Assembly: GCA_002256115.1 (NCBI GenBank)
Contig: NKIK01000005.1
Coordinates: 62,001-126,000, forward strand
Source: Burkholderiales bacterium PBB3
Lineage (GTDB): Bacteria; Pseudomonadota; Gammaproteobacteria; Burkholderiales; Burkholderiaceae_C
Direction: 5' to 3'
Length of the DNA stretch: 64,000 nucleotides
Each line of letters starts with the position of its first letter. Within the stretch, counting starts at the first letter, position 1. The notes under the pieces are model-generated. The model was not told the DNA's origin. It saw nothing but the letters and a program-made list of their open reading frames with translations, and did not search any database. Shown here piece by piece: positions 1 to 64,000 of the stretch. The translations under genes were made by a program, and so were the position numbers.

Positions 1-68
1 CGGGGTGGGCGGAAACGGCATGGTGCTGACTGTAATTTTCCATAATTATGAGTAATTACGATCGGCGC

Positions 69-105
69 GTAAAGCCCCGTCGCAGCAATTGCGGCGGGTG
101 TTTAC
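69..105. other. imperfect inverted repeat downstream of lgt
   Basis: The outer arms gtaaagccccgtcgc and gcggcgggtgtttac form an imperfect hairpin about 37 bases past the lgt stop. There is no T-run after it, so it is only a weak candidate for the end of the minus-strand lgt transcript. The AT-rich bases further left (about 30-60) could hold a promoter for a gene beyond the window. Confidence 0.3.
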
Positions 106-141
106 CCTGAAATCGAAGGAATGGTGTGCGCTGTGGCCCGC

Positions 142-957
142 TTACGCCGCAGCGCGGCGGCCATGCCACCACCATGCCACTGCGCCGCCCACAATCATGG
201 GCACGCACAGCCACTGGCCCATGCTCATCCCGGTTTGCTGCTGCAGCCACAGCAGGTGCGCATCGGGCTCACGGAAGAACTCGGCAATGAAGCGAAACAC
301 GCCGTAGCCCAGCAGGAAGGCAGAGGCCACCTGGCCCTGCTTGCGCTCTTTGCGGGCATACAGCCACAACAACACAAACAGCAAGATGCCTTCCATCAAG
401 AACTGGTAGACCTGCGAAGGATGGCGCGGCAGCGGGCCGCCATCGCGAAACACCATGCCCCAAGGCAGGTCCGGGTCGCTCAGGCGGCCCCACAGCTCGC
501 CATTGATAAAGTTACCCACGCGCCCGGCAGCCAGCCCGGTAGGCACGCAGGGCGCCACAAAATCCGCCACCTGCCAAAACGGCCGCTTGCGCGACACGCC
601 AAACCACACCATAGATGCGATCACACCCAGCATGCCGCCATGAAAACTCATGCCACCTTGCCACACGTAAAAGATCTCCAGCGGATGCGCAACGTAATAG
701 CCAGGCTTGTAAAACAGGCAGTAACCAATGCGCCCCCCCAGCACGACGCCCAGCACACCTAAAAACAGAATGTCTTCCACGTCCTTGAAAGCCCAAGCGC
801 TACTCCCTTGCAGCCGGTGAAACGGCGGGTGGCGCAGGCGCAAACGGCCCAGCCACATAAAGAGCGCAAAGGCCGCCAGGTAGGTCAGGCCATACCAATG
901 AATGGCGAAAGGCCCGATTTGCAGGGCCACAGGGTCAATTTGGGGGTGAATCAGCAT
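142..957 (-). CDS. lgt: prolipoprotein diacylglyceryl transferase Lgt
   Basis: Lgt transfers diacylglycerol from phosphatidylglycerol to the lipobox cysteine of prolipoproteins in the inner membrane, the first step of lipoprotein maturation. The 271-residue product has the usual family length, several hydrophobic segments, an HGGMLG segment in the middle and the Lgt signature [15 protein letters not shown] place the start at the ATG giving MLIHPQID; an ATG three codons upstream is also possible. The start lies inside the 3' end of the LysR gene (23-base overlap), so the two are probably co-transcribed. Regulation is not apparent. Confidence 0.95.
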
Positions 958-1894
958 GGACGGCATTGTGCACGTTGGCAAAGCCCATAAAACGCTGCAG
1001 GCTGGGGCTGCTGCGCTGCCACACCAGACTGGTTTCGCAGCCAGGCACGGGAATGCGCTCAGCGCCGCGCCCTGCCCCTTGTACTTGGCGGTACACCACC
1101 CCACTGCGCTGAAACTGCTGCACGCTGGCCGGCACCCAGGCCACGCCCAGCCCGGCTGACACCAGATTGACGATGGTCTGCATCTGGATCGCTTCCTGGG
1201 CCACCACCGGCAGCTGGCCCGCATCGTGGTACATGCCAAAGATGGCGTCGTAGAGCGAAGGCACGATGCGGCGGGGAAAGCTCACCAGCGGCTGGGCCCA
1301 CACATCCGCTAGCCGCAGGGTTTTGCGCTGGGCCAAAGGGTGCGATTCAGGTAGCGCCAGTACTAAGGGCTCTTGCGCCACGGTCAGGCGCTGCAGACCC
1401 GGCACTGCAAAACCGCTGGCGTGCAGAATGAATCCGGCATCCACCTCATCAGCCTGCAACAGTTGCAATTGCACATCGCCCGTCGCCTCTACCAGGTCCA
1501 GTTGCACGCCCGGAAACTCCTGGCGAAACGCCATCACCCAAGGCGGCAGTATTGAAAAACCCACCGTCGACACAAAAGCCAGACGCAAACGACCCGACTC
1601 GCCACCGGCTAAGGCCCGCGCATCCAACACCACGGCCTTAGCTTGCTGCAAAAGCGCCTGCGCCTGCGGCAGCAGCGCCAGGCCCTGCGGCGTGAGTTGC
1701 ACGCTACGTTTGGTGCGAGCAAACAGCATCACGCCCAGGCTGCGCTCCAGTTGGGCAATCGCCTGGGTTAAAGGCGGCTGCGTCATGTGCAGACGCAAGG
1801 CCGCACGGCCAAAGTGCAGCTCTTCGGCCACGGTGACAAACTGGCGCCACAGGCGCAGCTCGATCCAGGGCAGTTGCGGGATGGGTTTACTCAT
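935..1894 (-). CDS. LysR-family transcriptional regulator
   Basis: A 319-residue LysR-type regulator. The N-terminal winged helix-turn-helix is clear ([20 protein letters not shown], then [17 protein letters not shown]), followed by a periplasmic-binding-protein-like co-inducer domain from about residue 90. I chose the ATG at 1894 (MSKPIPQL) over a TTG two codons upstream. It is divergent from ilvD, the usual arrangement for a LysR regulator and its target, but the effector cannot be read from sequence. A palindrome, ATATG-N5-CATAT, overlaps its start codon and may be its own operator. Its 3' end overlaps lgt. Confidence 0.9.
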
Positions 1895-1907
1895 ATGCAA
1901 AACATAT
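1893..1907. promoter_or_regulatory. candidate LysR operator palindrome
   Basis: ATATG-caaaa-CATAT is a perfect 5-base-arm palindrome of 15 bases covering the LysR start codon, in the divergent LysR/ilvD gap. Palindromes of about this size with an AT-rich T-N11-A core are typical LysR binding sites. Assignment to this regulator is inference from position. Confidence 0.45.
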
Positions 1908-2008
1908 TAATACACCTTGAAAAATGGATTGGAACGAATCACCGGCAGCGGGCATACTCCGGCCAGCTTTTTGAATAACGCCAGCTTGGCATCGCCGAAA
2001 GAGACACC

Positions 2009-3703
2009 ATGACCACCAAACCCATCGTCCTGAACCCCCGCAGCAAGAACATCACCGAAGGCAAGAGCCGCGCACCCAACCGCTCCATGTACTACGCGAT
2101 GGGCTACGAAGAAGGCGACTTCAAGAAGCCCATGGTCGGCGTGGCCAACGGCCACAGCACCATTACCCCCTGCAACAGCGGCCTGCAAAAGCTGGCGGAC
2201 GCGGCGATTGCCGGTATTGAAGAAGCCGGTGGCAACGCGCAGGTGTTCGGCACGCCGACGATCTCTGACGGCATGGCCATGGGCACTGAGGGCATGAAAT
2301 ACAGCCTGGTCAGCCGCGAAGTCATCAGCGATTGCATTGAAACCTGCGTGCAAGGCCAGTGGATGGACGGCATCGTCGTGGTCGGTGGCTGCGACAAGAA
2401 CATGCCCGGTGGCCTGATGGGCATGCTGCGCGCGAATGTGCCGGCCATCTATGTCTACGGTGGCACGATTCTGCCCGGCACCTACAAGGGCAAAGACTTG
2501 AATATCGTCAGTGTGTTTGAAGCCGTGGGCGAAAACGCTGCGGGCCGCATGAGCGACGAAGACCTGCTGCAAATCGAGCGCCGCGCCATTCCCGGCACCG
2601 GCTCCTGCGGCGGCATGTACACGGCCAACACCATGTCCTCCGCGTTTGAGGCCTTGGGCATCAGCTTGATCTATTCCAGCACCATGGCCAACCCGCACGA
2701 CGAGAAGATGAACTCGGCCAAGGAATCGGCCAAGGTGCTGGTGGAAGCGATCAAGAAGGACCTGAAGCCACGCGACATCGTGACGCGCAAGTCGATCGAG
2801 AACGCCGTGGCGGTGATCATGGCGACCGGTGGCTCCACCAACGCCGTGCTGCACTTTTTGGCCATCGCCCACGCGGCCGGTGTGGAGTGGACGATTGACG
2901 ACTTCGAGCGCGTGCGCGTCAAGACCCCCGTGCTGTGCGACCTGAAGCCCTCGGGCAAATACCTGGCGGTGGACCTGCACCGCGCCGGTGGCATCCCGCA
3001 AGTGATGAAGACGCTCCTGGTCGCGGGTCTGCTGCACGGTGACTGCATCACCATCACCGGCCAGACCGTGGCCGAAGTGTTGAAAGACATTCCCGATGTG
3101 CCGCGCGCCGATCAGGACGTGATCCGCCCCATCGACAAGCCCATGTACGCCCAAGGTCACTTGGCGATTCTGAAAGGCAATCTGAGCCCCGAGGGTGCAG
3201 TGGCCAAGATCACTGGCCTGAAGAATCCGGTAATGACCGGCCCAGCCCGTGTGTTTGAAGATGAGCAGTCTGCACTCAAGGCCATTCTGGACAACAAGAT
3301 CGTTCCCGGCGATGTGATGGTGCTGCGCTACCTGGGCCCCAAGGGCGGCCCTGGCATGCCCGAAATGCTGGCGCCCACTGGCGCGTTGATTGGTCAGGGT
3401 CTGGGCGAAAGCGTGGGCCTGATCACCGATGGCCGCTTCTCTGGCGGCACCTGGGGCATGGTGGTGGGCCACGTGGCGCCCGAAGCGGCGGCAGGTGGCG
3501 TGATTGCGCTGGTGGAAGAAGGTGACTCCATCACCATCGACTCCCGCCAGTTGATTCTGGAGTTGAATGTGCCCGAGGCCGAAATCGCCAAGCGCCGTGC
3601 GGCTTGGACTGCGCCCAAGCCACGCTACACGCGCGGTGTGCAGGCCAAGTTTGCGTTCAATGCTTCATCAGCCAGCAATGGCGCGGTGCTGGACAACTAC
3701 TAA
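2009..3703 (+). CDS. ilvD: dihydroxy-acid dehydratase IlvD
   Basis: IlvD dehydrates 2,3-dihydroxy-isovalerate and 2,3-dihydroxy-3-methylvalerate to the keto acids that become valine and isoleucine, using an Fe-S cluster. The 564 residues match the family along their length. The cluster cysteines lie in [10 protein letters not shown] and [15 protein letters not shown], and an early PCNSGL is present. The start ATG follows a purine-rich GAAAGAGA. It stands apart from ilvIHC, divergent from a LysR gene, and is closed by a hairpin terminator at 3733-3769. Confidence 0.97.
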
Positions 3704-3732
3704 TCCAGTCTGCGGGCCAGTCAGCCCATGGG

Positions 3733-3769
3733 AAAGCGCCCTGGCAGGCTTCTGCTAGCGGCGCTTTTT
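3733..3769 (+). terminator. rho-independent terminator of ilvD
   Basis: The stem aaagcgcc/ggcgcttt (3733-3740, 3760-3767) holds an inner ctggcag/ctgctag pairing and is followed by a run of T. It also covers the last codon of the minus-strand Trp-rich gene, so the end of that gene and the ilvD terminator share the same bases. Confidence 0.8.
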
Positions 3770-4003
3770 ACTATTGCTCAGCGTGCCAATCGCTTCGCGG
3801 TTTTTGTCAATGCGTGCCTGGCGGCGCTCATCTTCGCGCTGCATCGCCTTCTTCTTGGTCCACCCGGTAGAGTCAGCCCAAGCCCACCAAGCGGAAGCAA
3901 GGCCAAAGGGCGCTAGGGCGACCCACCACGACCAATTCGCCACCGGGTCAATTTCCAGGTATTTCATCAACAATAAAACGACGCCCAAGCCAACTGCATA
4001 CAT
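3755..4003 (-). CDS. small Trp-rich membrane protein
   Basis: An 82-residue protein starting MYAVGLGVVLLLMKYLEIDP, with a first hydrophobic helix (about residues 2-14) and a second tryptophan-rich one (VANWSWWVALAPFGLASAWW, about 19-38), then a very basic, charged tail ending in KKRR. It matches the short Trp-rich protein family of Comamonadaceae, whose function I do not know. The ATG at 4003 is preceded by a strong AAGGAGAG ribosome site, so I prefer it to longer alternatives. Confidence 0.8.
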   Translation of the reverse strand: MYAVGLGVVLLLMKYLEIDPVANWSWWVALAPFGLASAWWAWADSTGWTKKKAMQREDERRQARIDKNREAIGTLSNSKKRR

Positions 4004-4101
4004 AGTGCTCTCCTTGCAGCGAATGGCCAATGTCAGCCATTGGTCAACCACCCGCCTTACAATTTCGTTGAACGACTGTAACCCAACCGAAGAGGATCAC
4101 C

Positions 4102-4416
4102 ATGAAACGTGTTTTGTTCCCCGCCTTGATCAGTGCTGCTGCCCTCTTGGCCGTAGCACCTGCTTTTGCAGATCAGGCTTTGGCAACCTCCAAAAATTGT
4201 ATGGCTTGCCACGCAGTCGACAAAAAACTGGTGGGGCCTGCTTTCAAAGATGTCGCAGCCAAGTACAAAAGCGATAAAACAGCCGCTGACAAGTTGGCCG
4301 TCAAAGTCATCAAAGGCGGCAGCGGTGCTTGGGGCGCAGTGCCCATGCCAGCCAATCCGCAAGTGAACGATGCCGAGGCCAAAAAACTGGTTGCCTGGGT
4401 ACTAAGCCAGAAGTGA
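4102..4416 (+). CDS. periplasmic class I cytochrome c
   Basis: A 104-residue c-type cytochrome with a signal peptide (about residues 1-23, cut after AFA), the haem site CMACH at residues 33-37 and a likely axial methionine at 82 in VPMPAN. Size and the short methionine loop resemble cytochrome c551/c8, a small soluble carrier between the bc1 complex and terminal oxidases. It has a GAGGATC ribosome site and a good terminator just after it, so it is probably monocistronic. Confidence 0.92.
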   Translation: MKRVLFPALISAAALLAVAPAFADQALATSKNCMACHAVDKKLVGPAFKDVAAKYKSDKTAADKLAVKVIKGGSGAWGAVPMPANPQVNDAEAKKLVAWVLSQK

Positions 4417-4444
4417 TTTTTGCGGCTTTCAAACCGCACTATGC

Positions 4445-4472
4445 AAAAAGCCCACAACTGTGTGGGCTTTTT
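4445..4472 (+). terminator. terminator after cytochrome c
   Basis: Perfect 12-base stem aaaaagcccaca/tgtgggcttttt with a 4-base loop. The stem carries both A and T runs, so it can stop transcription from either side; it serves the cytochrome gene and could also stop reading from acs. Confidence 0.9.
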
Positions 4473-4481
4473 GCTTTCTGG

Positions 4482-4523
4482 CCCGTGGATAGTGCGGGAG
4501 CAGCTCCTAATTTTATAGCAATT
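4482..4523 (-). repeat. dispersed repeat family A, intergenic copy 1
   Basis: Contains the 19-base core ggatagtgcgggagcagct (4487-4505) followed by cctaattttatagca. It lies between the cytochrome c terminator and the acs stop codon. See the finding on family A; I take the agctgctcccgcactatcc reading as forward. Confidence 0.85.
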
Positions 4524-4543
4524 TAGATATCACAATTTGGATA

Positions 4544-6541
4544 TCAATAGGCCTGACCTAGTTGATCCAGGATAGCGGGATTCTCCAACGTAGAAGTGTC
4601 TTGCGTCACCGCCTCGCCCTTGGCCAGCGAGCGCAGCAGGCGGCGCATGATCTTGCCACTTCGGGTCTTGGGCAAATTCTCGCCAAAGCGGATGTCTTTG
4701 GGCTTGGCGATTGGGCCGATTTCCTTGGCAACCCAGTCACGCAATTCTTTCGCAATCGCCTTGGCCTCGTCGCCCTTGGGCATGGGACGCTTGAGCACAA
4801 CGAAGGCGCAAATCGCCTCGCCCGTCAGATCATCGGGACGGCCCACCACGGCAGCCTCGGCCACCAGATCGGTTTTGGAGACCAGCGCCGATTCGATTTC
4901 CATCGTGCCCATGCGGTGGCCGGACACGTTCAGCACATCGTCAATACGGCCGGTGATGCGGAAGTAGCCGCGGTCGGCGCTGCGCACCGCGCCATCGCCC
5001 GCCAGGTACAACTTGCCACCCATTTCTTCGGGGAAGTAGGCTTTCTTGAAACGCTCAGGATCATTCCAGATCGTACGAATCATCGACGGCCAGGGGCGCT
5101 TGACCACCAGAATGCCGCCCGTGCCATTGGCAATGTCGTTGCCCAGCTCATCAACTATCGCGGCCATGATGCCGGGCAGCGGCAGCGTACAGCTACCGGG
5201 CACCAGTGGCGTAGCGCCAGGCAGCGGCGTCATCATGTGGCCGCCGGTTTCGGTCTGCCAGAAGGTGTCGACGATGGGGCACTTCTCATGGCCCACATTT
5301 TTGTAGTACCACATCCATGCCTCGGGGTTGATGGGCTCGCCCACCGAACCCAGGATGCGCAGGCTGCTGAGGTCTGAACGGTCCGGGTGCACGGCCGCAT
5401 CGCTTTCGGCTGCCTTGATGAGCGAGCGGATCGCAGTCGGTGCCGTGTAGAAGATCGTGCACTTGTGGCGCTCAATCATTTGCCAGAAGCGGCCCGCGTT
5501 GGGGAAGGTCGGCACGCCTTCAAAAATGATTTGCGTTGCACCCGCAGCCAACGGGCCGTAGGCCACATAGGTGTGGCCGGTGATCCAGCCGATGTCGGCG
5601 GTGCACCAGAATACGTCGGTGGGCTTCAGGTCAAAGGTCCAGTCCATCGTTAGCTTGGCCCAGAGCAGATAGCCGCCTGTGGAGTGCTGCACGCCCTTGG
5701 GCTTGCCGGTGGAGCCGGAGGTGTAAAGGATGAACAGCGGGTGCTCCGCGCCTACCGGCACAGGCGCGCATTCGGTGCTCTTACCAGCCAGCGCTTCAGT
5801 GAAAGTCTTGTCGCGACCCGCGACCATGTTGCAAGCGGTCTGGGTGCGCTGGTAAACGTAAACGTTCTTGATGGTGTCGCAGCCGCCCATCGCCAGACCG
5901 TCATCCACGATGGCCTTGAGCGGTAACTCTTTGCCGCCACGCATCTGGTAGTTACTGGTGATCACCGCCACCGCGCCCGCGTCGATGATGCGTTCTTGCA
6001 AAGCCTTGGCCGAGAAGCCACCAAACACCACGCTGTGGGTGGCCCCAATGCGGGCGCAGGCCTGCATGGCGATTACGCCCTCCAGTGTCATGGGCATGTA
6101 AATCAAAACACGGTCGCCCTTTTGCACGCCGTCGGCCTTGAGCACATTGGCAAACTGGCTCACCTTGGCCAGCAGTTCCTTGTAAGTGGTCTTGGTGACC
6201 GTGCCGTCATCGGCTTCAAAGATTACCGCCACCTTGTTTTCGGTGGGTGTGCCCATGTGCTTGTCTAGGCAGTTGGCCGATGCATTGAGTTCGCCGTCGT
6301 CAAACCATTGGTAGAACGGCGCGTTCGACTCGTCCAGCGTGCGCGTGAACGGCTTGTTCCAGACCACGTTCTCGCGCGCCAAGCGCGCCCAGAAGCCCTC
6401 GAAGTCTTGCTCCGCTTCGGCGCACAAAGCGTTGTAGGCATCCATACCTGAAATGCGGGCGGCCTTGACGGTGGCTTCAGTGGGGAAGAAAACTCGGTTC
6501 TCAACCAGGACGGATTGGATGGCTGACGAAGATGTACTCAT
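4544..6541 (-). CDS. acs: acetyl-CoA synthetase (AMP-forming)
   Basis: Acs activates acetate to acetyl-CoA through acetyl-AMP. The 665 residues show the adenylation motif [11 protein letters not shown], the ACAS N-terminal region, and near the C-terminus [10 protein letters not shown], whose lysine is the site of reversible acetylation in this family. The ATG giving MSTSSSAI is preceded by an AGGAGAC ribosome site, so it is preferred to an upstream extension. It is divergent from the UPF0114 gene with about 140 bases between them. Confidence 0.97.
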
Positions 6542-6680
6542 GGATGTCTCCTGCGTATATAAATTTTTTTGGATCGGGCGGATATTGTTGGATTGCACTT
6601 ACATATCACTGACTCAAAACTCCCAGCGTCACACAAGACTTTTACAATCACTGCTTTAACCCAATGACGCGAAAAACTCC

Positions 6681-7313
6681 ATGAGCCACCCTCCAGCACC
6701 CGCCAAAGCACCGGCATCCATGAATCTTTTGTCCAAGATTATTTTCTCCAGCCGTTGGTTGCAACTGCCACTCTATTTGGGACTCATCGCGGCACAGGCT
6801 GTGTATGTATTTCACTTCTGGGTCGAGTTAGTGCACTTGCTGGAGGCGGCTTTTGGTAACCAACACGCGCTTGCAGAACTGGTTAAAAGCGTGGGCTACA
6901 AAGAGTCCCTGAAGGACGCACTGCCGGTTACCGCGCTGAATGAGACCATCATCATGTTGGTGGTTTTGGCGCTGATTGACGTGGTCATGATTTCCAATCT
7001 TTTGATCATGGTCATAGTGGGCGGTTACGAGACTTTTGTGTCGCGCATGAACCTGAGTGAGCATCCTGACCAGCCCGAGTGGCTCAGCCATGTCAATGCG
7101 TCAGTGCTCAAAGTGAAGCTCGCTACGGCCATCATCGGCATCAGCTCTATTCATTTGCTGAAAACTTTTATCAATGCAGAACAGTACACCGACAAGGTCT
7201 TGATCGCACAAACGGTCATTCACATCACATTTTTGTTGTCGGCAATGGCCATTGCCTACACCGACAAACTCATGGCCCACAGCCCAGCCCCCCACAAAGA
7301 CAACCAACATTGA
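6681..7313 (+). CDS. YqhA/UPF0114 family membrane protein
   Basis: A 210-residue integral membrane protein with about four hydrophobic segments (LPLYLGLIAAQAVYVF, IIMLVVLALIDVVMISNLLI, LATAIIGISSIHLL, and a C-terminal ITFLLSAMAIAYTD). It matches the UPF0114 (YqhA, TIGR00645) family, whose function is not established. The start ATG at 6681 leaves a short hydrophilic Pro/Ala-rich N-terminus. The fumarase gene follows after 30 bases in the same direction, so they may be co-transcribed. Confidence 0.85.
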   Translation: MSHPPAPAKAPASMNLLSKIIFSSRWLQLPLYLGLIAAQAVYVFHFWVELVHLLEAAFGNQHALAELVKSVGYKESLKDALPVTALNETIIMLVVLALIDVVMISNLLIMVIVGGYETFVSRMNLSEHPDQPEWLSHVNASVLKVKLATAIIGISSIHLLKTFINAEQYTDKVLIAQTVIHITFLLSAMAIAYTDKLMAHSPAPHKDNQH

Positions 7314-7343
7314 TACTGGGGCAACGACCCCGGCCATACCACT

Positions 7344-8894
7344 ATGACCACCATTCGCCAAGCTGACCTGATCGAATCCGTCTCTGCCGCACTGCAGTAC
7401 ATCAGCTACTACCACCCCGCCGACTACATCGCCCACTTGGCCCGCGCTCACGAGCGCGAGCAAAGCCCCGCAGCCAAGGACGCCATCGCGCAGATCCTGA
7501 CCAACAGCAAGATGAGCGCCACGGGCCACCGCCCGATCTGCCAGGACACCGGCATCGTCAACGTGTTCCTCAAAGTCGGCATGGATGTGCGCTGGGAGGG
7601 TTTTACCGGCAGCCTGGACGATGCTATCAACGAAGGCGTGCGCCAGGGCTACAACCACCCGGACAACACACTGCGCGCGTCCGTCGTTGCTGACCCTGAA
7701 TTCTTGCGCAAGAACACCAAGGACAACACGCCTGCGGTGATCTTCACTGAGCTGGTGCCTGGCAACACGATTGACATCACTGTCGCTGCAAAGGGCGGTG
7801 GCAGCGAGAACAAGAGCAAGATGTACATGCTCAACCCCGGCGACAGCGTGGTCGACTGGGTCTTGAAGACCGTGCCGACGATGGGCGCGGGCTGGTGTCC
7901 GCCCGGCATGTTGGGTATTGGCATTGGCGGCACGGCCGAAAAAGCCGTGCTGATGGCTAAGGAAAGCCTAATGGACGACCTGGACATGTATGAGTTGCAG
8001 GCCAAGCAGGCCTCTGGCGCTGAGATGGATAAAGTCGAAAAACTGCGCCTGGAGCTGTTCGAGAAGGTCAACGCACTGGGTATTGGCGCGCAAGGCCTGG
8101 GCGGCCTGACGACCGTGCTGGACGTCAAGATCAAGATGTACCCCACGCACGCAGCGAGCAAACCGATTGCGATGATCCCGAACTGCGCCGCGACACGCCA
8201 CGCCCATTTTGTGATGGACGGCAGCGGCCCCGTTTACCTGACCCCACCGTCGCTGGATCTGTGGCCCAACGTCAACTGGACACCCGATTACGTAAAGAGC
8301 AAAAAGGTGGACTTAAATACCTTGACGCCTGCCGAAGTGGCCAGTTGGACACCCGGCCAAACTCTTTTGCTGAACGGCAAGATGCTGACCGGCCGCGACG
8401 CCGCGCACAAACGCATCAAGGACATGCTGGCCAAGGGCGAAAAGCTACCCGTAGATTTCACCAACCGCGTGATCTATTACGTCGGCCCGGTCGATCCGAT
8501 CAAGGGCGAAGCCGTCGGCCCCGCAGGCCCCACTACGGCGACCCGTATGGACGGCTTTACAGAGATGATGCTGGCGCAGACCGGCCTGATCTCGATGGTC
8601 GGCAAGGCCGAGCGCGGCCCGGTCGCGATTGAGGCGATCAAGAAGCACAAAAGCGCTTACCTGATGGCCGTAGGCGGCGCTGCGTACCTGGTGTCCAAGG
8701 CGATCAAACACGCCGAAGTGGTGGGCTTTGCCGACCTGGGCATGGAAGCGATTTACGAATTTGACGTGGTCGACATGCCGGTCACCGTGGCGGTGGATTC
8801 GGGCGGTACCAGCGCCCACATCACCGGCCCCGCTGAATGGCAAAGGAAAATTGCCACGGGCGAGTTCAAAAGCATTCCCGTCACCTCGCGATAA
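7344..8894 (+). CDS. fumA: class I (Fe-S) fumarate hydratase
   Basis: A 516-residue single-chain iron-sulfur fumarase that interconverts fumarate and malate in the TCA cycle. It has the N-terminal class I domain with PICQDTGIVNVF, the GIGIGGTAEKAV stretch, a second conserved cysteine in PNCAATRHAHF, and the C-terminal beta domain (GPTTATRMDGF, SGGTSAHITG). It is oxygen-sensitive and unrelated to class II FumC. murI follows after 22 bases. Confidence 0.93.
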   Translation: MTTIRQADLIESVSAALQYISYYHPADYIAHLARAHEREQSPAAKDAIAQILTNSKMSATGHRPICQDTGIVNVFLKVGMDVRWEGFTGSLDDAINEGVRQGYNHPDNTLRASVVADPEFLRKNTKDNTPAVIFTELVPGNTIDITVAAKGGGSENKSKMYMLNPGDSVVDWVLKTVPTMGAGWCPPGMLGIGIGGTAEKAVLMAKESLMDDLDMYELQAKQASGAEMDKVEKLRLELFEKVNALGIGAQGLGGLTTVLDVKIKMYPTHAASKPIAMIPNCAATRHAHFVMDGSGPVYLTPPSLDLWPNVNWTPDYVKSKKVDLNTLTPAEVASWTPGQTLLLNGKMLTGRDAAHKRIKDMLAKGEKLPVDFTNRVIYYVGPVDPIKGEAVGPAGPTTATRMDGFTEMMLAQTGLISMVGKAERGPVAIEAIKKHKSAYLMAVGGAAYLVSKAIKHAEVVGFADLGMEAIYEFDVVDMPVTVAVDSGGTSAHITGPAEWQRKIATGEFKSIPVTSR

Positions 8895-8916
8895 GCAAGC
8901 TGCACTGAGCGCGTCC

Positions 8917-9786
8917 ATGTCCACATCCTCAGGACCCGCGTCGCCCATCGGTGTTTTTGACAGCGGCATTGGCGGCATCAGCGTATTGCGTGCGCTGCAC
9001 GCCGAGCTTCCGTTAGAGAGGTTTGTGTACGTGGCCGATGCCGGCCATGCACCCTATGGTGAGCGTGACGATGCGTATTTGCTGGCACGCGCACACGCCG
9101 TCACGCGCTACCTGATCGAGCGCCACACTGTCAAGGCATTGGTGGTCGCCTGCAATACCGCCACTGCGGCGGCTATCCGGGAATTGCGGCAAACCTACCC
9201 CGATTTGCCAATCGTAGGCATTGAACCAGCCTTAAAACCTGCGGCGGCGGTCAGCAAAACCGGCCTGATCGGCGTCATGGCGACCCGTGGCACGCTAAAC
9301 AGCGATAAATTTGGCAATTTGCTGCAGTCCTTGCGGGGTGCTGCCACCTTTGTACTGCAGCCCTGCGATGGCCTGGCCGACGCCATTGAGCACAATGACG
9401 CTATCAAAATAGAAGCACTCTGCATTCAATATACCCAGGCCATGGGCGCATTTGGCTTGAAATTGGGCGAAATGGACACTTTGGTGCTGGGGTGTACCCA
9501 CTACCCCTTTATTGCAGACCAACTTAGTGCAAAAGTGGGCACAGATGTCGTGTATTTGGAAGGCGGTGTCCCCGTTGCACGGCAAACACGACGCCTGCTG
9601 ACAGAGCGCCAGGCATTGGCACCAGAACAGACGCGGCCAGGTGCCCAAACGGAAAGATTGGCGTTCTTTTCGACCGGAGACGCCACCGCCTTGGCAATGG
9701 CATCCCTGCGCTGGATGGGAAGAAACGTAGCGGCCAACGCCATTGACATCCCCAACCTGCAAGCCGCAAGAAGATTAGCATGTTGA
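8917..9786 (+). CDS. murI: glutamate racemase MurI
   Basis: MurI makes D-glutamate for peptidoglycan. The 289 residues include DSGIGG near the N-terminus and the two catalytic cysteines in VACNTATA (Cys79) and LGCTHYPF (Cys193). The start ATG (MSTSSGPASPIGVFDSG) is 22 bases after the fumarase stop. Residues DAIKIEA are encoded by an 18-base stretch (9400-9417) identical to part of the family A repeat in nadE. The alignment around it needs no insertion, so it may be a remnant or chance. Confidence 0.95.
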   Translation: MSTSSGPASPIGVFDSGIGGISVLRALHAELPLERFVYVADAGHAPYGERDDAYLLARAHAVTRYLIERHTVKALVVACNTATAAAIRELRQTYPDLPIVGIEPALKPAAAVSKTGLIGVMATRGTLNSDKFGNLLQSLRGAATFVLQPCDGLADAIEHNDAIKIEALCIQYTQAMGAFGLKLGEMDTLVLGCTHYPFIADQLSAKVGTDVVYLEGGVPVARQTRRLLTERQALAPEQTRPGAQTERLAFFSTGDATALAMASLRWMGRNVAANAIDIPNLQAARRLAC

Positions 9787-9804
9787 TGATTGGGTGGCGT
9801 TTGT

Positions 9805-9881
9805 TGGCGTGCCCGGAGGGGATCGAACCCCCGACCCACAGCTTAGAAGGCTGTTGCTCTATCCGACTGAGCTACGGGCAC
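9805..9881 (-). tRNA. tRNA-Arg (anticodon TCT)
   Basis: On the minus strand this folds as a standard cloverleaf. The acceptor stem is gtgcccg/cgggcac, the D arm gctcagtcggatagagc, the anticodon arm acagc-cttctaa-gctgt (anticodon TCT) and the T arm has gttcgatcc. Discriminator G and an encoded CCA (9805-9807) are present. Confidence 0.96.
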
Positions 9882-9931
9882 AAAGAACAAAGGCCCCAAA
9901 GCGAAATCACTTTAGAGCCTTATTGATATGT

Positions 9932-10008
9932 TGGTCGGAGTACAAGGATTCGAACCTTGGACCCCCTGGTCCCAAACCAGGTGCGCTACCAGACTGCGCC
10001 ACACTCCG
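9932..10008 (-). tRNA. tRNA-Pro (anticodon TGG)
   Basis: The minus-strand cloverleaf has acceptor cggagtg pairing with tactccg (one G-T pair), anticodon arm cctgg-tttggga-ccagg (anticodon TGG), T loop gttcgaatc, discriminator A and encoded CCA. It lies upstream of tRNA-Arg on the same strand, 50 bases apart, so they are probably one transcript. A TAGAAT-like -10 sits at 10018-10023. Confidence 0.96.
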
Positions 10009-10100
10009 ACAGCCAATATTCTAACCTGCCAAAGTCGGCTATCCGGGTGGGAGCGAAAAAATTTTGCATCCGCGCTGAGCCCCTTGGCCGTCGTCTAAAC

Positions 10101-10844
10101 ATGGCCTCTGACAATCTGCCATGGCTCACTGAAGGTGTCCCGTTTCCGGACCCGGCACAGGCCTGGGATCAAGATTCCGAAGCGCCCGGTTTACTGGCCA
10201 TCGGCGGTGACCTGAATCCTGCAACCCTGGTGGATGCCTATTCCCACGGAATATTTCCCTGGTTTAGCGTCGGGCAGCCGATTCTTTGGTGGAGTCCCGA
10301 TCCGCGCATGGTCCTGCAGACCGCAAACTTCAAGCTACATCGGTCTTTACGCAAAACCATAAGCCGTTTTCTTACTACCCCGAATTGTGAAATCCGCATA
10401 GATTCAGCGTTTGAATCAGTCATCCTAGCCTGTGCATCCAGCCCCAGGCTCGGGCAAGCTGGCACGTGGATCGTGCCAGCCATGGTGCAGGCCTACACAA
10501 ACCTGCACCGTGCGGGCTTTGCCCACAGCATCGAAACATGGGTAGATGGCAAGCTGGAAGGTGGGTTGTATTGCGTGGCGGTTGGCAATGCCGTGTTTGG
10601 GGAGTCCATGTTTGCGCGCTCTACAGACGCTTCCAAGCTGGCATTGTCAGCATTGGTGGCCTTGTGCCTTGAACACGGTGTGGCACTGATTGACTGCCAG
10701 CAAAACACCGGCCATCTCGCATCACTCGGGGCCAGAGAAATACCCCGCGCGGATTTCTTGGCACACATTCGCCAAGCACAAACGGATGTAGGACCAGTTT
10801 GGCAATTCTCCCCTCTATACTGGGAGCATGTATTGTCTGCTTGA
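10101..10844 (+). CDS. aat: leucyl/phenylalanyl-tRNA-protein transferase Aat
   Basis: Aat attaches Leu or Phe from tRNA to the N-terminus of proteins starting with Arg or Lys, marking them for ClpS-ClpAP. The 247 residues carry the hallmark LLAIGGDLNPATLVDAY, HGIFPWF and WWSPDPRMVL. I start at the ATG giving MASDNLPWLTEG; a longer reading would run back into the tRNA genes. bpt follows after 9 bases, so the two N-degron transferases form an operon. Confidence 0.95.
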   Translation: MASDNLPWLTEGVPFPDPAQAWDQDSEAPGLLAIGGDLNPATLVDAYSHGIFPWFSVGQPILWWSPDPRMVLQTANFKLHRSLRKTISRFLTTPNCEIRIDSAFESVILACASSPRLGQAGTWIVPAMVQAYTNLHRAGFAHSIETWVDGKLEGGLYCVAVGNAVFGESMFARSTDASKLALSALVALCLEHGVALIDCQQNTGHLASLGAREIPRADFLAHIRQAQTDVGPVWQFSPLYWEHVLSA

Positions 10845-10853
10845 CTCGCTCCC

Positions 10854-11621
10854 ATGACAGACCTCAAGGACTTACCGCTACAAACTTTGCAGTTTTATGC
10901 GACAGCTCCCTACGACTGCAGCTATTTGCCCAACCGGCAGGCGCGCTCGCAGGTGGCAACGCCTAGCCACCTGATCAATAACTCCACTTACTCTGAGTTG
11001 GTTGGCAAGGGGTTTAGACGCAGCGGTATGTTCACCTACCGCCCCTATTGCGATGGCTGCCAGGCCTGTACGCCCTTGCGCGTGGATGTAGAACGTTTCA
11101 ATGCCAGTAAAAGCCAGAGGCGAGCTTGGGCAAAGCACAGCGACTTAACTGCCCGTGTGCTCAAGTTGGGGTTTGAATCTGAGCACTACGCTTTGTATTT
11201 GCGCTACCAGAATAGCCGCCATGCCGGGGGCGGCATGGACGAAGACAGTGTGGACCAATACACCCAGTTTTTATTGCAAAGCCGAGTGAACTCTCGGTTG
11301 GTCGAATTCCGTGAACCCGCTACTTCGAGCACGCCCGGTAGACTGAAAATGGTCTCCATTCTGGACGTTCTAGACGATGGTGTTTCCGCTGTTTACACCT
11401 TCTTTGAACCAGAAGAGCGGAGCAGCTTTGGCACCTTCAACGTTCTTTGGCAAATTGCCCAAGCGAGAGCGATGGGTCTGCAACACGTCTATTTAGGATA
11501 TTGGATAGAAAACAGCCAAAAGATGAACTACAAAGCTCGATTTAGACCGATGCAATTGCTGAAAAACGATGTGTGGTTGGACCACAATGCACGCCTTGCT
11601 GAATTCGCTGGGCACCAATGA
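10854..11621 (+). CDS. bpt: aspartate/glutamate leucyltransferase Bpt
   Basis: Bpt adds Leu from leucyl-tRNA to N-terminal Asp or Glu, feeding acidic N-termini into the same N-degron route as Aat. The 255-residue protein has the ATE-like fold with a cysteine-rich N-terminal patch ([22 protein letters not shown]) and the C-terminal [19 protein letters not shown] typical of the family. It lies directly after aat and 9 bases before an IclR regulator. Confidence 0.94.
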
Positions 11622-11630
11622 CTCGGACCT

Positions 11631-12419
11631 ATGACAAAAAGAGACTCTGATCTGCCAAGTGTTCCGACCGTTCAAGTCATTGAGCGTATGTTTATGTTGA
11701 TGGATGTTTTGGCTTCGCGCGAGGATGCGATTTCATTGAAAGATATTGCTGAAAGAACAGGTCTGCACCCGTCTACAGCCCATCGAATTTTGAATGACTT
11801 GGCTATTGGCAGGTATGTGGACCGACCAACCCCTGGGAACTACCGACTTGGGATGCGTTTACTAGAACTGGGCAATCTGGTCAAAGGACGCTTGAATGTT
11901 CGCGATGCAGCTGTGGGCCTAATGCGAGATCTTCATAAACTGATTCAACAGCCTGTCAATCTCAGCATGCGCCAAGGAGACGAAATCGTCTATGTGGAAC
12001 GCGCCTACAGCGAGCGATCGGGAATGCAGGTCGTGCGTGCGATTGGTGGGCGGGCACCGCTACATTTGACCTCCGTTGGCAAACTATTTTTGGCCGCTGA
12101 TGATCCACTGCGAATCCGTGCCTACGCAACGCGAACAGGACTTCAGGGGCACACCAAAAATAGCATTACGCAAATAGAGTCGCTAGAGCGTGAATTGTCG
12201 AAGACACGGCAGTCAGGGCATGCGCTTGACAACGAAGAGTTGGAGCTGGGCGTGCGATGCATGGCAGCCGGAATTTATGACGATCAAAACAAATTGATCG
12301 CTGGGCTTTCGATTTCAGCGCCGTCTGGCCGCATGGAAGACCAATGGCTCCCCAAACTCAAAGAAACTGCAAGGCAGATCTCTGAAACCCTGGGGCATAA
12401 AAGCTCTACAAGTCGATAA
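11631..12419 (+). CDS. IclR-family transcriptional regulator
   Basis: A 262-residue regulator with an N-terminal winged helix (about residues 12-75; ISLKDIAERTGLHPSTAHRI is the recognition region) and a C-terminal IclR effector domain (RAPLHLTSVGKLFLA, ELELGVRCMAAGIYD). IclR proteins respond to small carbon metabolites, but no catabolic genes are nearby to suggest a ligand. It starts 9 bases after bpt and its codon use looks more AT-rich than the genes to the right. It may be co-transcribed with aat-bpt. Confidence 0.9.
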   Translation: MTKRDSDLPSVPTVQVIERMFMLMDVLASREDAISLKDIAERTGLHPSTAHRILNDLAIGRYVDRPTPGNYRLGMRLLELGNLVKGRLNVRDAAVGLMRDLHKLIQQPVNLSMRQGDEIVYVERAYSERSGMQVVRAIGGRAPLHLTSVGKLFLAADDPLRIRAYATRTGLQGHTKNSITQIESLERELSKTRQSGHALDNEELELGVRCMAAGIYDDQNKLIAGLSISAPSGRMEDQWLPKLKETARQISETLGHKSSTSR

Positions 12420-12436
12420 TCACCAAAAACCTGGGA

Positions 12437-13450
12437 CTAGGTGTTAGGTGATTTGCCTAGGACCTGAGATGTTGCAACCGGCGGGGCAACCGAAGCAATA
12501 GACTCCACCCAACGCTTAACACGTTCAGCATCAGCCAATCGCGTCAATTTTCCCTTGGAGTCCAAAAACACCATAATGAGTTTTCGTCCGGCCACCTTGG
12601 CTTGCATGACCAAACATTGCCCCGCCTCAGAGATATAGCCCGTTTTCTGCAACCCAATATCCCAGGCTGGATTTTTTACTAATCGGTTGGTGTTGTTGAA
12701 CTGCAAGGTGCGCGCCCCTACCGCAACTTGATACCCCGTTGACGTTGACAACTCTCTCAAGGTTGCGTCTCCGTACGCAAAATTCACCAGCGTAGCTAAA
12801 TCACGCGCACTGGATTGGTTTTTACTCGACAGACCGGTAGGCTCAACGTAACTGGTATCTCTCATGCCAAGGGTCTTCGCCTTTGCATTCATAGTCTCGA
12901 CAAACACTTCCAAACCACCGGGGTAGCTGCGGCCCAAAGCATGTGCGGCTCTGTTCTCACTGGACATGAGGGCCAAATGTAAAAGCTCGCCACGACTCAA
13001 AGTGGCACCGACTTTTAGCCTTGAGGAACTGCCTTTCTCTGTATCTACATCAGATTGGGTAATCGTGATGGGTTCGTCCATAGGCAGCTTCGCCTCAGTA
13101 ACCAATAGACCGGTCATCAACTTAGTGATAGATGCAATGGGCAACACAGCAAGCTCATTTTTTTTGAACAAAACCTCGTTGGTATCTTGATCAACCACGA
13201 ATGCAACGCTTGACTTCAATGCTAGCGCGTCAACACCGCCATGGAGTCCGGCAAGTTGTCCGTAAGTGGGTTTGTCGGCTATCAGCACACGGGATGGTGC
13301 CCGTTTGCGAGCAACTTGTACTTTGGTGGCGGGCTTTTTGTATACCGATTGCTTGGCTGTATTTGACTGCTTGGTTTGCGCCTGGGCATGGAACATGCCA
13401 GAGAATCCCAATAGTGTGATGAGGCCGATGTGAAGAAAAAGTCGTTTCAA
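12437..13450 (-). CDS. D-alanyl-D-alanine endopeptidase (PBP7/PbpG-like)
   Basis: A periplasmic serine peptidase of the S11 family that cuts peptidoglycan cross-links or terminal D-Ala. Signal peptide MKRLFLHIGLITLLGFSGMF ends near AQA. The catalytic triad of motifs is SITK (SxxK), SEN (SxN) and KTG. A basic, Lys/Ala-rich linker separates the signal from the domain. The start is uncertain: TTG at 13450 gives a classic signal peptide with GGGG upstream, while an in-frame TTG at 13474 adds eight residues. No ATG is available in this region. Confidence 0.85.
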   Translation of the reverse strand: MKRLFLHIGLITLLGFSGMFHAQAQTKQSNTAKQSVYKKPATKVQVARKRAPSRVLIADKPTYGQLAGLHGGVDALALKSSVAFVVDQDTNEVLFKKNELAVLPIASITKLMTGLLVTEAKLPMDEPITITQSDVDTEKGSSSRLKVGATLSRGELLHLALMSSENRAAHALGRSYPGGLEVFVETMNAKAKTLGMRDTSYVEPTGLSSKNQSSARDLATLVNFAYGDATLRELSTSTGYQVAVGARTLQFNNTNRLVKNPAWDIGLQKTGYISEAGQCLVMQAKVAGRKLIMVFLDSKGKLTRLADAERVKRWVESIASVAPPVATSQVLGKSPNT

Positions 13451-13596
13451 GTCATACCCCAAATTTACACACAATACGCCACCAATGATTTAGCCACAAG
13501 CGCGCCAGCCGGTCAACATTTTACTGAAATATCTCACAATATCAAAGACTTGTGCGGGAATGCTCAAGAAGAACGCCGACCAGCCCAGTAAGGCTA

Positions 13597-15135
13597 TCAG
13601 CCCTGCGCAGCAACTCTGTCGGACTTACTTTGTAGCTTGTTTAGGGCACTTAGATAGGCCTTTGCGGACGCAACCACAATATCTGGATCGGCCCCAACAC
13701 CATTGACAACACGGCCACTGTTTTGCAGACGTACGGTGACTTCGCCTTGGCTTTCAGTAGAGCCACTGATTGCATTGACCGAATACAGCACCATCTCCGC
13801 CCCGCTTTTCACATGTGTTTCGATCGCTTTGAGGGATGCGTCTACAGGACCATTGCCTTCTGATGTCTCTTTGACTTCTTTTCCACCCACCGTAAAGACG
13901 ATAGTGGCAACCGGGCGTTCACCGGTTTCACTGTGCTGAGAAAGTGATACGAACCCGTACTGCTCGTTATCGTGCGACACACTCTCGTCACCCACCACGG
14001 CAAGAATGTCTTCGTCAAAAATTTCGCTTTTCCGATCCGCAAGCTCTTTAAAGCGTGTGAACGCTGCATTCACATCACTTTCGCTTTCAAGTTGGACCCC
14101 AAGCTCTTGCAAGCGCTGCTTGAACGCATTGCGTCCACTCAACTTGCCCAGCACAATTTTATTCGCCGACCAACCTACGTCTTCTGCGCGCATGATTTCG
14201 TAGGTGTCGCGTGCCTTCAGCACACCATCTTGGTGAATGCCAGAGGCGTGCGCAAACGCGTTGGCACCCACCACCGCTTTATTAGGTTGAACAACAAAAC
14301 CCGTGGTTTGGCTCACCATACGACTAGCCGCCAAGATGTGGTGGGTATCAATGCCTACGTCCAGGTCAAAGTAGTCTCGCCGCGTTTTCACCGCCATGAC
14401 AACTTCTTCCAGACTACAGTTTCCTGCCCGCTCTCCCAAACCATTGATGGTGCACTCGATCTGACGTGCACCGCCAATCTTGACGCCGGCCAGAGAATTG
14501 GCAACAGCCATACCCAAGTCGTTATGGCAGTGAACAGACCAAATCGCCTTGTCCGAGTTGGGAATGCGCTCACGCAGAGTTTTAATGAAATTGCCATAGA
14601 GCTCTGGGATAGCGTACCCAACGGTGTCTGGAACGTTGATGGTGGTCGCACCTTCAGCGATGACGGCCTCCAAAATGCGGCACAAAAAGTCAACATCGCT
14701 TCGATAACCGTCCTCAGGGCTGAACTCCACATCGCCGACCAAATTGCGCGCAAAACGAACGGACTGCTTGGCCTGTTCAAACACCTGATCGGGGGTCATT
14801 CGCAGCTTCTTTTCCATGTGCAATGCAGAGGTCGCAATGAATGTGTGAATACGCGCGCTGTTCGCGCCTTTCAAGGCCTCTGCAGCGCGCGAGATGTCAC
14901 GATCATTGGCACGCGACAACGAACACACGGTGGAGTCTTTAATGGAATTTGCAATCAACTGAACCGCATCAAAGTCGCCATTGGAGCTGGCCGCAAAACC
15001 TGCCTCGATCACGTCCACCCTCAATCGCTCCAACTGACGAGCGATGCGCAACTTCTCGTCTTTGGTCATGGATGCACCCGGGGACTGCTCGCCGTCACGC
15101 AAAGTGGTGTCGAAAATGATCAATTTGTCAGCCAT
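13597..15135 (-). CDS. leuA: 2-isopropylmalate synthase LeuA
   Basis: LeuA condenses acetyl-CoA with 2-ketoisovalerate, the committed step of leucine synthesis, and is feedback-inhibited by leucine through its C-terminal domain. The 512 residues show [14 protein letters not shown] at the N-terminus, the metal site HCHNDLG and NGLGERAGN, then the LeuA allosteric domain from about residue 390. The ATG at 15135 has an AGGAG ribosome site. Upstream lies a leucine attenuator (leuL plus terminator) that separates it from pssA. Confidence 0.97.
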
Positions 15136-15194
15136 TTCAAAACTCCTGTCGTTACTACCATTGCACCAAAAAAAACGCGAAAAATGAAACAAAA

Positions 15195-15229
15195 CAAAAG
15201 GCCCGTTGCGGTTGCTAACGGGCCTTTTG
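15195..15229 (-). terminator. leuA attenuator terminator
   Basis: A perfect 13-base stem caaaaggcccgtt/aacgggccttttg with a 9-base loop, followed on the minus strand by a T-rich tail (ttttgttttgtttcattttt). It lies between the leader peptide leuL and leuA, about 60 bases before the leuA start, exactly where an attenuator should be. Confidence 0.9.
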
Positions 15230-15248
15230 TGGAAATAGCGTGTCTGCG

Positions 15249-15305
15249 CTACTTATCCCGCCAGGCTCGGCAAACCAGTAGTAGCGCTAGCAAAGAAATA
15301 TTCAT
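15249..15305 (-). CDS. leuL: leu operon leader peptide LeuL
   Basis: A short open frame of 18 codons encoding [18 protein letters not shown]. Five of six consecutive positions 5-10 are leucine, encoded ttg-cta-gcg-cta-cta-ctg, with three CTA codons that are rare in GC-rich genomes. The leader ends 20 bases before the attenuator hairpin. A stem gcgctact/agtagcgc (15246-15253 with 15280-15287) encloses the leucine codons and the stop, as the pause hairpin of a classical attenuator would. No strong ribosome site is visible. It starts 28 bases after the pssA stop. I infer leucyl-tRNA-dependent transcription attenuation of leuA. Confidence 0.8.
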
Positions 15306-15333
15306 AAAGTCAATGTACCACATCGCTTTTGCC

Positions 15334-16167
15334 TTACTTGTGTAGCCCCCGTTCGTCAGGCTCATCGGTTGAGGTACTGATCACGCTAGTTTGAAGTCCT
15401 TTGGCTTTACGCCAGCCGTAAATAACATAGCCACTCAAACCGTACACCATAAAAATACCAAAGCCAACCGTTGGAGGATCGATATTGATGAACGCGATTC
15501 CCAATGCGATCAAAACTATCACCGCAAAAGGTACACTGCGTTTCATGCCAAATTCCTTGAAACTATAAAAGGGTACGTTGGTCACCATAGTCAACCCGGC
15601 GTATAGAGAAAAACCAAAAGTTAACCAAGGCACTGGAATCCCCCACAACATGCCGGTGCCTTGCAATCCGGATTCGGTTAAAAGTCCGATAAACCCCACA
15701 ACCAAAGCAGCGGCGGCGGGCGATGGCAGGCCTTGGAAGTAACGTTTATCTACAACCCCGGTGTTGACATTGAACCTCGCCAGCCGCAGCGCTGCGCAAG
15801 CACAATATACAAACGCAGCAAACCACCCCCAGCGACCCAAGTCCCGTAGCGCCCATTCGTATGCAATCAATGCAGGCGCAGCGCCAAAGGAAACCATGTC
15901 AGAGAGGGAGTCCATTTGCTCGCCAAACGCGCTTTGGGTATTGGTCATACGCGCAACACGTCCGTCCAAACTATCCAAAACCATGGCGCAAAAAATGCCG
16001 ACAGCCGCTAAGTCATAGCGACCATTCATAGCCATAACAATGGCATAAAACCCCCCGAAAAGCGCCGCCAACGTGAATAAGTTTGGGAGTATGTAAATAC
16101 CCTTGCGACGCTTTTTAATCGCAATGCCCTCTACAGGGTCGGTTGCGATATCGTTTCCATCATGCAT
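15334..16167 (-). CDS. pssA: CDP-diacylglycerol-serine O-phosphatidyltransferase PssA
   Basis: PssA makes phosphatidylserine, the precursor of phosphatidylethanolamine, in the inner membrane. The 277-residue protein has the CDP-alcohol phosphotransferase signature DSLDGRVARMTN followed by FGEQMDSLSD, and about six to eight hydrophobic helices. This is the membrane type-II enzyme, not the E. coli soluble PssA. It sits between ilvC and leuA on the same strand, an arrangement I recall from other Burkholderiales. The attenuator downstream lets leuA be controlled separately. Confidence 0.93.
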   Translation of the reverse strand: MHDGNDIATDPVEGIAIKKRRKGIYILPNLFTLAALFGGFYAIVMAMNGRYDLAAVGIFCAMVLDSLDGRVARMTNTQSAFGEQMDSLSDMVSFGAAPALIAYEWALRDLGRWGWFAAFVYCACAALRLARFNVNTGVVDKRYFQGLPSPAAAALVVGFIGLLTESGLQGTGMLWGIPVPWLTFGFSLYAGLTMVTNVPFYSFKEFGMKRSVPFAVIVLIALGIAFINIDPPTVGFGIFMVYGLSGYVIYGWRKAKGLQTSVISTSTDEPDERGLHK

Positions 16168-16300
16168 GCTGAATCCTTAAGAAATGGGTACCCATGCAAA
16201 AGCCAACGCGGATGCCACCACATCGCCATCGAATCACCCAAGAGCTCTTACGACAGTGTAAGGGACTACGGACTGCAGGGCATTGAACAAGACAATAGAA

Positions 16301-16322
16301 AAAGGCCACCGAAGTGGCCCTT
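16301..16322 (-). terminator. terminator after ilvC
   Basis: On the minus strand gggccac-ttcg-gtggcc is followed by ttttt, about 20 bases after the ilvC stop. It separates the ilvIHC transcript from pssA. Confidence 0.8.
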
Positions 16323-16341
16323 CAAACGACGCAAGCGACGC

Positions 16342-17478
<1,137 letters not shown>

Positions 17479-17488
17479 CTATGAAAAA

Positions 17489-17980
17489 TCAGACCCGCAA
17501 CACGCGCTCGCCACGGCCAATTCCACTGGATCCCGTCCGCACGGTTTCCAGAATAGCGGTGCGCTCAATGGCTTCCAGGAAAGCATCATTCTTGGATTGA
17601 TCACCCGTCAATTCAATCGTGTAGCTCTTGTCGGTGACATCAATGATCCGGCCACGAAATATATCGGCCATGCGCTTCATTTCTTCGCGCTCTTTGCCAA
17701 CGGCCCTGACCTTGACCATCATCAACTCGCGCTCGATGTAGGCACCCTCAGTCAAATCCACCACCTTGACTACTTCGATCAGGCGGTTCAGATGTTTTGT
17801 GATCTGTTCGATCACATCATCCGAACCCGTGGTTTGAATCGTCATACGGGAAAGACTCGGGTCTTCGGTCGGCGCGACGGTCAAAGACTCAATGTTGTAA
17901 CCACGGGCCGAAAACAACCCGACAACGCGCGACAGTGCACCGGGCTCGTTTTCCAATAAGACTGCAATGATATGTTTCAT
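17489..17980 (-). CDS. ilvH: acetolactate synthase small (regulatory) subunit
   Basis: The 163-residue regulatory subunit confers valine feedback inhibition on the large subunit. It has an N-terminal ACT domain (ENEPGALSRVVGLFSARGYN, about residues 10-30) and the C-terminal IlvH domain. The ATG (MKHIIAVLLENE) is preceded by GAGGAA. It lies 103 bases after ilvI. Confidence 0.96.
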   Translation of the reverse strand: MKHIIAVLLENEPGALSRVVGLFSARGYNIESLTVAPTEDPSLSRMTIQTTGSDDVIEQITKHLNRLIEVVKVVDLTEGAYIERELMMVKVRAVGKEREEMKRMADIFRGRIIDVTDKSYTIELTGDQSKNDAFLEAIERTAILETVRTGSSGIGRGERVLRV

Positions 17981-18083
17981 AAGAAGTGATTCCTCTTTTC
18001 GTTGCCCTCCTCCGAGTGCGGTAACACCCGGAATTGGCAAACAATAGATTCGTCAAAAAGACGGGCTTAGGTGAGCGAAAAGC

Positions 18084-19883
18084 TCAAAGATCTTCAGAAC
18101 CCAACAGCATTTCTGTGATTCCCTTGCCAGCTTGCACCATGGGGAACACATTTTCGGTAGGGTCGGTTCTGAAATCCATGAAGACCGTGCGATCTTTCAG
18201 TTTGCGTGCCTCGCGCAGCGCTGGCTCAACGTCCTGCGGACGCTCAATCAACATGCCGACGTGGCCATAAGCCTCTGCCAGCTTGACGAAGTTCGGCAGA
18301 GCGTCCATGTAACTGTGGCTATAGCGGCCTTCATATTCCACTTCTTGCCACTGGCGCACCATGCCCAGGAAGCGATTGTTCAAGGCAACGATCTTGATCG
18401 GCGTGTTGTATTGCAGGCAGGTGGACAGTTCCTGGATGCACATTTGCACCGAGCCTTCGCCCGTTACGCAAAACACTTCACTTTCAGGCTTGGCCAATTT
18501 GATACCCATGGCGTAAGGGATACCCACACCCATGGTACCCAGCCCGCCGGAGTTAATCCAACGCCGCGGCTCGTCAAACTTGTAGTACTGGGCCGCCCAC
18601 ATCTGATGCTGACCCACGTCGGAGGTGATGTAAGTATCAGCGTCTTTGGTCATGTTCCAAAGCGTTTCGATAACGTACTGCGGCTTGATCACATCGCCCT
18701 GGCCCATGCTGTACTTCATGCAGTCCCGGGCACGCCAGCTCTCAATCGTTTCCCACCATGCGCCAAGCGCAGAGGCGTCTGGTTTGACAGCCCCCTCTTT
18801 GATCATGGCAATCATTTCGGTGAGCACATCCTTCACATCCCCCACGATAGGGATGTCGACTTTGACGCGCTTGGAAATGCTGGATGGATCGATGTCGATG
18901 TGGATGATCTTGCGTTCGTTCTGCGCGAAATGCTTGGGGTTGCCAATCACGCGATCATCAAAGCGCGCGCCCACTGCCAACAATACATCGCAGTTCTGCA
19001 TGGCGTTGTTGGCTTCTACCGTGCCGTGCATGCCCAACATACCAAGAAACTTACGGTCACTGGCGGGATAGGCACCAAGGCCCATCAGCGTATTGGTGCA
19101 GGGGTAGCCCAGCATATCGACCAGCGTACGCAACTCGACCGAGGCATTGCTCAGCAGAACGCCACCACCGGTATAGATATAGGGGCGCTTGGCAGTCAGC
19201 AGCAGTTGCAGAGCCTTGCGAATCTGTCCGCCATGGCCTTTGCGCACCGGGTTGTAGGAGCGCATGGACACCGTACTTGGGTAACCATGGTACGGCACCT
19301 TTTTGAAAGACACGTCCTTTGGAATATCGACGACGACGGGACCTGGACGCCCGCTTCGGGCAATGTGAAATGCTTTTTTGAGCGTCTCCGCCAAGTCGCG
19401 GGCATCTTTCACCAGGAAGTTGTGCTTGACGATGGGGCGTGTAATGCCAACGGTGTCGCATTCCTGAAAGGCATCCAGGCCGATGGCATGGGTGGGAACC
19501 TGTCCGGTGATGATCACCATCGGAATACTGTCCATATACGCCGTTGCGATGCCGGTGACGGCATTGGTCACTCCAGGGCCGGAGGTGACTAAGGCGACGC
19601 CAACTTCCCCAGTGGCACGTGCGTAGCCGTCGGCCGCATGCACCGCACCTTGCTCATGGCGCACCAAAATGTGCTGAATGCTCTCTTGTTTGTAGAAAGC
19701 GTCATAAATATGGAGTACAGCACCGCCGGGGTAACCCCAAACGTATTTCACCCCTTCAGCTTGTAAACCCTTGACCAGGATTTCAGCGCCACGGAGTTCG
19801 ACTGATTGCGTCGATGCGGAATTTGATTTGTTTGCAGCAGTTGCCGCGTTGGCCGAAGCGATTTCGGCTTTTGAAATTTCCAT
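18084..19883 (-). CDS. ilvI: acetolactate synthase large (catalytic) subunit
   Basis: The 599-residue ThDP-dependent enzyme makes acetolactate and acetohydroxybutyrate. The ThDP glutamate lies in LVRHEQGAVHAADGYAR; the pyrophosphate-binding stretch is VFCVTGEGSVQMC...NNRFLGM. A hydrophilic Ala/Asn/Ser-rich N-terminus of about 25 residues precedes the core. The ATG at 19883 has an AAAGG site. It is first gene of ilvIHC and divergent from a sigma factor gene across a 296-base gap rich in inverted repeats. Confidence 0.96.
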   Translation of the reverse strand: MEISKAEIASANAATAANKSNSASTQSVELRGAEILVKGLQAEGVKYVWGYPGGAVLHIYDAFYKQESIQHILVRHEQGAVHAADGYARATGEVGVALVTSGPGVTNAVTGIATAYMDSIPMVIITGQVPTHAIGLDAFQECDTVGITRPIVKHNFLVKDARDLAETLKKAFHIARSGRPGPVVVDIPKDVSFKKVPYHGYPSTVSMRSYNPVRKGHGGQIRKALQLLLTAKRPYIYTGGGVLLSNASVELRTLVDMLGYPCTNTLMGLGAYPASDRKFLGMLGMHGTVEANNAMQNCDVLLAVGARFDDRVIGNPKHFAQNERKIIHIDIDPSSISKRVKVDIPIVGDVKDVLTEMIAMIKEGAVKPDASALGAWWETIESWRARDCMKYSMGQGDVIKPQYVIETLWNMTKDADTYITSDVGQHQMWAAQYYKFDEPRRWINSGGLGTMGVGIPYAMGIKLAKPESEVFCVTGEGSVQMCIQELSTCLQYNTPIKIVALNNRFLGMVRQWQEVEYEGRYSHSYMDALPNFVKLAEAYGHVGMLIERPQDVEPALREARKLKDRTVFMDFRTDPTENVFPMVQAGKGITEMLLGSEDL

Positions 19884-20032
19884 GATGAACCTTTGTGAAT
19901 TTCTCTAACGAAAAACCTTGGGTGCCTCTTCACTAGCTCTTGTGGAGCCGCGTTGAGACTTAAGATCAAAGCCATGGACGCATTGAATGCTGCGCCGGAC
20001 AGTGACCCGTTTGCCTTTTAATGAGCAGGCGT

Positions 20033-20157
20033 GATTATGGCATCAAAGTGCAACAATCTCGGTACTCTGCTCTTAAAAATGGATGTAGATGCCATAATCG
20101 CGGCCCCAACATAGGAAAAAAGCAGGTCAAAATCTGCTGACTGTGACATCCATTTTT
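20033..20157. other. interleaved inverted repeats between ilvI and sigma factor
   Basis: Two perfect 12-base inverted repeats interleave: gattatggcatc/gatgccataatc (20033-20044, 20088-20099) and aaaaatggatgt/acatccattttt (20075-20086, 20146-20157). A small hairpin agcag/ctgct (20121-20125, 20134-20138) lies inside the second. They occupy most of the divergent promoter region. Function is unknown; operator sites, a sRNA or a structured leader are all possible. Confidence 0.6.
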
Positions 20158-20179
20158 ATGCGCCCTTGGCACCGCTCAC

Positions 20180-20746
20180 TTGGCTTCTGACCTCGAACTA
20201 TCCGATTTTCTGAAAAGCGTGGAACGACGCGCGTTCAAACGGTCGGTCTACCACGTTCGCAATGAGCAGGCTGCGCTGGACATCGTGCAAGACAGCATGA
20301 TGAAATTGTCGGAACACTACGGCCACAAACCCGTAGAAGAGCTTCCCATGTTGTTTCAACGCATACTGTCCAACTGCACCTTGGACTGGTTCCGACGTCA
20401 GAAGACTCAAAACGCGTTGTTTTCGAACATGAGCGATTTTGAATCGGACGGTGACGACGGGGAATTTGACCTTCTGGAGACGCTGAATGCGTCCAGCAAC
20501 GCGGATCAGAACGAAAGTGCTGAAATCCAGACAGACCGGGCACAGACATTGCATATTATTGAACTTGAGATTCAACAATTGCCGGCACGTCAACGAGAAG
20601 CCTTTTTGCTGCGTTATTGGGAGGATATGGATGTTGCGGAAACCGCAGCGACCATGGGTTGCTCACAAGGCAGCGTCAAAACACATTGTTCACGGGCAGT
20701 GCACAGTCTGTCCAAGGCTTTGAAGGGAAAGGGAATTTCGCTATGA
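20180..20746 (+). CDS. sigma-70 family (ECF-like) RNA polymerase sigma factor
   Basis: A 188-residue sigma factor with region 2 (AALDIVQDSMMKLSEHYG, DWFRRQKTQNA) and region 4 (LPARQREAFLLRYWEDMDVA, then TMGCSQGSVKTHCSRAVHSL as the helix-turn-helix). The spacer between regions is acidic. The only possible start near the upstream stop is TTG at 20180, so the start codon is unusual. It overlaps the DUF3619 gene by four bases (ATGA). Position suggests that the DUF3619 protein is its anti-sigma partner. Confidence 0.88.
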   Translation: MASDLELSDFLKSVERRAFKRSVYHVRNEQAALDIVQDSMMKLSEHYGHKPVEELPMLFQRILSNCTLDWFRRQKTQNALFSNMSDFESDGDDGEFDLLETLNASSNADQNESAEIQTDRAQTLHIIELEIQQLPARQREAFLLRYWEDMDVAETAATMGCSQGSVKTHCSRAVHSLSKALKGKGISL

Positions 20747-21174
20747 ACACTACACGTCAAATGTCTGCACTGAGTGCTGAGGATCGCTTCGGCAAACGGG
20801 TTGCTGCGCGACTGTCCGATACCAGCGACAACCTGCCCCATGAAATCTCGGAGCGGCTCAAAGCCGCCAGGATGATGGCCCTGTCCAAGCGTAGCGTGAT
20901 CAAAGTCGAAACTGCGGGCAGAGTACTGAATTTGGGTGCGACTGCTGCGTTGCAAGCGGGCGGAGAAAAGTTCAGTTGGTGGGGCCGTGTGGCTGCGACC
21001 ATCCCTCTTTTTGCTCTTGTCGCCGGACTGATGGCGATTCAGCTCATCCAAGACGATTTTTGGGCGGACGAAATTGCGTCGGTGGATGCCGAACTGCTGA
21101 CGGACGAATTGCCGCCTACTGCCTACACCGATCCAGGGTTTGTTCAGTATTTACACAGCGGCGGCCGCGACTGA
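20743..21174 (+). CDS. DUF3619 membrane protein, putative anti-sigma factor
   Basis: A 143-residue protein with a cytoplasmic N-terminal part (about residues 1-80), one transmembrane helix (VAATIPLFALVAGLMAIQLI, about 84-104) and a short acidic periplasmic tail. That layout is typical of single-pass anti-sigma factors, and it overlaps the sigma gene by four bases. I recognise the DUF3619 family of Burkholderiales; the anti-sigma role is inference from topology and coupling. Confidence 0.75.
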   Translation: MNTTRQMSALSAEDRFGKRVAARLSDTSDNLPHEISERLKAARMMALSKRSVIKVETAGRVLNLGATAALQAGGEKFSWWGRVAATIPLFALVAGLMAIQLIQDDFWADEIASVDAELLTDELPPTAYTDPGFVQYLHSGGRD

Positions 21175-21181
21175 TACGCCC

Positions 21182-21865
21182 ATGCCTTTCTCAGTGAGTT
21201 CTCTTTTTTTGCACCAAGTCACAGCACAGTTACGCCTGAGGGCGCTGTTTCTTATATTCGCCAGCGTGATGCTCGGTGCTGCCTCGCAAGTTCAGGCCCA
21301 GCCAGCAGCACCCGTCGCGCCTTCAAGCGCGGCAGTCCCAGCTGTGTCTTCGGGGCCCCGTTGGTCCGAGTTAACACCCGCGCAGCAAATGACTCTCAAG
21401 CCCTTGGCTCCCACTTGGGAGTCGCTGGAGCCTGCCCGCAAGCGCAAATGGCTGTCCCTTGCAACAACCTACCCTCGCCTGACGGCGGTAGAGCAAGAAA
21501 AAATGCAAAGCCGGATGGCGGAATGGGCTGCTTTATCACCCCGTGAGCGTGCGGTGGCGCGCCTGAACTTTGCAGAGACCAAAAAAGTCCCACCAGCGGA
21601 CCGCGCGGCCAATTGGGATGCCTACCAGGCACTTTCGCCTGAAGATCGGCAAAAACTGGCTGCAAAAGCGCGCCCTGCTCCCGTAGGGGCGGCAATTGCA
21701 CCCAAGCAATCGACTCCAGACAAAGTAACGCCAGTGCCCGTCACACGCCACACATCGGCCAACGACAAACCCAAGGGCAGTGTTGTGTCGCCGAGCATCG
21801 ACCGAAAAACCCTGCTGCCGCAAGCGCCCAAGACCGTGAAAGCGGCGTCTGAGCCCGTCAACTAG
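21182..21865 (+). CDS. DUF3106 periplasmic protein
   Basis: A 227-residue exported protein. Signal peptide about residues 1-39 (LRLRALFLIFASVMLGAASQ, cut near VQA), a Pro/Ala linker, then DUF3106. The domain contains repeated units of the form L-(T/S)-P-x-x-R/Q-...-W, for example LTPAQQMTLKPLAPTWESL and LSPRERAVARLNF, and LSPEDRQKL, suggesting a helical repeat. A basic Pro/Lys-rich tail follows. It is the third gene of the sigma cluster and could be the sensor or a target. Function unknown. Confidence 0.75.
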   Translation: MPFSVSSLFLHQVTAQLRLRALFLIFASVMLGAASQVQAQPAAPVAPSSAAVPAVSSGPRWSELTPAQQMTLKPLAPTWESLEPARKRKWLSLATTYPRLTAVEQEKMQSRMAEWAALSPRERAVARLNFAETKKVPPADRAANWDAYQALSPEDRQKLAAKARPAPVGAAIAPKQSTPDKVTPVPVTRHTSANDKPKGSVVSPSIDRKTLLPQAPKTVKAASEPVN

Positions 21866-21969
21866 TTAAAAGGCGACTACGAAGTTGCAATTGGGATTGC
21901 TGACCGGCCAACCTGGGCTGGGCGGGAACCTACAATCCTGCCAACTTTTATCCCGCAGGCCCACCTGAT

Positions 21970-22461
21970 ATGCCACCTATGAGTACTCCCAGCCTGACAC
22001 GGCGCATGGCCTGCTGGCTCTACGAAGGACTCTTGATGTTCGGTGTGGTTTTCATCTCAGGCTACCTTTTTGGTACCTTGAGCCAAACCCGTCATGCTCT
22101 GGACAATCGCCATGCCTTGCAGATATTTCTATTCGTGATCTTTGGGATTTACTTTGTGTGGTTTTGGGCCAAGGGCCAAACCTTGGCGATGAAGACCTGG
22201 GACATTCGGCTGGTGGACCGCAACAACCAAGCGGTCAGTCAAAGGCGTGCGTTAGTGCGCTACTGCCTCAGTTGGACGTGGTTTTTGCCACCCTTGCTGG
22301 CGGTCAGTCCGTTTCAGCTGTCCGCAGGTGAAGTCACCGTGCTGGTGATGGGCTGGGTTGTAGTTTGGGCCATCCTGAGTCGCTTTCATCCAGATCGGCA
22401 GTTTTGGCACGACGCCTGGGCTGGCACGCGGCTGGTGCACTCCGCCCCCATGAGTCGTTAA
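21970..22461 (+). CDS. RDD family membrane protein
   Basis: A 163-residue RDD-domain protein with about four hydrophobic helices. The Arg of the family motif lies in LTRRMACWLYEGLLMFG and an Asp-containing loop in KTWDIRLVDRNNQAV. It ends with HPDRQFWHDAWAGTRLV, typical of the family. RDD proteins have been linked to ion transport, but a role here is not known. Conserved neighbour of the DUF3106 gene in Comamonadaceae; dgkA follows after 17 bases. Confidence 0.85.
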   Translation: MPPMSTPSLTRRMACWLYEGLLMFGVVFISGYLFGTLSQTRHALDNRHALQIFLFVIFGIYFVWFWAKGQTLAMKTWDIRLVDRNNQAVSQRRALVRYCLSWTWFLPPLLAVSPFQLSAGEVTVLVMGWVVVWAILSRFHPDRQFWHDAWAGTRLVHSAPMSR

Positions 22462-22478
22462 GTATTGAAAAGAGCACC

Positions 22479-22868
22479 GTGCCAACTAACTCTGTTAACC
22501 CACAAAAAGACCGCACTGGACTTAACCGCATATGGCATGCGGCTGGCTATTCTATGGCGGGTTTGCGGGCGGGTTGGGGAGAAACGGCCTTTCGGCAAGA
22601 GGCCGTCGCAGCGGTGCTCCTGGTACCTTTGGCCTTTTACCTGGGGCGCACGTGGGTTGAAGTTAGCTTACTGGCCGGTAGTGTGGTCTTGGTCATGGTG
22701 GTGGAGTTACTCAATACGGCGGTCGAAACTGCGATTGACCGTATCGGCCCCGAGTGGCATGACCTCTCTAAACGCGCTAAAGATATGGGCAGTGCGGCCG
22801 TGCTTCTGAGCTTGCTGCTGGCGCTGGGGATATGGATAGCAGCGGCGGCGCACCGCATCCAAGCTTAG
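22479..22868 (+). CDS. dgkA: diacylglycerol kinase DgkA
   Basis: DgkA phosphorylates diacylglycerol in the inner membrane, recycling lipid produced by periplasmic glucan and LPS modification. The 129 residues have three transmembrane helices and the family motifs ELLNTAVETAIDR and KDMGSAAV. The GTG at 22479 with an AAAGAG site gives the expected length; longer frames run through the RDD gene. Confidence 0.92.
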   Translation: MPTNSVNPQKDRTGLNRIWHAAGYSMAGLRAGWGETAFRQEAVAAVLLVPLAFYLGRTWVEVSLLAGSVVLVMVVELLNTAVETAIDRIGPEWHDLSKRAKDMGSAAVLLSLLLALGIWIAAAAHRIQA

Positions 22869-22878
22869 TGCGATTGCG

Positions 22879-23232
<354 letters not shown>

Positions 23233-23263
23233 TCAAAAAGCATGCTGAATCCGGTCAGGCACA

Positions 23264-24940
23264 TCACGCCCTGAATCGGTTGGTAATAGGATAACGCCAA
23301 TCTTTGCCAAAGCTGCGGTGGGTTACCCGTATACCGATGGGTGCCTGTCGCCGCTTGTACTCATTGATCTGAATCAGCCGAGTGACTTTTTCAACGTCAG
23401 CTCGGGGATAACCTGCCGCCACGATGGTCTCGATACTCTGGTCGTTTTCCATATAGCGGTCGATGATGGCATCCAGCACTTCATAGGGCGGCAAACTGTC
23501 TTGGTCGGTCTGGTCAGGCCGTAGCTCTGCGCTGGGGGGGCGGGTGATGATGCGCTCAGGAATGGGGTTGGCACCGGTGCCATAGGGATCGTGCGCATTG
23601 CGCCAATGGGCCATCTTGAACACCAGCGTCTTGGCCAAATCCTTGATCACCGCAAAACCTCCTGCCATGTCGCCGTAGAGCGTGCAGTAGCCAGTGGCCA
23701 TCTCCGACTTATTACCGGTGGTGAGCACCATGCTGCCAAACTTATTGCTCAGCGCCATCAGCAGGGTGCCGCGAACGCGGGCCTGGATATTCTCTTCCGT
23801 CGTATCTTCCGCACGGCCCGCAAACTCGGCGGCCAGGGAGTTTTTGAAAGCCTCAAAGTGCGCAAGGATAGAGATTTCGTCATAGCGCACGCCCAAGCGC
23901 TGCGCCATATCGCGGGCGTCAATCCAGCTGATGTCAGCCGTATACGGCGACGGCATCATCACGGCCCGTACTTTGTCGGCACCCAGGGCATCGACGGCTA
24001 TGGCCAACACCAAGGCCGAGTCAATACCCCCCGAAAGCCCCAACAGCACACCAGGGAAGCGATTTTTTTGCACGTAATCGCGCACCCCCAGCACCAGCGC
24101 GTCCCACAGGTCATGCTCAGCGCTGCGCTCGGGCGCAATGCTTGCTTCTATTTTGATAGCTGCTCCCGCACTATCCATGCGCACTAGCAGGCTGTTTTCT
24201 ATAAATCCAGGCGCTCGACCTGCCAATTGGCCTGCAGCGTCCAGTACGAAGGAGCGGCCCTCAAACACCACCTCATCTTGCCCCCCCACCAAATGGGCAT
24301 AGATCAGTGGCAGGCCGGTGGCTGCTACGCGCTGGCGCATGGTGTGTTCGCGCTCGTGGCCTTTGCCCATGTGAAAGGGCGATGCATTGATAACGGCCAG
24401 CACTTGGGCACCCGCCGCCTTGGCATCTTGGGCCGGGGCGTCGAACCAGGCGTCTTCGCAAATCAGCAAACCAACCCGCACGCGTGCGCCTGCAGGCCCC
24501 GCCTCAAACACGCACGCCTGCGTGCCCGGTGTGAAGTAGCGGCGCTCGTCAAACACCTGGTAGTTGGGCAGCTCGCGTTTGGCGTAGGTGGCCACCACGG
24601 CACCCTCGCACAAGACACTGGCAGCATTGAAGCGGCTTTGCACGGCCACTGAGCGGGTACGGTTGTCACCACCGGTGGGATGACCAACCACAACGCTCAG
24701 GTCTTTCAGATCGGCCAATGACGCAGCCACGGTTTTCACGGCATCATCACAGGCATGAATGAATGCGGGACGCAAAAACAAATCTTCGGCGGCATAGCCG
24801 CAAATCGACAGCTCCGGCGTCAACACCAGCCGGGCACCTTGGTCGTAGGCGGCACGCGCCGTGTCTATGATTTTTTGGGCATTGCCGGCCAAATCACCAA
24901 CCACAAAATTAAGTTGTGCCACGCACACGGTAAGAGTCAT
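23264..24940 (-). CDS. nadE: glutamine-dependent NAD+ synthetase with repeat-derived linker
   Basis: Makes NAD from nicotinate adenine dinucleotide using glutamine. The 558-residue protein has an N-terminal nitrilase/glutaminase domain (triad Glu in LTPELSICGY, Lys in AKRELPNYQ, Cys in LLICEDAW) and a C-terminal synthetase with SGGIDSALVLAIA. The linker between them reads MDSAGAAIKIEAS and is encoded by a copy of repeat family A (24143-24180). ATG at 24940. First gene of a nadE-glnB unit. The repeat insertion keeps the frame. Confidence 0.95.
   Translation of the reverse strand: MTLTVCVAQLNFVVGDLAGNAQKIIDTARAAYDQGARLVLTPELSICGYAAEDLFLRPAFIHACDDAVKTVAASLADLKDLSVVVGHPTGGDNRTRSVAVQSRFNAASVLCEGAVVATYAKRELPNYQVFDERRYFTPGTQACVFEAGPAGARVRVGLLICEDAWFDAPAQDAKAAGAQVLAVINASPFHMGKGHEREHTMRQRVAATGLPLIYAHLVGGQDEVVFEGRSFVLDAAGQLAGRAPGFIENSLLVRMDSAGAAIKIEASIAPERSAEHDLWDALVLGVRDYVQKNRFPGVLLGLSGGIDSALVLAIAVDALGADKVRAVMMPSPYTADISWIDARDMAQRLGVRYDEISILAHFEAFKNSLAAEFAGRAEDTTEENIQARVRGTLLMALSNKFGSMVLTTGNKSEMATGYCTLYGDMAGGFAVIKDLAKTLVFKMAHWRNAHDPYGTGANPIPERIITRPPSAELRPDQTDQDSLPPYEVLDAIIDRYMENDQSIETIVAAGYPRADVEKVTRLIQINEYKRRQAPIGIRVTHRSFGKDWRYPITNRFRA
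24143..24180 (+). repeat. dispersed repeat family A, copy inside nadE
   Basis: Core agctgctcccgcactatcc at 24158-24176, preceded by tgcttctattttgat. It is antisense to nadE, so nadE reads DSAGAA from it. It falls between the glutaminase and synthetase domains. Confidence 0.85.
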
Positions 24941-25001
24941 TTGCCAAATCTTTTCAATGTAGGCCAGCCCAAAAAAGCACTGCTGCGGGGCCAGTTGCGC
25001 C

Positions 25002-26294
25002 ATGCGTGAGGATTATGTCATTCGGGTCGCAAACTCTGCGGCCGACATCGACGCACCGGCCTGGGACGCACTGTTGGCACGTCAAGCCGAGCCCAGCCCT
25101 TTTATGCGCCACGCTTATCTGGCCGCGCTGGAGCAAAGTGGCAGCGCCTGCGCCCGTACCGGCTGGCAGGCGCACTTTCTGCTGCTGGAGGCCAAAGCAG
25201 GGCCGCAAGGCACCGCCGCGTTGCCGGGCCCCGGCGCGCTGCAAGCGGCCTGCGTGGTGTACAGCAAGAGCCACTCGTATGGAGAATACGTATTTGACTG
25301 GGCCTGGGCCAGCGCCTATGAGCAGCATGGCCTAGCCTATTACCCCAAAGCCTTGGTGGCCGTGCCGTTCACGCCCGTGCCCTCTTCCCGCTTGCTGGCG
25401 GTAAACGACACGGCCCGCGCTGCGCTGGTCAGCGCATTGCTGGATTGGTGCCGAGAATCGCAGCAGTCTTCTTTGCACATTTTGTTTGCCGACGCCCAAG
25501 ACACTGCGGCTTGCGAACAGGCTGGCATGATGCTGCGGCACACGGTGCAATTCCATTGGAAGAATGTAGCCCCCACGCTCCCCGCTCTGCGTGGTTCGCT
25601 GCCCCCCGAGGGGGCTAGCCCCGCCTCGCGGGGCTACGCTGATTTCGATGCATTTTTGGCGACGCTATCGCAGGAGAAGCGTAAAAAGATTCGCCAGGAG
25701 CGGCGCAAGGTGCAAGAGGCGGGCGTGACTTTTCGCTGTGTAGAGGGCGTCCACATCGGCGCGGCTGATTGGGATTTTTTCTACCGCTGCTATGAACGCA
25801 CTTACCTGGAACACGGCAACGCGCCCTACCTGACCCGCGACTTCTTTCGGCGCATGGCCGACACCATGCCGGAGGCCTGGGTCTTGTTCGTGGCGGAGCG
25901 CGATGGGCGTCCGATTGCTAGCAGTTTGATAGCTGCTCCCGCACTATCCACGGCCTCAACAGCCGAAATGGGCCTCAAAACTCCCTGGACAGGCGGTATT
26001 GCCTACGGACGCTATTGGGGCGCGTTAGAGCGGGTGGATTGCCTGCACTTTGAGGCCTGCTATTACCAACCCCTGCAGTGGTGCATTGCCAAAGGCATTC
26101 AGCGCTTTGAAGGCGGCGCACAGGGTGAACACAAAATGGCGCGGGCGCTGCTGCCGGTGATGACGCACAGCGCCCACTGGTTGGCGCATCCCGCATTTGC
26201 AGATGCGGTAGGCCGGTTTCTGGAGCGTGAGGGGGAAGGCATTCAAAACTACCTGGGGGAGCTGAACGAGCGCAGCCCGTTTCGAAAAGACTAG
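25002..26294 (+). CDS. FemAB-like GNAT-fold protein (DUF482) with two repeat insertions
   Basis: A 430-residue protein of the FemAB-like/DUF482 group within the GNAT superfamily, proposed acyl- or aminoacyltransferases; substrate unknown. Family segments include SHSYGEYVFDWAWA, KRKKIRQERRKV, YLTRDFFRRMA, YGRYWGALERVDCLHFEACY and the end FEGGAQGEHKMARALLPV. Two stretches do not look like the family: residues near LPALRGSLPPEGASPASRGY (repeat family B) and ASSLIAAPALSTASTAEMG (family A), both in frame. The first lies at a domain junction, the second in a loop before the conserved IAYGRYW. It is divergent from nadE. Confidence 0.85.
   Translation: MREDYVIRVANSAADIDAPAWDALLARQAEPSPFMRHAYLAALEQSGSACARTGWQAHFLLLEAKAGPQGTAALPGPGALQAACVVYSKSHSYGEYVFDWAWASAYEQHGLAYYPKALVAVPFTPVPSSRLLAVNDTARAALVSALLDWCRESQQSSLHILFADAQDTAACEQAGMMLRHTVQFHWKNVAPTLPALRGSLPPEGASPASRGYADFDAFLATLSQEKRKKIRQERRKVQEAGVTFRCVEGVHIGAADWDFFYRCYERTYLEHGNAPYLTRDFFRRMADTMPEAWVLFVAERDGRPIASSLIAAPALSTASTAEMGLKTPWTGGIAYGRYWGALERVDCLHFEACYYQPLQWCIAKGIQRFEGGAQGEHKMARALLPVMTHSAHWLAHPAFADAVGRFLEREGEGIQNYLGELNERSPFRKD
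25568..25640 (+). repeat. dispersed repeat family B, in-frame copy in FemAB-like gene
   Basis: Starts agcccccacgctc and contains the hairpin gccccc-cga-gggggc (25601-25615) followed by a second hairpin tagccccg/cggggcta (25616-25623, 25629-25636). A related copy is at 56333-56384, sharing ctgccccccgagggggc and the flanking agcccccacg. It adds about 24 codons to the gene. Confidence 0.75.
25915..25964 (+). repeat. dispersed repeat family A, copy inside FemAB-like gene
   Basis: Core agctgctcccgcactatcc at 25931-25949, in the sense direction of the gene and read as IAAPALSTAST. It is the only in-gene copy here read on this strand. Confidence 0.85.
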
Positions 26295-26331
26295 GCCTGT
26301 ATTTGTTGCCAGGCCAGCAGGAACCAGCGCG

Positions 26332-26850
26332 CTATTTGGCGGAGATGCCCAGCTCCGCGTGGCTCAGCAAAGTTTGCATGTCCATGACGATCAAGGTGCG
26401 CTCACCCACATGGGCCAAGCCGAGAACAAAGCGTGCCTCGATACCCGAATCAAACTGCGGCGCGGGCTTGATGGCTTCCGCGCCCAAGGTCACCACATCC
26501 GACACCGCATCCACCACCGCACCAACGATGCTGCCAAAAATATTCAACACAATCACGACGGTGAATTCGGTGTAGTCGGCGCTACCGATATGCAGTTTGA
26601 GGCGCAGGTCCACGATGGGGACGATGACACCACGCAGGTTGATCACGCCCTTGATGAAGCTCGGTGAGTTCACCATTTTGGTGGGCTGCTCGTAGGAGCG
26701 GATTTCCTGGACCCGCATGATGTCGATGGCGTAATCCTCTTGCCCCAAGCGCAGCGTCAAATACTGCCCGCCCAGTGCCCGATACGTGTTGTCCCCAAAG
26801 GAATGGTCGTGAACTGCGCCCTGGGATGGCGTCGATGTAGCAGATTCCAT
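26332..26850 (-). CDS. CheW-like chemotaxis coupling protein
   Basis: A 172-residue CheW-domain protein that couples chemoreceptors to CheA. The domain spans about residues 30-165 (YLTLRLGQEDYAIDIMRVQEI, GVINLRGVIVPIVDLRLKL, and a C-terminal LIVMDMQTLL). A hydrophilic N-terminus of about 28 residues precedes it. The ATG (MESATSTPSQ) has a GAGGAG site. No other chemotaxis gene is in the window, so it is an orphan CheW. The 256-base gap before it holds nothing I can recognise. Confidence 0.9.
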   Translation of the reverse strand: MESATSTPSQGAVHDHSFGDNTYRALGGQYLTLRLGQEDYAIDIMRVQEIRSYEQPTKMVNSPSFIKGVINLRGVIVPIVDLRLKLHIGSADYTEFTVVIVLNIFGSIVGAVVDAVSDVVTLGAEAIKPAPQFDSGIEARFVLGLAHVGERTLIVMDMQTLLSHAELGISAK

Positions 26851-27106
26851 GGTGTCTTCTCCTCGCAACTTGGGTGTGCAATGGCTGTTCTGGCCATCAT
26901 AACTGCGCCTGCTGCCAGCACTCAATAGCGTCAGTGAATAGCGCCAACCCAGCCCAGACGCCAGGAATTGCAGTCACCAACGTGACGCAAAACCCGGCCT
27001 GGGGCACAAAACCCCGTGTTTTCCAGCGTGGCGGGGTTACCGGTAAGTGCTAACGTAGTCGCTTCACCATTGAACTCCGACCGTTGGAACGCGCCGGAAA
27101 CCCTCC

Positions 27107-27901
27107 ATGTCCAAACCATCGAGTACTGCCCAGCATGAACACCAGCCAGCACCGAACGCTTTGCTGATGGCCATGGAATTTCGCGCCCCCTGGGAGCTAT
27201 GGTCGGTTTTGCCCAGCTGGCCTGCCCTGGCCCGTGCACCAGCAGGTGACGGCCACCCGGTGATCGTGTTTCCAGGCCTATCGGCCAGCGACGGATCGAC
27301 ACTGCCCTTGCGCGGCTATTTACAAAACCTGGGCTACGACGTATCCGGCTGGAATCAAGGGCACAACTTTGGCCCCCGGGCCGGCATTTTGGAGACCGCC
27401 AAACGCCAGCTGTTAGACACGTTTGAAGTTACCGGCAAAAAAGTGAGTCTGATCGGCTGGAGCCTGGGCGGCATTTACGCCCGCGAGCTGGCCAAGGAAC
27501 TGCCCCACTGCGTACGCAGCGTCATCACCCTGGGCACACCCTTTGCGGGCTCACATAAAAGCACCAACGCCTGGCGCTTGTATGAGCTCACCAGTGGGCG
27601 CGACATCGAGGTGGAAACCGCGCAATTCGATCTGCCCAGCCCACCACCGGTGCCCACCACCTCCATTTATTCCCGAACCGATGGCGTAGTCGCTTGGTCG
27701 GCCAGCCTGCAGAAGCCCACCGCAAGCAACCGCCATACCGAAAACATCGAAGTGTTTGCCAGCCACATTGGCCTAGGGCTGAACCCGACAGCGTGGTGGG
27801 CTGTGGCCGACCGACTGGCGCAAGCCGAAGGCAAGTGGAAACCCTTCAAGCGCGCCAATGGTTTGCAGCGTCTGCTGTTTCCGGAACGCAGCAAGGCCTA
27901 G
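27107..27901 (+). CDS. alpha/beta-hydrolase (lipase/esterase-like)
   Basis: A 264-residue alpha/beta-hydrolase with the nucleophile elbow GWSLGG (Ser119), an oxyanion stretch VIVFPGLSASDG and a likely catalytic His in FASHIGLGLNP; an Asp in SRTDGVVAW is the probable acid. No signal peptide is evident, so it is probably cytoplasmic. It resembles the lipase class-2-like group. Substrate unknown. A terminator follows. Confidence 0.8.
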   Translation: MSKPSSTAQHEHQPAPNALLMAMEFRAPWELWSVLPSWPALARAPAGDGHPVIVFPGLSASDGSTLPLRGYLQNLGYDVSGWNQGHNFGPRAGILETAKRQLLDTFEVTGKKVSLIGWSLGGIYARELAKELPHCVRSVITLGTPFAGSHKSTNAWRLYELTSGRDIEVETAQFDLPSPPPVPTTSIYSRTDGVVAWSASLQKPTASNRHTENIEVFASHIGLGLNPTAWWAVADRLAQAEGKWKPFKRANGLQRLLFPERSKA

Positions 27902-27926
27902 GGGCCTAGGGCGGCAAATACAAAGC

Positions 27927-27967
27927 AAAAAGGAGCGCTGGTTGAAATCAACCATCGCTCCTTTTTT
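27927..27967. terminator. bidirectional terminator between lipase and ppa
   Basis: Stem aaaaaggagcg/cgctccttttt enclosing ggttga/tcaacc, followed by T on one side and A on the other. It serves the converging lipase gene and ppa. Confidence 0.9.
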
Positions 27968-28010
27968 TATAGCTTCTCCCGCACTATCCACGGGCTGAAC
28001 AGGCTATTTG
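27968..28010 (+). repeat. dispersed repeat family A, copy at ppa 3' end
   Basis: Core agcttctcccgcactatcc at 27971-27989 (one mismatch to the consensus) just after the bidirectional terminator and reaching the ppa stop codon. Confidence 0.8.
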
Positions 28011-28546
28011 GCTTCTTTTTCCTTCTTGTAGTTGGCCATGCCATCTACAATTTCTTGTCTGGCAGACTCTGGGCCTTCCCAGCCTTGTACCTTGACCCAT
28101 TTGCCTTCTTCCAAGTCTTTGTAATGCTCAAAGAAGTGGGCAATAGTCTTCAAGCGGAAGGGGTTCAGGTCTTCGGGCTTTTTCCATTGGCTGTACAGCG
28201 ACAAAATCTTGTCCACGGGCACGGCCAACACCTTGCCGTCTTCACCGGCTTCGTCGGTCATCTTTAAGATGCCGATAGCGCGGCAGGTCACCACCACACC
28301 AGGAATCAATGGCACGGGGGTGATCACCAACACATCCACCGGGTCGCCGTCGCCCGAAATGGTTTGGGGCACATAGCCGTAGTTGGTGGGGTAATGCATG
28401 GCGGTGCTCATGAAGCGGTCCACAAAGATGGCGCCGGTCTCTTTGTCCACTTCGTACTTGACCGGGTCTGCGTTCATCGGGATTTCAATGATGACGTTGA
28501 AGGCCTCGGGGGCATTTTTTCCTGGGGATACGGCGTCGAGTGACAT
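28004..28546 (-). CDS. ppa: inorganic pyrophosphatase (soluble, family I)
   Basis: Hydrolyses pyrophosphate in the cytoplasm, pulling biosynthetic reactions forward. The 180 residues show the family I signature [10 protein letters not shown], upstream [13 protein letters not shown] and [10 protein letters not shown]. It is divergent from hppA, a membrane pyrophosphatase that stores the same energy as a proton gradient. Confidence 0.95.
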
Positions 28547-28632
28547 GAGAGCTCTCTTGGTTGAAATGAAAAGGTTTTTCCGGTAAGGATTAACCCTGAT
28601 TTTACTGACTCAGCTCTTGCGGAGCCCTTTTT

Positions 28633-28647
28633 CGTGAAATTTTCACG
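28633..28647. promoter_or_regulatory. 15-base palindrome in ppa/hppA gap
   Basis: cgtgaaa-t-tttcacg is a perfect palindrome in the divergent ppa/hppA promoter region. It may be a transcription factor site for one or both genes; the factor is unknown. Confidence 0.4.
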
Positions 28648-28687
28648 TTACAGTCCGCCGGTTGGCCAATCGTCTCCGCAACATCGC

Positions 28688-28767
28688 GTTGTGCTGGAGC
28701 TGCGAGGAAGCAACGCCGCGGGGACTTCGCAGGCGTTGTCCCCACTCAAGCGACACAACACGAGGAG
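28688..28767 (+). other. candidate structured leader of hppA
   Basis: gttgtg (28688-28693) can pair with cacaac (28754-28759), ending just before the AGGAG ribosome site. Inside it, aacgcc (28712-28717) pairs with ggcgtt (28732-28737), and ggggac (28720-28725) pairs with gtcccc (28738-28743). The two inner pairings cross, so they are alternatives or a pseudoknot. The arrangement suggests a regulatory 5' leader; helices are short, so chance is possible. Confidence 0.4.
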
Positions 28768-28775
28768 ACAAAAAA

Positions 28776-30839
28776 ATGACAGGCAACTCAGCGCTGATAT
28801 TGGCGCTCATCTGCGGCTTAATCGCCGTGGGCTATGGCTTTTGGGCCAGGAGCTGGATTCTTTCCCAAGACGCAGGCAATGCGCGCATGCAGGAGATTGC
28901 AGCCGCCATCCAGACCGGTGCGGCGGCCTACCTTTCCCGGCAGTACAAGACCATCGCCATCGTTGGCGTGGTGCTGGCCATTCTGATCGCGGTATTTCTG
29001 GACGGCCTGAGTGCCGTAGGCTTTGTGGTGGGCGCAGTGCTCTCGGGTGCCTGTGGCTTCATCGGCATGAATGTGTCGGTGCGTGCCAATGTGCGCACCG
29101 CGCAGGCCGCCACTAAGGGCATTGGCCCCGCTTTAGACGTCGCCTTCCGCGGCGGCGCTATCACCGGCATGCTGGTGGTGGGCTTGGGCCTGTTGGGCGT
29201 GACCGGCTTTTACTGGTACCTGGTGCCGGACGGCATGGTGACTACCGCCAAGCTCAATCCCCTGATCGGCTTCGCGTTCGGCTCTTCGCTGATCTCCATC
29301 TTCGCCCGTTTGGGCGGCGGCATTTTCACCAAGGGCGCGGACGTAGGTGCCGATCTGGTGGGCAAGGTCGAAGCTGGCATTCCTGAAGATGACCCGCGCA
29401 ACCCCGCCGTGATTGCCGACAACGTGGGCGACAACGTGGGTGACTGTGCCGGTATGGCAGCCGACCTGTTTGAGACCTATGCGGTGACACTCATCGCTAC
29501 TATGGTTTTAGGAGCACTTCTCGCAAGTGCGGCGGGTGCTACAGCCGTTTTATATCCCCTGGCATTGGGTGCGGTATCGATTGTGGCGTCCATCATTGGC
29601 TGCTTCTTCGTCAAGGCATCGCCTGGCATGAAAAACGTGATGCCAGCCTTGTACAAAGGCCTGGCAATTGCCGGTGTGCTGTCGCTGATTGCGTTTTACT
29701 TCATCACGCAATCCATGTTCCCCGCCGCCATCACGCTGACGGACGGCAAAGTCATCAGTGCCAGCAGCCTGTTTGGCGCTTGCACGGTCGGCTTGGTGCT
29801 GACCGGGGCGCTGGTCTGGATCACGGAGTACTACACCGGCACGCAATACGCCCCGGTGCAGCATATTGCGCAAGCATCAACCACCGGCCACGGCACCAAT
29901 ATCATTGCCGGGCTGGGTGTGTCTATGCGCTCTACGGCCTGGCCTGTGCTGTTTGTCTGCGCCGCCATCTACAGCGCCTTTAGTTTGGGCGGCCTGTACG
30001 GCATTGCCATCGCGGCCACTTCCATGCTCAGCATGGCGGGCATCGTAGTGGCGCTAGATGCCTACGGCCCCATCACCGATAACGCTGGCGGTATTGCCGA
30101 AATGAGCGAGCTGCCAGCCAGCGTGCGCGACATTACTGATCCGCTGGACGCGGTGGGCAACACCACCAAGGCCGTGACCAAGGGCTACGCGATTGGCTCC
30201 GCCGGTCTGGCAGCCCTGGTGCTGTTTGCCGATTACACCCACAAGCTGGATGCATTTGGCAAACACATCACCTTCGATTTGAGCGACCCCATGGTGATCA
30301 TTGGCCTGTTCATTGGCGGCCTCATTCCTTACTTGTTTGGTGCCATGGCGATGGAGGCCGTGGGCCGCGCTGCGGGCTCGGTGGTGGTGGAAGTGCGCCG
30401 CCAGTTCAAGGAGATCAAGGGCATCATGGACGGCACGGGCAAGCCCGAGTACGACACTGCGGTGGACATGCTGACCACGGCGGCCATCAAGGAAATGATG
30501 ATTCCTTCACTGTTGCCCGTGGTTGCGCCCATCGTAGTGGGCTTGGCACTTGGGCCAGCCGCTTTGGGCGGCCTGTTGATGGGCACGATCGTGACCGGCC
30601 TGTTTGTGGCGATCTCGATGTGTACCGGCGGCGGCGCGTGGGACAACGCGAAGAAGTACATCGAAGACGGCCACCACGGTGGCAAGGGCTCCGAGACGCA
30701 CAAGGCCGCGGTGACGGGTGACACCGTAGGCGACCCCTACAAGGACACGGCCGGCCCTGCGATCAACCCGCTGATCAAGATCATCAACATCGTGGCGCTG
30801 CTGATCGTGCCCTTGATGATGAAGATCCACGGCGGTTAA
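28776..30839 (+). CDS. hppA: membrane-bound proton-translocating pyrophosphatase
   Basis: HppA couples pyrophosphate hydrolysis to H+ export. The 687-residue protein has about 16 hydrophobic helices and the catalytic loops [20 protein letters not shown] and [16 protein letters not shown], and near the C-terminus [24 protein letters not shown] carries the Lys that marks K+-independent H+-pumping enzymes; K+-dependent ones have Ala there. The ATG at 28776 with GAGGAG is preferred over an upstream in-frame extension. A terminator follows at 30910. Confidence 0.95.
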
Positions 30840-30909
30840 GCCCGTCATACCCTTGTAGCCCGCCGCCGGGCCGCCCCGTGCAACGACGGAGCGTGGGGGT
30901 AGCACCACT

Positions 30910-30933
30910 AGCCCGCTTTTAGCGGGCTTTTTT
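30910..30933 (+). terminator. terminator of hppA
   Basis: agcccgct-ttt-agcgggct followed by a run of T, about 70 bases after the hppA stop. Confidence 0.9.
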
Positions 30934-30979
30934 GTGGGCTAGGATATGCTGTTGATTGGAGCAAAAAAGAAGGCCTTCG

Positions 30980-31633
30980 GTGAAAATTCTCGTGATTGAT
31001 GACCATGCGCTAGTCCGTGAGGGGCTCTGCCAGGTATTGAAAGGCTTGGAAGACCAGGTAGAGGTTTTGCAGGCTGGCACGTGCACGCTCGGGTTTGCGA
31101 TTGCGCAAGACCATTCGGATATTGATGTCGTGCTGCTGGACTACCACTTGCCCGACATGACCGGATTGGTGGCTTTGGAAATATTTGGTATGCGCCACCC
31201 CGAGCTGCCCGTCATCATGCTGTCCGGCTCCGCCAATATGCAAATCGTGCGCCACGTTCTGCAGGCGGGTGCCTCGGGCTTTGTCACCAAATCGGGTTTG
31301 AGCGATGAGCTTTTGCTGGCGGTACGGCAAGTGCTGGACGGCGGTGAATACTTGCCGCCAGACTATGTAGAGCCAGCCCCGCTATCGCTTCAAGACGACA
31401 ACAGCCGCAGCGGCCTGACACAAAAGCAGGAGCTGGTGCTGCGTGAGCTGCTGGACGGTCGCTCCAATCGGGAAATAGCGCACACACTCGCGCTCTCAGA
31501 GGAAACGGTCAAAACCCATGTGGCGTCGATATTGCGCCACTTTGACGTGCAAAACCGAACCCAGGCCGTGGTGGCTGCCGCCCGCAGTGGCTACAGCGCC
31601 CGGCCGCATCCAGCAGCGTCAAGCCGACTCTGA
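30980..31633 (+). CDS. NarL/LuxR-family response regulator
   Basis: A 217-residue regulator with a REC domain (phospho-acceptor Asp54 in VVLLDYHLPD, GSANMQIVRHVLQAGASGFVTK) and a C-terminal LuxR helix-turn-helix (LTQKQELVLRELLDGRSN, ETVKTHVASILRHF). I use the GTG at 30980, which has an AAGAAGG site. It converges on, and overlaps by 15 bases, the hybrid kinase gene, making it the probable output of that kinase. Confidence 0.9.
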   Translation: MKILVIDDHALVREGLCQVLKGLEDQVEVLQAGTCTLGFAIAQDHSDIDVVLLDYHLPDMTGLVALEIFGMRHPELPVIMLSGSANMQIVRHVLQAGASGFVTKSGLSDELLLAVRQVLDGGEYLPPDYVEPAPLSLQDDNSRSGLTQKQELVLRELLDGRSNREIAHTLALSEETVKTHVASILRHFDVQNRTQAVVAAARSGYSARPHPAASSRL

Positions 31634-33565
31634 CACTGGGCGCTCTGAGGCCATGGTCAAGCGCCGCAGCAAGCTGCGCAATTTGGCTGGGCGAACCGGT
31701 TTGTGCAGCAGCGGCAGGTTGGCGTCCTTGGCGGCCTGCATCAGGGCGCTGTCGGTATCACCGCTCATGAGCCCGGCCGGCACATCGCGCCCAGCATAGG
31801 CCCTCAAACGCTCAATAGCCAAGAGGCCGTTGTCGCCACTTGAGAGGCGATAGTCGCTGAGAATGACGTCCCAGTCGCCGTGCCGTTCATGCGCGGCCAT
31901 CGCCGCGAGGGCGGTATGGCCGGCATACACCGTGCAACCCCACGACTCTAGTAGCTCGACAACGGCAGTGCGTGCAAAGGCGTCGTCTTCAATCAGCAGC
32001 ACCCGTGTCCCTTGCAGGCTGACGATGGCTGGGGCTTCATGCCCCACCGCCTCGGCGGCAAGTCCCGCCGATTCAGCCCGTGGCAAGCTGATGGAGAAAC
32101 GGCTGCCACGGCCTGGTGCCGATTTCACGCTCAACTGGTGGCCCAGCAAAGTCGCACTGCGTTGCACGATATTGAGCCCCAAACCCAGCCCGTAGGCCCG
32201 GTCTCTGCCGGAGTTTCCAACCTGGTAAAACTCCCTAAAAATATCGGTCTGGTGCTCAAGCGAAATGCCAACTCCGCTGTCCCACACCTCCAGCCTGGCA
32301 ATTTGGCCGTCCGCACTCAAACGGCATGCCACCAAGACACTGCCCAGATCGGTGTAACGCAGCGCGTTGTGCACCAAATTCATCACCATGCGGTGCAAAA
32401 GAACAGCATCGGTCATCACCCAGACCTCTGTTGGGCGGACCTTGAGCCGGAGGCCTTTTTCGGCAGCAAAGGGCTCTAGCGCCTTGGCCACCAGCTCCAA
32501 TACCGCCCCTACGGCCACGGGGCGCAGATTCACCACCACCGCCCCCGCGTCCAGGCGAGATACATCGAGCAAATCATCGAGCAAGTCCTGCATAGCACGC
32601 ACCGACTCATCCACGCGGGCCACCAGTTGCTTGACTGGCCCCTCTAGGGGCAATTGGCTCAGCCGGGCTACAAACATACCGAGGGCATGCGTGGGCTGGC
32701 GCAAGTCGTGGCTGGCCGCGGCCAAAAAGCGCGTTTTGGCACGGGTGGCATCCTCCGCTTCGTTCTTTTTGTCGCGCAGTTCCGCCGTGACATTGGCCAC
32801 CCGCTGCTCCAACTCATCGCGCCCCCAAGCCAACTGGGTCGCCATCTGATTCAAACTCACCTGCAAGTCGTACAGCGGGTCACCGGGTGTTTCCCGGATC
32901 CGGGCCATCAGATCGCCACTGCCCACTTGGCTGATCATGCGCGAGACGCGCAAAATGGGCTGGACGACGCCTTCACCCAATTGAATGGCCAAAAACCCGG
33001 CCATCAACAAGCCCAGCAGGCCCACACCCAGCGCCAATTGCAGCATCTCTTGCTGGCGTTTGTGCAGCCCGTCGCGCGACAACTGCAACACCGCATGTCC
33101 CAATGGGACTGGCTCCGCACTGCCCTCTTCAAATGACTGCCCAAAGCCCTCATCCAGCGGCACCTTTTGAAAGCTCACGTTCTGGATCAGGGTCTCCAAC
33201 TCCAGATCCGATTTCTTGGCACTGGCTGCCGCAGCCAGCAAGGCATCTGCCAGTACCTGATGCGGCGCAGCCCCGGCGGACACCAGCAGCACCCCCCGTG
33301 CATCAAACACCGAGACCGAGCGCACATCCGCCTCGCGCTTGATGCCATTCACCACCAATTGCAGGCTGGCCAGATTTCCCGAGAACAGCCCGTACTCACT
33401 CGACACCGCCAATTGACTCAATAGCAACTTGCCGCGCTGTTGATGCGTTTGGTCCAGTTCACCCAAACGATTGGCCCAAAAAACGCCCACCAGAACCAGC
33501 ACGATTAAAACGATGGGCAGCAAGGTTGCCACCAACATGCGGGACCGAATGGTGGTGAGCATCAT
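31619..33565 (-). CDS. hybrid sensor histidine kinase
   Basis: A 648-residue inner-membrane hybrid kinase. TM1 is about residues 13-31, a periplasmic sensor about 32-180, TM2 about 182-203, HAMP about 203-255, HisKA with His286 in AASHDLRQPTHALG, HATPase_c with NLVHNALRYTD and GLGLGLNIV, and a C-terminal REC domain with Asp in ILSDYRLSSGD (about 578). It is the third gene after the TonB receptor and the binding protein (its start overlaps the binding-protein end by four bases). Phosphorelay to the converging LuxR-type regulator is inferred. Confidence 0.92.
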   Translation of the reverse strand: MMLTTIRSRMLVATLLPIVLIVLVLVGVFWANRLGELDQTHQQRGKLLLSQLAVSSEYGLFSGNLASLQLVVNGIKREADVRSVSVFDARGVLLVSAGAAPHQVLADALLAAAASAKKSDLELETLIQNVSFQKVPLDEGFGQSFEEGSAEPVPLGHAVLQLSRDGLHKRQQEMLQLALGVGLLGLLMAGFLAIQLGEGVVQPILRVSRMISQVGSGDLMARIRETPGDPLYDLQVSLNQMATQLAWGRDELEQRVANVTAELRDKKNEAEDATRAKTRFLAAASHDLRQPTHALGMFVARLSQLPLEGPVKQLVARVDESVRAMQDLLDDLLDVSRLDAGAVVVNLRPVAVGAVLELVAKALEPFAAEKGLRLKVRPTEVWVMTDAVLLHRMVMNLVHNALRYTDLGSVLVACRLSADGQIARLEVWDSGVGISLEHQTDIFREFYQVGNSGRDRAYGLGLGLNIVQRSATLLGHQLSVKSAPGRGSRFSISLPRAESAGLAAEAVGHEAPAIVSLQGTRVLLIEDDAFARTAVVELLESWGCTVYAGHTALAAMAAHERHGDWDVILSDYRLSSGDNGLLAIERLRAYAGRDVPAGLMSGDTDSALMQAAKDANLPLLHKPVRPAKLRSLLRRLTMASERPVSESA

Positions 33566-34497
33566 GGCCGCCTCGCAGTGGCCTGCAGTCGCTCGGTGAG
33601 GGTTTTGGCATCGATCTTCAGCCCCAAAGAGCGCGCCACATGTTCGTTGACACTGATCTCAAATTCAATCGGGTATTGCGGCGCGGGTAGCGCCGCGCCC
33701 TGAAGGACCTGGCGCGCCATACCTGCAGCCTGCATGGCAATTTGCTGGGGCGTTGCATAAATAGCAAGCAGGGCACCCGCTTTGACATAGGCCGGAGAAA
33801 AAGCCAGCATGGGAATACCAGCGCGGTAGGTCGTCAACAAAATGTTGGCAATGGTTGAGCTACTGTAGACCACAGGGTCCGCCACGGCCAACAACACGTC
33901 AGCCTCTTCCAACACCGCTTTCAGGCCGCCAAACAAGGCCCCAGAATCTGCCACCAAACTACTTTCCAGAGCCAAGCCCCGCGCTTGCAATGCCTGGGCC
34001 AAGCTGCTTTGTGAGGCTACCGAGTCTGGCCCCCACAGCACGCCCACGCGCTTGGCATCAGGCAAAGCCAAACGCAATAGCTCCACGCGGCGATTGAACG
34101 CTTGGTCTAAATAGACCGCAGAGACACTGCCTGCGGGGCGTCGACTGTGCTCGCGGACCAAGCGCTCGAAACCGCTTTTGGGCAACAAAGCCGCCACAAC
34201 CGGTGTGCGGGATTCCAACGCCAGCACCCGCCGCAGGGCCTCAGAGCCCACTGTCACAAACACTTTGACCTGGAGCGCTGCAGAGTCACCCGCAGGTAAC
34301 TCTGCAGCCGTGAGTTGAACGATTTCACCAGGTGCCAGCCCCGTGCGCTCCAGGTCTGCAGCCACCGCCTTGGCGATATCCAGATAGCCAGCGGAGCGCT
34401 CACTCAAAACCAGAGCAACGCTCGCGCCGTACGCACTGCCCCAGCTCGCAAGCCAGAGCGCAAGTATCAGAAGTCTGGAGAACGAAAAGTACTGCAA
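33562..34497 (-). CDS. ABC-type substrate-binding protein (PF04392-like)
   Basis: A 311-residue exported protein with a signal peptide (SFSRLLILALWLASWGSAYG, to about residue 25) and the type 1 periplasmic binding fold of the ABC_sub_bind family (VFVTVGSEALRRVLAL, AVYLDQAFNRRVELL, KRVGVLWGPDS). No permease or ATPase is nearby, so it is more likely a signal-relaying binding protein for the adjoining hybrid kinase than a transport component. It lies 9 bases after the TonB receptor stop. Confidence 0.85.
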   Translation of the reverse strand: MQYFSFSRLLILALWLASWGSAYGASVALVLSERSAGYLDIAKAVAADLERTGLAPGEIVQLTAAELPAGDSAALQVKVFVTVGSEALRRVLALESRTPVVAALLPKSGFERLVREHSRRPAGSVSAVYLDQAFNRRVELLRLALPDAKRVGVLWGPDSVASQSSLAQALQARGLALESSLVADSGALFGGLKAVLEEADVLLAVADPVVYSSSTIANILLTTYRAGIPMLAFSPAYVKAGALLAIYATPQQIAMQAAGMARQVLQGAALPAPQYPIEFEISVNEHVARSLGLKIDAKTLTERLQATARRP

Positions 34498-34506
34498 GCG
34501 GCGACC

Positions 34507-36486
34507 TTAAAAACCCAGGCGCAACCCAATATTGGCGCGTTGATCAAAGTAAAACTTGCGATCGCCATCACGCGAGGAAGGCCCCAGGTTTTGCACTGTG
34601 ACTGCTAATTCCGCCCGCGTGCCTGCCCAGCGGAAGCTGCGCGCCAAACGCACATCCGTGCGCTCCAGCACGTAGCGGTCACCATCATCCGACGACATCA
34701 GGGCAATGCTGTCGCTGAGGTTGTAGCCCAGTGAAAGATCCCAGCCCGGCGCAATCGTGTGCACCACCGACAACGAAGCCGCGCGGGGCGCAACCCCGCC
34801 CTCCGTGCGGTAGGTGCGAATCGGGTCTATGGAGTTACTCACATCAATTTGCGTCCAGGTTTGGGACCACATCACCCGCGTCGCGGCAAAGGGTTGAAAG
34901 CCCACTTGGTACTCCAAGCCACGGATGGTGGACGCTTCCGTGTTGCGATAAATTTCTGGCAAATCTGGCGGGTCAGAACGGTTGTTTGCAACCCCGTTGC
35001 TGATCTCCTCATGAAAAGCACGCACATCGGCGGTGAATGCCATGTAGGGCAGCTTGGCGTAGTAGCCCAGTTCGCGCACCAAAACCCGCTCAGCGCCTAG
35101 TTTTCCATCGTTCACCACCCATACCAGGGGGTGCTTGCCATTGATGTCGTAATACTTGCGATCCGCGTATTTTTCATACGCACTCGGTGGCCTGCCCGCC
35201 ACCGACACACCGGCACGCAGGGTCTGCCCTTCCGCAACATGCCAATTGACCATGACACGCGGCGACAGGGAATCACTACCGTCTGAAATACGTTCGGCCA
35301 TCGCGCCCGCATTCAAAATCCAGTCGGGTGCAAAGCGCCATTCCAGATTGCCAAACAGGCGAAAGAAGCTGGTGACCACCCCGCCGGCGGTATCGAAACT
35401 GGAACGCGATGTCAGGGCTTCATTGCGCAACTCTGCGCCCACCACATAGCGCGTGGTGGCGCTGCTGCGGGCGGTGTATTGCAAAGACAGCGCATCGTTC
35501 TTCTCCTGGCCACTGAAGTCGATAGCGATGTTGGCATAGGGGAAGCCAAACAACTCGTCATAGGCCGTCGTCTGCAGGGGAAAGGCATCACGAAACGTAT
35601 GTTCGGTGCGCGAGACGCTAACCGCCAAATCACGATCCTCATCCAGCGTCTTGTGCCAATCGAGCTGCACAAACTGCGATCCCAAGAATCGCTCACGGGC
35701 ATTGTTGCCCGCATCGCCCGGTGTTCCCCGCCCGGCATTGATTTCAAGCCAGCCCACGCGCGCGGCCAACTCACTGCTGCCATCCAATTCAAAGCGAGAT
35801 GAGGCGTTGAATCGGGACACCTGGTTCTTTCCAAAGGCATTGCGCAGACCGTCATCGCCGCGCACATCGGCGCTCAAACGGAAAGAAGTCGCATTGCTGC
35901 CCCAACCCAAGCGCAGGCCCGCATCGCGGACCTTGTTTTCGCCCACGCTCAAGGTCGCGGCAGCGCCCATGGTTTCGCGCACATCCCTGGACACAATATT
36001 CACTACACCCAAAAAAGCCCTTGCGCCATAGGCTGCTGAATTTGAACCCCGCAGCACCTCTATGCGCTCTATGTCCTCCAGTGCCAGGGTTTGCCACCCC
36101 AGCCCAGCGGAGCCCTGCAGGTGACCGGCATAGACCGAACGTCCATCGACCAGCACCTGGATGCGATTGGCCCACTCATCGCTGCGCCCATGGTAGGTGG
36201 CCATGGGGGCCTCGGTCTCAAAAGACGTGGTGGTTTGAAAACCCGGCACCAGGCGCAGCAGATCAGCCACATCGCGCGCGCCGGATTGGCGGATGAATTG
36301 CCGATCCAGAATGGTGACTGCGCCCGGTGTTTCGTCCAGGCGCTGTGCCAGCCGCGACACCGACAACACAATCGGCATCTCGCCCAAAAAATCTTTCTCG
36401 GTCGTGCCCGACGTGTCCACCCCCACCTGCGCGGAAGCTGCAGACACGATGGAGCAAAGAAAAGGAATCCATACTGCGTGTTTCAT
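34507..36486 (-). CDS. TonB-dependent outer membrane receptor
   Basis: A 659-residue outer-membrane receptor. The signal peptide ends near VSAASA; the plug domain spans about residues 40-160 (SRLAQRLDETPGAVTILDRQ, ARDVADLLRLVPGFQTTTSF, IERIEVLRGSNSAAYGARAF) and a 22-strand barrel follows to a terminal LRLGF. I use the ATG at 36486 with a GGAG site rather than an upstream TTG. It leads the operon with the binding protein and hybrid kinase. Ligand unknown. Confidence 0.92.
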   Translation of the reverse strand: MKHAVWIPFLCSIVSAASAQVGVDTSGTTEKDFLGEMPIVLSVSRLAQRLDETPGAVTILDRQFIRQSGARDVADLLRLVPGFQTTTSFETEAPMATYHGRSDEWANRIQVLVDGRSVYAGHLQGSAGLGWQTLALEDIERIEVLRGSNSAAYGARAFLGVVNIVSRDVRETMGAAATLSVGENKVRDAGLRLGWGSNATSFRLSADVRGDDGLRNAFGKNQVSRFNASSRFELDGSSELAARVGWLEINAGRGTPGDAGNNARERFLGSQFVQLDWHKTLDEDRDLAVSVSRTEHTFRDAFPLQTTAYDELFGFPYANIAIDFSGQEKNDALSLQYTARSSATTRYVVGAELRNEALTSRSSFDTAGGVVTSFFRLFGNLEWRFAPDWILNAGAMAERISDGSDSLSPRVMVNWHVAEGQTLRAGVSVAGRPPSAYEKYADRKYYDINGKHPLVWVVNDGKLGAERVLVRELGYYAKLPYMAFTADVRAFHEEISNGVANNRSDPPDLPEIYRNTEASTIRGLEYQVGFQPFAATRVMWSQTWTQIDVSNSIDPIRTYRTEGGVAPRAASLSVVHTIAPGWDLSLGYNLSDSIALMSSDDGDRYVLERTDVRLARSFRWAGTRAELAVTVQNLGPSSRDGDRKFYFDQRANIGLRLGF

Positions 36487-36584
36487 GGGCAAAGCTCCAA
36501 CCCTCAGGTTTTGATTTTTATAACCACGCCTGATTTTGCATCGGTATTGCCTGCAAATTTGTGCCGGTCAGTGGACAATGCCGA

Positions 36585-37745
36585 ATGGCTTCCATTATTC
36601 CCATCCGAGTTGTTCCCGCGCAGGGTATGCGCGCACCGCACGACGACGCCCCAGCGCACCCCGGCTTGCCCGAAAGTTACACACCACCTAACGGCCTGCT
36701 ACTGGACGCGCGGCACCGGCCTTTGCGCGATTTGCGCATCAGCGTGACCGACCGCTGCAACTTCCGCTGCAGCTACTGCATGCCCAAAGGCGTATTTGGC
36801 AAAGACTACCCCTACTTGCCGCATGCCTCCATCCTGAGCTTTGAAGAGATCACGCGCGTGGCCACACAGTTTGTGCGCCATGGTGTGCAAAAAATCCGGC
36901 TCACGGGCGGCGAACCCCTGCTGCGCAAAAATATCGAGTTGCTGATAGCGCAATTGGCTGCGCTGCGCACGCCAGATGGAAAAGCGGTTGATCTGACGCT
37001 GACAACCAACGGGTCTTTATTGGCGCGAAAAGCCCGCAGCCTGAAAGATGCCGGCTTACAACGCGTCACCATCAGCCTGGATGGCTTGGACGACACGGTT
37101 TTTCGGGCCATGAACGACGTGGATTTTCCGGTGGCAGATGTGCTCCACGGCATTGAAGCTGCACAGGCCGCCGGTCTCAGTTCCATCAAGGTCAATATGG
37201 TGGTCAAGCGCGGCACCAATGACCAGGAAATCATCCCCATGGCACGCTACTTCAGGGGCACTGGCATCACCCTGCGCTTCATTGAGTACATGGATGTGGG
37301 GGCCACCAACGGCTGGCGCATGGATGAAGTCCTTCCATCCTCCGAACTGCTGCAACGTCTGCAATCCGAGTTCACGCTGCTGCCCCTGGCCTCCAATACC
37401 CGCGGTGAGACCGCCCAGCGCTGGGGCTATGCCAACGCCTCAGGCCAACACGATGCCGCCCTGGGCGAAATTGGATTGATCAGCAGCGTGAGCCATGCCT
37501 TTTGCGGCGAGTGCAACCGCGCGCGTTTGTCTACCGAAGGCCAGCTGTTCACCTGCCTGTTTGCCAGCAGCGGCCATGATTTACGCCAGCTGGTGCGCGG
37601 CAACCCAGACGATACGGCTTTGGCCGCAACCATTGGGCGTATCTGGAACCAGCGCCAAGATCGCTACTCCGAATTGCGGGCGGCCTTGCCCGCCGATACC
37701 GGCAGCGGCCAGCGTCGCATTGAAATGAGCTACATCGGCGGCTAA
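36585..37745 (+). CDS. moaA: GTP 3',8-cyclase MoaA
   Basis: Radical-SAM enzyme for the first step of molybdenum cofactor synthesis. The 386 residues have the N-terminal cluster [16 protein letters not shown], and the C-terminal cluster [13 protein letters not shown]...TCLF, ending in Gly-Gly as the family requires. An N-terminal extension of about 50 residues (Pro/Ala/His-rich) precedes the core. No other mo-cofactor genes are in the window. It is divergent from the TonB receptor. Confidence 0.95.
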
Positions 37746-37758
37746 AGGACTGAGCGAC

Positions 37759-38235
37759 TCAGCCGCCACGCAGGGCTTTTTCAACGCCCTGGTTGGCCAA
37801 TGCATCGGCCCGCTCATTCCCAGGGTCACCGGCGTGCCCTTTGACCCAGCGCCAATCAATGGTGTGCACTTTGGCGGATACCAACTGGTCCAGTTGTTGC
37901 CACAGGTCCACGTTTTTCACGGGCTGTTTGGCGGCCGTTTTCCAGCCCTTGGCTTTCCAGCCGGGTAGCCATTCCGTAATGCCCTTGAGCACATACTGGC
38001 TGTCCAAATGCAGGGTCACCGTGCACGGGCGCTTCAGGGCCTGAAGTGCCTGGATCACGGCCATCATCTCCATGCGGTTGTTGGTGGTGACCAACTCTCC
38101 GCCGCACAGCTCTTTTTCAGAACCGTCTGCCGAGCGCAGCAACACGCCCCAACCGCCGGGGCCGGGGTTGCCTTTGCAGGCACCGTCTGTGTAAATAACA
38201 ACTTTGTTAACAACTGGATTGACGACTTGATTCAA
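37759..38235 (-). CDS. rnhA: ribonuclease HI
   Basis: Removes RNA from RNA-DNA hybrids. The 158-residue protein keeps all four acidic catalytic residues: Asp in [14 protein letters not shown], Glu in NNRMEMMAV, Asp in LDSQYVLKG and Asp in [10 protein letters not shown]. The start is uncertain: TTG at 38235 (with AGGGG upstream) gives the family length, while a GTG at 38259 adds eight residues and overlaps the upstream gene. Convergent with moaA. Confidence 0.94.
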
Positions 38236-38245
38236 GATACTGCCC

Positions 38246-39040
38246 CTACGGGGTCTCACGGTTGAAGGATTCAGAATGCTTTTCGACCCGGTTGGCCACG
38301 GACACCGGGCTGCGGGTTGGCACGGGTACGGCTTTCCAGGGAGGGCCCAGCAAACGCATGCCCCGCACCCGCTTTACCGCCACCAAGAAGTAGGCCGAAC
38401 CAAAAACGGGCCACCAGCGCGCGCCCAGGCGGTCCATCCAGGCCCAGCGCTGCAGCCAGCCCGCGTGGCTGACGCTGGGCCGGTAGCAACCAAAGCGGAC
38501 CACCTCCACCTCAAAGCCCAACAAATTCAGCCAGTCGCGCAGGCGCCGGATGCCAATAAACTCGCCCGCCGCAGGCAAATACAAACTGCCCCAGCCCAAG
38601 CGGCGCAGCAGATGCCCACGCCACTGCCGCAGGCCCCACAAACTCCAGGGGTTGAAGCCACACACCACCACACGCCCTTCGGCAACCAGCGTGCGCTCTA
38701 CTTCGCGCAGCGTGGCATGCGGGTCATCGCTCAGTTCCAGCGTATGGGGCAAAAGCACCAAATCCAGGCTCTGTGCCGGAAACGGCAGAGCCGCAAAATG
38801 CGTACAAAAATCGGGTGTCTGATCGGTGGCCTCACCGGGCTTGCGCCACTGCTCCGTGGCCAGCCAACGGTGTGGCATGCGGTTGTTCTGCAGCCCCGCC
38901 AGCTCGAGGATGCCCAGTTGCAAGGCGTGGTAGCCAAACATATCGGCCACTGCGGCGTCCACGTGCTCGCGTTCCCAGGCCAGCACGTATTGACCCGGCG
39001 GTGTTTGCAGCCAAGCCTGTAAATCAACAAGGGAATTCAT
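38246..39040 (-). CDS. SAM-dependent methyltransferase (YafS-like)
   Basis: A 264-residue class I methyltransferase-like protein. Recognisable are [21 protein letters not shown] followed by [20 protein letters not shown], matching motifs of the ubiE/YafS type. It lies between gloB and rnhA, the same order as yafS in E. coli, which supports orthology. Substrate unknown. I start at the ATG giving [12 protein letters not shown]. Confidence 0.85.
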
Positions 39041-39180
39041 GCGCGACACGGAACAAGTGCAATGCAAACGGGATCACACACTGGCTGGTTTTTCATTGCC
39101 GCAAAGGATACCGCTGATCTCAGCCCCTGCGCAGTACACCCTACTTTCGCCGGGAAATTATGGGTGTTTTCGGGGTTCTA

Positions 39181-39222
39181 GCCCATGGATAGTGCGGGAG
39201 CAGCTCCTTTTTTTGTAGCAAA
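39181..39222 (-). repeat. dispersed repeat family A, copy upstream of gloB
   Basis: Core ggatagtgcgggagcagct at 39187-39205, followed by a T-run and gtagca. It lies immediately before a TATAAT (39225-39230) and so may shape the gloB promoter. Confidence 0.85.
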
Positions 39223-39224
39223 CC

Positions 39225-39230
39225 TATAAT
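39225..39230 (+). promoter_or_regulatory. candidate -10 box of gloB
   Basis: A perfect TATAAT 10 bases before the gloB ATG. A transcript from it would have almost no leader. The -35 position falls in the family A repeat, with no good match to TTGACA. Confidence 0.4.
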
Positions 39231-39240
39231 TTGCCCGCCC

Positions 39241-40011
39241 ATGAAGTTAATACCCCTACCAGCCTTTGATGACAATTACATCTGGATGCTCCAGAGTGGC
39301 ACGCAGGCCTTGGTGGTGGACCCCGGAGACGCAGCGCCGGTATTGCAGGCCCTGGCTTCCGCCAAGCTGACTCTCTGCGGCATTTTGATTACGCACCACC
39401 ACCCGGACCATACCGGCGGTGTGGACGCCTTGCGTCAAGCCACAGGTGCCGCTGTATTCGGCCCGGCCCGCGAAAACATGCCCGAGCCCCTGACCCGTTT
39501 GCGCGCGGGCGATACGGTGCAGCAATTGGGCTTGGCGTTTAGCGTGCTGGACGTACCCGGCCACACGGCGGGGCATATTGCTTATTACTGCAACGACGTG
39601 GATGCTGAACCCCTTCTGTTTTGCGGCGACACGCTGTTCAGCGCGGGCTGTGGGCGGCTGTTTGAAGGGACACCGGCCCAAATGCAGCACTCCTTAGGGC
39701 AACTGGCCGCCCTGCCCGACAACACCCGCGTCTGCTGCACCCACGAATACACCCTATCCAACCTGCGGTTTGCCCGCATGGTAGACCCCAACAATGCGCG
39801 CTTGCAGGCCTATGAAGTCGAGTGCCTGCAGCTGCGCCAAGCCGGTGTTCCGACCTTGCCCTCGCGCATCGGCCTGGAGCGCCAAATCAATCCTTTCCTA
39901 CGGACCGATGTGGACGCCGTGATCGCTTCGATCCGCCACTTCGACGCCGAAGGCTACCAACAAGACGGTGCTTTTGCCACGCTCAGGCGCTGGAAAAACC
40001 AAGCCAAGTGA
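39241..40011 (+). CDS. gloB: hydroxyacylglutathione hydrolase (glyoxalase II)
   Basis: Hydrolyses S-lactoylglutathione to lactate and glutathione, completing methylglyoxal removal. The 256-residue metallo-beta-lactamase fold has the metal site THHHPDHTGG, further ligands in VPGHTAGH, FCGDTLFSAGCGR and CTHEYTLSN, and a short C-terminal HAGH domain. Its stop overlaps the mltD GTG start (GTGA). Confidence 0.95.
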   Translation: MKLIPLPAFDDNYIWMLQSGTQALVVDPGDAAPVLQALASAKLTLCGILITHHHPDHTGGVDALRQATGAAVFGPARENMPEPLTRLRAGDTVQQLGLAFSVLDVPGHTAGHIAYYCNDVDAEPLLFCGDTLFSAGCGRLFEGTPAQMQHSLGQLAALPDNTRVCCTHEYTLSNLRFARMVDPNNARLQAYEVECLQLRQAGVPTLPSRIGLERQINPFLRTDVDAVIASIRHFDAEGYQQDGAFATLRRWKNQAK

Positions 40012-41594
40012 ACCCCAACCCTGTGAAATCTATTTACTTTTGTCTCGTACTGGCTCTGGCCAGTGTGGCCAGCCTGACCGGCTGCGCAACGCCACCCGGT
40101 GGCAACCCCACTGCAAGCTCTGAGGCGGCCCGAGCTGAGGGGCAGTCCAAAGCACCGGCACCCAGCGCGACGGCACCCACCAAGCCCACCAAACCCTTTA
40201 CCGGCGTATTGGACCAGGGCTACGACGGCTCACTGTCGTCTATGGACCCGCAAACGGCCAGCGGCCAAACCGTGGCCTCATTGGCCCCGCCAGTCGACCT
40301 GTGGGACCGCATGCGCCGGGGCTTTGCGATGCCGGACCTGCAAAGTGATTTGGTCAAAGACCGGGAGCAGTGGTACACCTCGCGCCCGGATTACATCTTT
40401 CGCATGACCGAGCGTTCCAAAAAGTACCTTTTCCACATCGTTGAAGAGCTGGAGCTGCGCAATATGCCCACCGAGTTGGCCTTGCTGCCCTTCATTGAAA
40501 GTGCCTTCAATCCGCAGGCCGTGTCCAGCGCCAAGGCTGCGGGCATGTGGCAATTCATGCCGGCCACCGGCAAGTACTTTGAACTCAAGCAAAACGCGTT
40601 TCGCGACGACCGCCGTGACGTGCTGGCCAGCACCCGCGCCGCACTCGACTATTTGCAAAAGTTGCATGGCATGTTTGGCGACTGGCATCTGGCTCTGGCG
40701 GCCTACAACTGGGGTGAAGGCAGCGTGGGCCGCGCCATTGCCAAAAACCAGCGCCTGGGTCAGCCCACCACCTACTCCAGCCTGAACATGCCCATGGAGA
40801 CCCGCTTCTATGTGCCCAAGCTGCAAGCGGTCAAAAATATTGTGGCCCAGCCCGAGGCCTTCAACTCCAAGCTGCCGCTGATTGAAAACCACCCCTACTT
40901 TCAGTCCGTCACCATAGAACGCGATATTGACGTCGCCCTGGCTGCCAAGCTGGCAGACGTGCCGCTGGATGATTTCAAGGCCCTGAACCCCTCTGTCAAC
41001 CGCCCGGTGATCTTGGCGGCGGGCACCCCGCAAATTCTTTTGCCCTGGGACAACGCCGAGATTTTTCAGAACAATTTGCAGGCCTACACCGGCGGGCGCT
41101 TGGCCAGTTGGACGGTGTGGATCGCCCCCACCACCATGCGCCCCGCCGATGCCGCCAAACGGGTGGGCATGACCGAGGCCGATCTGCGCAGCGTGAACGC
41201 CGTGCCAGCGCGGGGGGTGGTCATTCGGGCAGGCTCCACCCTGCTGGTGCCGCGCGCCGCGCACATCCAAGACGATGTGGCCGGCAAAGTGGCCGACAAC
41301 GGGCAATTGTCTCTGGCACCCGAAGTGGTTTTGCGTCGTACCGTCATCAAAGCCGGCAAGGGCGATACCGTGGCCAGCGTGGCGCGCAGCCGCGGCATAC
41401 CCCCAGCCCAGGTGGCGCAGTGGAACAAAGTGGCAAGCAACGCCAGCTTCAAACCCGGCCAGCCCATCGTCCTGTTCCTGCCACCCAGCGCACCCAAGAA
41501 AAGCACCGCATCCAAAACTGCCCCCGCAACGACAGCAGCCAGGGCCTCAAGCCAGCCCGTGCGTAAGGCCAACCCCAAGCCGACAAAGCGCTAA
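40008..41594 (+). CDS. mltD: membrane-bound lytic murein transglycosylase D
   Basis: A lipoprotein that cleaves glycan strands of peptidoglycan. Of 528 residues, the signal ends at a lipobox LTGC (about residue 27); a Pro/Thr/Ala linker follows; the SLT catalytic domain carries the Glu in LPFIESAFNP with AAGMWQFMPATGKYF and ALAAYNWGEGSV; one or two LysM-like segments lie towards the C-terminus (VIKAGKGDTVASVARSRGI). The tail is Lys/Pro/Ala-rich. The GTG start overlaps the gloB stop. Confidence 0.9.
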   Translation: MNPNPVKSIYFCLVLALASVASLTGCATPPGGNPTASSEAARAEGQSKAPAPSATAPTKPTKPFTGVLDQGYDGSLSSMDPQTASGQTVASLAPPVDLWDRMRRGFAMPDLQSDLVKDREQWYTSRPDYIFRMTERSKKYLFHIVEELELRNMPTELALLPFIESAFNPQAVSSAKAAGMWQFMPATGKYFELKQNAFRDDRRDVLASTRAALDYLQKLHGMFGDWHLALAAYNWGEGSVGRAIAKNQRLGQPTTYSSLNMPMETRFYVPKLQAVKNIVAQPEAFNSKLPLIENHPYFQSVTIERDIDVALAAKLADVPLDDFKALNPSVNRPVILAAGTPQILLPWDNAEIFQNNLQAYTGGRLASWTVWIAPTTMRPADAAKRVGMTEADLRSVNAVPARGVVIRAGSTLLVPRAAHIQDDVAGKVADNGQLSLAPEVVLRRTVIKAGKGDTVASVARSRGIPPAQVAQWNKVASNASFKPGQPIVLFLPPSAPKKSTASKTAPATTAARASSQPVRKANPKPTKR

Positions 41595-41615
41595 GAGTTC
41601 ATGCAGACCGGGGCT

Positions 41616-42209
41616 TTAGCGCCGGTCTACCAAGGCATGGGCAATGGTGCCCAAGTCCACATACTCCAGCTCACTACCCGCCGGCACACCACGCGCCAGC
41701 CGGGTGGGTTTGACGCCACGCTCGCGCAGCGCTTCGCCAATCACATGCGCAGTGGCCTCCCCTTCAGCGGTGAAGTTGGTGGCCAAAATCACCTCTTTGA
41801 CCACTCCGTCGCAGGCGCGCTCAAACAGGGTTTTTAGGCCCAGATCGTTCGGGCCAATGCCGTCCAAAGGGCTCAACTTGCCCATCAGCACAAAGTACAG
41901 CCCGCGGTACGCGCCGGTGCGCTCCAAGGCCGATTGGTCGGCCGGTGTTTCCACCACACACAGCGTGCTCTGGTCGCGCCGTGGGTCCAGGCAGGTGGCA
42001 CAGACATTGGATTCGGTAAAGGTATTACAGCGCTCGCAATGGTGCGTGAGCGTGGAAGCCTCATGCAGCGCCCGCGCCAGCACCTGCGCCCCCGCGCGGT
42101 CATGCTGCAGCAAATGAAACGCCATGCGCTGCGCCGACTTGATGCCCACGCCCGGCAGGCGCTTGAGCGACTGGATCAGGGTGTCAAGGGAGTTGGTATC
42201 GGACATCAA
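41616..42209 (-). CDS. recR: recombination protein RecR
   Basis: RecR works with RecF/RecO loading RecA at gaps. The 197 residues have the N-terminal helix-hairpin-helix ([17 protein letters not shown]), a four-cysteine zinc finger ([16 protein letters not shown]) and a Toprim domain ([17 protein letters not shown]). It is the last of dnaX-ybaB-recR, a common cluster; a repeat lies between ybaB and recR. Confidence 0.95.
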
Positions 42210-42249
42210 CGATGCAGTGTTTTTATGGGGCGCAACGCATCACTGTGAG

Positions 42250-42348
42250 GCGAGGTGCCTGGGCAGCGTGGCGTTTTGCGCAGGTAAAAGGAGGAGCCCG
42301 CAGGGCGGGGGACACGGAGCAAAGCGCTACGCTGCCCAGGCACCCCGC
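42250..42348. repeat. dispersed inverted-repeat element (family C) between ybaB and recR
   Basis: Arms 42250-42273 and 42325-42348 are inverted and match at 22 of 24 bases, including a perfect 16-base ggtgcctgggcagcgt/acgctgcccaggcacc. The 51-base spacer contains aggaggagcccgcagggcgg. It resembles a short mobile or REP-like element. Lying in the ybaB-recR gap, it could fold in mRNA and separate the two genes. Confidence 0.75.
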
Positions 42349-42371
42349 CGCTGCTGGCCAGCAGTAAGCCA

Positions 42372-42704
42372 TCAGAAAGGCAGCTTCATCCCACCAGGCA
42401 GCCCCGGCATACCCGCAGTGATCTTGCCCATCTTCTCCGAGCTGGTTTCCTCAGCCTTACGCACCGCGGCGTTAAAAGCTGCAGCCACCAAGTCTTCCAG
42501 CATGTCCTTGTCATCCGCCAGCAAGCTCGGATCAATCACCACGCGCTTCACGTCGTGCTTGCAGGTCATGGTGACCTTCACCAAACCCGCGCCAGACTCG
42601 CCAGTCACTTCGATATTGCCCAACTCGTCCTGGGCCTTCTTCATGTTGTCCTGCATCGCCTGGGCTTGCTTCATCAGGCCAGCGAGTTGTCCTTTGTTGA
42701 ACAT
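42372..42704 (-). CDS. YbaB/EbfC family nucleoid-associated protein
   Basis: A 110-residue DNA-binding protein of the YbaB/EbfC family. Characteristic segments are [33 protein letters not shown] and [20 protein letters not shown]. The ATG with AAGGAAA is preferred over an upstream start. It sits between dnaX and recR. Confidence 0.95.
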
Positions 42705-42776
42705 GGTATTTCCTTCTAAAAGAGACGGGGGATTAAACAAAGCCTGGACGGGGGATCACAGGCCTTGCGGTAAAAC

Positions 42777-44792
42777 TTAGAGTGGCTTGATCGAACCTGG
42801 AACGATTTTCGCGCCAAAGTCCCGCATCATGGACTGCACGAAGGGATCATCAAAAATAATCTTTTCGGCAGCCAACTGCTTTTCAGCCGACGCCGCGCCA
42901 TTGCGCCGACCCGGGCTATCGGTCACCCGGCCAATTTCAACCACCAGTTTGACCGGAAAACCGGCGGCGTGCAGCGCGGTGGTCAGCCGGTCGCGCGTGC
43001 CGGGCTGGTTCAGCGATTCACGCTCGACCCGCAGAATCCACTGGTCGGTGTCGCGCGCCACCAATTGCGATTGCAAGGCCAACTCGCGCACCATGGCATT
43101 GATGGCTTCGGCCTGGATCAGGCTCTGCACCGTGGCGTGCCAGAAGTCGCCTTCTTCGGTGGGAATCAGCACCTGGGCCGCTTGTCCAGCCACCACATCC
43201 GAGCGAGATTCCACTTGGGTTCGCATCGGCACTGCTACAACTTTAGTAGCTGCTCCCGCACTATCCACGGCCTGAGCGGCCATTTTTGCCAAATTTTTAT
43301 CGCCGGGCTCCAGATGCGGCGCTGACTCGTGCACTGGCAGCACATGGCCTGGCGGCAGTGCCTTCGGCTGTAGCTGCTGGTTCAGAGGTTGCAGTTCTGC
43401 AGAGAAAGATGGCGGAGCATCTTCCCAAGGCTGCACAGCGCGGGGCTTCGCGTTTTGGGCTTGCGGGGCAGTGTGTACGGAAACAGGACTGGCGGAAGAC
43501 ACTGATGCGAGTGCTGCCGCTGCTACCGTTGTTGCCGTGGCCGCAGGAGCCTTAGAAGCCGCCTCGGACACCGTTGGCCGGGGTGCCGTAGTCACCACTG
43601 GCTTCGGCAGCACAGCCGCCGGTGCAGTAGCCTGGGCACTATTCAGAGTTTTTTTTTCCACGGTGGCCGCTGGGCCGCTGGGTTTGAAGGCCAAGAGCCG
43701 CAGCAGCACCATGGTCAGCGCGGCGTATTCATCTGGGGCCAGACCCAAGTCCGCCCGGCCATGCAGGCAAATGCTGTACAGCAACTGGGTTTCGTCCATG
43801 GGCAATAACTCTGCCAGGCGCGCGGTCTCGGTCGCCTCGGGGTCGGTGTCGTCGTCTTGGGCGACAGGGGCACCGCTGCGCGCCAGGGTTTGCACCACGG
43901 CCATGCGCTGTAGCACGGTGGACATTTCTTCCAACGTAGAAGCCGCGCTCAAGCCATTCAGGCGCAGCGCCTCAGAGGTTTCCACCACCGTTTTGCCATC
44001 GCCCTGCGCCAGCGCCTCAATCAGGCGAAACACATAAGAGCGGTCGACGCTGCCCAGCATCTGGCGCACGGTGGCTTCTTGCAACTGGCCGGAGCCAAAG
44101 GCAATGGCCTGGTCCGTCAAACTCAGTGCGTCGCGCATGGAGCCACGTGCGGCGCGGGCCAGCAAACGCAGGGCCTGCACTTCAGCAGGCACATTTTCCT
44201 GGCCCAGCACAAAAGTTAAATGCTCACGAATTGTTTCAGGCGCCATGGGCCGCAGATTGAACTGCAGGCAGCGGCTCAGCACCGTCACCGGCACCTTTTG
44301 CGGGTCGGTCGTGGCCAACACAAATTTCAAGTACTCCGGCGGTTCCTCCAGCGTCTTCAGCATGGCGTTAAACGCCGTGTTGGTGAGCATATGCACCTCG
44401 TCGATCATGAAGACCTTGAAGCGCCCTTGCACCGGCTTGTAAACCGCTTGCTCCAGCAGGGCCTGCACCTCGTCCACGCCACGATTACTGGCGGCGTCCA
44501 GCTCGGTGTAATCCACGAAGCGGCCACTATCAATATCCGTGCAAGCCTGGCACACGCCACACGGCGTAGCCGTGATGCCACCATTGCCATCCACCCCTTG
44601 GCAGTTCAGCGACTTGGCCAATATGCGTGACACGGTCGTCTTACCTACGCCCCGGGTACCGGTGAACAGGTAGGCGTGGTGCAGGCGCTGGGTGGTCAGC
44701 GCATTGCTCAGGGCTTGCACCACATGGTCCTGCCCCACCATTTCAGAGAAATTGCGAGAGCGATACTTGCGGGCGAGCACGAGATAAGACAT
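42777..44792 (-). CDS. dnaX: DNA polymerase III tau/gamma subunit
   Basis: Clamp-loader ATPase and replisome organiser. The 671-residue protein has Walker A GTRGVGKTT (about residue 45), a four-cysteine zinc module (CGVCQAC and nearby), SRC sensor in VLSRCLQFNLR, and domain III ending LLRLLAFKP. Then a Pro/Ala-rich linker and the tau C-terminal domain. Codons 379-382 contain a run of nine A (GAA AAA AAA ACT) just after domain III; slipping by one in either direction meets a stop within a few codons, suggesting a gamma form of about 382-384 residues. The linker also carries a family A repeat (VDSAGAATKVVA). Confidence 0.96.
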   Translation of the reverse strand: MSYLVLARKYRSRNFSEMVGQDHVVQALSNALTTQRLHHAYLFTGTRGVGKTTVSRILAKSLNCQGVDGNGGITATPCGVCQACTDIDSGRFVDYTELDAASNRGVDEVQALLEQAVYKPVQGRFKVFMIDEVHMLTNTAFNAMLKTLEEPPEYLKFVLATTDPQKVPVTVLSRCLQFNLRPMAPETIREHLTFVLGQENVPAEVQALRLLARAARGSMRDALSLTDQAIAFGSGQLQEATVRQMLGSVDRSYVFRLIEALAQGDGKTVVETSEALRLNGLSAASTLEEMSTVLQRMAVVQTLARSGAPVAQDDDTDPEATETARLAELLPMDETQLLYSICLHGRADLGLAPDEYAALTMVLLRLLAFKPSGPAATVEKKTLNSAQATAPAAVLPKPVVTTAPRPTVSEAASKAPAATATTVAAAALASVSSASPVSVHTAPQAQNAKPRAVQPWEDAPPSFSAELQPLNQQLQPKALPPGHVLPVHESAPHLEPGDKNLAKMAAQAVDSAGAATKVVAVPMRTQVESRSDVVAGQAAQVLIPTEEGDFWHATVQSLIQAEAINAMVRELALQSQLVARDTDQWILRVERESLNQPGTRDRLTTALHAAGFPVKLVVEIGRVTDSPGRRNGAASAEKQLAAEKIIFDDPFVQSMMRDFGAKIVPGSIKPL
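43234..43290 (+). repeat. dispersed repeat family A, copy inside dnaX
   Basis: Core agctgctcccgcactatcc at 43248-43266, preceded by gctac-aacttta-gtagc, a perfect 5-base stem. It is antisense to dnaX, which reads DSAGAATKVVA from it, in the tau linker. Confidence 0.85.
43649..43657 (-). other. nine-adenine slippery run in dnaX
   Basis: On the dnaX strand the run reads G-AAAAAAAAA-CTCTGAATAG. In frame: GAA AAA AAA ACT. One extra A or a -1 shift gives AAC TCT GAA TAG (stop). One fewer A or a +1 shift gives CTC TGA (stop). It lies about ten residues past domain III. Confidence 0.8.
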
Positions 44793-44982
44793 GCGGCGAT
44801 TCTAAAGGCAGGCCTGCCGGGGGCTTACCGGCGCGGCAGGCTATGGCTAGAATCTTTGCTCTGTCCAGCCGCGAGCTATTTGGCACCCCATTGGGCAAGT
44901 TGTTTGGCAGCATCTCTTCGACCCGCGAGAACTTCCTATTTCCACTCCACCCTCCCCATCCAACGGCAGCGTCCATGTCCTT

Positions 44983-46290
44983 TTGCAGCTTTGGCAGCGC
45001 TGGTGCCCCACCTGGCTCACGCTCAAAACCGATGACTTGCTGCGCGACCCGACCTACCGGCGTTTGTGGACCTCGATTCTGATTAGCTCCTTTGGCGGCC
45101 AAATCACCATGCTGGCCCTGCCGCTGACGGCGGCCGTGTTGCTGCACGCCACACCCACGCAAATGGGCACGCTCACCGCGATGGAAATTTTGCCCTTTGT
45201 GCTGTTCTCATTGCCGTCCGGCGTGTGGCTGGACCGGGTGCGCAAGCTGCCTGTTTATGTGTGGGGCGAAACCCTGCTGGCGCTCTGCCTGGTCAGTATC
45301 CCGGTGTGTTGGGCGTTGGATGTACTCACCATCCATTTGATGTATGTCGTCGCCTTTGTGATTGGCTGCGTGTTTGTGACGGCAGGCACCGCCGCACAAA
45401 TTGTGCTGACCCAGGTGGTAGCACGCGAGCGCTTGGTGGAAGCCCATGCCAAAAACGCACTGGCGTCTTCGGGGGCAGAAGTGGCCGGGCCTGGCGTGGC
45501 CGGTGTGTTGATCAAACTGGTGGGCGCACCGCTGGCCCTGGTGGCCGATGCCGTTCTACTGATGATCAGCGTGCTGATTCTGCGCGGCCTGCGCATCGTC
45601 GAGGTCGTCAAGCCCAAGGCCGACGCGCACTTTGGACGCGATCTGAAAGAAGGCGTGCAATTCGTGGCCCAGCACTGGCTGCTGCTGTCACTGGCCACCG
45701 CCGTGGGCCTGTGGCAGCTCTGCCACCACAGTGCCATGGTGGTGCAGATTTTGTTTGCCACGCGCGAGCTAGGGCTCAACGCCAACCAGGTCGGCCTGTG
45801 CTACGTCGGCCTGGGCGTGGGCACCGTGGGTGCCAGCACGCTGGGCCATCGCATTTCTAAAAAGATTGGCCCCGGCCCCTGCCTGACATTGGGCTTTGCC
45901 GTGTGTGGTTTGGGCTGGCTGCAACTAGCGCTGGCACCCGCCAATGCCTGGGGCGTGGCGTCTTTTGTCTTTATGCTGCTGTGCTTTGGCGTAGGGGCGG
46001 TGTTGATCTTTATCAACTTCCTGGCGCTGCGCCAGGCGGTCACGCCCGAGCCCTTGCTGGGCCGCATGACCAGCACCATGCGCTGGCTGATTTTGATACC
46101 CGCTGGGCCTGGTGCCCTGCTGGGTGGTTACCTGGGCGAGCACTTTGGCCTGCGAACTGCGCTGGCCTTTGGCGGCTGCTCGGCGCTGCTGCTGGCCTTC
46201 TGGGGTTGGCGGCATCCGGTGATTCGCGGTATCCGCAGCCTGCCCCAGCCGGACTCGGTTTCGGGCGACAGTACTGCCTTAAAGCTCTAA
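44983..46290 (+). CDS. MFS transporter (EntS-like)
   Basis: A 435-residue major facilitator protein with about 12 hydrophobic helices, an LDRVRKLPVYVWGE loop like the MFS A motif, and NALASSGAEVAGPGVAGVLI. It is closest to the MFS_3/enterobactin-exporter-like group; substrate unknown. The start is unsure: TTG at 44983 is the first start in frame; another TTG near DDLLRDPTYRRLW would give a shorter N-terminus. A nearby ATG (44975) is in a different frame. Confidence 0.85.
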   Translation: MQLWQRWCPTWLTLKTDDLLRDPTYRRLWTSILISSFGGQITMLALPLTAAVLLHATPTQMGTLTAMEILPFVLFSLPSGVWLDRVRKLPVYVWGETLLALCLVSIPVCWALDVLTIHLMYVVAFVIGCVFVTAGTAAQIVLTQVVARERLVEAHAKNALASSGAEVAGPGVAGVLIKLVGAPLALVADAVLLMISVLILRGLRIVEVVKPKADAHFGRDLKEGVQFVAQHWLLLSLATAVGLWQLCHHSAMVVQILFATRELGLNANQVGLCYVGLGVGTVGASTLGHRISKKIGPGPCLTLGFAVCGLGWLQLALAPANAWGVASFVFMLLCFGVGAVLIFINFLALRQAVTPEPLLGRMTSTMRWLILIPAGPGALLGGYLGEHFGLRTALAFGGCSALLLAFWGWRHPVIRGIRSLPQPDSVSGDSTALKL

Positions 46291-46366
46291 AATCTGATCT
46301 TTCCCTCTGCCCCGCGCCGCGCCTGCCCCACCCCACAGCAGACAAGCGCACCCCACAAGGACCACC

Positions 46367-48178
46367 ATGGACACCCGCACCCACCCCGTCACGCTCCGTA
46401 TCGAACGCATTCGCGATGCCCTGAAAGCCCACCAGGCCCAGGCCGTGTTGGTGCCATCCAGTGATCCGCATTTGTCTGAATATTTGCCAGAGCGTTGGCA
46501 AGGGCGTGAGTGGTCCAGTGGCTTTACCGGCTCTATGGGCACGCTGGCGGTGAGCCTGAACGAAGCCGTGTTGTTTGCCGACAGCCGCTACTGGAGCCAG
46601 GCCGAAGCCGAGCTGCGCGGCACCGGCATCCGACTAGAAAAAATCCCCACCGGCGCGGCCACCCACCACAACGACTGGCTGGCGCGCCAGGCTGGCCAAG
46701 GCGGTGTTGTGTTGGTTGATGGCCAAGTGCTGGGTCTTGCCGCCGAAAAAGCCCTGCGCGCCACGCTGACTGCCGTAGGCGCAACCTTGCGTACCGAGGT
46801 GGATGTGTTTGCCGAAGTGTGGGCCGATCGCCCTGGCCTTCCATCCAACGCCGTGTTTGAACACCTGCCACCTTTTGCCACGCAAACCCGTGCCGACAAG
46901 CTTGCAATGGTGCGCGGTGCCATGGCCCAGCACACCTGCAGCCTGCACTTTGTATCCAGCGTGGATGACATCGCATGGATTTTGAATTTGCGCGGTGCGG
47001 ATGTGAGCTACAACCCGGTCTTCATTTCGCACCTGTTGATCTCTGCCAACGACGCGACGCTGTTTGTGGCTGACGGCAAGATTGACGCGGCCCTGACCGC
47101 CCGCTTGGCTGCCGATGGCGTAGCCGTCAAGCCCTATGCCCAAGCGCCAGCGACCCTGTCCGCCGTGCCAGCAGGCACCCGCGTGCTGGTGGACCCCCGT
47201 CGCGTCACTTTCGGCCTGCGCCAGAACCTGGGTGCCAGCGTGGTGGTGGTCGAGGCCATCAACCCCAGCACTTTGTTCAAGAGCCGCAAAAATGCTACCG
47301 AGGCTGAATTTGTGCGTCAGGCTATGCGCGAAGACGGTGCGGCCATGTGCGAGTTTTACGCCTGGTTTGAAGAGGCCGTGAAATCGCAAACCCTGACCGA
47401 AATTGATGTGGCCGACAAACTCAGCGCAGCACGCAGTAAGCGCGCGGGTTTCAAAGACCTGAGCTTCCCGGTCATTGCCGGCTTCAACGCCAATGGCGCC
47501 CTGCCCCACTACCGCGCCACCGACGCATCGCACGCCACCATCAAAGGCGATGGCCTGCTGCTGATCGACTCGGGCGGCCAGTACCTGGGCGGCACCACTG
47601 ACATCACCCGCACCTGGGCGATTGGCACCGTGAATGCCAGCCAACGCCGTGGTTACACCGCCGTGCTCAAGGGCACCATTGGCCTCTCCCGCACCTTGTT
47701 CCCCGAGGGCACGCCTTCGCCCTTCCTGGACTCCATTGCCCGCGCACCGCTGTGGGCCGAGGGCCTGGACTATGGCCACGGCACCGGCCACGGCGTGGGC
47801 TACTACCTGAATGTGCACGAAGGCCCACAAAGCATCAGCAAAACTATTCCTGAGCCACACCACGCCATGGAAGTCGGCATGATCACCTCGATCGAACCCG
47901 GCCTGTACCGCGAAGGCCACTGGGGCGTGCGGATTGAAAACCTGGTGCTGAACGTGGCCATGGACACGCCTGAGAAAGGCGCTTTCGGCAAGATGCTGGG
48001 CTTTGAGACTTTGACGCTGTGCCCTATCGATATGAGCTGCATTGAGCGCAGCATGTTGAACGCTGACGAGATTCATTGGATCAACGCCTACCACGCCACC
48101 GTGCTGGAGCGCCTGAGCCCGCTGCTTCAGGGCGATGCCTTGGATTGGTTGCAACGGCGCACCCAAATCGTGGCTTAG
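46367..48178 (+). CDS. Xaa-Pro aminopeptidase (M24B family)
   Basis: A 603-residue metallopeptidase releasing N-terminal residues before proline. It has two N-terminal creatinase-like domains and a catalytic M24 domain from about residue 310, with metal ligands in DSGGQYLGGTTDITRTW, GTGHGVGYYLNVHEGPQ and ITSIEPGLYREGHWG. A C-terminal C24-type extension follows. The size matches the long (about 600 residue) form. The ATG at 46367 follows CAAGGACC. Confidence 0.94.
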   Translation: MDTRTHPVTLRIERIRDALKAHQAQAVLVPSSDPHLSEYLPERWQGREWSSGFTGSMGTLAVSLNEAVLFADSRYWSQAEAELRGTGIRLEKIPTGAATHHNDWLARQAGQGGVVLVDGQVLGLAAEKALRATLTAVGATLRTEVDVFAEVWADRPGLPSNAVFEHLPPFATQTRADKLAMVRGAMAQHTCSLHFVSSVDDIAWILNLRGADVSYNPVFISHLLISANDATLFVADGKIDAALTARLAADGVAVKPYAQAPATLSAVPAGTRVLVDPRRVTFGLRQNLGASVVVVEAINPSTLFKSRKNATEAEFVRQAMREDGAAMCEFYAWFEEAVKSQTLTEIDVADKLSAARSKRAGFKDLSFPVIAGFNANGALPHYRATDASHATIKGDGLLLIDSGGQYLGGTTDITRTWAIGTVNASQRRGYTAVLKGTIGLSRTLFPEGTPSPFLDSIARAPLWAEGLDYGHGTGHGVGYYLNVHEGPQSISKTIPEPHHAMEVGMITSIEPGLYREGHWGVRIENLVLNVAMDTPEKGAFGKMLGFETLTLCPIDMSCIERSMLNADEIHWINAYHATVLERLSPLLQGDALDWLQRRTQIVA

Positions 48179-48235
48179 CCCGCAGCATGCTGCGATAAAC
48201 TGAAGACTTCACTTTTTCGCCCATAAGACACTACC

Positions 48236-49291
48236 GTGCCCCAGTTTCTCCACCGCTGGCGTCTCCAGGTTCTAGGATGTGTCCTGGCGCTGGTGCTGCC
48301 TGTGGCGGCGGTGGGTGGAGAAGTCTTGCGGGTTCTGACCTGGCCGGGCTATGCCGACCCGGATCTGGTCAAGGTATTTGAGCAGCGCACGGGTGCGAAA
48401 GTGGAGGTCACCTTCATTGATTCGGATGACACGCTGTGGCAACGCATCAACGGCAACCAGTCGCAAGACTTCGATGTCTTTGCCGTCAACACCGCAGAGT
48501 TGCAGCGCTATATCGCCAATGCGCTGGTGGTGCCCATTGATACGGCCCAGGTGCCGAATCTGGCCAAACAATTGCCCCGGTTTCGTAATCTGAACGGCAT
48601 ACCCGGTATTGTTAAGGACGGCAAGGTCTACGCCGTGCCGTATACCTTTGCGGAAATGGGTTTGATCTATGACCGCCAGCAGATCAAGGAGCCGCCCGTT
48701 TCCATTCAAGCGCTGTGGGACCCGCGCTACCGGGGCAAGGTCTTGCTGTACAACGGCGCTTCTCACAATTTCACGCTGGCGGCGCAAAGCCTCAAAGATC
48801 CCAACCCCTTTCAACTGAAAGAGTCCGAGTGGCCTACCGCGGTGAATCGCCTGATAGAGCTGCGCCGCAACGCCATGGGCTTTTATAGCCAGCCAGAAGA
48901 ATCCGTCGACCTGTTCAAACGCAAGCAAGCCGCTTTGCTGTTTGCCAACTATGGGTCCCAGCAATTGCAACTGCTCAAGGCGGCGGGGGTCGATGTTGGA
49001 TACGCCATTCCCCAGGAAGGTGCCCTGGCCTGGCTGGATTGTTGGGTGATTACCCGCGGGGCAAAAAACAAAGGTTTAGCTGCCGCGTGGATCGATTATT
49101 TTCTGGAGCCCGAGCCCAGCAACGCCCTGGTCAAGCGGCAAGGGCTGGCCAACACGGTGGCTGCGGCACCCAATATGCGCCCCCAAGACCGGCTGAAGTG
49201 GCTCGAACCGGTGGAAAGCGCGCCACGCCGCAGTTTGCTGTGGGAGCGCATTTTGGCTGGCGACCGCGCCAGCAAGGTCTTGGCCCCATGA
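48236..49291 (+). CDS. PotD-like periplasmic solute-binding protein
   Basis: A 351-residue type 2 periplasmic binding protein like the spermidine/putrescine binder PotD (VLRVLTWPGYADPDLVKVFE, IPGIVKDGKVYAVPYTFAEMG, LLFANYGSQQLQLLK). Signal peptide to about residue 27. It starts with GTG. Its stop overlaps the start of a membrane diguanylate cyclase gene (ATGA), and no ABC permease is nearby, so it probably hands a ligand signal to the cyclase, as NspS does with MbaA in Vibrio. Confidence 0.88.
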   Translation: MPQFLHRWRLQVLGCVLALVLPVAAVGGEVLRVLTWPGYADPDLVKVFEQRTGAKVEVTFIDSDDTLWQRINGNQSQDFDVFAVNTAELQRYIANALVVPIDTAQVPNLAKQLPRFRNLNGIPGIVKDGKVYAVPYTFAEMGLIYDRQQIKEPPVSIQALWDPRYRGKVLLYNGASHNFTLAAQSLKDPNPFQLKESEWPTAVNRLIELRRNAMGFYSQPEESVDLFKRKQAALLFANYGSQQLQLLKAAGVDVGYAIPQEGALAWLDCWVITRGAKNKGLAAAWIDYFLEPEPSNALVKRQGLANTVAAAPNMRPQDRLKWLEPVESAPRRSLLWERILAGDRASKVLAP

Positions 49292-51018
49292 AATTTGGCA
49301 TTGCCGCCAAACTGGCCCTGCTTTTGGCGGCAGTCGGCATTTTGGCGTCTGGCCTGACCGGCTTTTATGCCTACAACGTGAGCCGCGAGCTGCTGGTGCA
49401 GGCGGCCCGCAACGAGTTGTTGACATCCAACCAGGTGCTGGCCAGGCGGCTGGCCCAGGGCCGCCAAGAGGTCTCACGCAATTTGCAAATTTTGGCCACG
49501 CACCCTTCGGCCATTGCGGCACTAGAGGGCGCAGGGGCTACGAGCGAGAGCCAGCTGGCCACGCTATTTGAGAAGGTCATGCAGACCAACCCCAGCTACT
49601 TCCAGATACGCCTGATTTCGGCCGCCGAGAATGGCCTGGAGCGGGTGCGCATCGACCGGGATGGTGATCAGTTGCTGCATGTAGTGGGCGATGACTTGCA
49701 GGAGAAGGGGCATTACCCCTACGTCTCCGACACCCTCAAGCTGCCGGGGGGCAAAACCTTTTTGTCGCGCATCGTCATCAACCACGAGCGCGGTGCCCAT
49801 TCGGGGCAGGACCAGCCCACGGTGCTGTTGGCCACCCCGGTGACCAACCAGAAGTCGCAGACGCTGGGCTTGGTGGTCATCAACGTCGACCTGAACGCCA
49901 CCTTTGCCTTGCTCAAAGCCGATTTGCCCGCCGAATTTGGCCTGTACCTCACGAATGCCAAAGGCGACTATTTGATTCACCCGGATGCCAGCAAAACCTT
50001 TGGCTTTGACAAAGGCCGACGGGTGCTGGTGCAAGAAGAGTTCCCGGAAACCAGTACTTTGATCGACGGCAATGCCCAGTCCATGACGGTGGAGTCCAGC
50101 GCCGTCGATGAGAACCAGGTGCCGCTGGTTGCCACGTTTACGACGACCACCGTGCAAGTCCCCAATAGTGAGAACCGCCTGATCCTCGGTTTGGCGCAGC
50201 CTCTGAAAACCGTGCTGGCGCAGAGTCACCATTTGGGCGTGGCCATTCTGCAAATTGTGGTGGCTTTTTTTGTGGCCTGCGGCTTGCTGGCCGTCTTGGT
50301 GGCGCGGGCAGTCACCCGGCCTATCAATGCCGTGAGTGCCGCAGCGCGCAACCTGGCCAACGACGAACCCGTGGTCGGCCTGCCCGTCTCGCGCAAAGAC
50401 GAAATCGGTCTGCTGGCCCAAAGCTTCAAGAAAATGCAAGACCAGATCAAACACCAGCTCAGTGAGCTGCAGCACAGCCGCCAACAGCTGGAGCATTTGG
50501 CCGGGCACGATGTGTTGACCGGACTGCCCAATCGGCGCCTGTTTCAAGACCGGCTGGAACATGCGCTGGCACGGGCTGAGCGCACCGGTGAGCGTTTTGC
50601 GCTGCTTTTTATTGATGTGGACAAGTTCAAAACCATCAATGACCGCTGGGGCCACGAGGCTGGCGACACAGTGCTGCAAATTACCGCCAAGCGCTTGGCA
50701 TCCATCACCCGCAGGGCCGACACCGTGGCGCGCATGGGTGGGGATGAATTTGTGATCCTGCTGGACAACCCCAGCAGCCGCGAACAAATAGTCACCATCG
50801 CCGAAAAACTGCTGGACAACCTGCGCTCACCCATGCAATGGGCGGGCCAGGAATTTCAGGTGGGGTACAGCGTGGGCATCAGCCAGTACCCGCACAACGG
50901 CACCAATGCCACGACCCTGATGGCCAACGCCGACAAGGCCATGTACGAGACCAAGGCTGCCGGGCGCAATGGCTACCGCTTTTCACCCGGCACCACCAAG
51001 CCTGGGGTATTGAGCTGA
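49288..51018 (+). CDS. membrane diguanylate cyclase (dCache-HAMP-GGDEF)
   Basis: A 576-residue protein. TM1 about residues 7-28, a periplasmic dCache-like domain about 29-310, TM2 about 312-335, HAMP about 335-390, coiled coil (SELQHSRQQLEHLAGH), then the GGDEF domain with intact GGDEF at 484-488 and an RxxD inhibitory site (RRAD) five residues before it. Both suggest an active, product-inhibited c-di-GMP synthase. The ATG overlaps the PotD-like stop, so they are translationally coupled. Confidence 0.93.
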   Translation: MKFGIAAKLALLLAAVGILASGLTGFYAYNVSRELLVQAARNELLTSNQVLARRLAQGRQEVSRNLQILATHPSAIAALEGAGATSESQLATLFEKVMQTNPSYFQIRLISAAENGLERVRIDRDGDQLLHVVGDDLQEKGHYPYVSDTLKLPGGKTFLSRIVINHERGAHSGQDQPTVLLATPVTNQKSQTLGLVVINVDLNATFALLKADLPAEFGLYLTNAKGDYLIHPDASKTFGFDKGRRVLVQEEFPETSTLIDGNAQSMTVESSAVDENQVPLVATFTTTTVQVPNSENRLILGLAQPLKTVLAQSHHLGVAILQIVVAFFVACGLLAVLVARAVTRPINAVSAAARNLANDEPVVGLPVSRKDEIGLLAQSFKKMQDQIKHQLSELQHSRQQLEHLAGHDVLTGLPNRRLFQDRLEHALARAERTGERFALLFIDVDKFKTINDRWGHEAGDTVLQITAKRLASITRRADTVARMGGDEFVILLDNPSSREQIVTIAEKLLDNLRSPMQWAGQEFQVGYSVGISQYPHNGTNATTLMANADKAMYETKAAGRNGYRFSPGTTKPGVLS

Positions 51019-51045
51019 GGCGTCAAATTGACCGCCGCGATTGGG

Positions 51046-51051
51046 TACAAT
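51046..51051 (+). promoter_or_regulatory. candidate -10 box of ffs
   Basis: TACAAT placed so that transcription would begin about at 51058-51059, the predicted 5' end of the SRP RNA. No convincing -35 at the ideal distance. Confidence 0.5.
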
Positions 51052-51058
51052 CCGCAGT

Positions 51059-51155
51059 GACGGGCCTTCCCGCATAGTAAAGCGGCCAACCGGGTCAGGT
51101 GGGGAACCAAGCAGCCCTAACTGTGGAGCTAGTGCCGGGGTCAAGGCTCGTCACC
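51059..51155 (+). ncRNA. ffs: signal recognition particle RNA (4.5S)
   Basis: The conserved SRP helix-8 motif is present: gggtcagg, then ggggaaccaagcagccct. The ends pair: gacgggcctt (51059-51068) with aaggctcgtc (51143-51152), including one G-T pair. Length of about 95 is right for a small bacterial SRP RNA. A T-rich stretch after it may terminate it. It lies between the diguanylate cyclase and the VF530 gene. Confidence 0.88.
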
Positions 51156-51174
51156 CCCCCTTCTTTTCTTTCAG

Positions 51175-51435
51175 ATGTCTACGCCATCGTCTCCCCCACC
51201 AGCAGGCCAGCCACGCAACCCTTTGCATGGCAAAACTTTGCAGTCGATTGTGGAAGAGCTGGAAGCCTATTACGGCTGGGCCGCGCTGGCCGAACAAATC
51301 CCCATTCGCTGTTTTACGCTAGACCCCAGTGTCAATTCCAGCCTGAAGTTTTTGCGCAAAACCCCCTGGGCACGTGAGAAGGTGGAGAGCCTTTACCTCT
51401 TCATGCTGCGCGAGATGCGCCGCAACGCCAGCTAA
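51175..51435 (+). CDS. VF530-family DNA-binding protein
   Basis: An 86-residue protein with a Pro-rich N-terminus and the VF530 (DUF2132) domain: [51 protein letters not shown]. The family is a small helical double-strand DNA binder of unknown role. It starts about 20 bases after ffs. Confidence 0.85.
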
Positions 51436-51493
51436 ACGCAGGGCGATTCCTGGCGCTTTTGGAGCAAATCCCTGGCAGGTGACGGCAGCTATT

Positions 51494-51550
51494 TGCTATC
51501 AATAAAGTAGCTTCTCCCGCACTATCCACGGCCTGAACGGCAGATTTGGC
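51494..51550 (+). repeat. dispersed repeat family A, intergenic copy after VF530
   Basis: Core agcttctcccgcactatcc at 51509-51527, preceded by gctatcaataaagt and followed by acggcctgaacggcagattt, one of the longest copies in the window. It lies between VF530 and the flavoprotein 3' end. Confidence 0.85.
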
Positions 51551-51556
51551 ACCTAA

Positions 51557-51588
51557 GCGGTTATGCGGTAAAGCGGTAAAGCGGTAGG
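51557..51588. repeat. 8-base tandem repeat
   Basis: Four imperfect 8-base units: gcggttat, gcggtaaa, gcggtaaa, gcggtagg, just beyond the flavoprotein stop codon. Possibly a product of replication slippage. Confidence 0.7.
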
Positions 51589-51590
51589 TT

Positions 51591-52934
51591 CTACGACTTT
51601 TCCTGGTAGCGCAACACGCCCTGTGCCGCCCTATGGCCACTGGCAAAGCAGGCCTGCAGCAAATAGCCGCCCGTGGGAGCTTCCCAGTCCAGCATCTCAC
51701 CGGCACAAAACACGCCCGGCAGTTGCTCCAGCATCAGGTCGGGGGTTAGCACCTCAAATAACACACCTCCGGCACTGCTGATGGCCTCGTCCAGTGGGCG
51801 GGCTGCGGCCAAACGGAGTGGCAGGCTTTTGATGGCAGCGGCCAGCTTGGGGCCGTCCAAAAAATCTTCCTTAGGTAGCAATTCGTGCAGTAAGGCAGAT
51901 TTGATGCCGTCCAGATTCAGGCGGCTTTTTAAGTGGCTGGACAGCGAGCGCGAGCCGCGCGGGTGCTGCACCTCAGCCAGCACGCGCTCGGCCGACATAT
52001 CGGGTAACAAATCGAGTTGCAAAGTGGCGTGCCCTGTGCGGATGATTTCATCGCGTAGCAGGCTAGAGGCGGCATACACCAGGCTGCCCTCGATGCCACC
52101 CGCGGTAGCCACAAACTCACCTTTGCGGCTGAATGACACGCCCTGGGTGTTGGTGAATGAAATGGCCACCGACTTGAAGGCTTGGCCTGCAAAGCGGCTG
52201 GCAAAAAACGCGGTCCAGCCTGGCTCCACATCAAAACCACAGTTGGAAGGCAACAGCGGAGCCACGGCAACACCCTGTTGCGCCAGCAGCGGCACCCACG
52301 CGCCGTTCGAACCCAGACGCGCCCAACTGCCACCGCCCAGCGCCAATACGACCGCACTGGCTAGCACTTCGGTCGGCCCCTGCGGGGTGTCAAAGCACAG
52401 CCGGTGGTTACCGTCCGCCTGGCGCGCCGAGCCGCCCCCAGCCCACCCTGTCCAGCGGTGGCGCATATGAAAGCGCACGCCAGCGCCCGTGCTGGGGTGG
52501 CGCAGGCTTTGTAGCCAGGCGCGCAAGAGCGGCGCGGATTTCATGTCCGTCGGGAAAATGCGGCCCGATGAGCCCACAAAGGTCTCCACCCCCAGGCTCT
52601 GCGCCCAGGCGCGCAAGTCATCGGGGCTGAAGCTTTGTAACAGCGACTCAATGGCCGTGCGTCGCGCGCCGTAGCGGCCCGCAAACCGGTCTGCAGCTTC
52701 CGAGTGCGTCAAATTCAGCCCACCTTTGCCCGCCAATAGGAACTTGCGCCCGACCGAAGGCATGGCATCAAAAACATGCACCGCCTGGCCTGCGCGGGCC
52801 AGCACTTGGGCGGCCATCAGACCGGCGGGGCCCGCGCCAATCACCGCGATCACCGGCAAAGCCGCAGGGGCGAGGGCAGACGCATCAGATGCGTCCGGCG
52901 TTGCGGCAGGGGTCGTTGGCAGCTTGGTATTCAT
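51591..52934 (-). CDS. FAD-dependent oxidoreductase (BaiN/HI0933-like)
   Basis: A 447-residue flavoprotein of the BaiN/HI0933/TIGR03862 group. The N-terminal Rossmann motif is VIGAGPAGLMAAQVLARAG, then GRKFLLAGKGGLNLTH and the C-terminal FCAGEMLDWEAPTGGYLLQ. The substrate is unknown. An Ala/Pro/Asp-rich N-terminus of about 25 residues precedes the fold. Its start overlaps the 3' end of the AddA-like gene by four bases. Confidence 0.88.
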   Translation of the reverse strand: MNTKLPTTPAATPDASDASALAPAALPVIAVIGAGPAGLMAAQVLARAGQAVHVFDAMPSVGRKFLLAGKGGLNLTHSEAADRFAGRYGARRTAIESLLQSFSPDDLRAWAQSLGVETFVGSSGRIFPTDMKSAPLLRAWLQSLRHPSTGAGVRFHMRHRWTGWAGGGSARQADGNHRLCFDTPQGPTEVLASAVVLALGGGSWARLGSNGAWVPLLAQQGVAVAPLLPSNCGFDVEPGWTAFFASRFAGQAFKSVAISFTNTQGVSFSRKGEFVATAGGIEGSLVYAASSLLRDEIIRTGHATLQLDLLPDMSAERVLAEVQHPRGSRSLSSHLKSRLNLDGIKSALLHELLPKEDFLDGPKLAAAIKSLPLRLAAARPLDEAISSAGGVLFEVLTPDLMLEQLPGVFCAGEMLDWEAPTGGYLLQACFASGHRAAQGVLRYQEKS

Positions 52935-55900
52935 TCGTTCATCAATTCAAAGAGTTGGCCCTGGGGCGTTAAAAAGGCAGCGCGGACCCGAGATGCGGGA
53001 TACAGATGGGCCACTGCGAGCCGGTATTGGGCTAGTTGGGCGCACAAATCAGGCTCGGCCAGCGGCCGCGCATTGGACTTGAAATCCAGCACCCACCATT
53101 CGGAGGTGGCCTGGTGTTGTACCAGACGGTCTATTCTCAGCAAGCGCCCCTGCCAATTCAGCGGTACTTCATTGGCGTGCCAGGCCAGTTGGTTCAGATC
53201 CCAGACCCAGGCCCCCTGCCCTGCGGCAATGCCCGTGGCAGCCTGCACGGCCTGTGCCAATTGGGCGGGCTCCAGCGCAAACTGCGTGGCCAACTGGGCG
53301 CGCTGCAGTGCAGACCAGCCCCCAAAACCCACGAACCCGGCCTGGGGCACCACCCACTCCAAAAGCCGGTGCATGGCCTGGCCGATGCGGGATTCTGGTG
53401 TTTCGGGCTTTGCTACTAATTTAGGAGCTGCTCCCGCACTATCCACGGGCTGAAGTGCCAATTGGGGCAATGAAAGTAACTGAAAAATGGCCTCTGGGGT
53501 ATCTTTCTCACCGGGGGAAGCACCCGCCGTGACCGAATCATCAGAGGCCAAAGCATCCGCCCAGGGCGCATCCTGCAAGGCAGGCTCCAGGCGCTGCCAC
53601 CAGCTGGCCTCAGCCCCGCTGTGCGGCTCCATGCTGGAAACCACCAACGTGGTTTGGGTTCGGGTCAGGGCCACATACAGGCCATTGAGTTCTTCGCGCT
53701 GACGCGCCGCCAGCTCTTGCGCCAAAGCAGGCCCCAAGCAGGCACTGGGGCGCGATTCGCTGGCCACAAATGCAAAGCGCTGCGGATAGGCGGCTTCACC
53801 CGGCCACTGCACCAGCACGCCCATGGTCTCGGGTTTGGGCGCTTCGCCATCGGTATCCAGCAGCAGCACCAAGGGGGCTTCCAGGCCCTTGGCCCCGTGC
53901 ACGGTGAGCAGGCGCACCGCCTGGGTCTCGGCCCGCACCGGGGCCGCGATGCCGCCCGCACGCAGGGCCCGCACCAAGGTATAGGCGCTTAAGTAGCGCG
54001 CACCATCCACCTGCAGCGCCGCACTCAGCACAGCCTGTAAATTGGCCACCACCGCCGCACGCCGCGGGGCTGGCGCTTGCACGGCAAACTTGGCCAACAC
54101 ATCGCCCTGCTGGTAGATGGCACTTAAGGCATCGTGGGGTGGCAAGTCGCGCAAGCACACGCGCCACTGCGCCAGGGTTTGCGCCGCCTGCGTCAAAGCG
54201 GGGCTCAACTGCGGGGTGTTTTGCAGTACGGCGTACCAGCTCGGTGCTGGGGTCTTTTTTTGCACGCCCGGCTCGGTTGAGCCGCCCCCTTGCTCATGTG
54301 CCCGTTCCCTGTGCGCTCGCACCGCCAGCGCCAAAGCCACCAAGTCATCGTCTTGCACCGAAAACAACGGTGATTTCAAAGCCCGCGCCAATGACAGGTC
54401 ATGCGTCGCGGACACCAGCACGTCGAGCAAGGCCACCACATCCTGAACTTCGGGGCAGTCCATCAAATCGGCTTTTTCTGGCTGCTGGGCGGCAATGCCC
54501 AGCGCCGCCAGCTCGGCCTGCATCAGTCCCAGGCGCTCGCGCTTGCGGGCCAGGACCATGATGTCTTGGGGTACCAGCGTGGCGCCCGGCGCACGCAGTT
54601 GTTGCATTAGCCAGCGGGCGGCCTGTTGACACTCCAATGCCTTACGGGTTTCCTCGGGCTCGCGCCGGGGCGTGGTGAGTGAATTGCGCCAGCCCACGGG
54701 CTCAGAGTCATTCGAAGCATCGTCTTGGGCGGCAGCGCGCTCCCGCAACAAGCGCGGGAGTTTGAAGCACTGCCCAGCCTGGCGCGACTCGGTGGTGTGG
54801 GCGCGGTAGCCGTCAAATTGGCCCGCAGCCTGCGCACTGAGCATGACGGTATTGACCAGGTCGACCACCACGGGTGCATTGCGCCGGGTGTGGTCGCAGC
54901 TCAGCAAGTCGCCGCCCAAACCCTCGGCCACAAAGGCCTTGGCGGCCTGGAACACCTGCGGCTCTGCACGGCGGAAGCGGTAAATGCTTTGCTTAGGGTC
55001 GCCCACAATGAAAACGCTGGGGGCCTGCCCGGCACCGGTATAGCCATCCAGCCAGGCACGCAGGGTCTGCCACTGCAGGGGGTTGGTGTCTTGAAATTCG
55101 TCAATCAGCAAGTGGCGCACCTGCGCATCCAGCCGCTCTTGCACCCAGCCACTGAGCACGGTGTCGGACATCAGCGTCAGCGCCGCGCGCTCCAGGTCGC
55201 CCATGTCGATCCAGCCGCGCTCGCGCTTGAGAGCGGCAAAGTCTTCCACCAGCCCCCGCGCCAAGCGCGCCAGGCGCTGGTGGTGCAGCCAAGCCTGGTG
55301 CTGGTGTTCCGCAGCCGCCACGTCCATCACCAGGGCCTGGGCTTGCCGCACGACCTCAATCCCCACCAGCTTTTCACTGAGCTTGCGCGGCGTGCCTTTT
55401 TGCGTCAGCAAGGCCTCGGTGATGGCAGCAGGCTGCTGGTCGGTCAAACCACGCTCCAGCGCGCTGGCCGCCTGGGTACAAGTCACCAGCGTGCTGGCAC
55501 CCAAAAGCTTGGCGGCCTGCCACAGCAGCGTTTGCGGCCCGTCGGCTTGCAGGCGCAGTGCGGGTTCCGCCAGGTCGGCGAAGTCAGGGTACTGCAGCGC
55601 AAAAGGCTCTACCGATGCGTCGACCACGCCCTGCGCATCGGCCAGCGCAAACTCCACCCGCTTACCCAATGCAGCTTCCAGCGCTTTATGCGTCTGGTGG
55701 CGGCCGTGGGTGGCTACCGCCTGCAGGTAGTCGGCCTTGGCCGCTGGGTCTTGGGCCACGCGGCTCTGAAATCTGCGCCACACCAGGGGCACGGCGCGGG
55801 CATCGTTCTCAAGCAGCTCGTATTGCGTGGGCAGCCCCAAGTCTTGCAACACCGCCATGGGCGCACTGCGCAATAGCGCGGCAAACCAGCTGTGAAAGGT

Positions 55901-56290
55901 GCGAATCTGCACCGGCCTGCCGCCTTGTAGTAGCTGCAAGTGCAAGCCCCGCAGCGCGGCGATGTCGGCGGCAGTGGGTTCGGTTTTAAAGCCCCGGTCT
56001 AGCAGCTCTTGGCGCAACTGCGCATCGGTAGCATATGCAAATTGCAGCAGCCAATGTTGCAGGCGCTGACGCATTTCTCCGGCGGCTTTTTTGGTAAAGG
56101 TAATGGCCAAAATTTCCTGCGGCTGGCTACCTGCCAGCAGGGCGCGCAGTATTCGCGAGACCAGCATCCAGGTCTTGCCCGCACCGGCGCAGGCCTCCAC
56201 CGCCACACTGCGCTGCGGGTCGCAGGCCACGGCGTAAAAATGCCTGCGCTCTACCAGTTGGCCGTTGTGTTCGTAGGCTGCCAGGTTCAT
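52931..56290 (-). CDS. AddA-like UvrD/Rep helicase-nuclease
   Basis: A 1119-residue double-strand break repair helicase of the UvrD/AddA type. Walker A is ACAGAGKTWML (about residue 37), motif Ia TFTKKAAGEMR, motif II LLIDEFQDTNPLQW, motif VI ALTRTQTTLVV. A C-terminal PD-(D/E)XK nuclease has WWVLDFKSN. Before the nuclease the linker reads PVDSAGAAPKLVAKP, a family A repeat. It lies after a PD-(D/E)XK Fe-S nuclease gene on the same strand; together they look like an AddAB complex. ATG at 56290; no strong ribosome site. Confidence 0.88.
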   Translation of the reverse strand: MNLAAYEHNGQLVERRHFYAVACDPQRSVAVEACAGAGKTWMLVSRILRALLAGSQPQEILAITFTKKAAGEMRQRLQHWLLQFAYATDAQLRQELLDRGFKTEPTAADIAALRGLHLQLLQGGRPVQIRTFHSWFAALLRSAPMAVLQDLGLPTQYELLENDARAVPLVWRRFQSRVAQDPAAKADYLQAVATHGRHQTHKALEAALGKRVEFALADAQGVVDASVEPFALQYPDFADLAEPALRLQADGPQTLLWQAAKLLGASTLVTCTQAASALERGLTDQQPAAITEALLTQKGTPRKLSEKLVGIEVVRQAQALVMDVAAAEHQHQAWLHHQRLARLARGLVEDFAALKRERGWIDMGDLERAALTLMSDTVLSGWVQERLDAQVRHLLIDEFQDTNPLQWQTLRAWLDGYTGAGQAPSVFIVGDPKQSIYRFRRAEPQVFQAAKAFVAEGLGGDLLSCDHTRRNAPVVVDLVNTVMLSAQAAGQFDGYRAHTTESRQAGQCFKLPRLLRERAAAQDDASNDSEPVGWRNSLTTPRREPEETRKALECQQAARWLMQQLRAPGATLVPQDIMVLARKRERLGLMQAELAALGIAAQQPEKADLMDCPEVQDVVALLDVLVSATHDLSLARALKSPLFSVQDDDLVALALAVRAHRERAHEQGGGSTEPGVQKKTPAPSWYAVLQNTPQLSPALTQAAQTLAQWRVCLRDLPPHDALSAIYQQGDVLAKFAVQAPAPRRAAVVANLQAVLSAALQVDGARYLSAYTLVRALRAGGIAAPVRAETQAVRLLTVHGAKGLEAPLVLLLDTDGEAPKPETMGVLVQWPGEAAYPQRFAFVASESRPSACLGPALAQELAARQREELNGLYVALTRTQTTLVVSSMEPHSGAEASWWQRLEPALQDAPWADALASDDSVTAGASPGEKDTPEAIFQLLSLPQLALQPVDSAGAAPKLVAKPETPESRIGQAMHRLLEWVVPQAGFVGFGGWSALQRAQLATQFALEPAQLAQAVQAATGIAAGQGAWVWDLNQLAWHANEVPLNWQGRLLRIDRLVQHQATSEWWVLDFKSNARPLAEPDLCAQLAQYRLAVAHLYPASRVRAAFLTPQGQLFELMNE
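53411..53467 (+). repeat. dispersed repeat family A, copy inside AddA-like gene
   Basis: Core agctgctcccgcactatcc at 53426-53444, antisense to the gene and read as VDSAGAAPKLVA. It lies between the helicase and nuclease domains. Confidence 0.85.
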
Positions 56291-56332
56291 AGTGTCATAG
56301 TGTTTTTTCGCCGGGCCGTCCCAAGAAAAAAT

Positions 56333-56384
56333 GCGGCCCCCTCGGGGGGCAGGGAGCCACATGCAATGGGCGACCGTGGGGGCT
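56333..56384 (-). repeat. dispersed repeat family B, intergenic copy
   Basis: Reverse complement of the family B pattern: on the minus strand it reads agcccccacg through ctgccccccgagggggc. It fills the gap between the AddB-like stop and the AddA-like start, so its hairpin lies in the operon mRNA. Confidence 0.75.
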
Positions 56385-56386
56385 TT

Positions 56387-59056
56387 TCATACCCAGAAAT
56401 CCTTGCGGCATAAACCGCGCGCGTCGCAAAAATCACAGGCCACGCCCTCGCCCAAAGCCGGCAGGGCTGCGCCACCGGCAATCGCCGCCACATCGGCCAT
56501 CAGGCCCTCAATCAGCGCATCGCGGGCATCCACCAATTCCATCTGTTCACAGCCTTTCGTACCGTCTTTTTCACCCACATTGACATACATGCCCCGCACC
56601 GTGTCGTGAGGCAGCAAGGCGGCATAAAACGCCATTTGGGTGTCTTCCAAAGGCTCTTTCACGCGGGCGCGGGTTTTGGCCAGAGGTTCGGTTTTGTAGT
56701 CCACCACCAGCACCTGCCCATCGGCCAGGGTATCGGTGCGGTCAATGCGACCCACCAGTTGCAAACTCCCCAGCCGCTGGGTGTGGCTTGTTTCGGCGGA
56801 CGTAAAGCGGGCCGATCTCGCGTCATGCTCTTGCATCCATCGCAGGTAGCCTTCGCGCACGGCAGGCCAGCTGGCGGCAAACGGCAAAAACTCGCCTTCC
56901 GCCAGTGCCATTTCCGCGCTGACCGCCTGGCTGGTGGCCTCCAGCAAAGCGCGTTGCTGCGCCAAGCCGTCTACCGGGCTGGTCGCCAAGCGCTGATGGA
57001 AACGACTCAGCACCTCGTGCAGCCAGACGCCGAAGTCGCGTTTGTCCAACTCGCTGTCCAGTTCATCCGCCTCGCGCAGGCCGAGTTGCCGCAGTGCAAA
57101 AAATCGATACGGGCATTGGCGTAAATCCTCGTAGGCACTGGCCGACCATTGGCGCAGCGGCAGGGCATTGCCCACTGGCAGCGGTCGTGCCAAAGGGGCA
57201 GCCAGCAGAGTGCGTAGTTCACGCGGCTCAGGTGCCTGCTGCGGGTTGCCGCCCCACTGCAGCAATTGCACCAGCACGCTGGGCATCAGGCTCTCGCCCG
57301 CGTCATCGCTGGTGCGCCACACCACATCCACCACGGGGGTTTGCAAGGCATGCATCCAGGCGGCGCGAAAAGCCGCCTCTAGCGTGGCCCGAGAGGGCAA
57401 ACCCAAAGCCGCACGCTGCGCCGCAGTCCAGGCACCAGGGGGCTCGGCAGAGGGGTTAAGCCGCACCTCATCGCAACCGGCCAAAACCACGGCAGCAAAC
57501 GGCCGCCCAAGCATCTGACTCATGGGAAGGATGACCACCTGTTCTTGCGCGGGGTAGTCCGGCTGGTAGCTGGCCGCCTCCAGCACCTGATTGACCCAGT
57601 GGGTGAAAGCAGCCAGGTCAAGTTTCCGCCCGGCCCCGGATGCCTGCGCCAGGGCTTCACCCTCAGAATTGTCGTCCTGCACATCCGGCTGCAAACGCAA
57701 CACCGCCAGAACTTTGGCACCCGGGCCGTCCGCCACCAGAGGCTCCCATTGGCCGCTGGTCTGCAAGCCCAGGCGCAATAGCGCTATCCAATCCAAGAGT
57801 GGCATAGAGGTTTTGCAGCTCTGCCGCCAAGCATCCACGCTTTGCACCACCGCTGCTGCGGCTTCATCGTCTTGCGTCAGCTTGCGCAAGGCGGGCTCGC
57901 GCCACTCGCGAATGCCCGCCCGGCGCAGAATGACCTCTAGTGTGTCCGAACGATCCGCGTAGGCGGGAGCCTGCTTGAGCCAGTTCAGCACGCTGTCTGT
58001 GGATGCATTCCAAGTGCCCGCCTGTAGCAAGGCCATCAACTGCGCCGCCGCCGCGCTGGTGGACAGCTTCCAGCCGGTCTCATCCCGCATTTGCACCCCA
58101 AAACCGTCCAGCACGCAGCGCACACGGCGGGTCAGGGCGCGGTCCGTAGACACCAGGGCCAAGGGGTAGCGGCCGACTTCGATATGGCGCAAGACGCAGG
58201 CTACGGTGCGTTGGGCTTCGTCCTCTCCATCCTGGCAAGCATGCAGCTTGGCCGGGCTGCTGTGCACCGCGCTAGGCACAGCCGCGTCCAGCGCGGGTGC
58301 CAGGTCCAGGCAGACCAAGCGTTCGCCCCACACTTGCTGCAGACCTTGCACCAAGGGTTCGGCCGTCAAACCTTGCATCACGATCAGCAGATCCACGTCC
58401 GCAAATGCATCGCCTAAAAACACATCACTGGCATAGCCTGACACCAGCACCCATTCGACGGCAATGCGCGCCAGCGCCGCTTCCATTTGCAAGGCGGGGG
58501 ATTCCATGCCCACCACGGCGTGTCGCCGCGCATCCTGGGCCCATGCATCCCGGTGCGCAGGTACGCAGGCGGCGGCCAAGGGTGCCAATTGGTAGGCGGA
58601 CTGCACCAGCAGCCCAGCCAGAGACTCCTGCTGTGCGCCCAGCCCCGCCGCAGCCAGCAAGCTTTGGGCGGTCAGCAGATCCAAGGCCATGTCAAAGCGA
58701 ATGTCCATGCTGTGCCAGGCACCGGGGGCCAGCGCGCTGCGCCAGTTCATGGTGGTCTCAAACCGTGGCACAAAGGAATCCGGGTACTGCTGCACCCACA
58801 AACGATTGACCAGGGGCAGCAATTGCGCATACGGCAAGAGCACCACAGCGCGCGCCGGGTGCGCGCCCGTGGCACGCAAGCAGCCCGCAATGCGCGCCAA
58901 AACACCGGTTTCGGGCTGCAACCACAGGGCCATTGCAGGGTGGCTGGCGGCGTAGGCAAACGCGGCCAAGTGGCCGACTGCGCCCGCATGGGGATCAGTT
59001 TTAACTATGTCGGCGATAGCCTCAGGGCTGGCAGGTTGGGGCTTGGTTTCTGTCAC
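56387..59056 (-). CDS. AddB-like PD-(D/E)XK Fe-S nuclease
   Basis: An 889-residue partner of the AddA-like helicase (the group often called probable DNA repair protein). The nuclease motif is [10 protein letters not shown] near residue 780. Cysteines for a 4Fe-4S cluster lie in [14 protein letters not shown] and [10 protein letters not shown] at the C-terminus. The N-terminal part resembles an inactivated helicase. It is the first gene of the pair, and the AddA-like gene follows after 96 bases containing a family B repeat. Divergent from trxA. Confidence 0.85.
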
Positions 59057-59101
59057 AATGCCGCAACTTTAGCGGTATCGCAAACTCTCAAAGGAAAAAA
59101 C

Positions 59102-59434
59102 ATGGCCAGCGCACTCATTACACACGTCACCGATACTACTTTTGAAACTGCGGTGCTGCAGTCGGCGAACCCGGTTTTGGTCGACTACTGGGCTGAATGG
59201 TGCGGCCCTTGCAAAATGATCGCGCCCATTCTGGACGAGGTCTCTGCAGCCTACGAAGGCAAGCTCAATATCGTCAAAATGAATGTCGATGAGAACCGTG
59301 AAATTCCGGCCAAGTTCGGTATCCGCGGTATCCCCACGCTGATGCTGTTCCGTGATGGTCAATTGGCCGCTACCAAAGTAGGTGCCTTGAGCAAGTCGCA
59401 ACTCATTGCCTTTATCGATCAGCAATTGGCCTGA
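59102..59434 (+). CDS. trxA: thioredoxin TrxA
   Basis: A 110-residue thioredoxin with the active site WCGPCK (Cys34, Cys37) and the cis-proline in GIPTLMLF. It reduces cytoplasmic disulfides such as those of ribonucleotide reductase. ATG at 59102. A terminator lies just after it, before rho; the trxA-rho order is common in proteobacteria. Confidence 0.97.
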
Positions 59435-59446
59435 TTTCGACCGCGT

Positions 59447-59476
59447 GACCGTGACACCGCTTCACGGTCATTTTTT
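59447..59476 (+). terminator. terminator of trxA
   Basis: Stem gaccgtga/tcacggtc with a 7-base loop followed by a run of T, 12 bases past the trxA stop. It separates trxA from rho. Confidence 0.9.
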
Positions 59477-59576
59477 CCTGTCATAATAAAAACTGTTCGC
59501 TGGCTTTCCCAAGTGCCGGTTCCATGATCCGGCCAAAGACGCCGGTCAAGAACACCGCAGCAAGTTACAAACGCGC

Positions 59577-59640
59577 TGCTCCCCCTTCCCCCTGACTTCT
59601 TCTTCATTCCGATTCCTTTTCGGTCAATTCCCCCACCGGG
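59577..59640 (+). promoter_or_regulatory. C/T-rich rho leader, candidate rut site
   Basis: The last about 65 bases of the rho leader are strongly pyrimidine-rich and G-poor, with runs such as ctcccccttccccctg and acttcttcttcattccg. Unstructured C-rich RNA is what Rho binds, and Rho autoregulates its own transcription in E. coli by attenuation in its leader. A rut site here is inferred. Confidence 0.45.
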
Positions 59641-59649
59641 ACCATCTCC

Positions 59650-60912
59650 ATGCACTTAAACGAACTCAAAGCCCTGCACGTCTCCGAAGTCTTGAAGCAG
59701 GCGGAAGAACTTGAGATCGAAAACACCGGCCGCATGCGCAAGCAAGAGCTGATGTTTGCCATTATCAAAAAGCGTGCGCGTACCGGTGAGCAAATCATTG
59801 CCGACGGCGTGCTGGAAATTCTGCCCGATGGTTTTGGCTTCTTGCGCAGCCCGGACACCAGCTACACGGCCAGCACGGACGATATCTACATCAGCCCCAG
59901 CCAAGTGCGCCGCTTCAATCTGCACACGGGTGACATGATTGAAGGCGAAGTGCGTACGCCCAAAGACGGCGAGCGCTACTTTGCCCTGAATAAGCTGGAT
60001 TCGGTCAACGGCGACTCACCTGAGAGCAATAAGCACAAGGTCATGTTTGAAAACTTGACACCGCTGTTCCCCAAGGTGCAGATGAAGCTGGAACAGGACA
60101 TCAAGGGTGAAGAAAACATCACCGGCCGTGTCATCGACATCATTGCCCCCATCGGCAAGGGCCAGCGCGCACTGATCGTGGCACAGCCCAAGAGCGGCAA
60201 GACGGTGATGATGCAGCACATTGCACACGCCATTTCGGCTAACTACCCCGATAGCTACCTGATGGTGCTACTGATCGATGAGCGCCCCGAAGAAGTGACC
60301 GAAATGCAGCGCACCGTCAAGGGCGAGGTGATTGCCTCCACTTTTGACGAACCCGCCGCCCGCCACGTGCACGTAGCCGAAATGGTGATCGAGCGCGCCA
60401 AGCGTTTGGTTGAACTCAAAAAAGACGTGGTCATCCTGCTGGACTCGATCACCCGTCTGGCCCGCGCTTACAACAACGTCGTGCCCTCCTCCGGCAAGGT
60501 CTTGACCGGTGGTGTGGACTCCAACGCGCTGCAACGCCCCAAGCGCTTCCTGGGTGCGGCCCGCAATGTGGAAGAAGGCGGTTCGCTGACCATCATCGCG
60601 ACGGCGCTGGTGGATACCGGCAGCCGTATGGACGAAGTGATCTTTGAAGAATTCAAGGGCACCGGCAACTCCGAAATCCACCTGGACCGCCGTTTGTACG
60701 AAAAACGCGTGTTCCCCTCCATCCAGCTCAACCGCAGCGGTACCCGCCGCGAAGAGTTGCTATTGCAACCCGAAATCCTGCAAAAGACCCGCATCCTGCG
60801 CCAGTTCCTCTACAACATGGACGAGATCGAGTCCATGGAGATGGTTTTGAAGCAAATGCGCGCAACGAAGAACAACAGCGAGTTCTTTGACATGATGCGT
60901 CGGGGCGGGTAA
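59650..60912 (+). CDS. rho: transcription termination factor Rho
   Basis: Hexameric RNA helicase ending Rho-dependent transcription. The 420 residues have the Rho N-terminal and cold-shock RNA-binding domains ([15 protein letters not shown]), Walker [10 protein letters not shown], Walker [17 protein letters not shown] and the Q-loop/R-loop [14 protein letters not shown]. The ATG ([14 protein letters not shown]) is typical. It has a 215-base leader after trxA. Confidence 0.97.
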
Positions 60913-60937
60913 CTAGAAGCCCATCGGCAAAAAAGGC

Positions 60938-60943
60938 TATAAT
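60938..60943 (+). promoter_or_regulatory. candidate -10 box of rpmE
   Basis: A consensus TATAAT 25 bases after the rho stop and 63 bases before the L31 ATG. The -35 region is weak. Confidence 0.5.
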
Positions 60944-61006
60944 CTTGGGTTTCGCGACAAGTACGCTGGATTGGCTGGCGCGGCTCTCGCAACTGATGGA
61001 GAAGAT

Positions 61007-61285
61007 ATGAAAGCAGGAATTCACCCCAATTACCGCGAAGTTTGCTTCCAGGACATGTCCAACGGATTCAAGTTCGTGACACGTTCTTGCGCTAACACCA
61101 AGGAAATGATCGACATGGAGGACGGCCGCAAGCTGCCTTTGTACAAGCTGGACACCACCAGCGAGTCGCATCCTTTCTACACCGGTACACAAAAATCCGT
61201 GGACAACATGGGTGGCCGCGTGGAGCGCTTCCGCAACCGTTTCGGCAAGACTGCTGTCAAGACCGAAGCCGCACCAGCCGCATAA
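61007..61285 (+). CDS. rpmE2: 50S ribosomal protein L31, type B
   Basis: A 92-residue L31 starting [16 protein letters not shown]. It lacks the CxxC pair of the zinc-bearing type A form and has the longer internal region of type B, which usually replaces type A under zinc limitation. If it is the only L31 of this genome, no switch is implied. It is preceded by a GGAGAAG site and followed by two hairpins. Confidence 0.9.
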
Positions 61286-61290
61286 GCGGG

Positions 61291-61312
61291 GTTTCAGGTT
61301 CATACCTGAAAC
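61291..61312 (+). other. hairpin after rpmE2
   Basis: gtttcaggt-tcat-acctgaaac, a perfect 9-base stem five bases past the rpmE2 stop, without a T-run. It may protect the mRNA 3' side of the gene. Confidence 0.6.
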
Positions 61313-61320
61313 ACACCCAG

Positions 61321-61352
61321 AAGGCAGCCCGGATTTCGGAGCTGCCTTTTTT
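61321..61352 (+). terminator. terminator of rpmE2
   Basis: aaggcagc/gctgcctt stem followed by a run of T, directly after the first hairpin. Confidence 0.85.
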
Positions 61353-61390
61353 TCGCCCTTTTGATTTCGCTTTGTTGAATTTGCCAGCTT

Positions 61391-63094
61391 GTGAATAGTC
61401 CCACCCCTGCCATCGTTGCCCAATCCGCGGTTCGGCGTCTTCCGCGCATGGCTTTGCTACTGTTCTGCATTGCCTATGTGCTGCCGGGCTTTTTGGGGCG
61501 CGACGCCTGGAAGAGCGCCGACATGGCCGCTCTGGGCTACATGGCAGAGCTGGCACACGGCACCGCCCGCTGGCTGCAGCCCACACTGATGGGTGCAGCG
61601 CCCGAGCACCCTGCACTCCTGCCGTATTGGATAGGCGCATGGGCCATGCAGGTAGCACCCAGCTGGATGCCTGCCGACTTTGCCGTGCGCTTGCCGTTTG
61701 GCTTGTTTCTGGCGTTGGCGCTGATCACCACCTGGTACGGCACTTATTACTTAGGGCGCACGCCGCGCGCGCAGCCCGTAGCATTTGCTTTTGGCGGTGA
61801 AGCACTGCCCACCGACTATGCGCGCGCCATGGCGGATGCCGGGCTATTGGCTTTCATCGCCAGCCTGGGGCTGGCGCAACTCTCCCATGAAACCACGCCA
61901 GCCGTTGCGCAACTGGGCTTCGTGGCTTTGCTGTTCTATGGCATCAGCGCCCTGCCGTACCGACGACTTGGCCCGGCCATCGCTGCAGGTTTGGGCGTTA
62001 CTGGCCTGGCACTGTCGGGTGCGCCTGCTTTGGCGTGTCTGCTGGGAGTGGGCGGTGCACTGGTACATGCTTTGGACCAATCTACCGAGAGCACGGACAC
62101 CCGCGCATCCAAGGCCATCCGCCTGGAGAGTGCCGCGCTGTTTGTGCTCACCCTGGCAGTCTCAGCCGTCGCTTTCTACTACGACCAATGGCGCTGGATG
62201 ATTGCCATGCCGCGGGCCACGCTGTCCCAATGGAATGGCATTGCACAACTGTTGATCTGGTTCACCTGGCCCACCCTGCCTTTGGCAGCCTGGACCATCT
62301 GGCGCTGGCGCCACCACCTCTTTAATTGGCAAATCAGCCGCCACGTGGCTTTGCCCACCTGGTTTGTGCTGGTGCCGCTGGTTGCCACCATCTTCACAGG
62401 TTCATCTGACCGCACCTTGCTGCTGTCTTTGCCGCCGCTGGCGGCCCTGGCTGCGTTTGCGTTGCCTACACTGCAGCGCTCCGTTGCCGCACTGATCGAC
62501 TGGTTCACGTTGCTGTTTTTCTCGGGCTGCGGAATCATCATTTGGGTGGTGTGGATCGCCATGCAAACCGGCGTGCCCGCACAGCCTGCGGCCAACGTCG
62601 CACGACTGGCACCTGGCTTCACACCCAGCTTCTCTTCGCCTGTATTTGCCGTGGCATTGGTCGCCACCCTGGTCTGGGCCTGGTTGGTGAAATGGCGTGT
62701 GGGCCGCCACCGCGCGGCAATCTGGAAAAGTCTGGTGCTACCCGCAGGCGGTGCCGCCATGTGCTGGCTGCTGTTGATGACGCTGTGGATGCCGCTGCTG
62801 AACTACGCGCAGAGTTACAAGGCACTGGTACAGCGCACGCTGCCCCTGCTGGATGCTCCGGGCTGTGTGCAAACACTCGGCTTAAGCCAGGGGCAGATTG
62901 CAGCCTTCCAGTTTTACGGCCAGCTGCAACTGCGGCCCCTGCTCGGAGCCGAGTCTTGCCCTTGGCTGATAGCCGAACCCGGACCCGACAACGAAGTACC
63001 TGCGGGGCTTGCGCCAGAGCAATGGTCGCAAAAGACGCTGGCAGAGCACCCTGCGGATGGGTCTTTGAACGTCTATGTCTTTAAACGCCGCTAA
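61391..63094 (+). CDS. ArnT-like membrane glycosyltransferase (GT39/83-like)
   Basis: A 567-residue polytopic membrane protein with about 12 hydrophobic helices. The first periplasmic loop (GRDAWKSADMAALGYMAELA, with the usual Asp for ArnT/PMT enzymes) supports a polyprenyl-phosphate sugar transferase of the GT-C fold. The acceptor is unknown. It starts with GTG at 61391 and is convergent with phoR, ending 2 bases before its stop codon. Confidence 0.75.
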   Translation: MNSPTPAIVAQSAVRRLPRMALLLFCIAYVLPGFLGRDAWKSADMAALGYMAELAHGTARWLQPTLMGAAPEHPALLPYWIGAWAMQVAPSWMPADFAVRLPFGLFLALALITTWYGTYYLGRTPRAQPVAFAFGGEALPTDYARAMADAGLLAFIASLGLAQLSHETTPAVAQLGFVALLFYGISALPYRRLGPAIAAGLGVTGLALSGAPALACLLGVGGALVHALDQSTESTDTRASKAIRLESAALFVLTLAVSAVAFYYDQWRWMIAMPRATLSQWNGIAQLLIWFTWPTLPLAAWTIWRWRHHLFNWQISRHVALPTWFVLVPLVATIFTGSSDRTLLLSLPPLAALAAFALPTLQRSVAALIDWFTLLFFSGCGIIIWVVWIAMQTGVPAQPAANVARLAPGFTPSFSSPVFAVALVATLVWAWLVKWRVGRHRAAIWKSLVLPAGGAAMCWLLLMTLWMPLLNYAQSYKALVQRTLPLLDAPGCVQTLGLSQGQIAAFQFYGQLQLRPLLGAESCPWLIAEPGPDNEVPAGLAPEQWSQKTLAEHPADGSLNVYVFKRR

Positions 63095-63096
63095 TC

Positions 63097-64000
63097 TTAT
63101 GCAGCCAAAGCCATTGGCGCATGGCGCACGCGGCTCGCCGGAAAGGTGATGGAAAAGGTAGAGCCCTGACCAGGCACGCTCTCTATCGATAGCTCCGCCC
63201 CATGGCGCTGGGCCACGTGTTTGACGATGGCCAGGCCCAGGCCGGTGCCACCCGTATCACGCGAACGGCTGCGGTCGACCCGGTAAAAGCGTTCGGTCAG
63301 CCGTGGTAAGTGCTCTGGTGCTATGCCCTGGCCGTGGTCTTTCACGCTCAGCACGACAGCGCCATCGTCACGCAAAGTCCAGCGCACTTCAATGCGTTTT
63401 TCAGCGGGCGTATACCGAATCGCGTTGCCCGTCAGATTGGAGATTGCGCTGTACAGCTCTGCAGCCGAACCCGCGATGTCCACACCTGCCAAGCCCGTAA
63501 ATTGCAGGTCATGCTGCTGTTGATTCAAGATGCTGGAAAGCTCATGGGCCTCTTGCGCGCACTGCTCCATCAAGCCCGCCACGGGCACCCAATCTTGAGC
63601 CGAAGGCAAGGGGCTGCCCTCCAGCTTGGAGAGGGTCAGCAGGTCACTCACCAGCGTCTGCATGCGGCTGGCTTGCTGCGACATCAAGCCCAAATAACGG
63701 GTTCGCTCTTGTTCATTCAATGGCAGCGTTTGCAGGGTCTCTACAAAGCCCGCCAACACCGTCAGGGGTGTGCGAATTTCATGAGAGACATTGGCCACAA
63801 AGTCACGGCGCATGGCCTCGGCCTGCTCCACCGCAGTAATGTCCTGCGACAGCAAAAGACTGCGCCCCTCGCCGTAGGGATGAATATGCACAGACAACTG
63901 GACCGGCTTGGTCGTGGTGCTGTGCCGCCCCGGCATGATCACGTCTTCATGGAAATTACGGGCGGCGTAGTAGGCGGCAAACGAGGGATCACGCACCAAA
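63097..64000 (-). CDS. phoR: phosphate regulon sensor kinase PhoR (5' end outside window)
   Basis: Only the C-terminal 300 or so codons are in the window; the start lies to the right of 64000. The HisKA H-box is FVANVSHEIRTPLTVL, then the HATPase_c domain with NLTGNAIRYTPAEKR, DHGQGIAPEHLPRLTERFYR, TGGTGLGLAIVKHV and GQGSTFSI. It matches PhoR, which controls PhoB according to phosphate supply. Upstream phoB is expected beyond the window. Confidence 0.88.
   Translation of the reverse strand, partial: LVRDPSFAAYYAARNFHEDVIMPGRHSTTTKPVQLSVHIHPYGEGRSLLLSQDITAVEQAEAMRRDFVANVSHEIRTPLTVLAGFVETLQTLPLNEQERTRYLGLMSQQASRMQTLVSDLLTLSKLEGSPLPSAQDWVPVAGLMEQCAQEAHELSSILNQQQHDLQFTGLAGVDIAGSAAELYSAISNLTGNAIRYTPAEKRIEVRWTLRDDGAVVLSVKDHGQGIAPEHLPRLTERFYRVDRSRSRDTGGTGLGLAIVKHVAQRHGAELSIESVPGQGSTFSITFPASRVRHAPMALAA

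Follow-up and report, generated by a model that had tools for sequence, protein, structure and literature searches.

The dnaX gene of the window (the whole stretch of DNA analysed here, 64,000 nucleotides) carries a run of nine adenines (A9) that is probably a programmed transcriptional slippage (realignment) site for making gamma, the short product of this gene. RNA polymerase would copy the nine-A run at variable length, such that transcripts with 9 or 9+3n As would be translated into full-length tau, while those with 8, 10, or 11 As would meet a stop within a few codons and give gamma, a predicted product of 382–384 aa that consists of domains I–III without the alpha-binding C-terminus. We infer from the sequence that slippage takes place in this organism and that gamma accumulates, and the gamma:tau ratio and the use made of gamma are read in the same way.

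The gene is located on the minus strand (42777..44792) and, in the zero frame, encodes the DNA polymerase III subunit tau of 671 aa. Its identity is given by the open reading frame together with NCBIfam matches (TIGR02397 dnaX_nterm, E 2.8e-120; NF005942, 649.6 bits with the cut-off at 613) and Pfam matches, the latter placing the ATPase at residues 20–183 (PF13177), the lid at 188–235 (PF22608), and domain III at 238–368 (PF12169). Codons 1–368 (43689..44792, minus strand), which hold these three domains, would be retained in the predicted gamma, and the alpha-interacting domain V of tau (codons 544–667; 42792..43163, minus strand; PF12170, E 9.8e-9) would be missing from it. The neighbours downstream of dnaX, also on the minus strand, are a ybaB/ebfC family gene (42372..42740; PF02575, E 1.2e-34) and recR (41616..42209; RecR_HhH, Toprim, and RecR_C domains). 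The proposed slippage site, delimited from the sequence and the family alignment, is at 43649..43657 on the minus strand, where it reads as nine T on the plus strand, and it occupies codons 379–382 (GAA AAA AAA ACT) in the linker, 11 codons past domain III. The first-pass annotation had put the A9 in dnaX at 43649–43657 and in these same codons, about ten residues past domain III, and the limits of the ORF and the end of PF12169 at residue 368 bear this out. Its account of the shifted readings, i.e., AAC TCT GAA TAG with ten As and CTC TGA with eight, is likewise reproduced from the sequence. The TGA stop in the +1 frame (43643..43645, minus strand) ends 6 nt after the run and would be reached with one A missing or two added, and the TAG stop in the −1 frame (43639..43641, minus strand) ends at 10 nt and would be reached with one added A or through a −1 ribosomal shift. 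The predicted gamma products are thus 382 aa with one A fewer and 384 aa with an extra A, in agreement with the approximately 382–384 residues claimed earlier.

Relatives were collected by a whole-protein scan of contigs representing one genome per species, of which the best 80 loci were used; by title, these belong mostly to Rhodoferax and other Comamonadaceae (Polaromonas, Ramlibacter, Acidovorax, Variovorax, Curvibacter, Caenimonas, and Xenophilus). Before any counts were made, two copies of the window's gene (L001 and L083), a paralog (L002), and two loci with no usable dnaX (L276 and L277) were dropped, and three genomes that matched weakly (G207, G239, and G241) were left out of the family sample of 60 genomes, while the sequences of L181, L284, and L290 reach the end of the retrieved locus. 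In L181, the dnaX linker passes into a hexanucleotide tandem repeat that continues up to that end, and in L267, from a one-contig genome (G254:C1:2319398-2320502), a frame change near residue 327 breaks the dnaX match in two.

The run was present at the same place in all 80 of the best-matching dnaX loci, as A9 in 79 and as A10 in one (L009). For the window's family, the comparison covered 140 distinct dnaX genes; the run occurs in 117 of them, as A9 in 116 and as A10 in one, and is missing from 23. The rows are kin to one another, such that these conservation counts and the stop counts given below are non-independent trials. Conservation in related genomes with the same domain layout, on which the first-pass annotation had staked its reading, therefore holds throughout the close relatives (80/80), and it is incomplete in the family at large (117/140), where the 23 genes without the run are 63–77% identical to the window's gene over domains I–III. 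In the tree, 21 of these 23 genes fall on outlying branches, and two (L243 and L256) are placed within the run-bearing clade. An in-frame A_AAA_AAG after codon 340 was found in none of the run-less family genes besides L243, the remaining 22 having neither the A9 nor the A_AAA_AAG signal, and no A-run was found in codons 355–420 of L256. Phase variation at the DNA level was considered and rejected, as nine As are found in 116 of the 117 run-bearing genes and an in-frame A10 in the other one.

The case for a non-chance A9 rests on this conservation and not on the count in a single genome. Within the window alone, runs of A8 or longer are unremarkable, with 4 overlapping matches against 2.57 expected and at least 4 in 27 of 100 shuffles. 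A pattern search of the window's genome (4.76 Mb in 118 contigs, 94.9% complete) gave 14 A9 runs on both strands together, a density at which a 2,016-nt gene would be expected to carry ~0.003 on its sense strand. According to a rough stop-to-stop frame check, six of these 14 runs fall within codons 1–26 of a frame of >200 codons, four are without any frame of >156 codons, and four, including that of dnaX, are deeper inside a longer frame. A second A9 within a long frame of this genome was seen in a 463-aa ORF (L239 733-2124; GGT AAA AAA AAA CCG), for which a Pfam search returned no match. Across 289 dnaX genes, the runs of A7 or longer comprise 11 A7, 8 A8, 140 A9, and 3 A10; the 143 A9 and A10 runs are past codon 340, and codons 1–340 contain zero runs of A8 or longer.

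Codon choice at the run points to selection on the nucleotides themselves. In the alignment of the 117 run-bearing genes, whose mean amino-acid identity is 0.72 with a minimum of 0.58 (600 sampled pairs), the run starts in a single column in 117 of 117. Lys fills 90% or more of the rows in eleven columns, and AAA makes up 100% of the codons in both run columns (117/117) versus 5–44% in the nine controls; similarly, for 18 Glu columns, GAA accounts for 100% in the run column versus 7–79% in the 17 controls. In the Leu column right after the run, CTA is used at 20% (21/106), the next highest of 54 Leu columns reaching 6%. The Leu codons that precede a G after the run are seven in number and all CTA, which creates TAG in the +1 frame, and these seven cases are not independent because several of the genes have near-identical flanks. 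The nine As are unbroken while the codons at both edges vary, with GAA, CAA, or AAA (E, Q, or K) before the AAA pair of the run and ACT, ACA, ACG, ACC, AGT, or AGC (T or S) at its end. Peptide conservation as the sole cause of the run was rejected on these codon data. As a separate observation on the flank, the base at window position 43659, which closes the codon ahead of GAA, is T or G in 113 of the 117 family genes and C in 2, the matching base is T in 17 of 17 genes of a second dnaX family (f8, described below), and this rarity of C contrasts with GCC being the most frequent Ala codon of these genes.

Soon after the run, stops close off the two shifted frames. With linker positions of the same genes as the null, a +1-frame stop (the frame of A8 or A11) ends 6 nt past the run in 108 of 117 genes, compared with 4.2% in the null; it is made up of CTG-A in 84 genes, CTA-A in 14, CTA-G in 7, and GTA-A in 3, and in the other nine genes it is found at 9 nt (2), 12 nt (2), 18 nt (2), 33 nt (1), 42 nt (1), and at least 60 nt (1). 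In the −1 frame, entered with A10 or by a −1 shift, every one of the 117 genes has a stop within 37 nt (null 32.6%), 56 of them at the window's distance of 10 nt, and 115 genes have stops within 37 nt in both shifted frames (null 8.9%).

An E. coli-like gamma could also come from programmed −1 ribosomal frameshifting, with the shift on the in-frame A_AAA_AAA and termination at the −1-frame stop; this would account for part of the pattern, and we consider it unlikely as the explanation here. In the family's A9 genes, the heptamer at the run is indeed A_AAA_AAA, in frame, a −1-frame stop follows it soon in the window (TAG) and within 37 nt in 117/117 genes (against the null of 32.6%), E. coli dnaX uses such a shift and has its gamma annotated in RefSeq, and genus g137 of the same clade has A_AAA_AAG together with a Shine-Dalgarno-like string. 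Yet seven As would suffice for such a shift where nine are conserved, A_AAA_AAG is described as far more prone to shifting in E. coli than A_AAA_AAA (PMC5009743), and a −1 ribosomal shift alone fits less well because it would gain nothing from the +1-frame stop, whose position is the most uniform (108/117 at 6 nt). As for signals of ribosomal FRAMESHIFTING, upstream Shine-Dalgarno-like strings (at least 4) occur in 10 of the 117 genes versus ~21% of control positions, i.e., without enrichment, and no A_AAA_AAG was found in frame after domain III of the window's dnaX; one A9 gene, L176, also has A_AAA_AAG at codon 468. RNA stability is weakly up around the run, with a mean z of −0.30 to −0.46 in windows directly preceding it or within 30 nt downstream, and of −0.27 to 0.00 in windows 45–150 nt past it; over 116 genes, the best z near the run averages 0.36 below that of control windows (p 0.003). 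This slight excess favors a ribosomal shift, as does the fixed 42-nt window starting 3 nt past the run, where z is −1.0 to −1.2 for the window's gene (mean of the 117 genes −0.57) and about −1.7 for E. coli, but the 36-nt window with the same start speaks against it, with z of 0.0 for the window's gene and a 117-gene mean of −0.44 versus −2.3 for E. coli K-12 and −3.1 for L313, a g137 gene. The 42 nt downstream of the run fold at −16.5 kcal/mol in the window versus −19.1 kcal/mol in E. coli, 9–10% of the 117 genes have a downstream z of −2 or below, and no consistent strong stem-loop after the run was seen across the 117 genes. There may be modest or lineage-specific RNA structure near the run, possibly stimulatory, and translation may conceivably contribute to the shift.

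Poly(A) is slippery for both machines and both shifted frames are trapped, which would also suit a mixed recoding in which polymerase slippage and ribosome sliding or shifting both act on the run. Truncated product has been described with as few as three AAA lysines (PMC4363877), but A9 and A10 inserts yielded little of it in the same source, and we regard such a mixture as quite improbable. Ribosome sliding by itself was also set aside as unlikely, given published data in which it gives little product at A9 or A10 and becomes robust at A11 (PMC4363877). Very improbable in our view is an incidental run, i.e., a conserved EKKTL linker peptide with no frameshifting at all: EKKTL is encoded in 92 of 117 rows, but the end residues vary where the A9 is constant, the Lys, Glu, and Leu codons are strongly unlike those at other conserved columns, and g137, which lacks A9, carries another frameshift motif at this position. 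Transcriptional slippage thus fits better than −1 ribosomal frameshifting, as nine As are kept, both frames are trapped, and Shine-Dalgarno-like strings are not enriched. The first-pass annotation had read the site as a slippage-made gamma in Thermus style, and this reading gains inferential support from the run in 80/80 best-matching loci, the codon constraint, the near stops in two frames, and the lack of Shine-Dalgarno enrichment. For the polymerase of E. coli, slippage is described as undetectable below eight As, as much weaker on A- than on T-runs, and as favoring insertion over deletion, with a direction that is variable at nine or more (PMC6260861). Some points run counter to slippage: the stop of most uniform position belongs to the +1 frame, entered through deletion (A8) or a +2 change, whereas E. 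coli polymerase prefers insertion and slips less on A- than on T-runs (PMC6260861), the weakly raised RNA stability leaves room for a stimulatory structure, and 23 of the 140 family genes exist without the run.

A different signal is found in the same clade in genus g137. Near codon 380, L243 has no A9 and instead possesses AGAGGAG, 15 nt, A_AAA_AAG, CCTGA, and then a 12-bp stem-loop, which has a z of about −3.1 to −3.3 (36 nt) in L243/L313 (one gene). Five genomes of this genus were returned, with sizes of 2.1–2.6 Mb (L313, which is the L243 gene, L312, L314, L315, and L316), and all five have GGGAG or AGGAG, an identical 15-nt spacer, A_AAA_AAG, and [CT]CTGA at about codons 378–380, with the −1-frame TGA 5 nt past the heptamer in 5/5 and with a diverged surrounding linker. 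The strong stem-loop is confined to L243/L313, the other four genomes having z of −1.5 to +0.4, and with one of five genomes carrying it, we do not claim a complete E. coli-type cassette throughout g137. In trees of domains I–III, the A9 rows, g137, and L256 form one clade (support 99), as do the A9 rows and g137 when L256 is left out (98/99). The best tree places g137 among the A9 rows, while a tree with the A9 rows as their own clade was not rejected (p-AU 0.133), and for this reason, we do not claim that g137 derives from an A9 ancestor or that A9 gave way to A_AAA_AAG. The presence of A_AAA_AAG, GGAG, and a −1-frame TGA at the same place in a genus without A9 supports selection for gamma by either route. 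We are evenly divided over the broader reading of these sequences, in which one clade would make gamma at the same codon by two machines, with RNA polymerase slipping on A9 in almost every member and ribosomes shifting frame on A_AAA_AAG in the small-genome g137, such that the product and not the mechanism would be selected, gamma would matter clade-wide, and the A9 of the second family, at another point of the linker, would be an acquisition of its own.

That second family, f8 (L090, L094, L201, and 14 more loci), has A9 in 17 of 39 genes at codons 459–646, about 80–270 codons farther along the linker than in the window's family; homology between the two A9 runs was considered and is not claimed. 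The f8 run stands in the context CAA/GAA AAA AAA ACT/AGT GA; all 17 genes have a −1-frame TGA whose end is exactly 4 nt past the run, and 12 of the 17 have a +1 stop no more than 37 nt away. For the order sample, dnaX stretches were read from 93 of 199 matching genomes (own copy included), and the other order members (n = 83) have A9 or A10 past codon 340 in eight cases and A8 in four. One of the eight, L088 (f40), groups inside the window's family, was counted with these other members, and is probably a contaminant contig. At the class level, where 27 new loci were read of 274 matching genomes, A9 was seen in one (L300) and A8 in two (L295 and L304). Three of the other order members (L114, L128, and L150) have A8 or A9 in an ATA/GTA AAA AAA A context before a shared F-D-G stretch, in which TTTGA supplies a −1-frame stop, and this arrangement is possibly another kind of gamma site. 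In addition, three class-level loci (L292, L296, and L304) have an in-frame A_AAA_AAG at codons 398–402, with an upstream AGGAGG in two of them and, in L296, a downstream stem-loop with a z of −3.7.

A 2012 review describes most bacteria as keeping no dnaX frameshift signature and perhaps making no gamma (PMC3290774). In contrast, a large GC-rich group here retains a dnaX signature under strong nucleotide-level selection, and one clade has signs of two mechanisms for the same product, which together provide a tractable system for asking what role gamma plays and how recoding mechanisms come to replace each other. Literature on dnaX slippage or frameshifting in Comamonadaceae, Acidovorax, Burkholderia, and Bordetella gave nothing on the A9 site by title, within a scope that left most subscription journals outside and in which a prior mention is possible. 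The main text of PMC3711429 names none of the four Comamonadaceae genera checked and mentions Burkholderia once, for another gene, and none of the six genera checked is named in the available text of PMC5009743.

Transcriptional slippage in dnaX is already known from Thermus (PMC1088944, PMC5009743), including the programmed slippage of Thermus thermophilus dnaX reported by Larsen et al. 2000, as described in PMC1088944. Like that gene, the window's dnaX has nine As on the sense strand, near stops in the shifted frames, and a predicted short product without the tau end; unlike it, the window's gene comes from a different phylum, and slippage, measured in Thermus, is predicted here. With E. coli dnaX (control locus L310), it shares the same gene and the same kind of product, a gamma without the tau C-terminus, whereas E. 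coli has AGGGAG, A_AAA_AAG, a stem-loop, and the −1 frame, and the window's family has A9, two trapped frames, and no Shine-Dalgarno enrichment. The two-ORF dnaX genes described by Antonov et al. 2013 (PMC3711429) are similar in having an A-run in dnaX that was credited to transcriptional realignment, but there the shift is needed for tau, whereas in the window's dnaX tau is read in the zero frame and gamma would be the shifted product.
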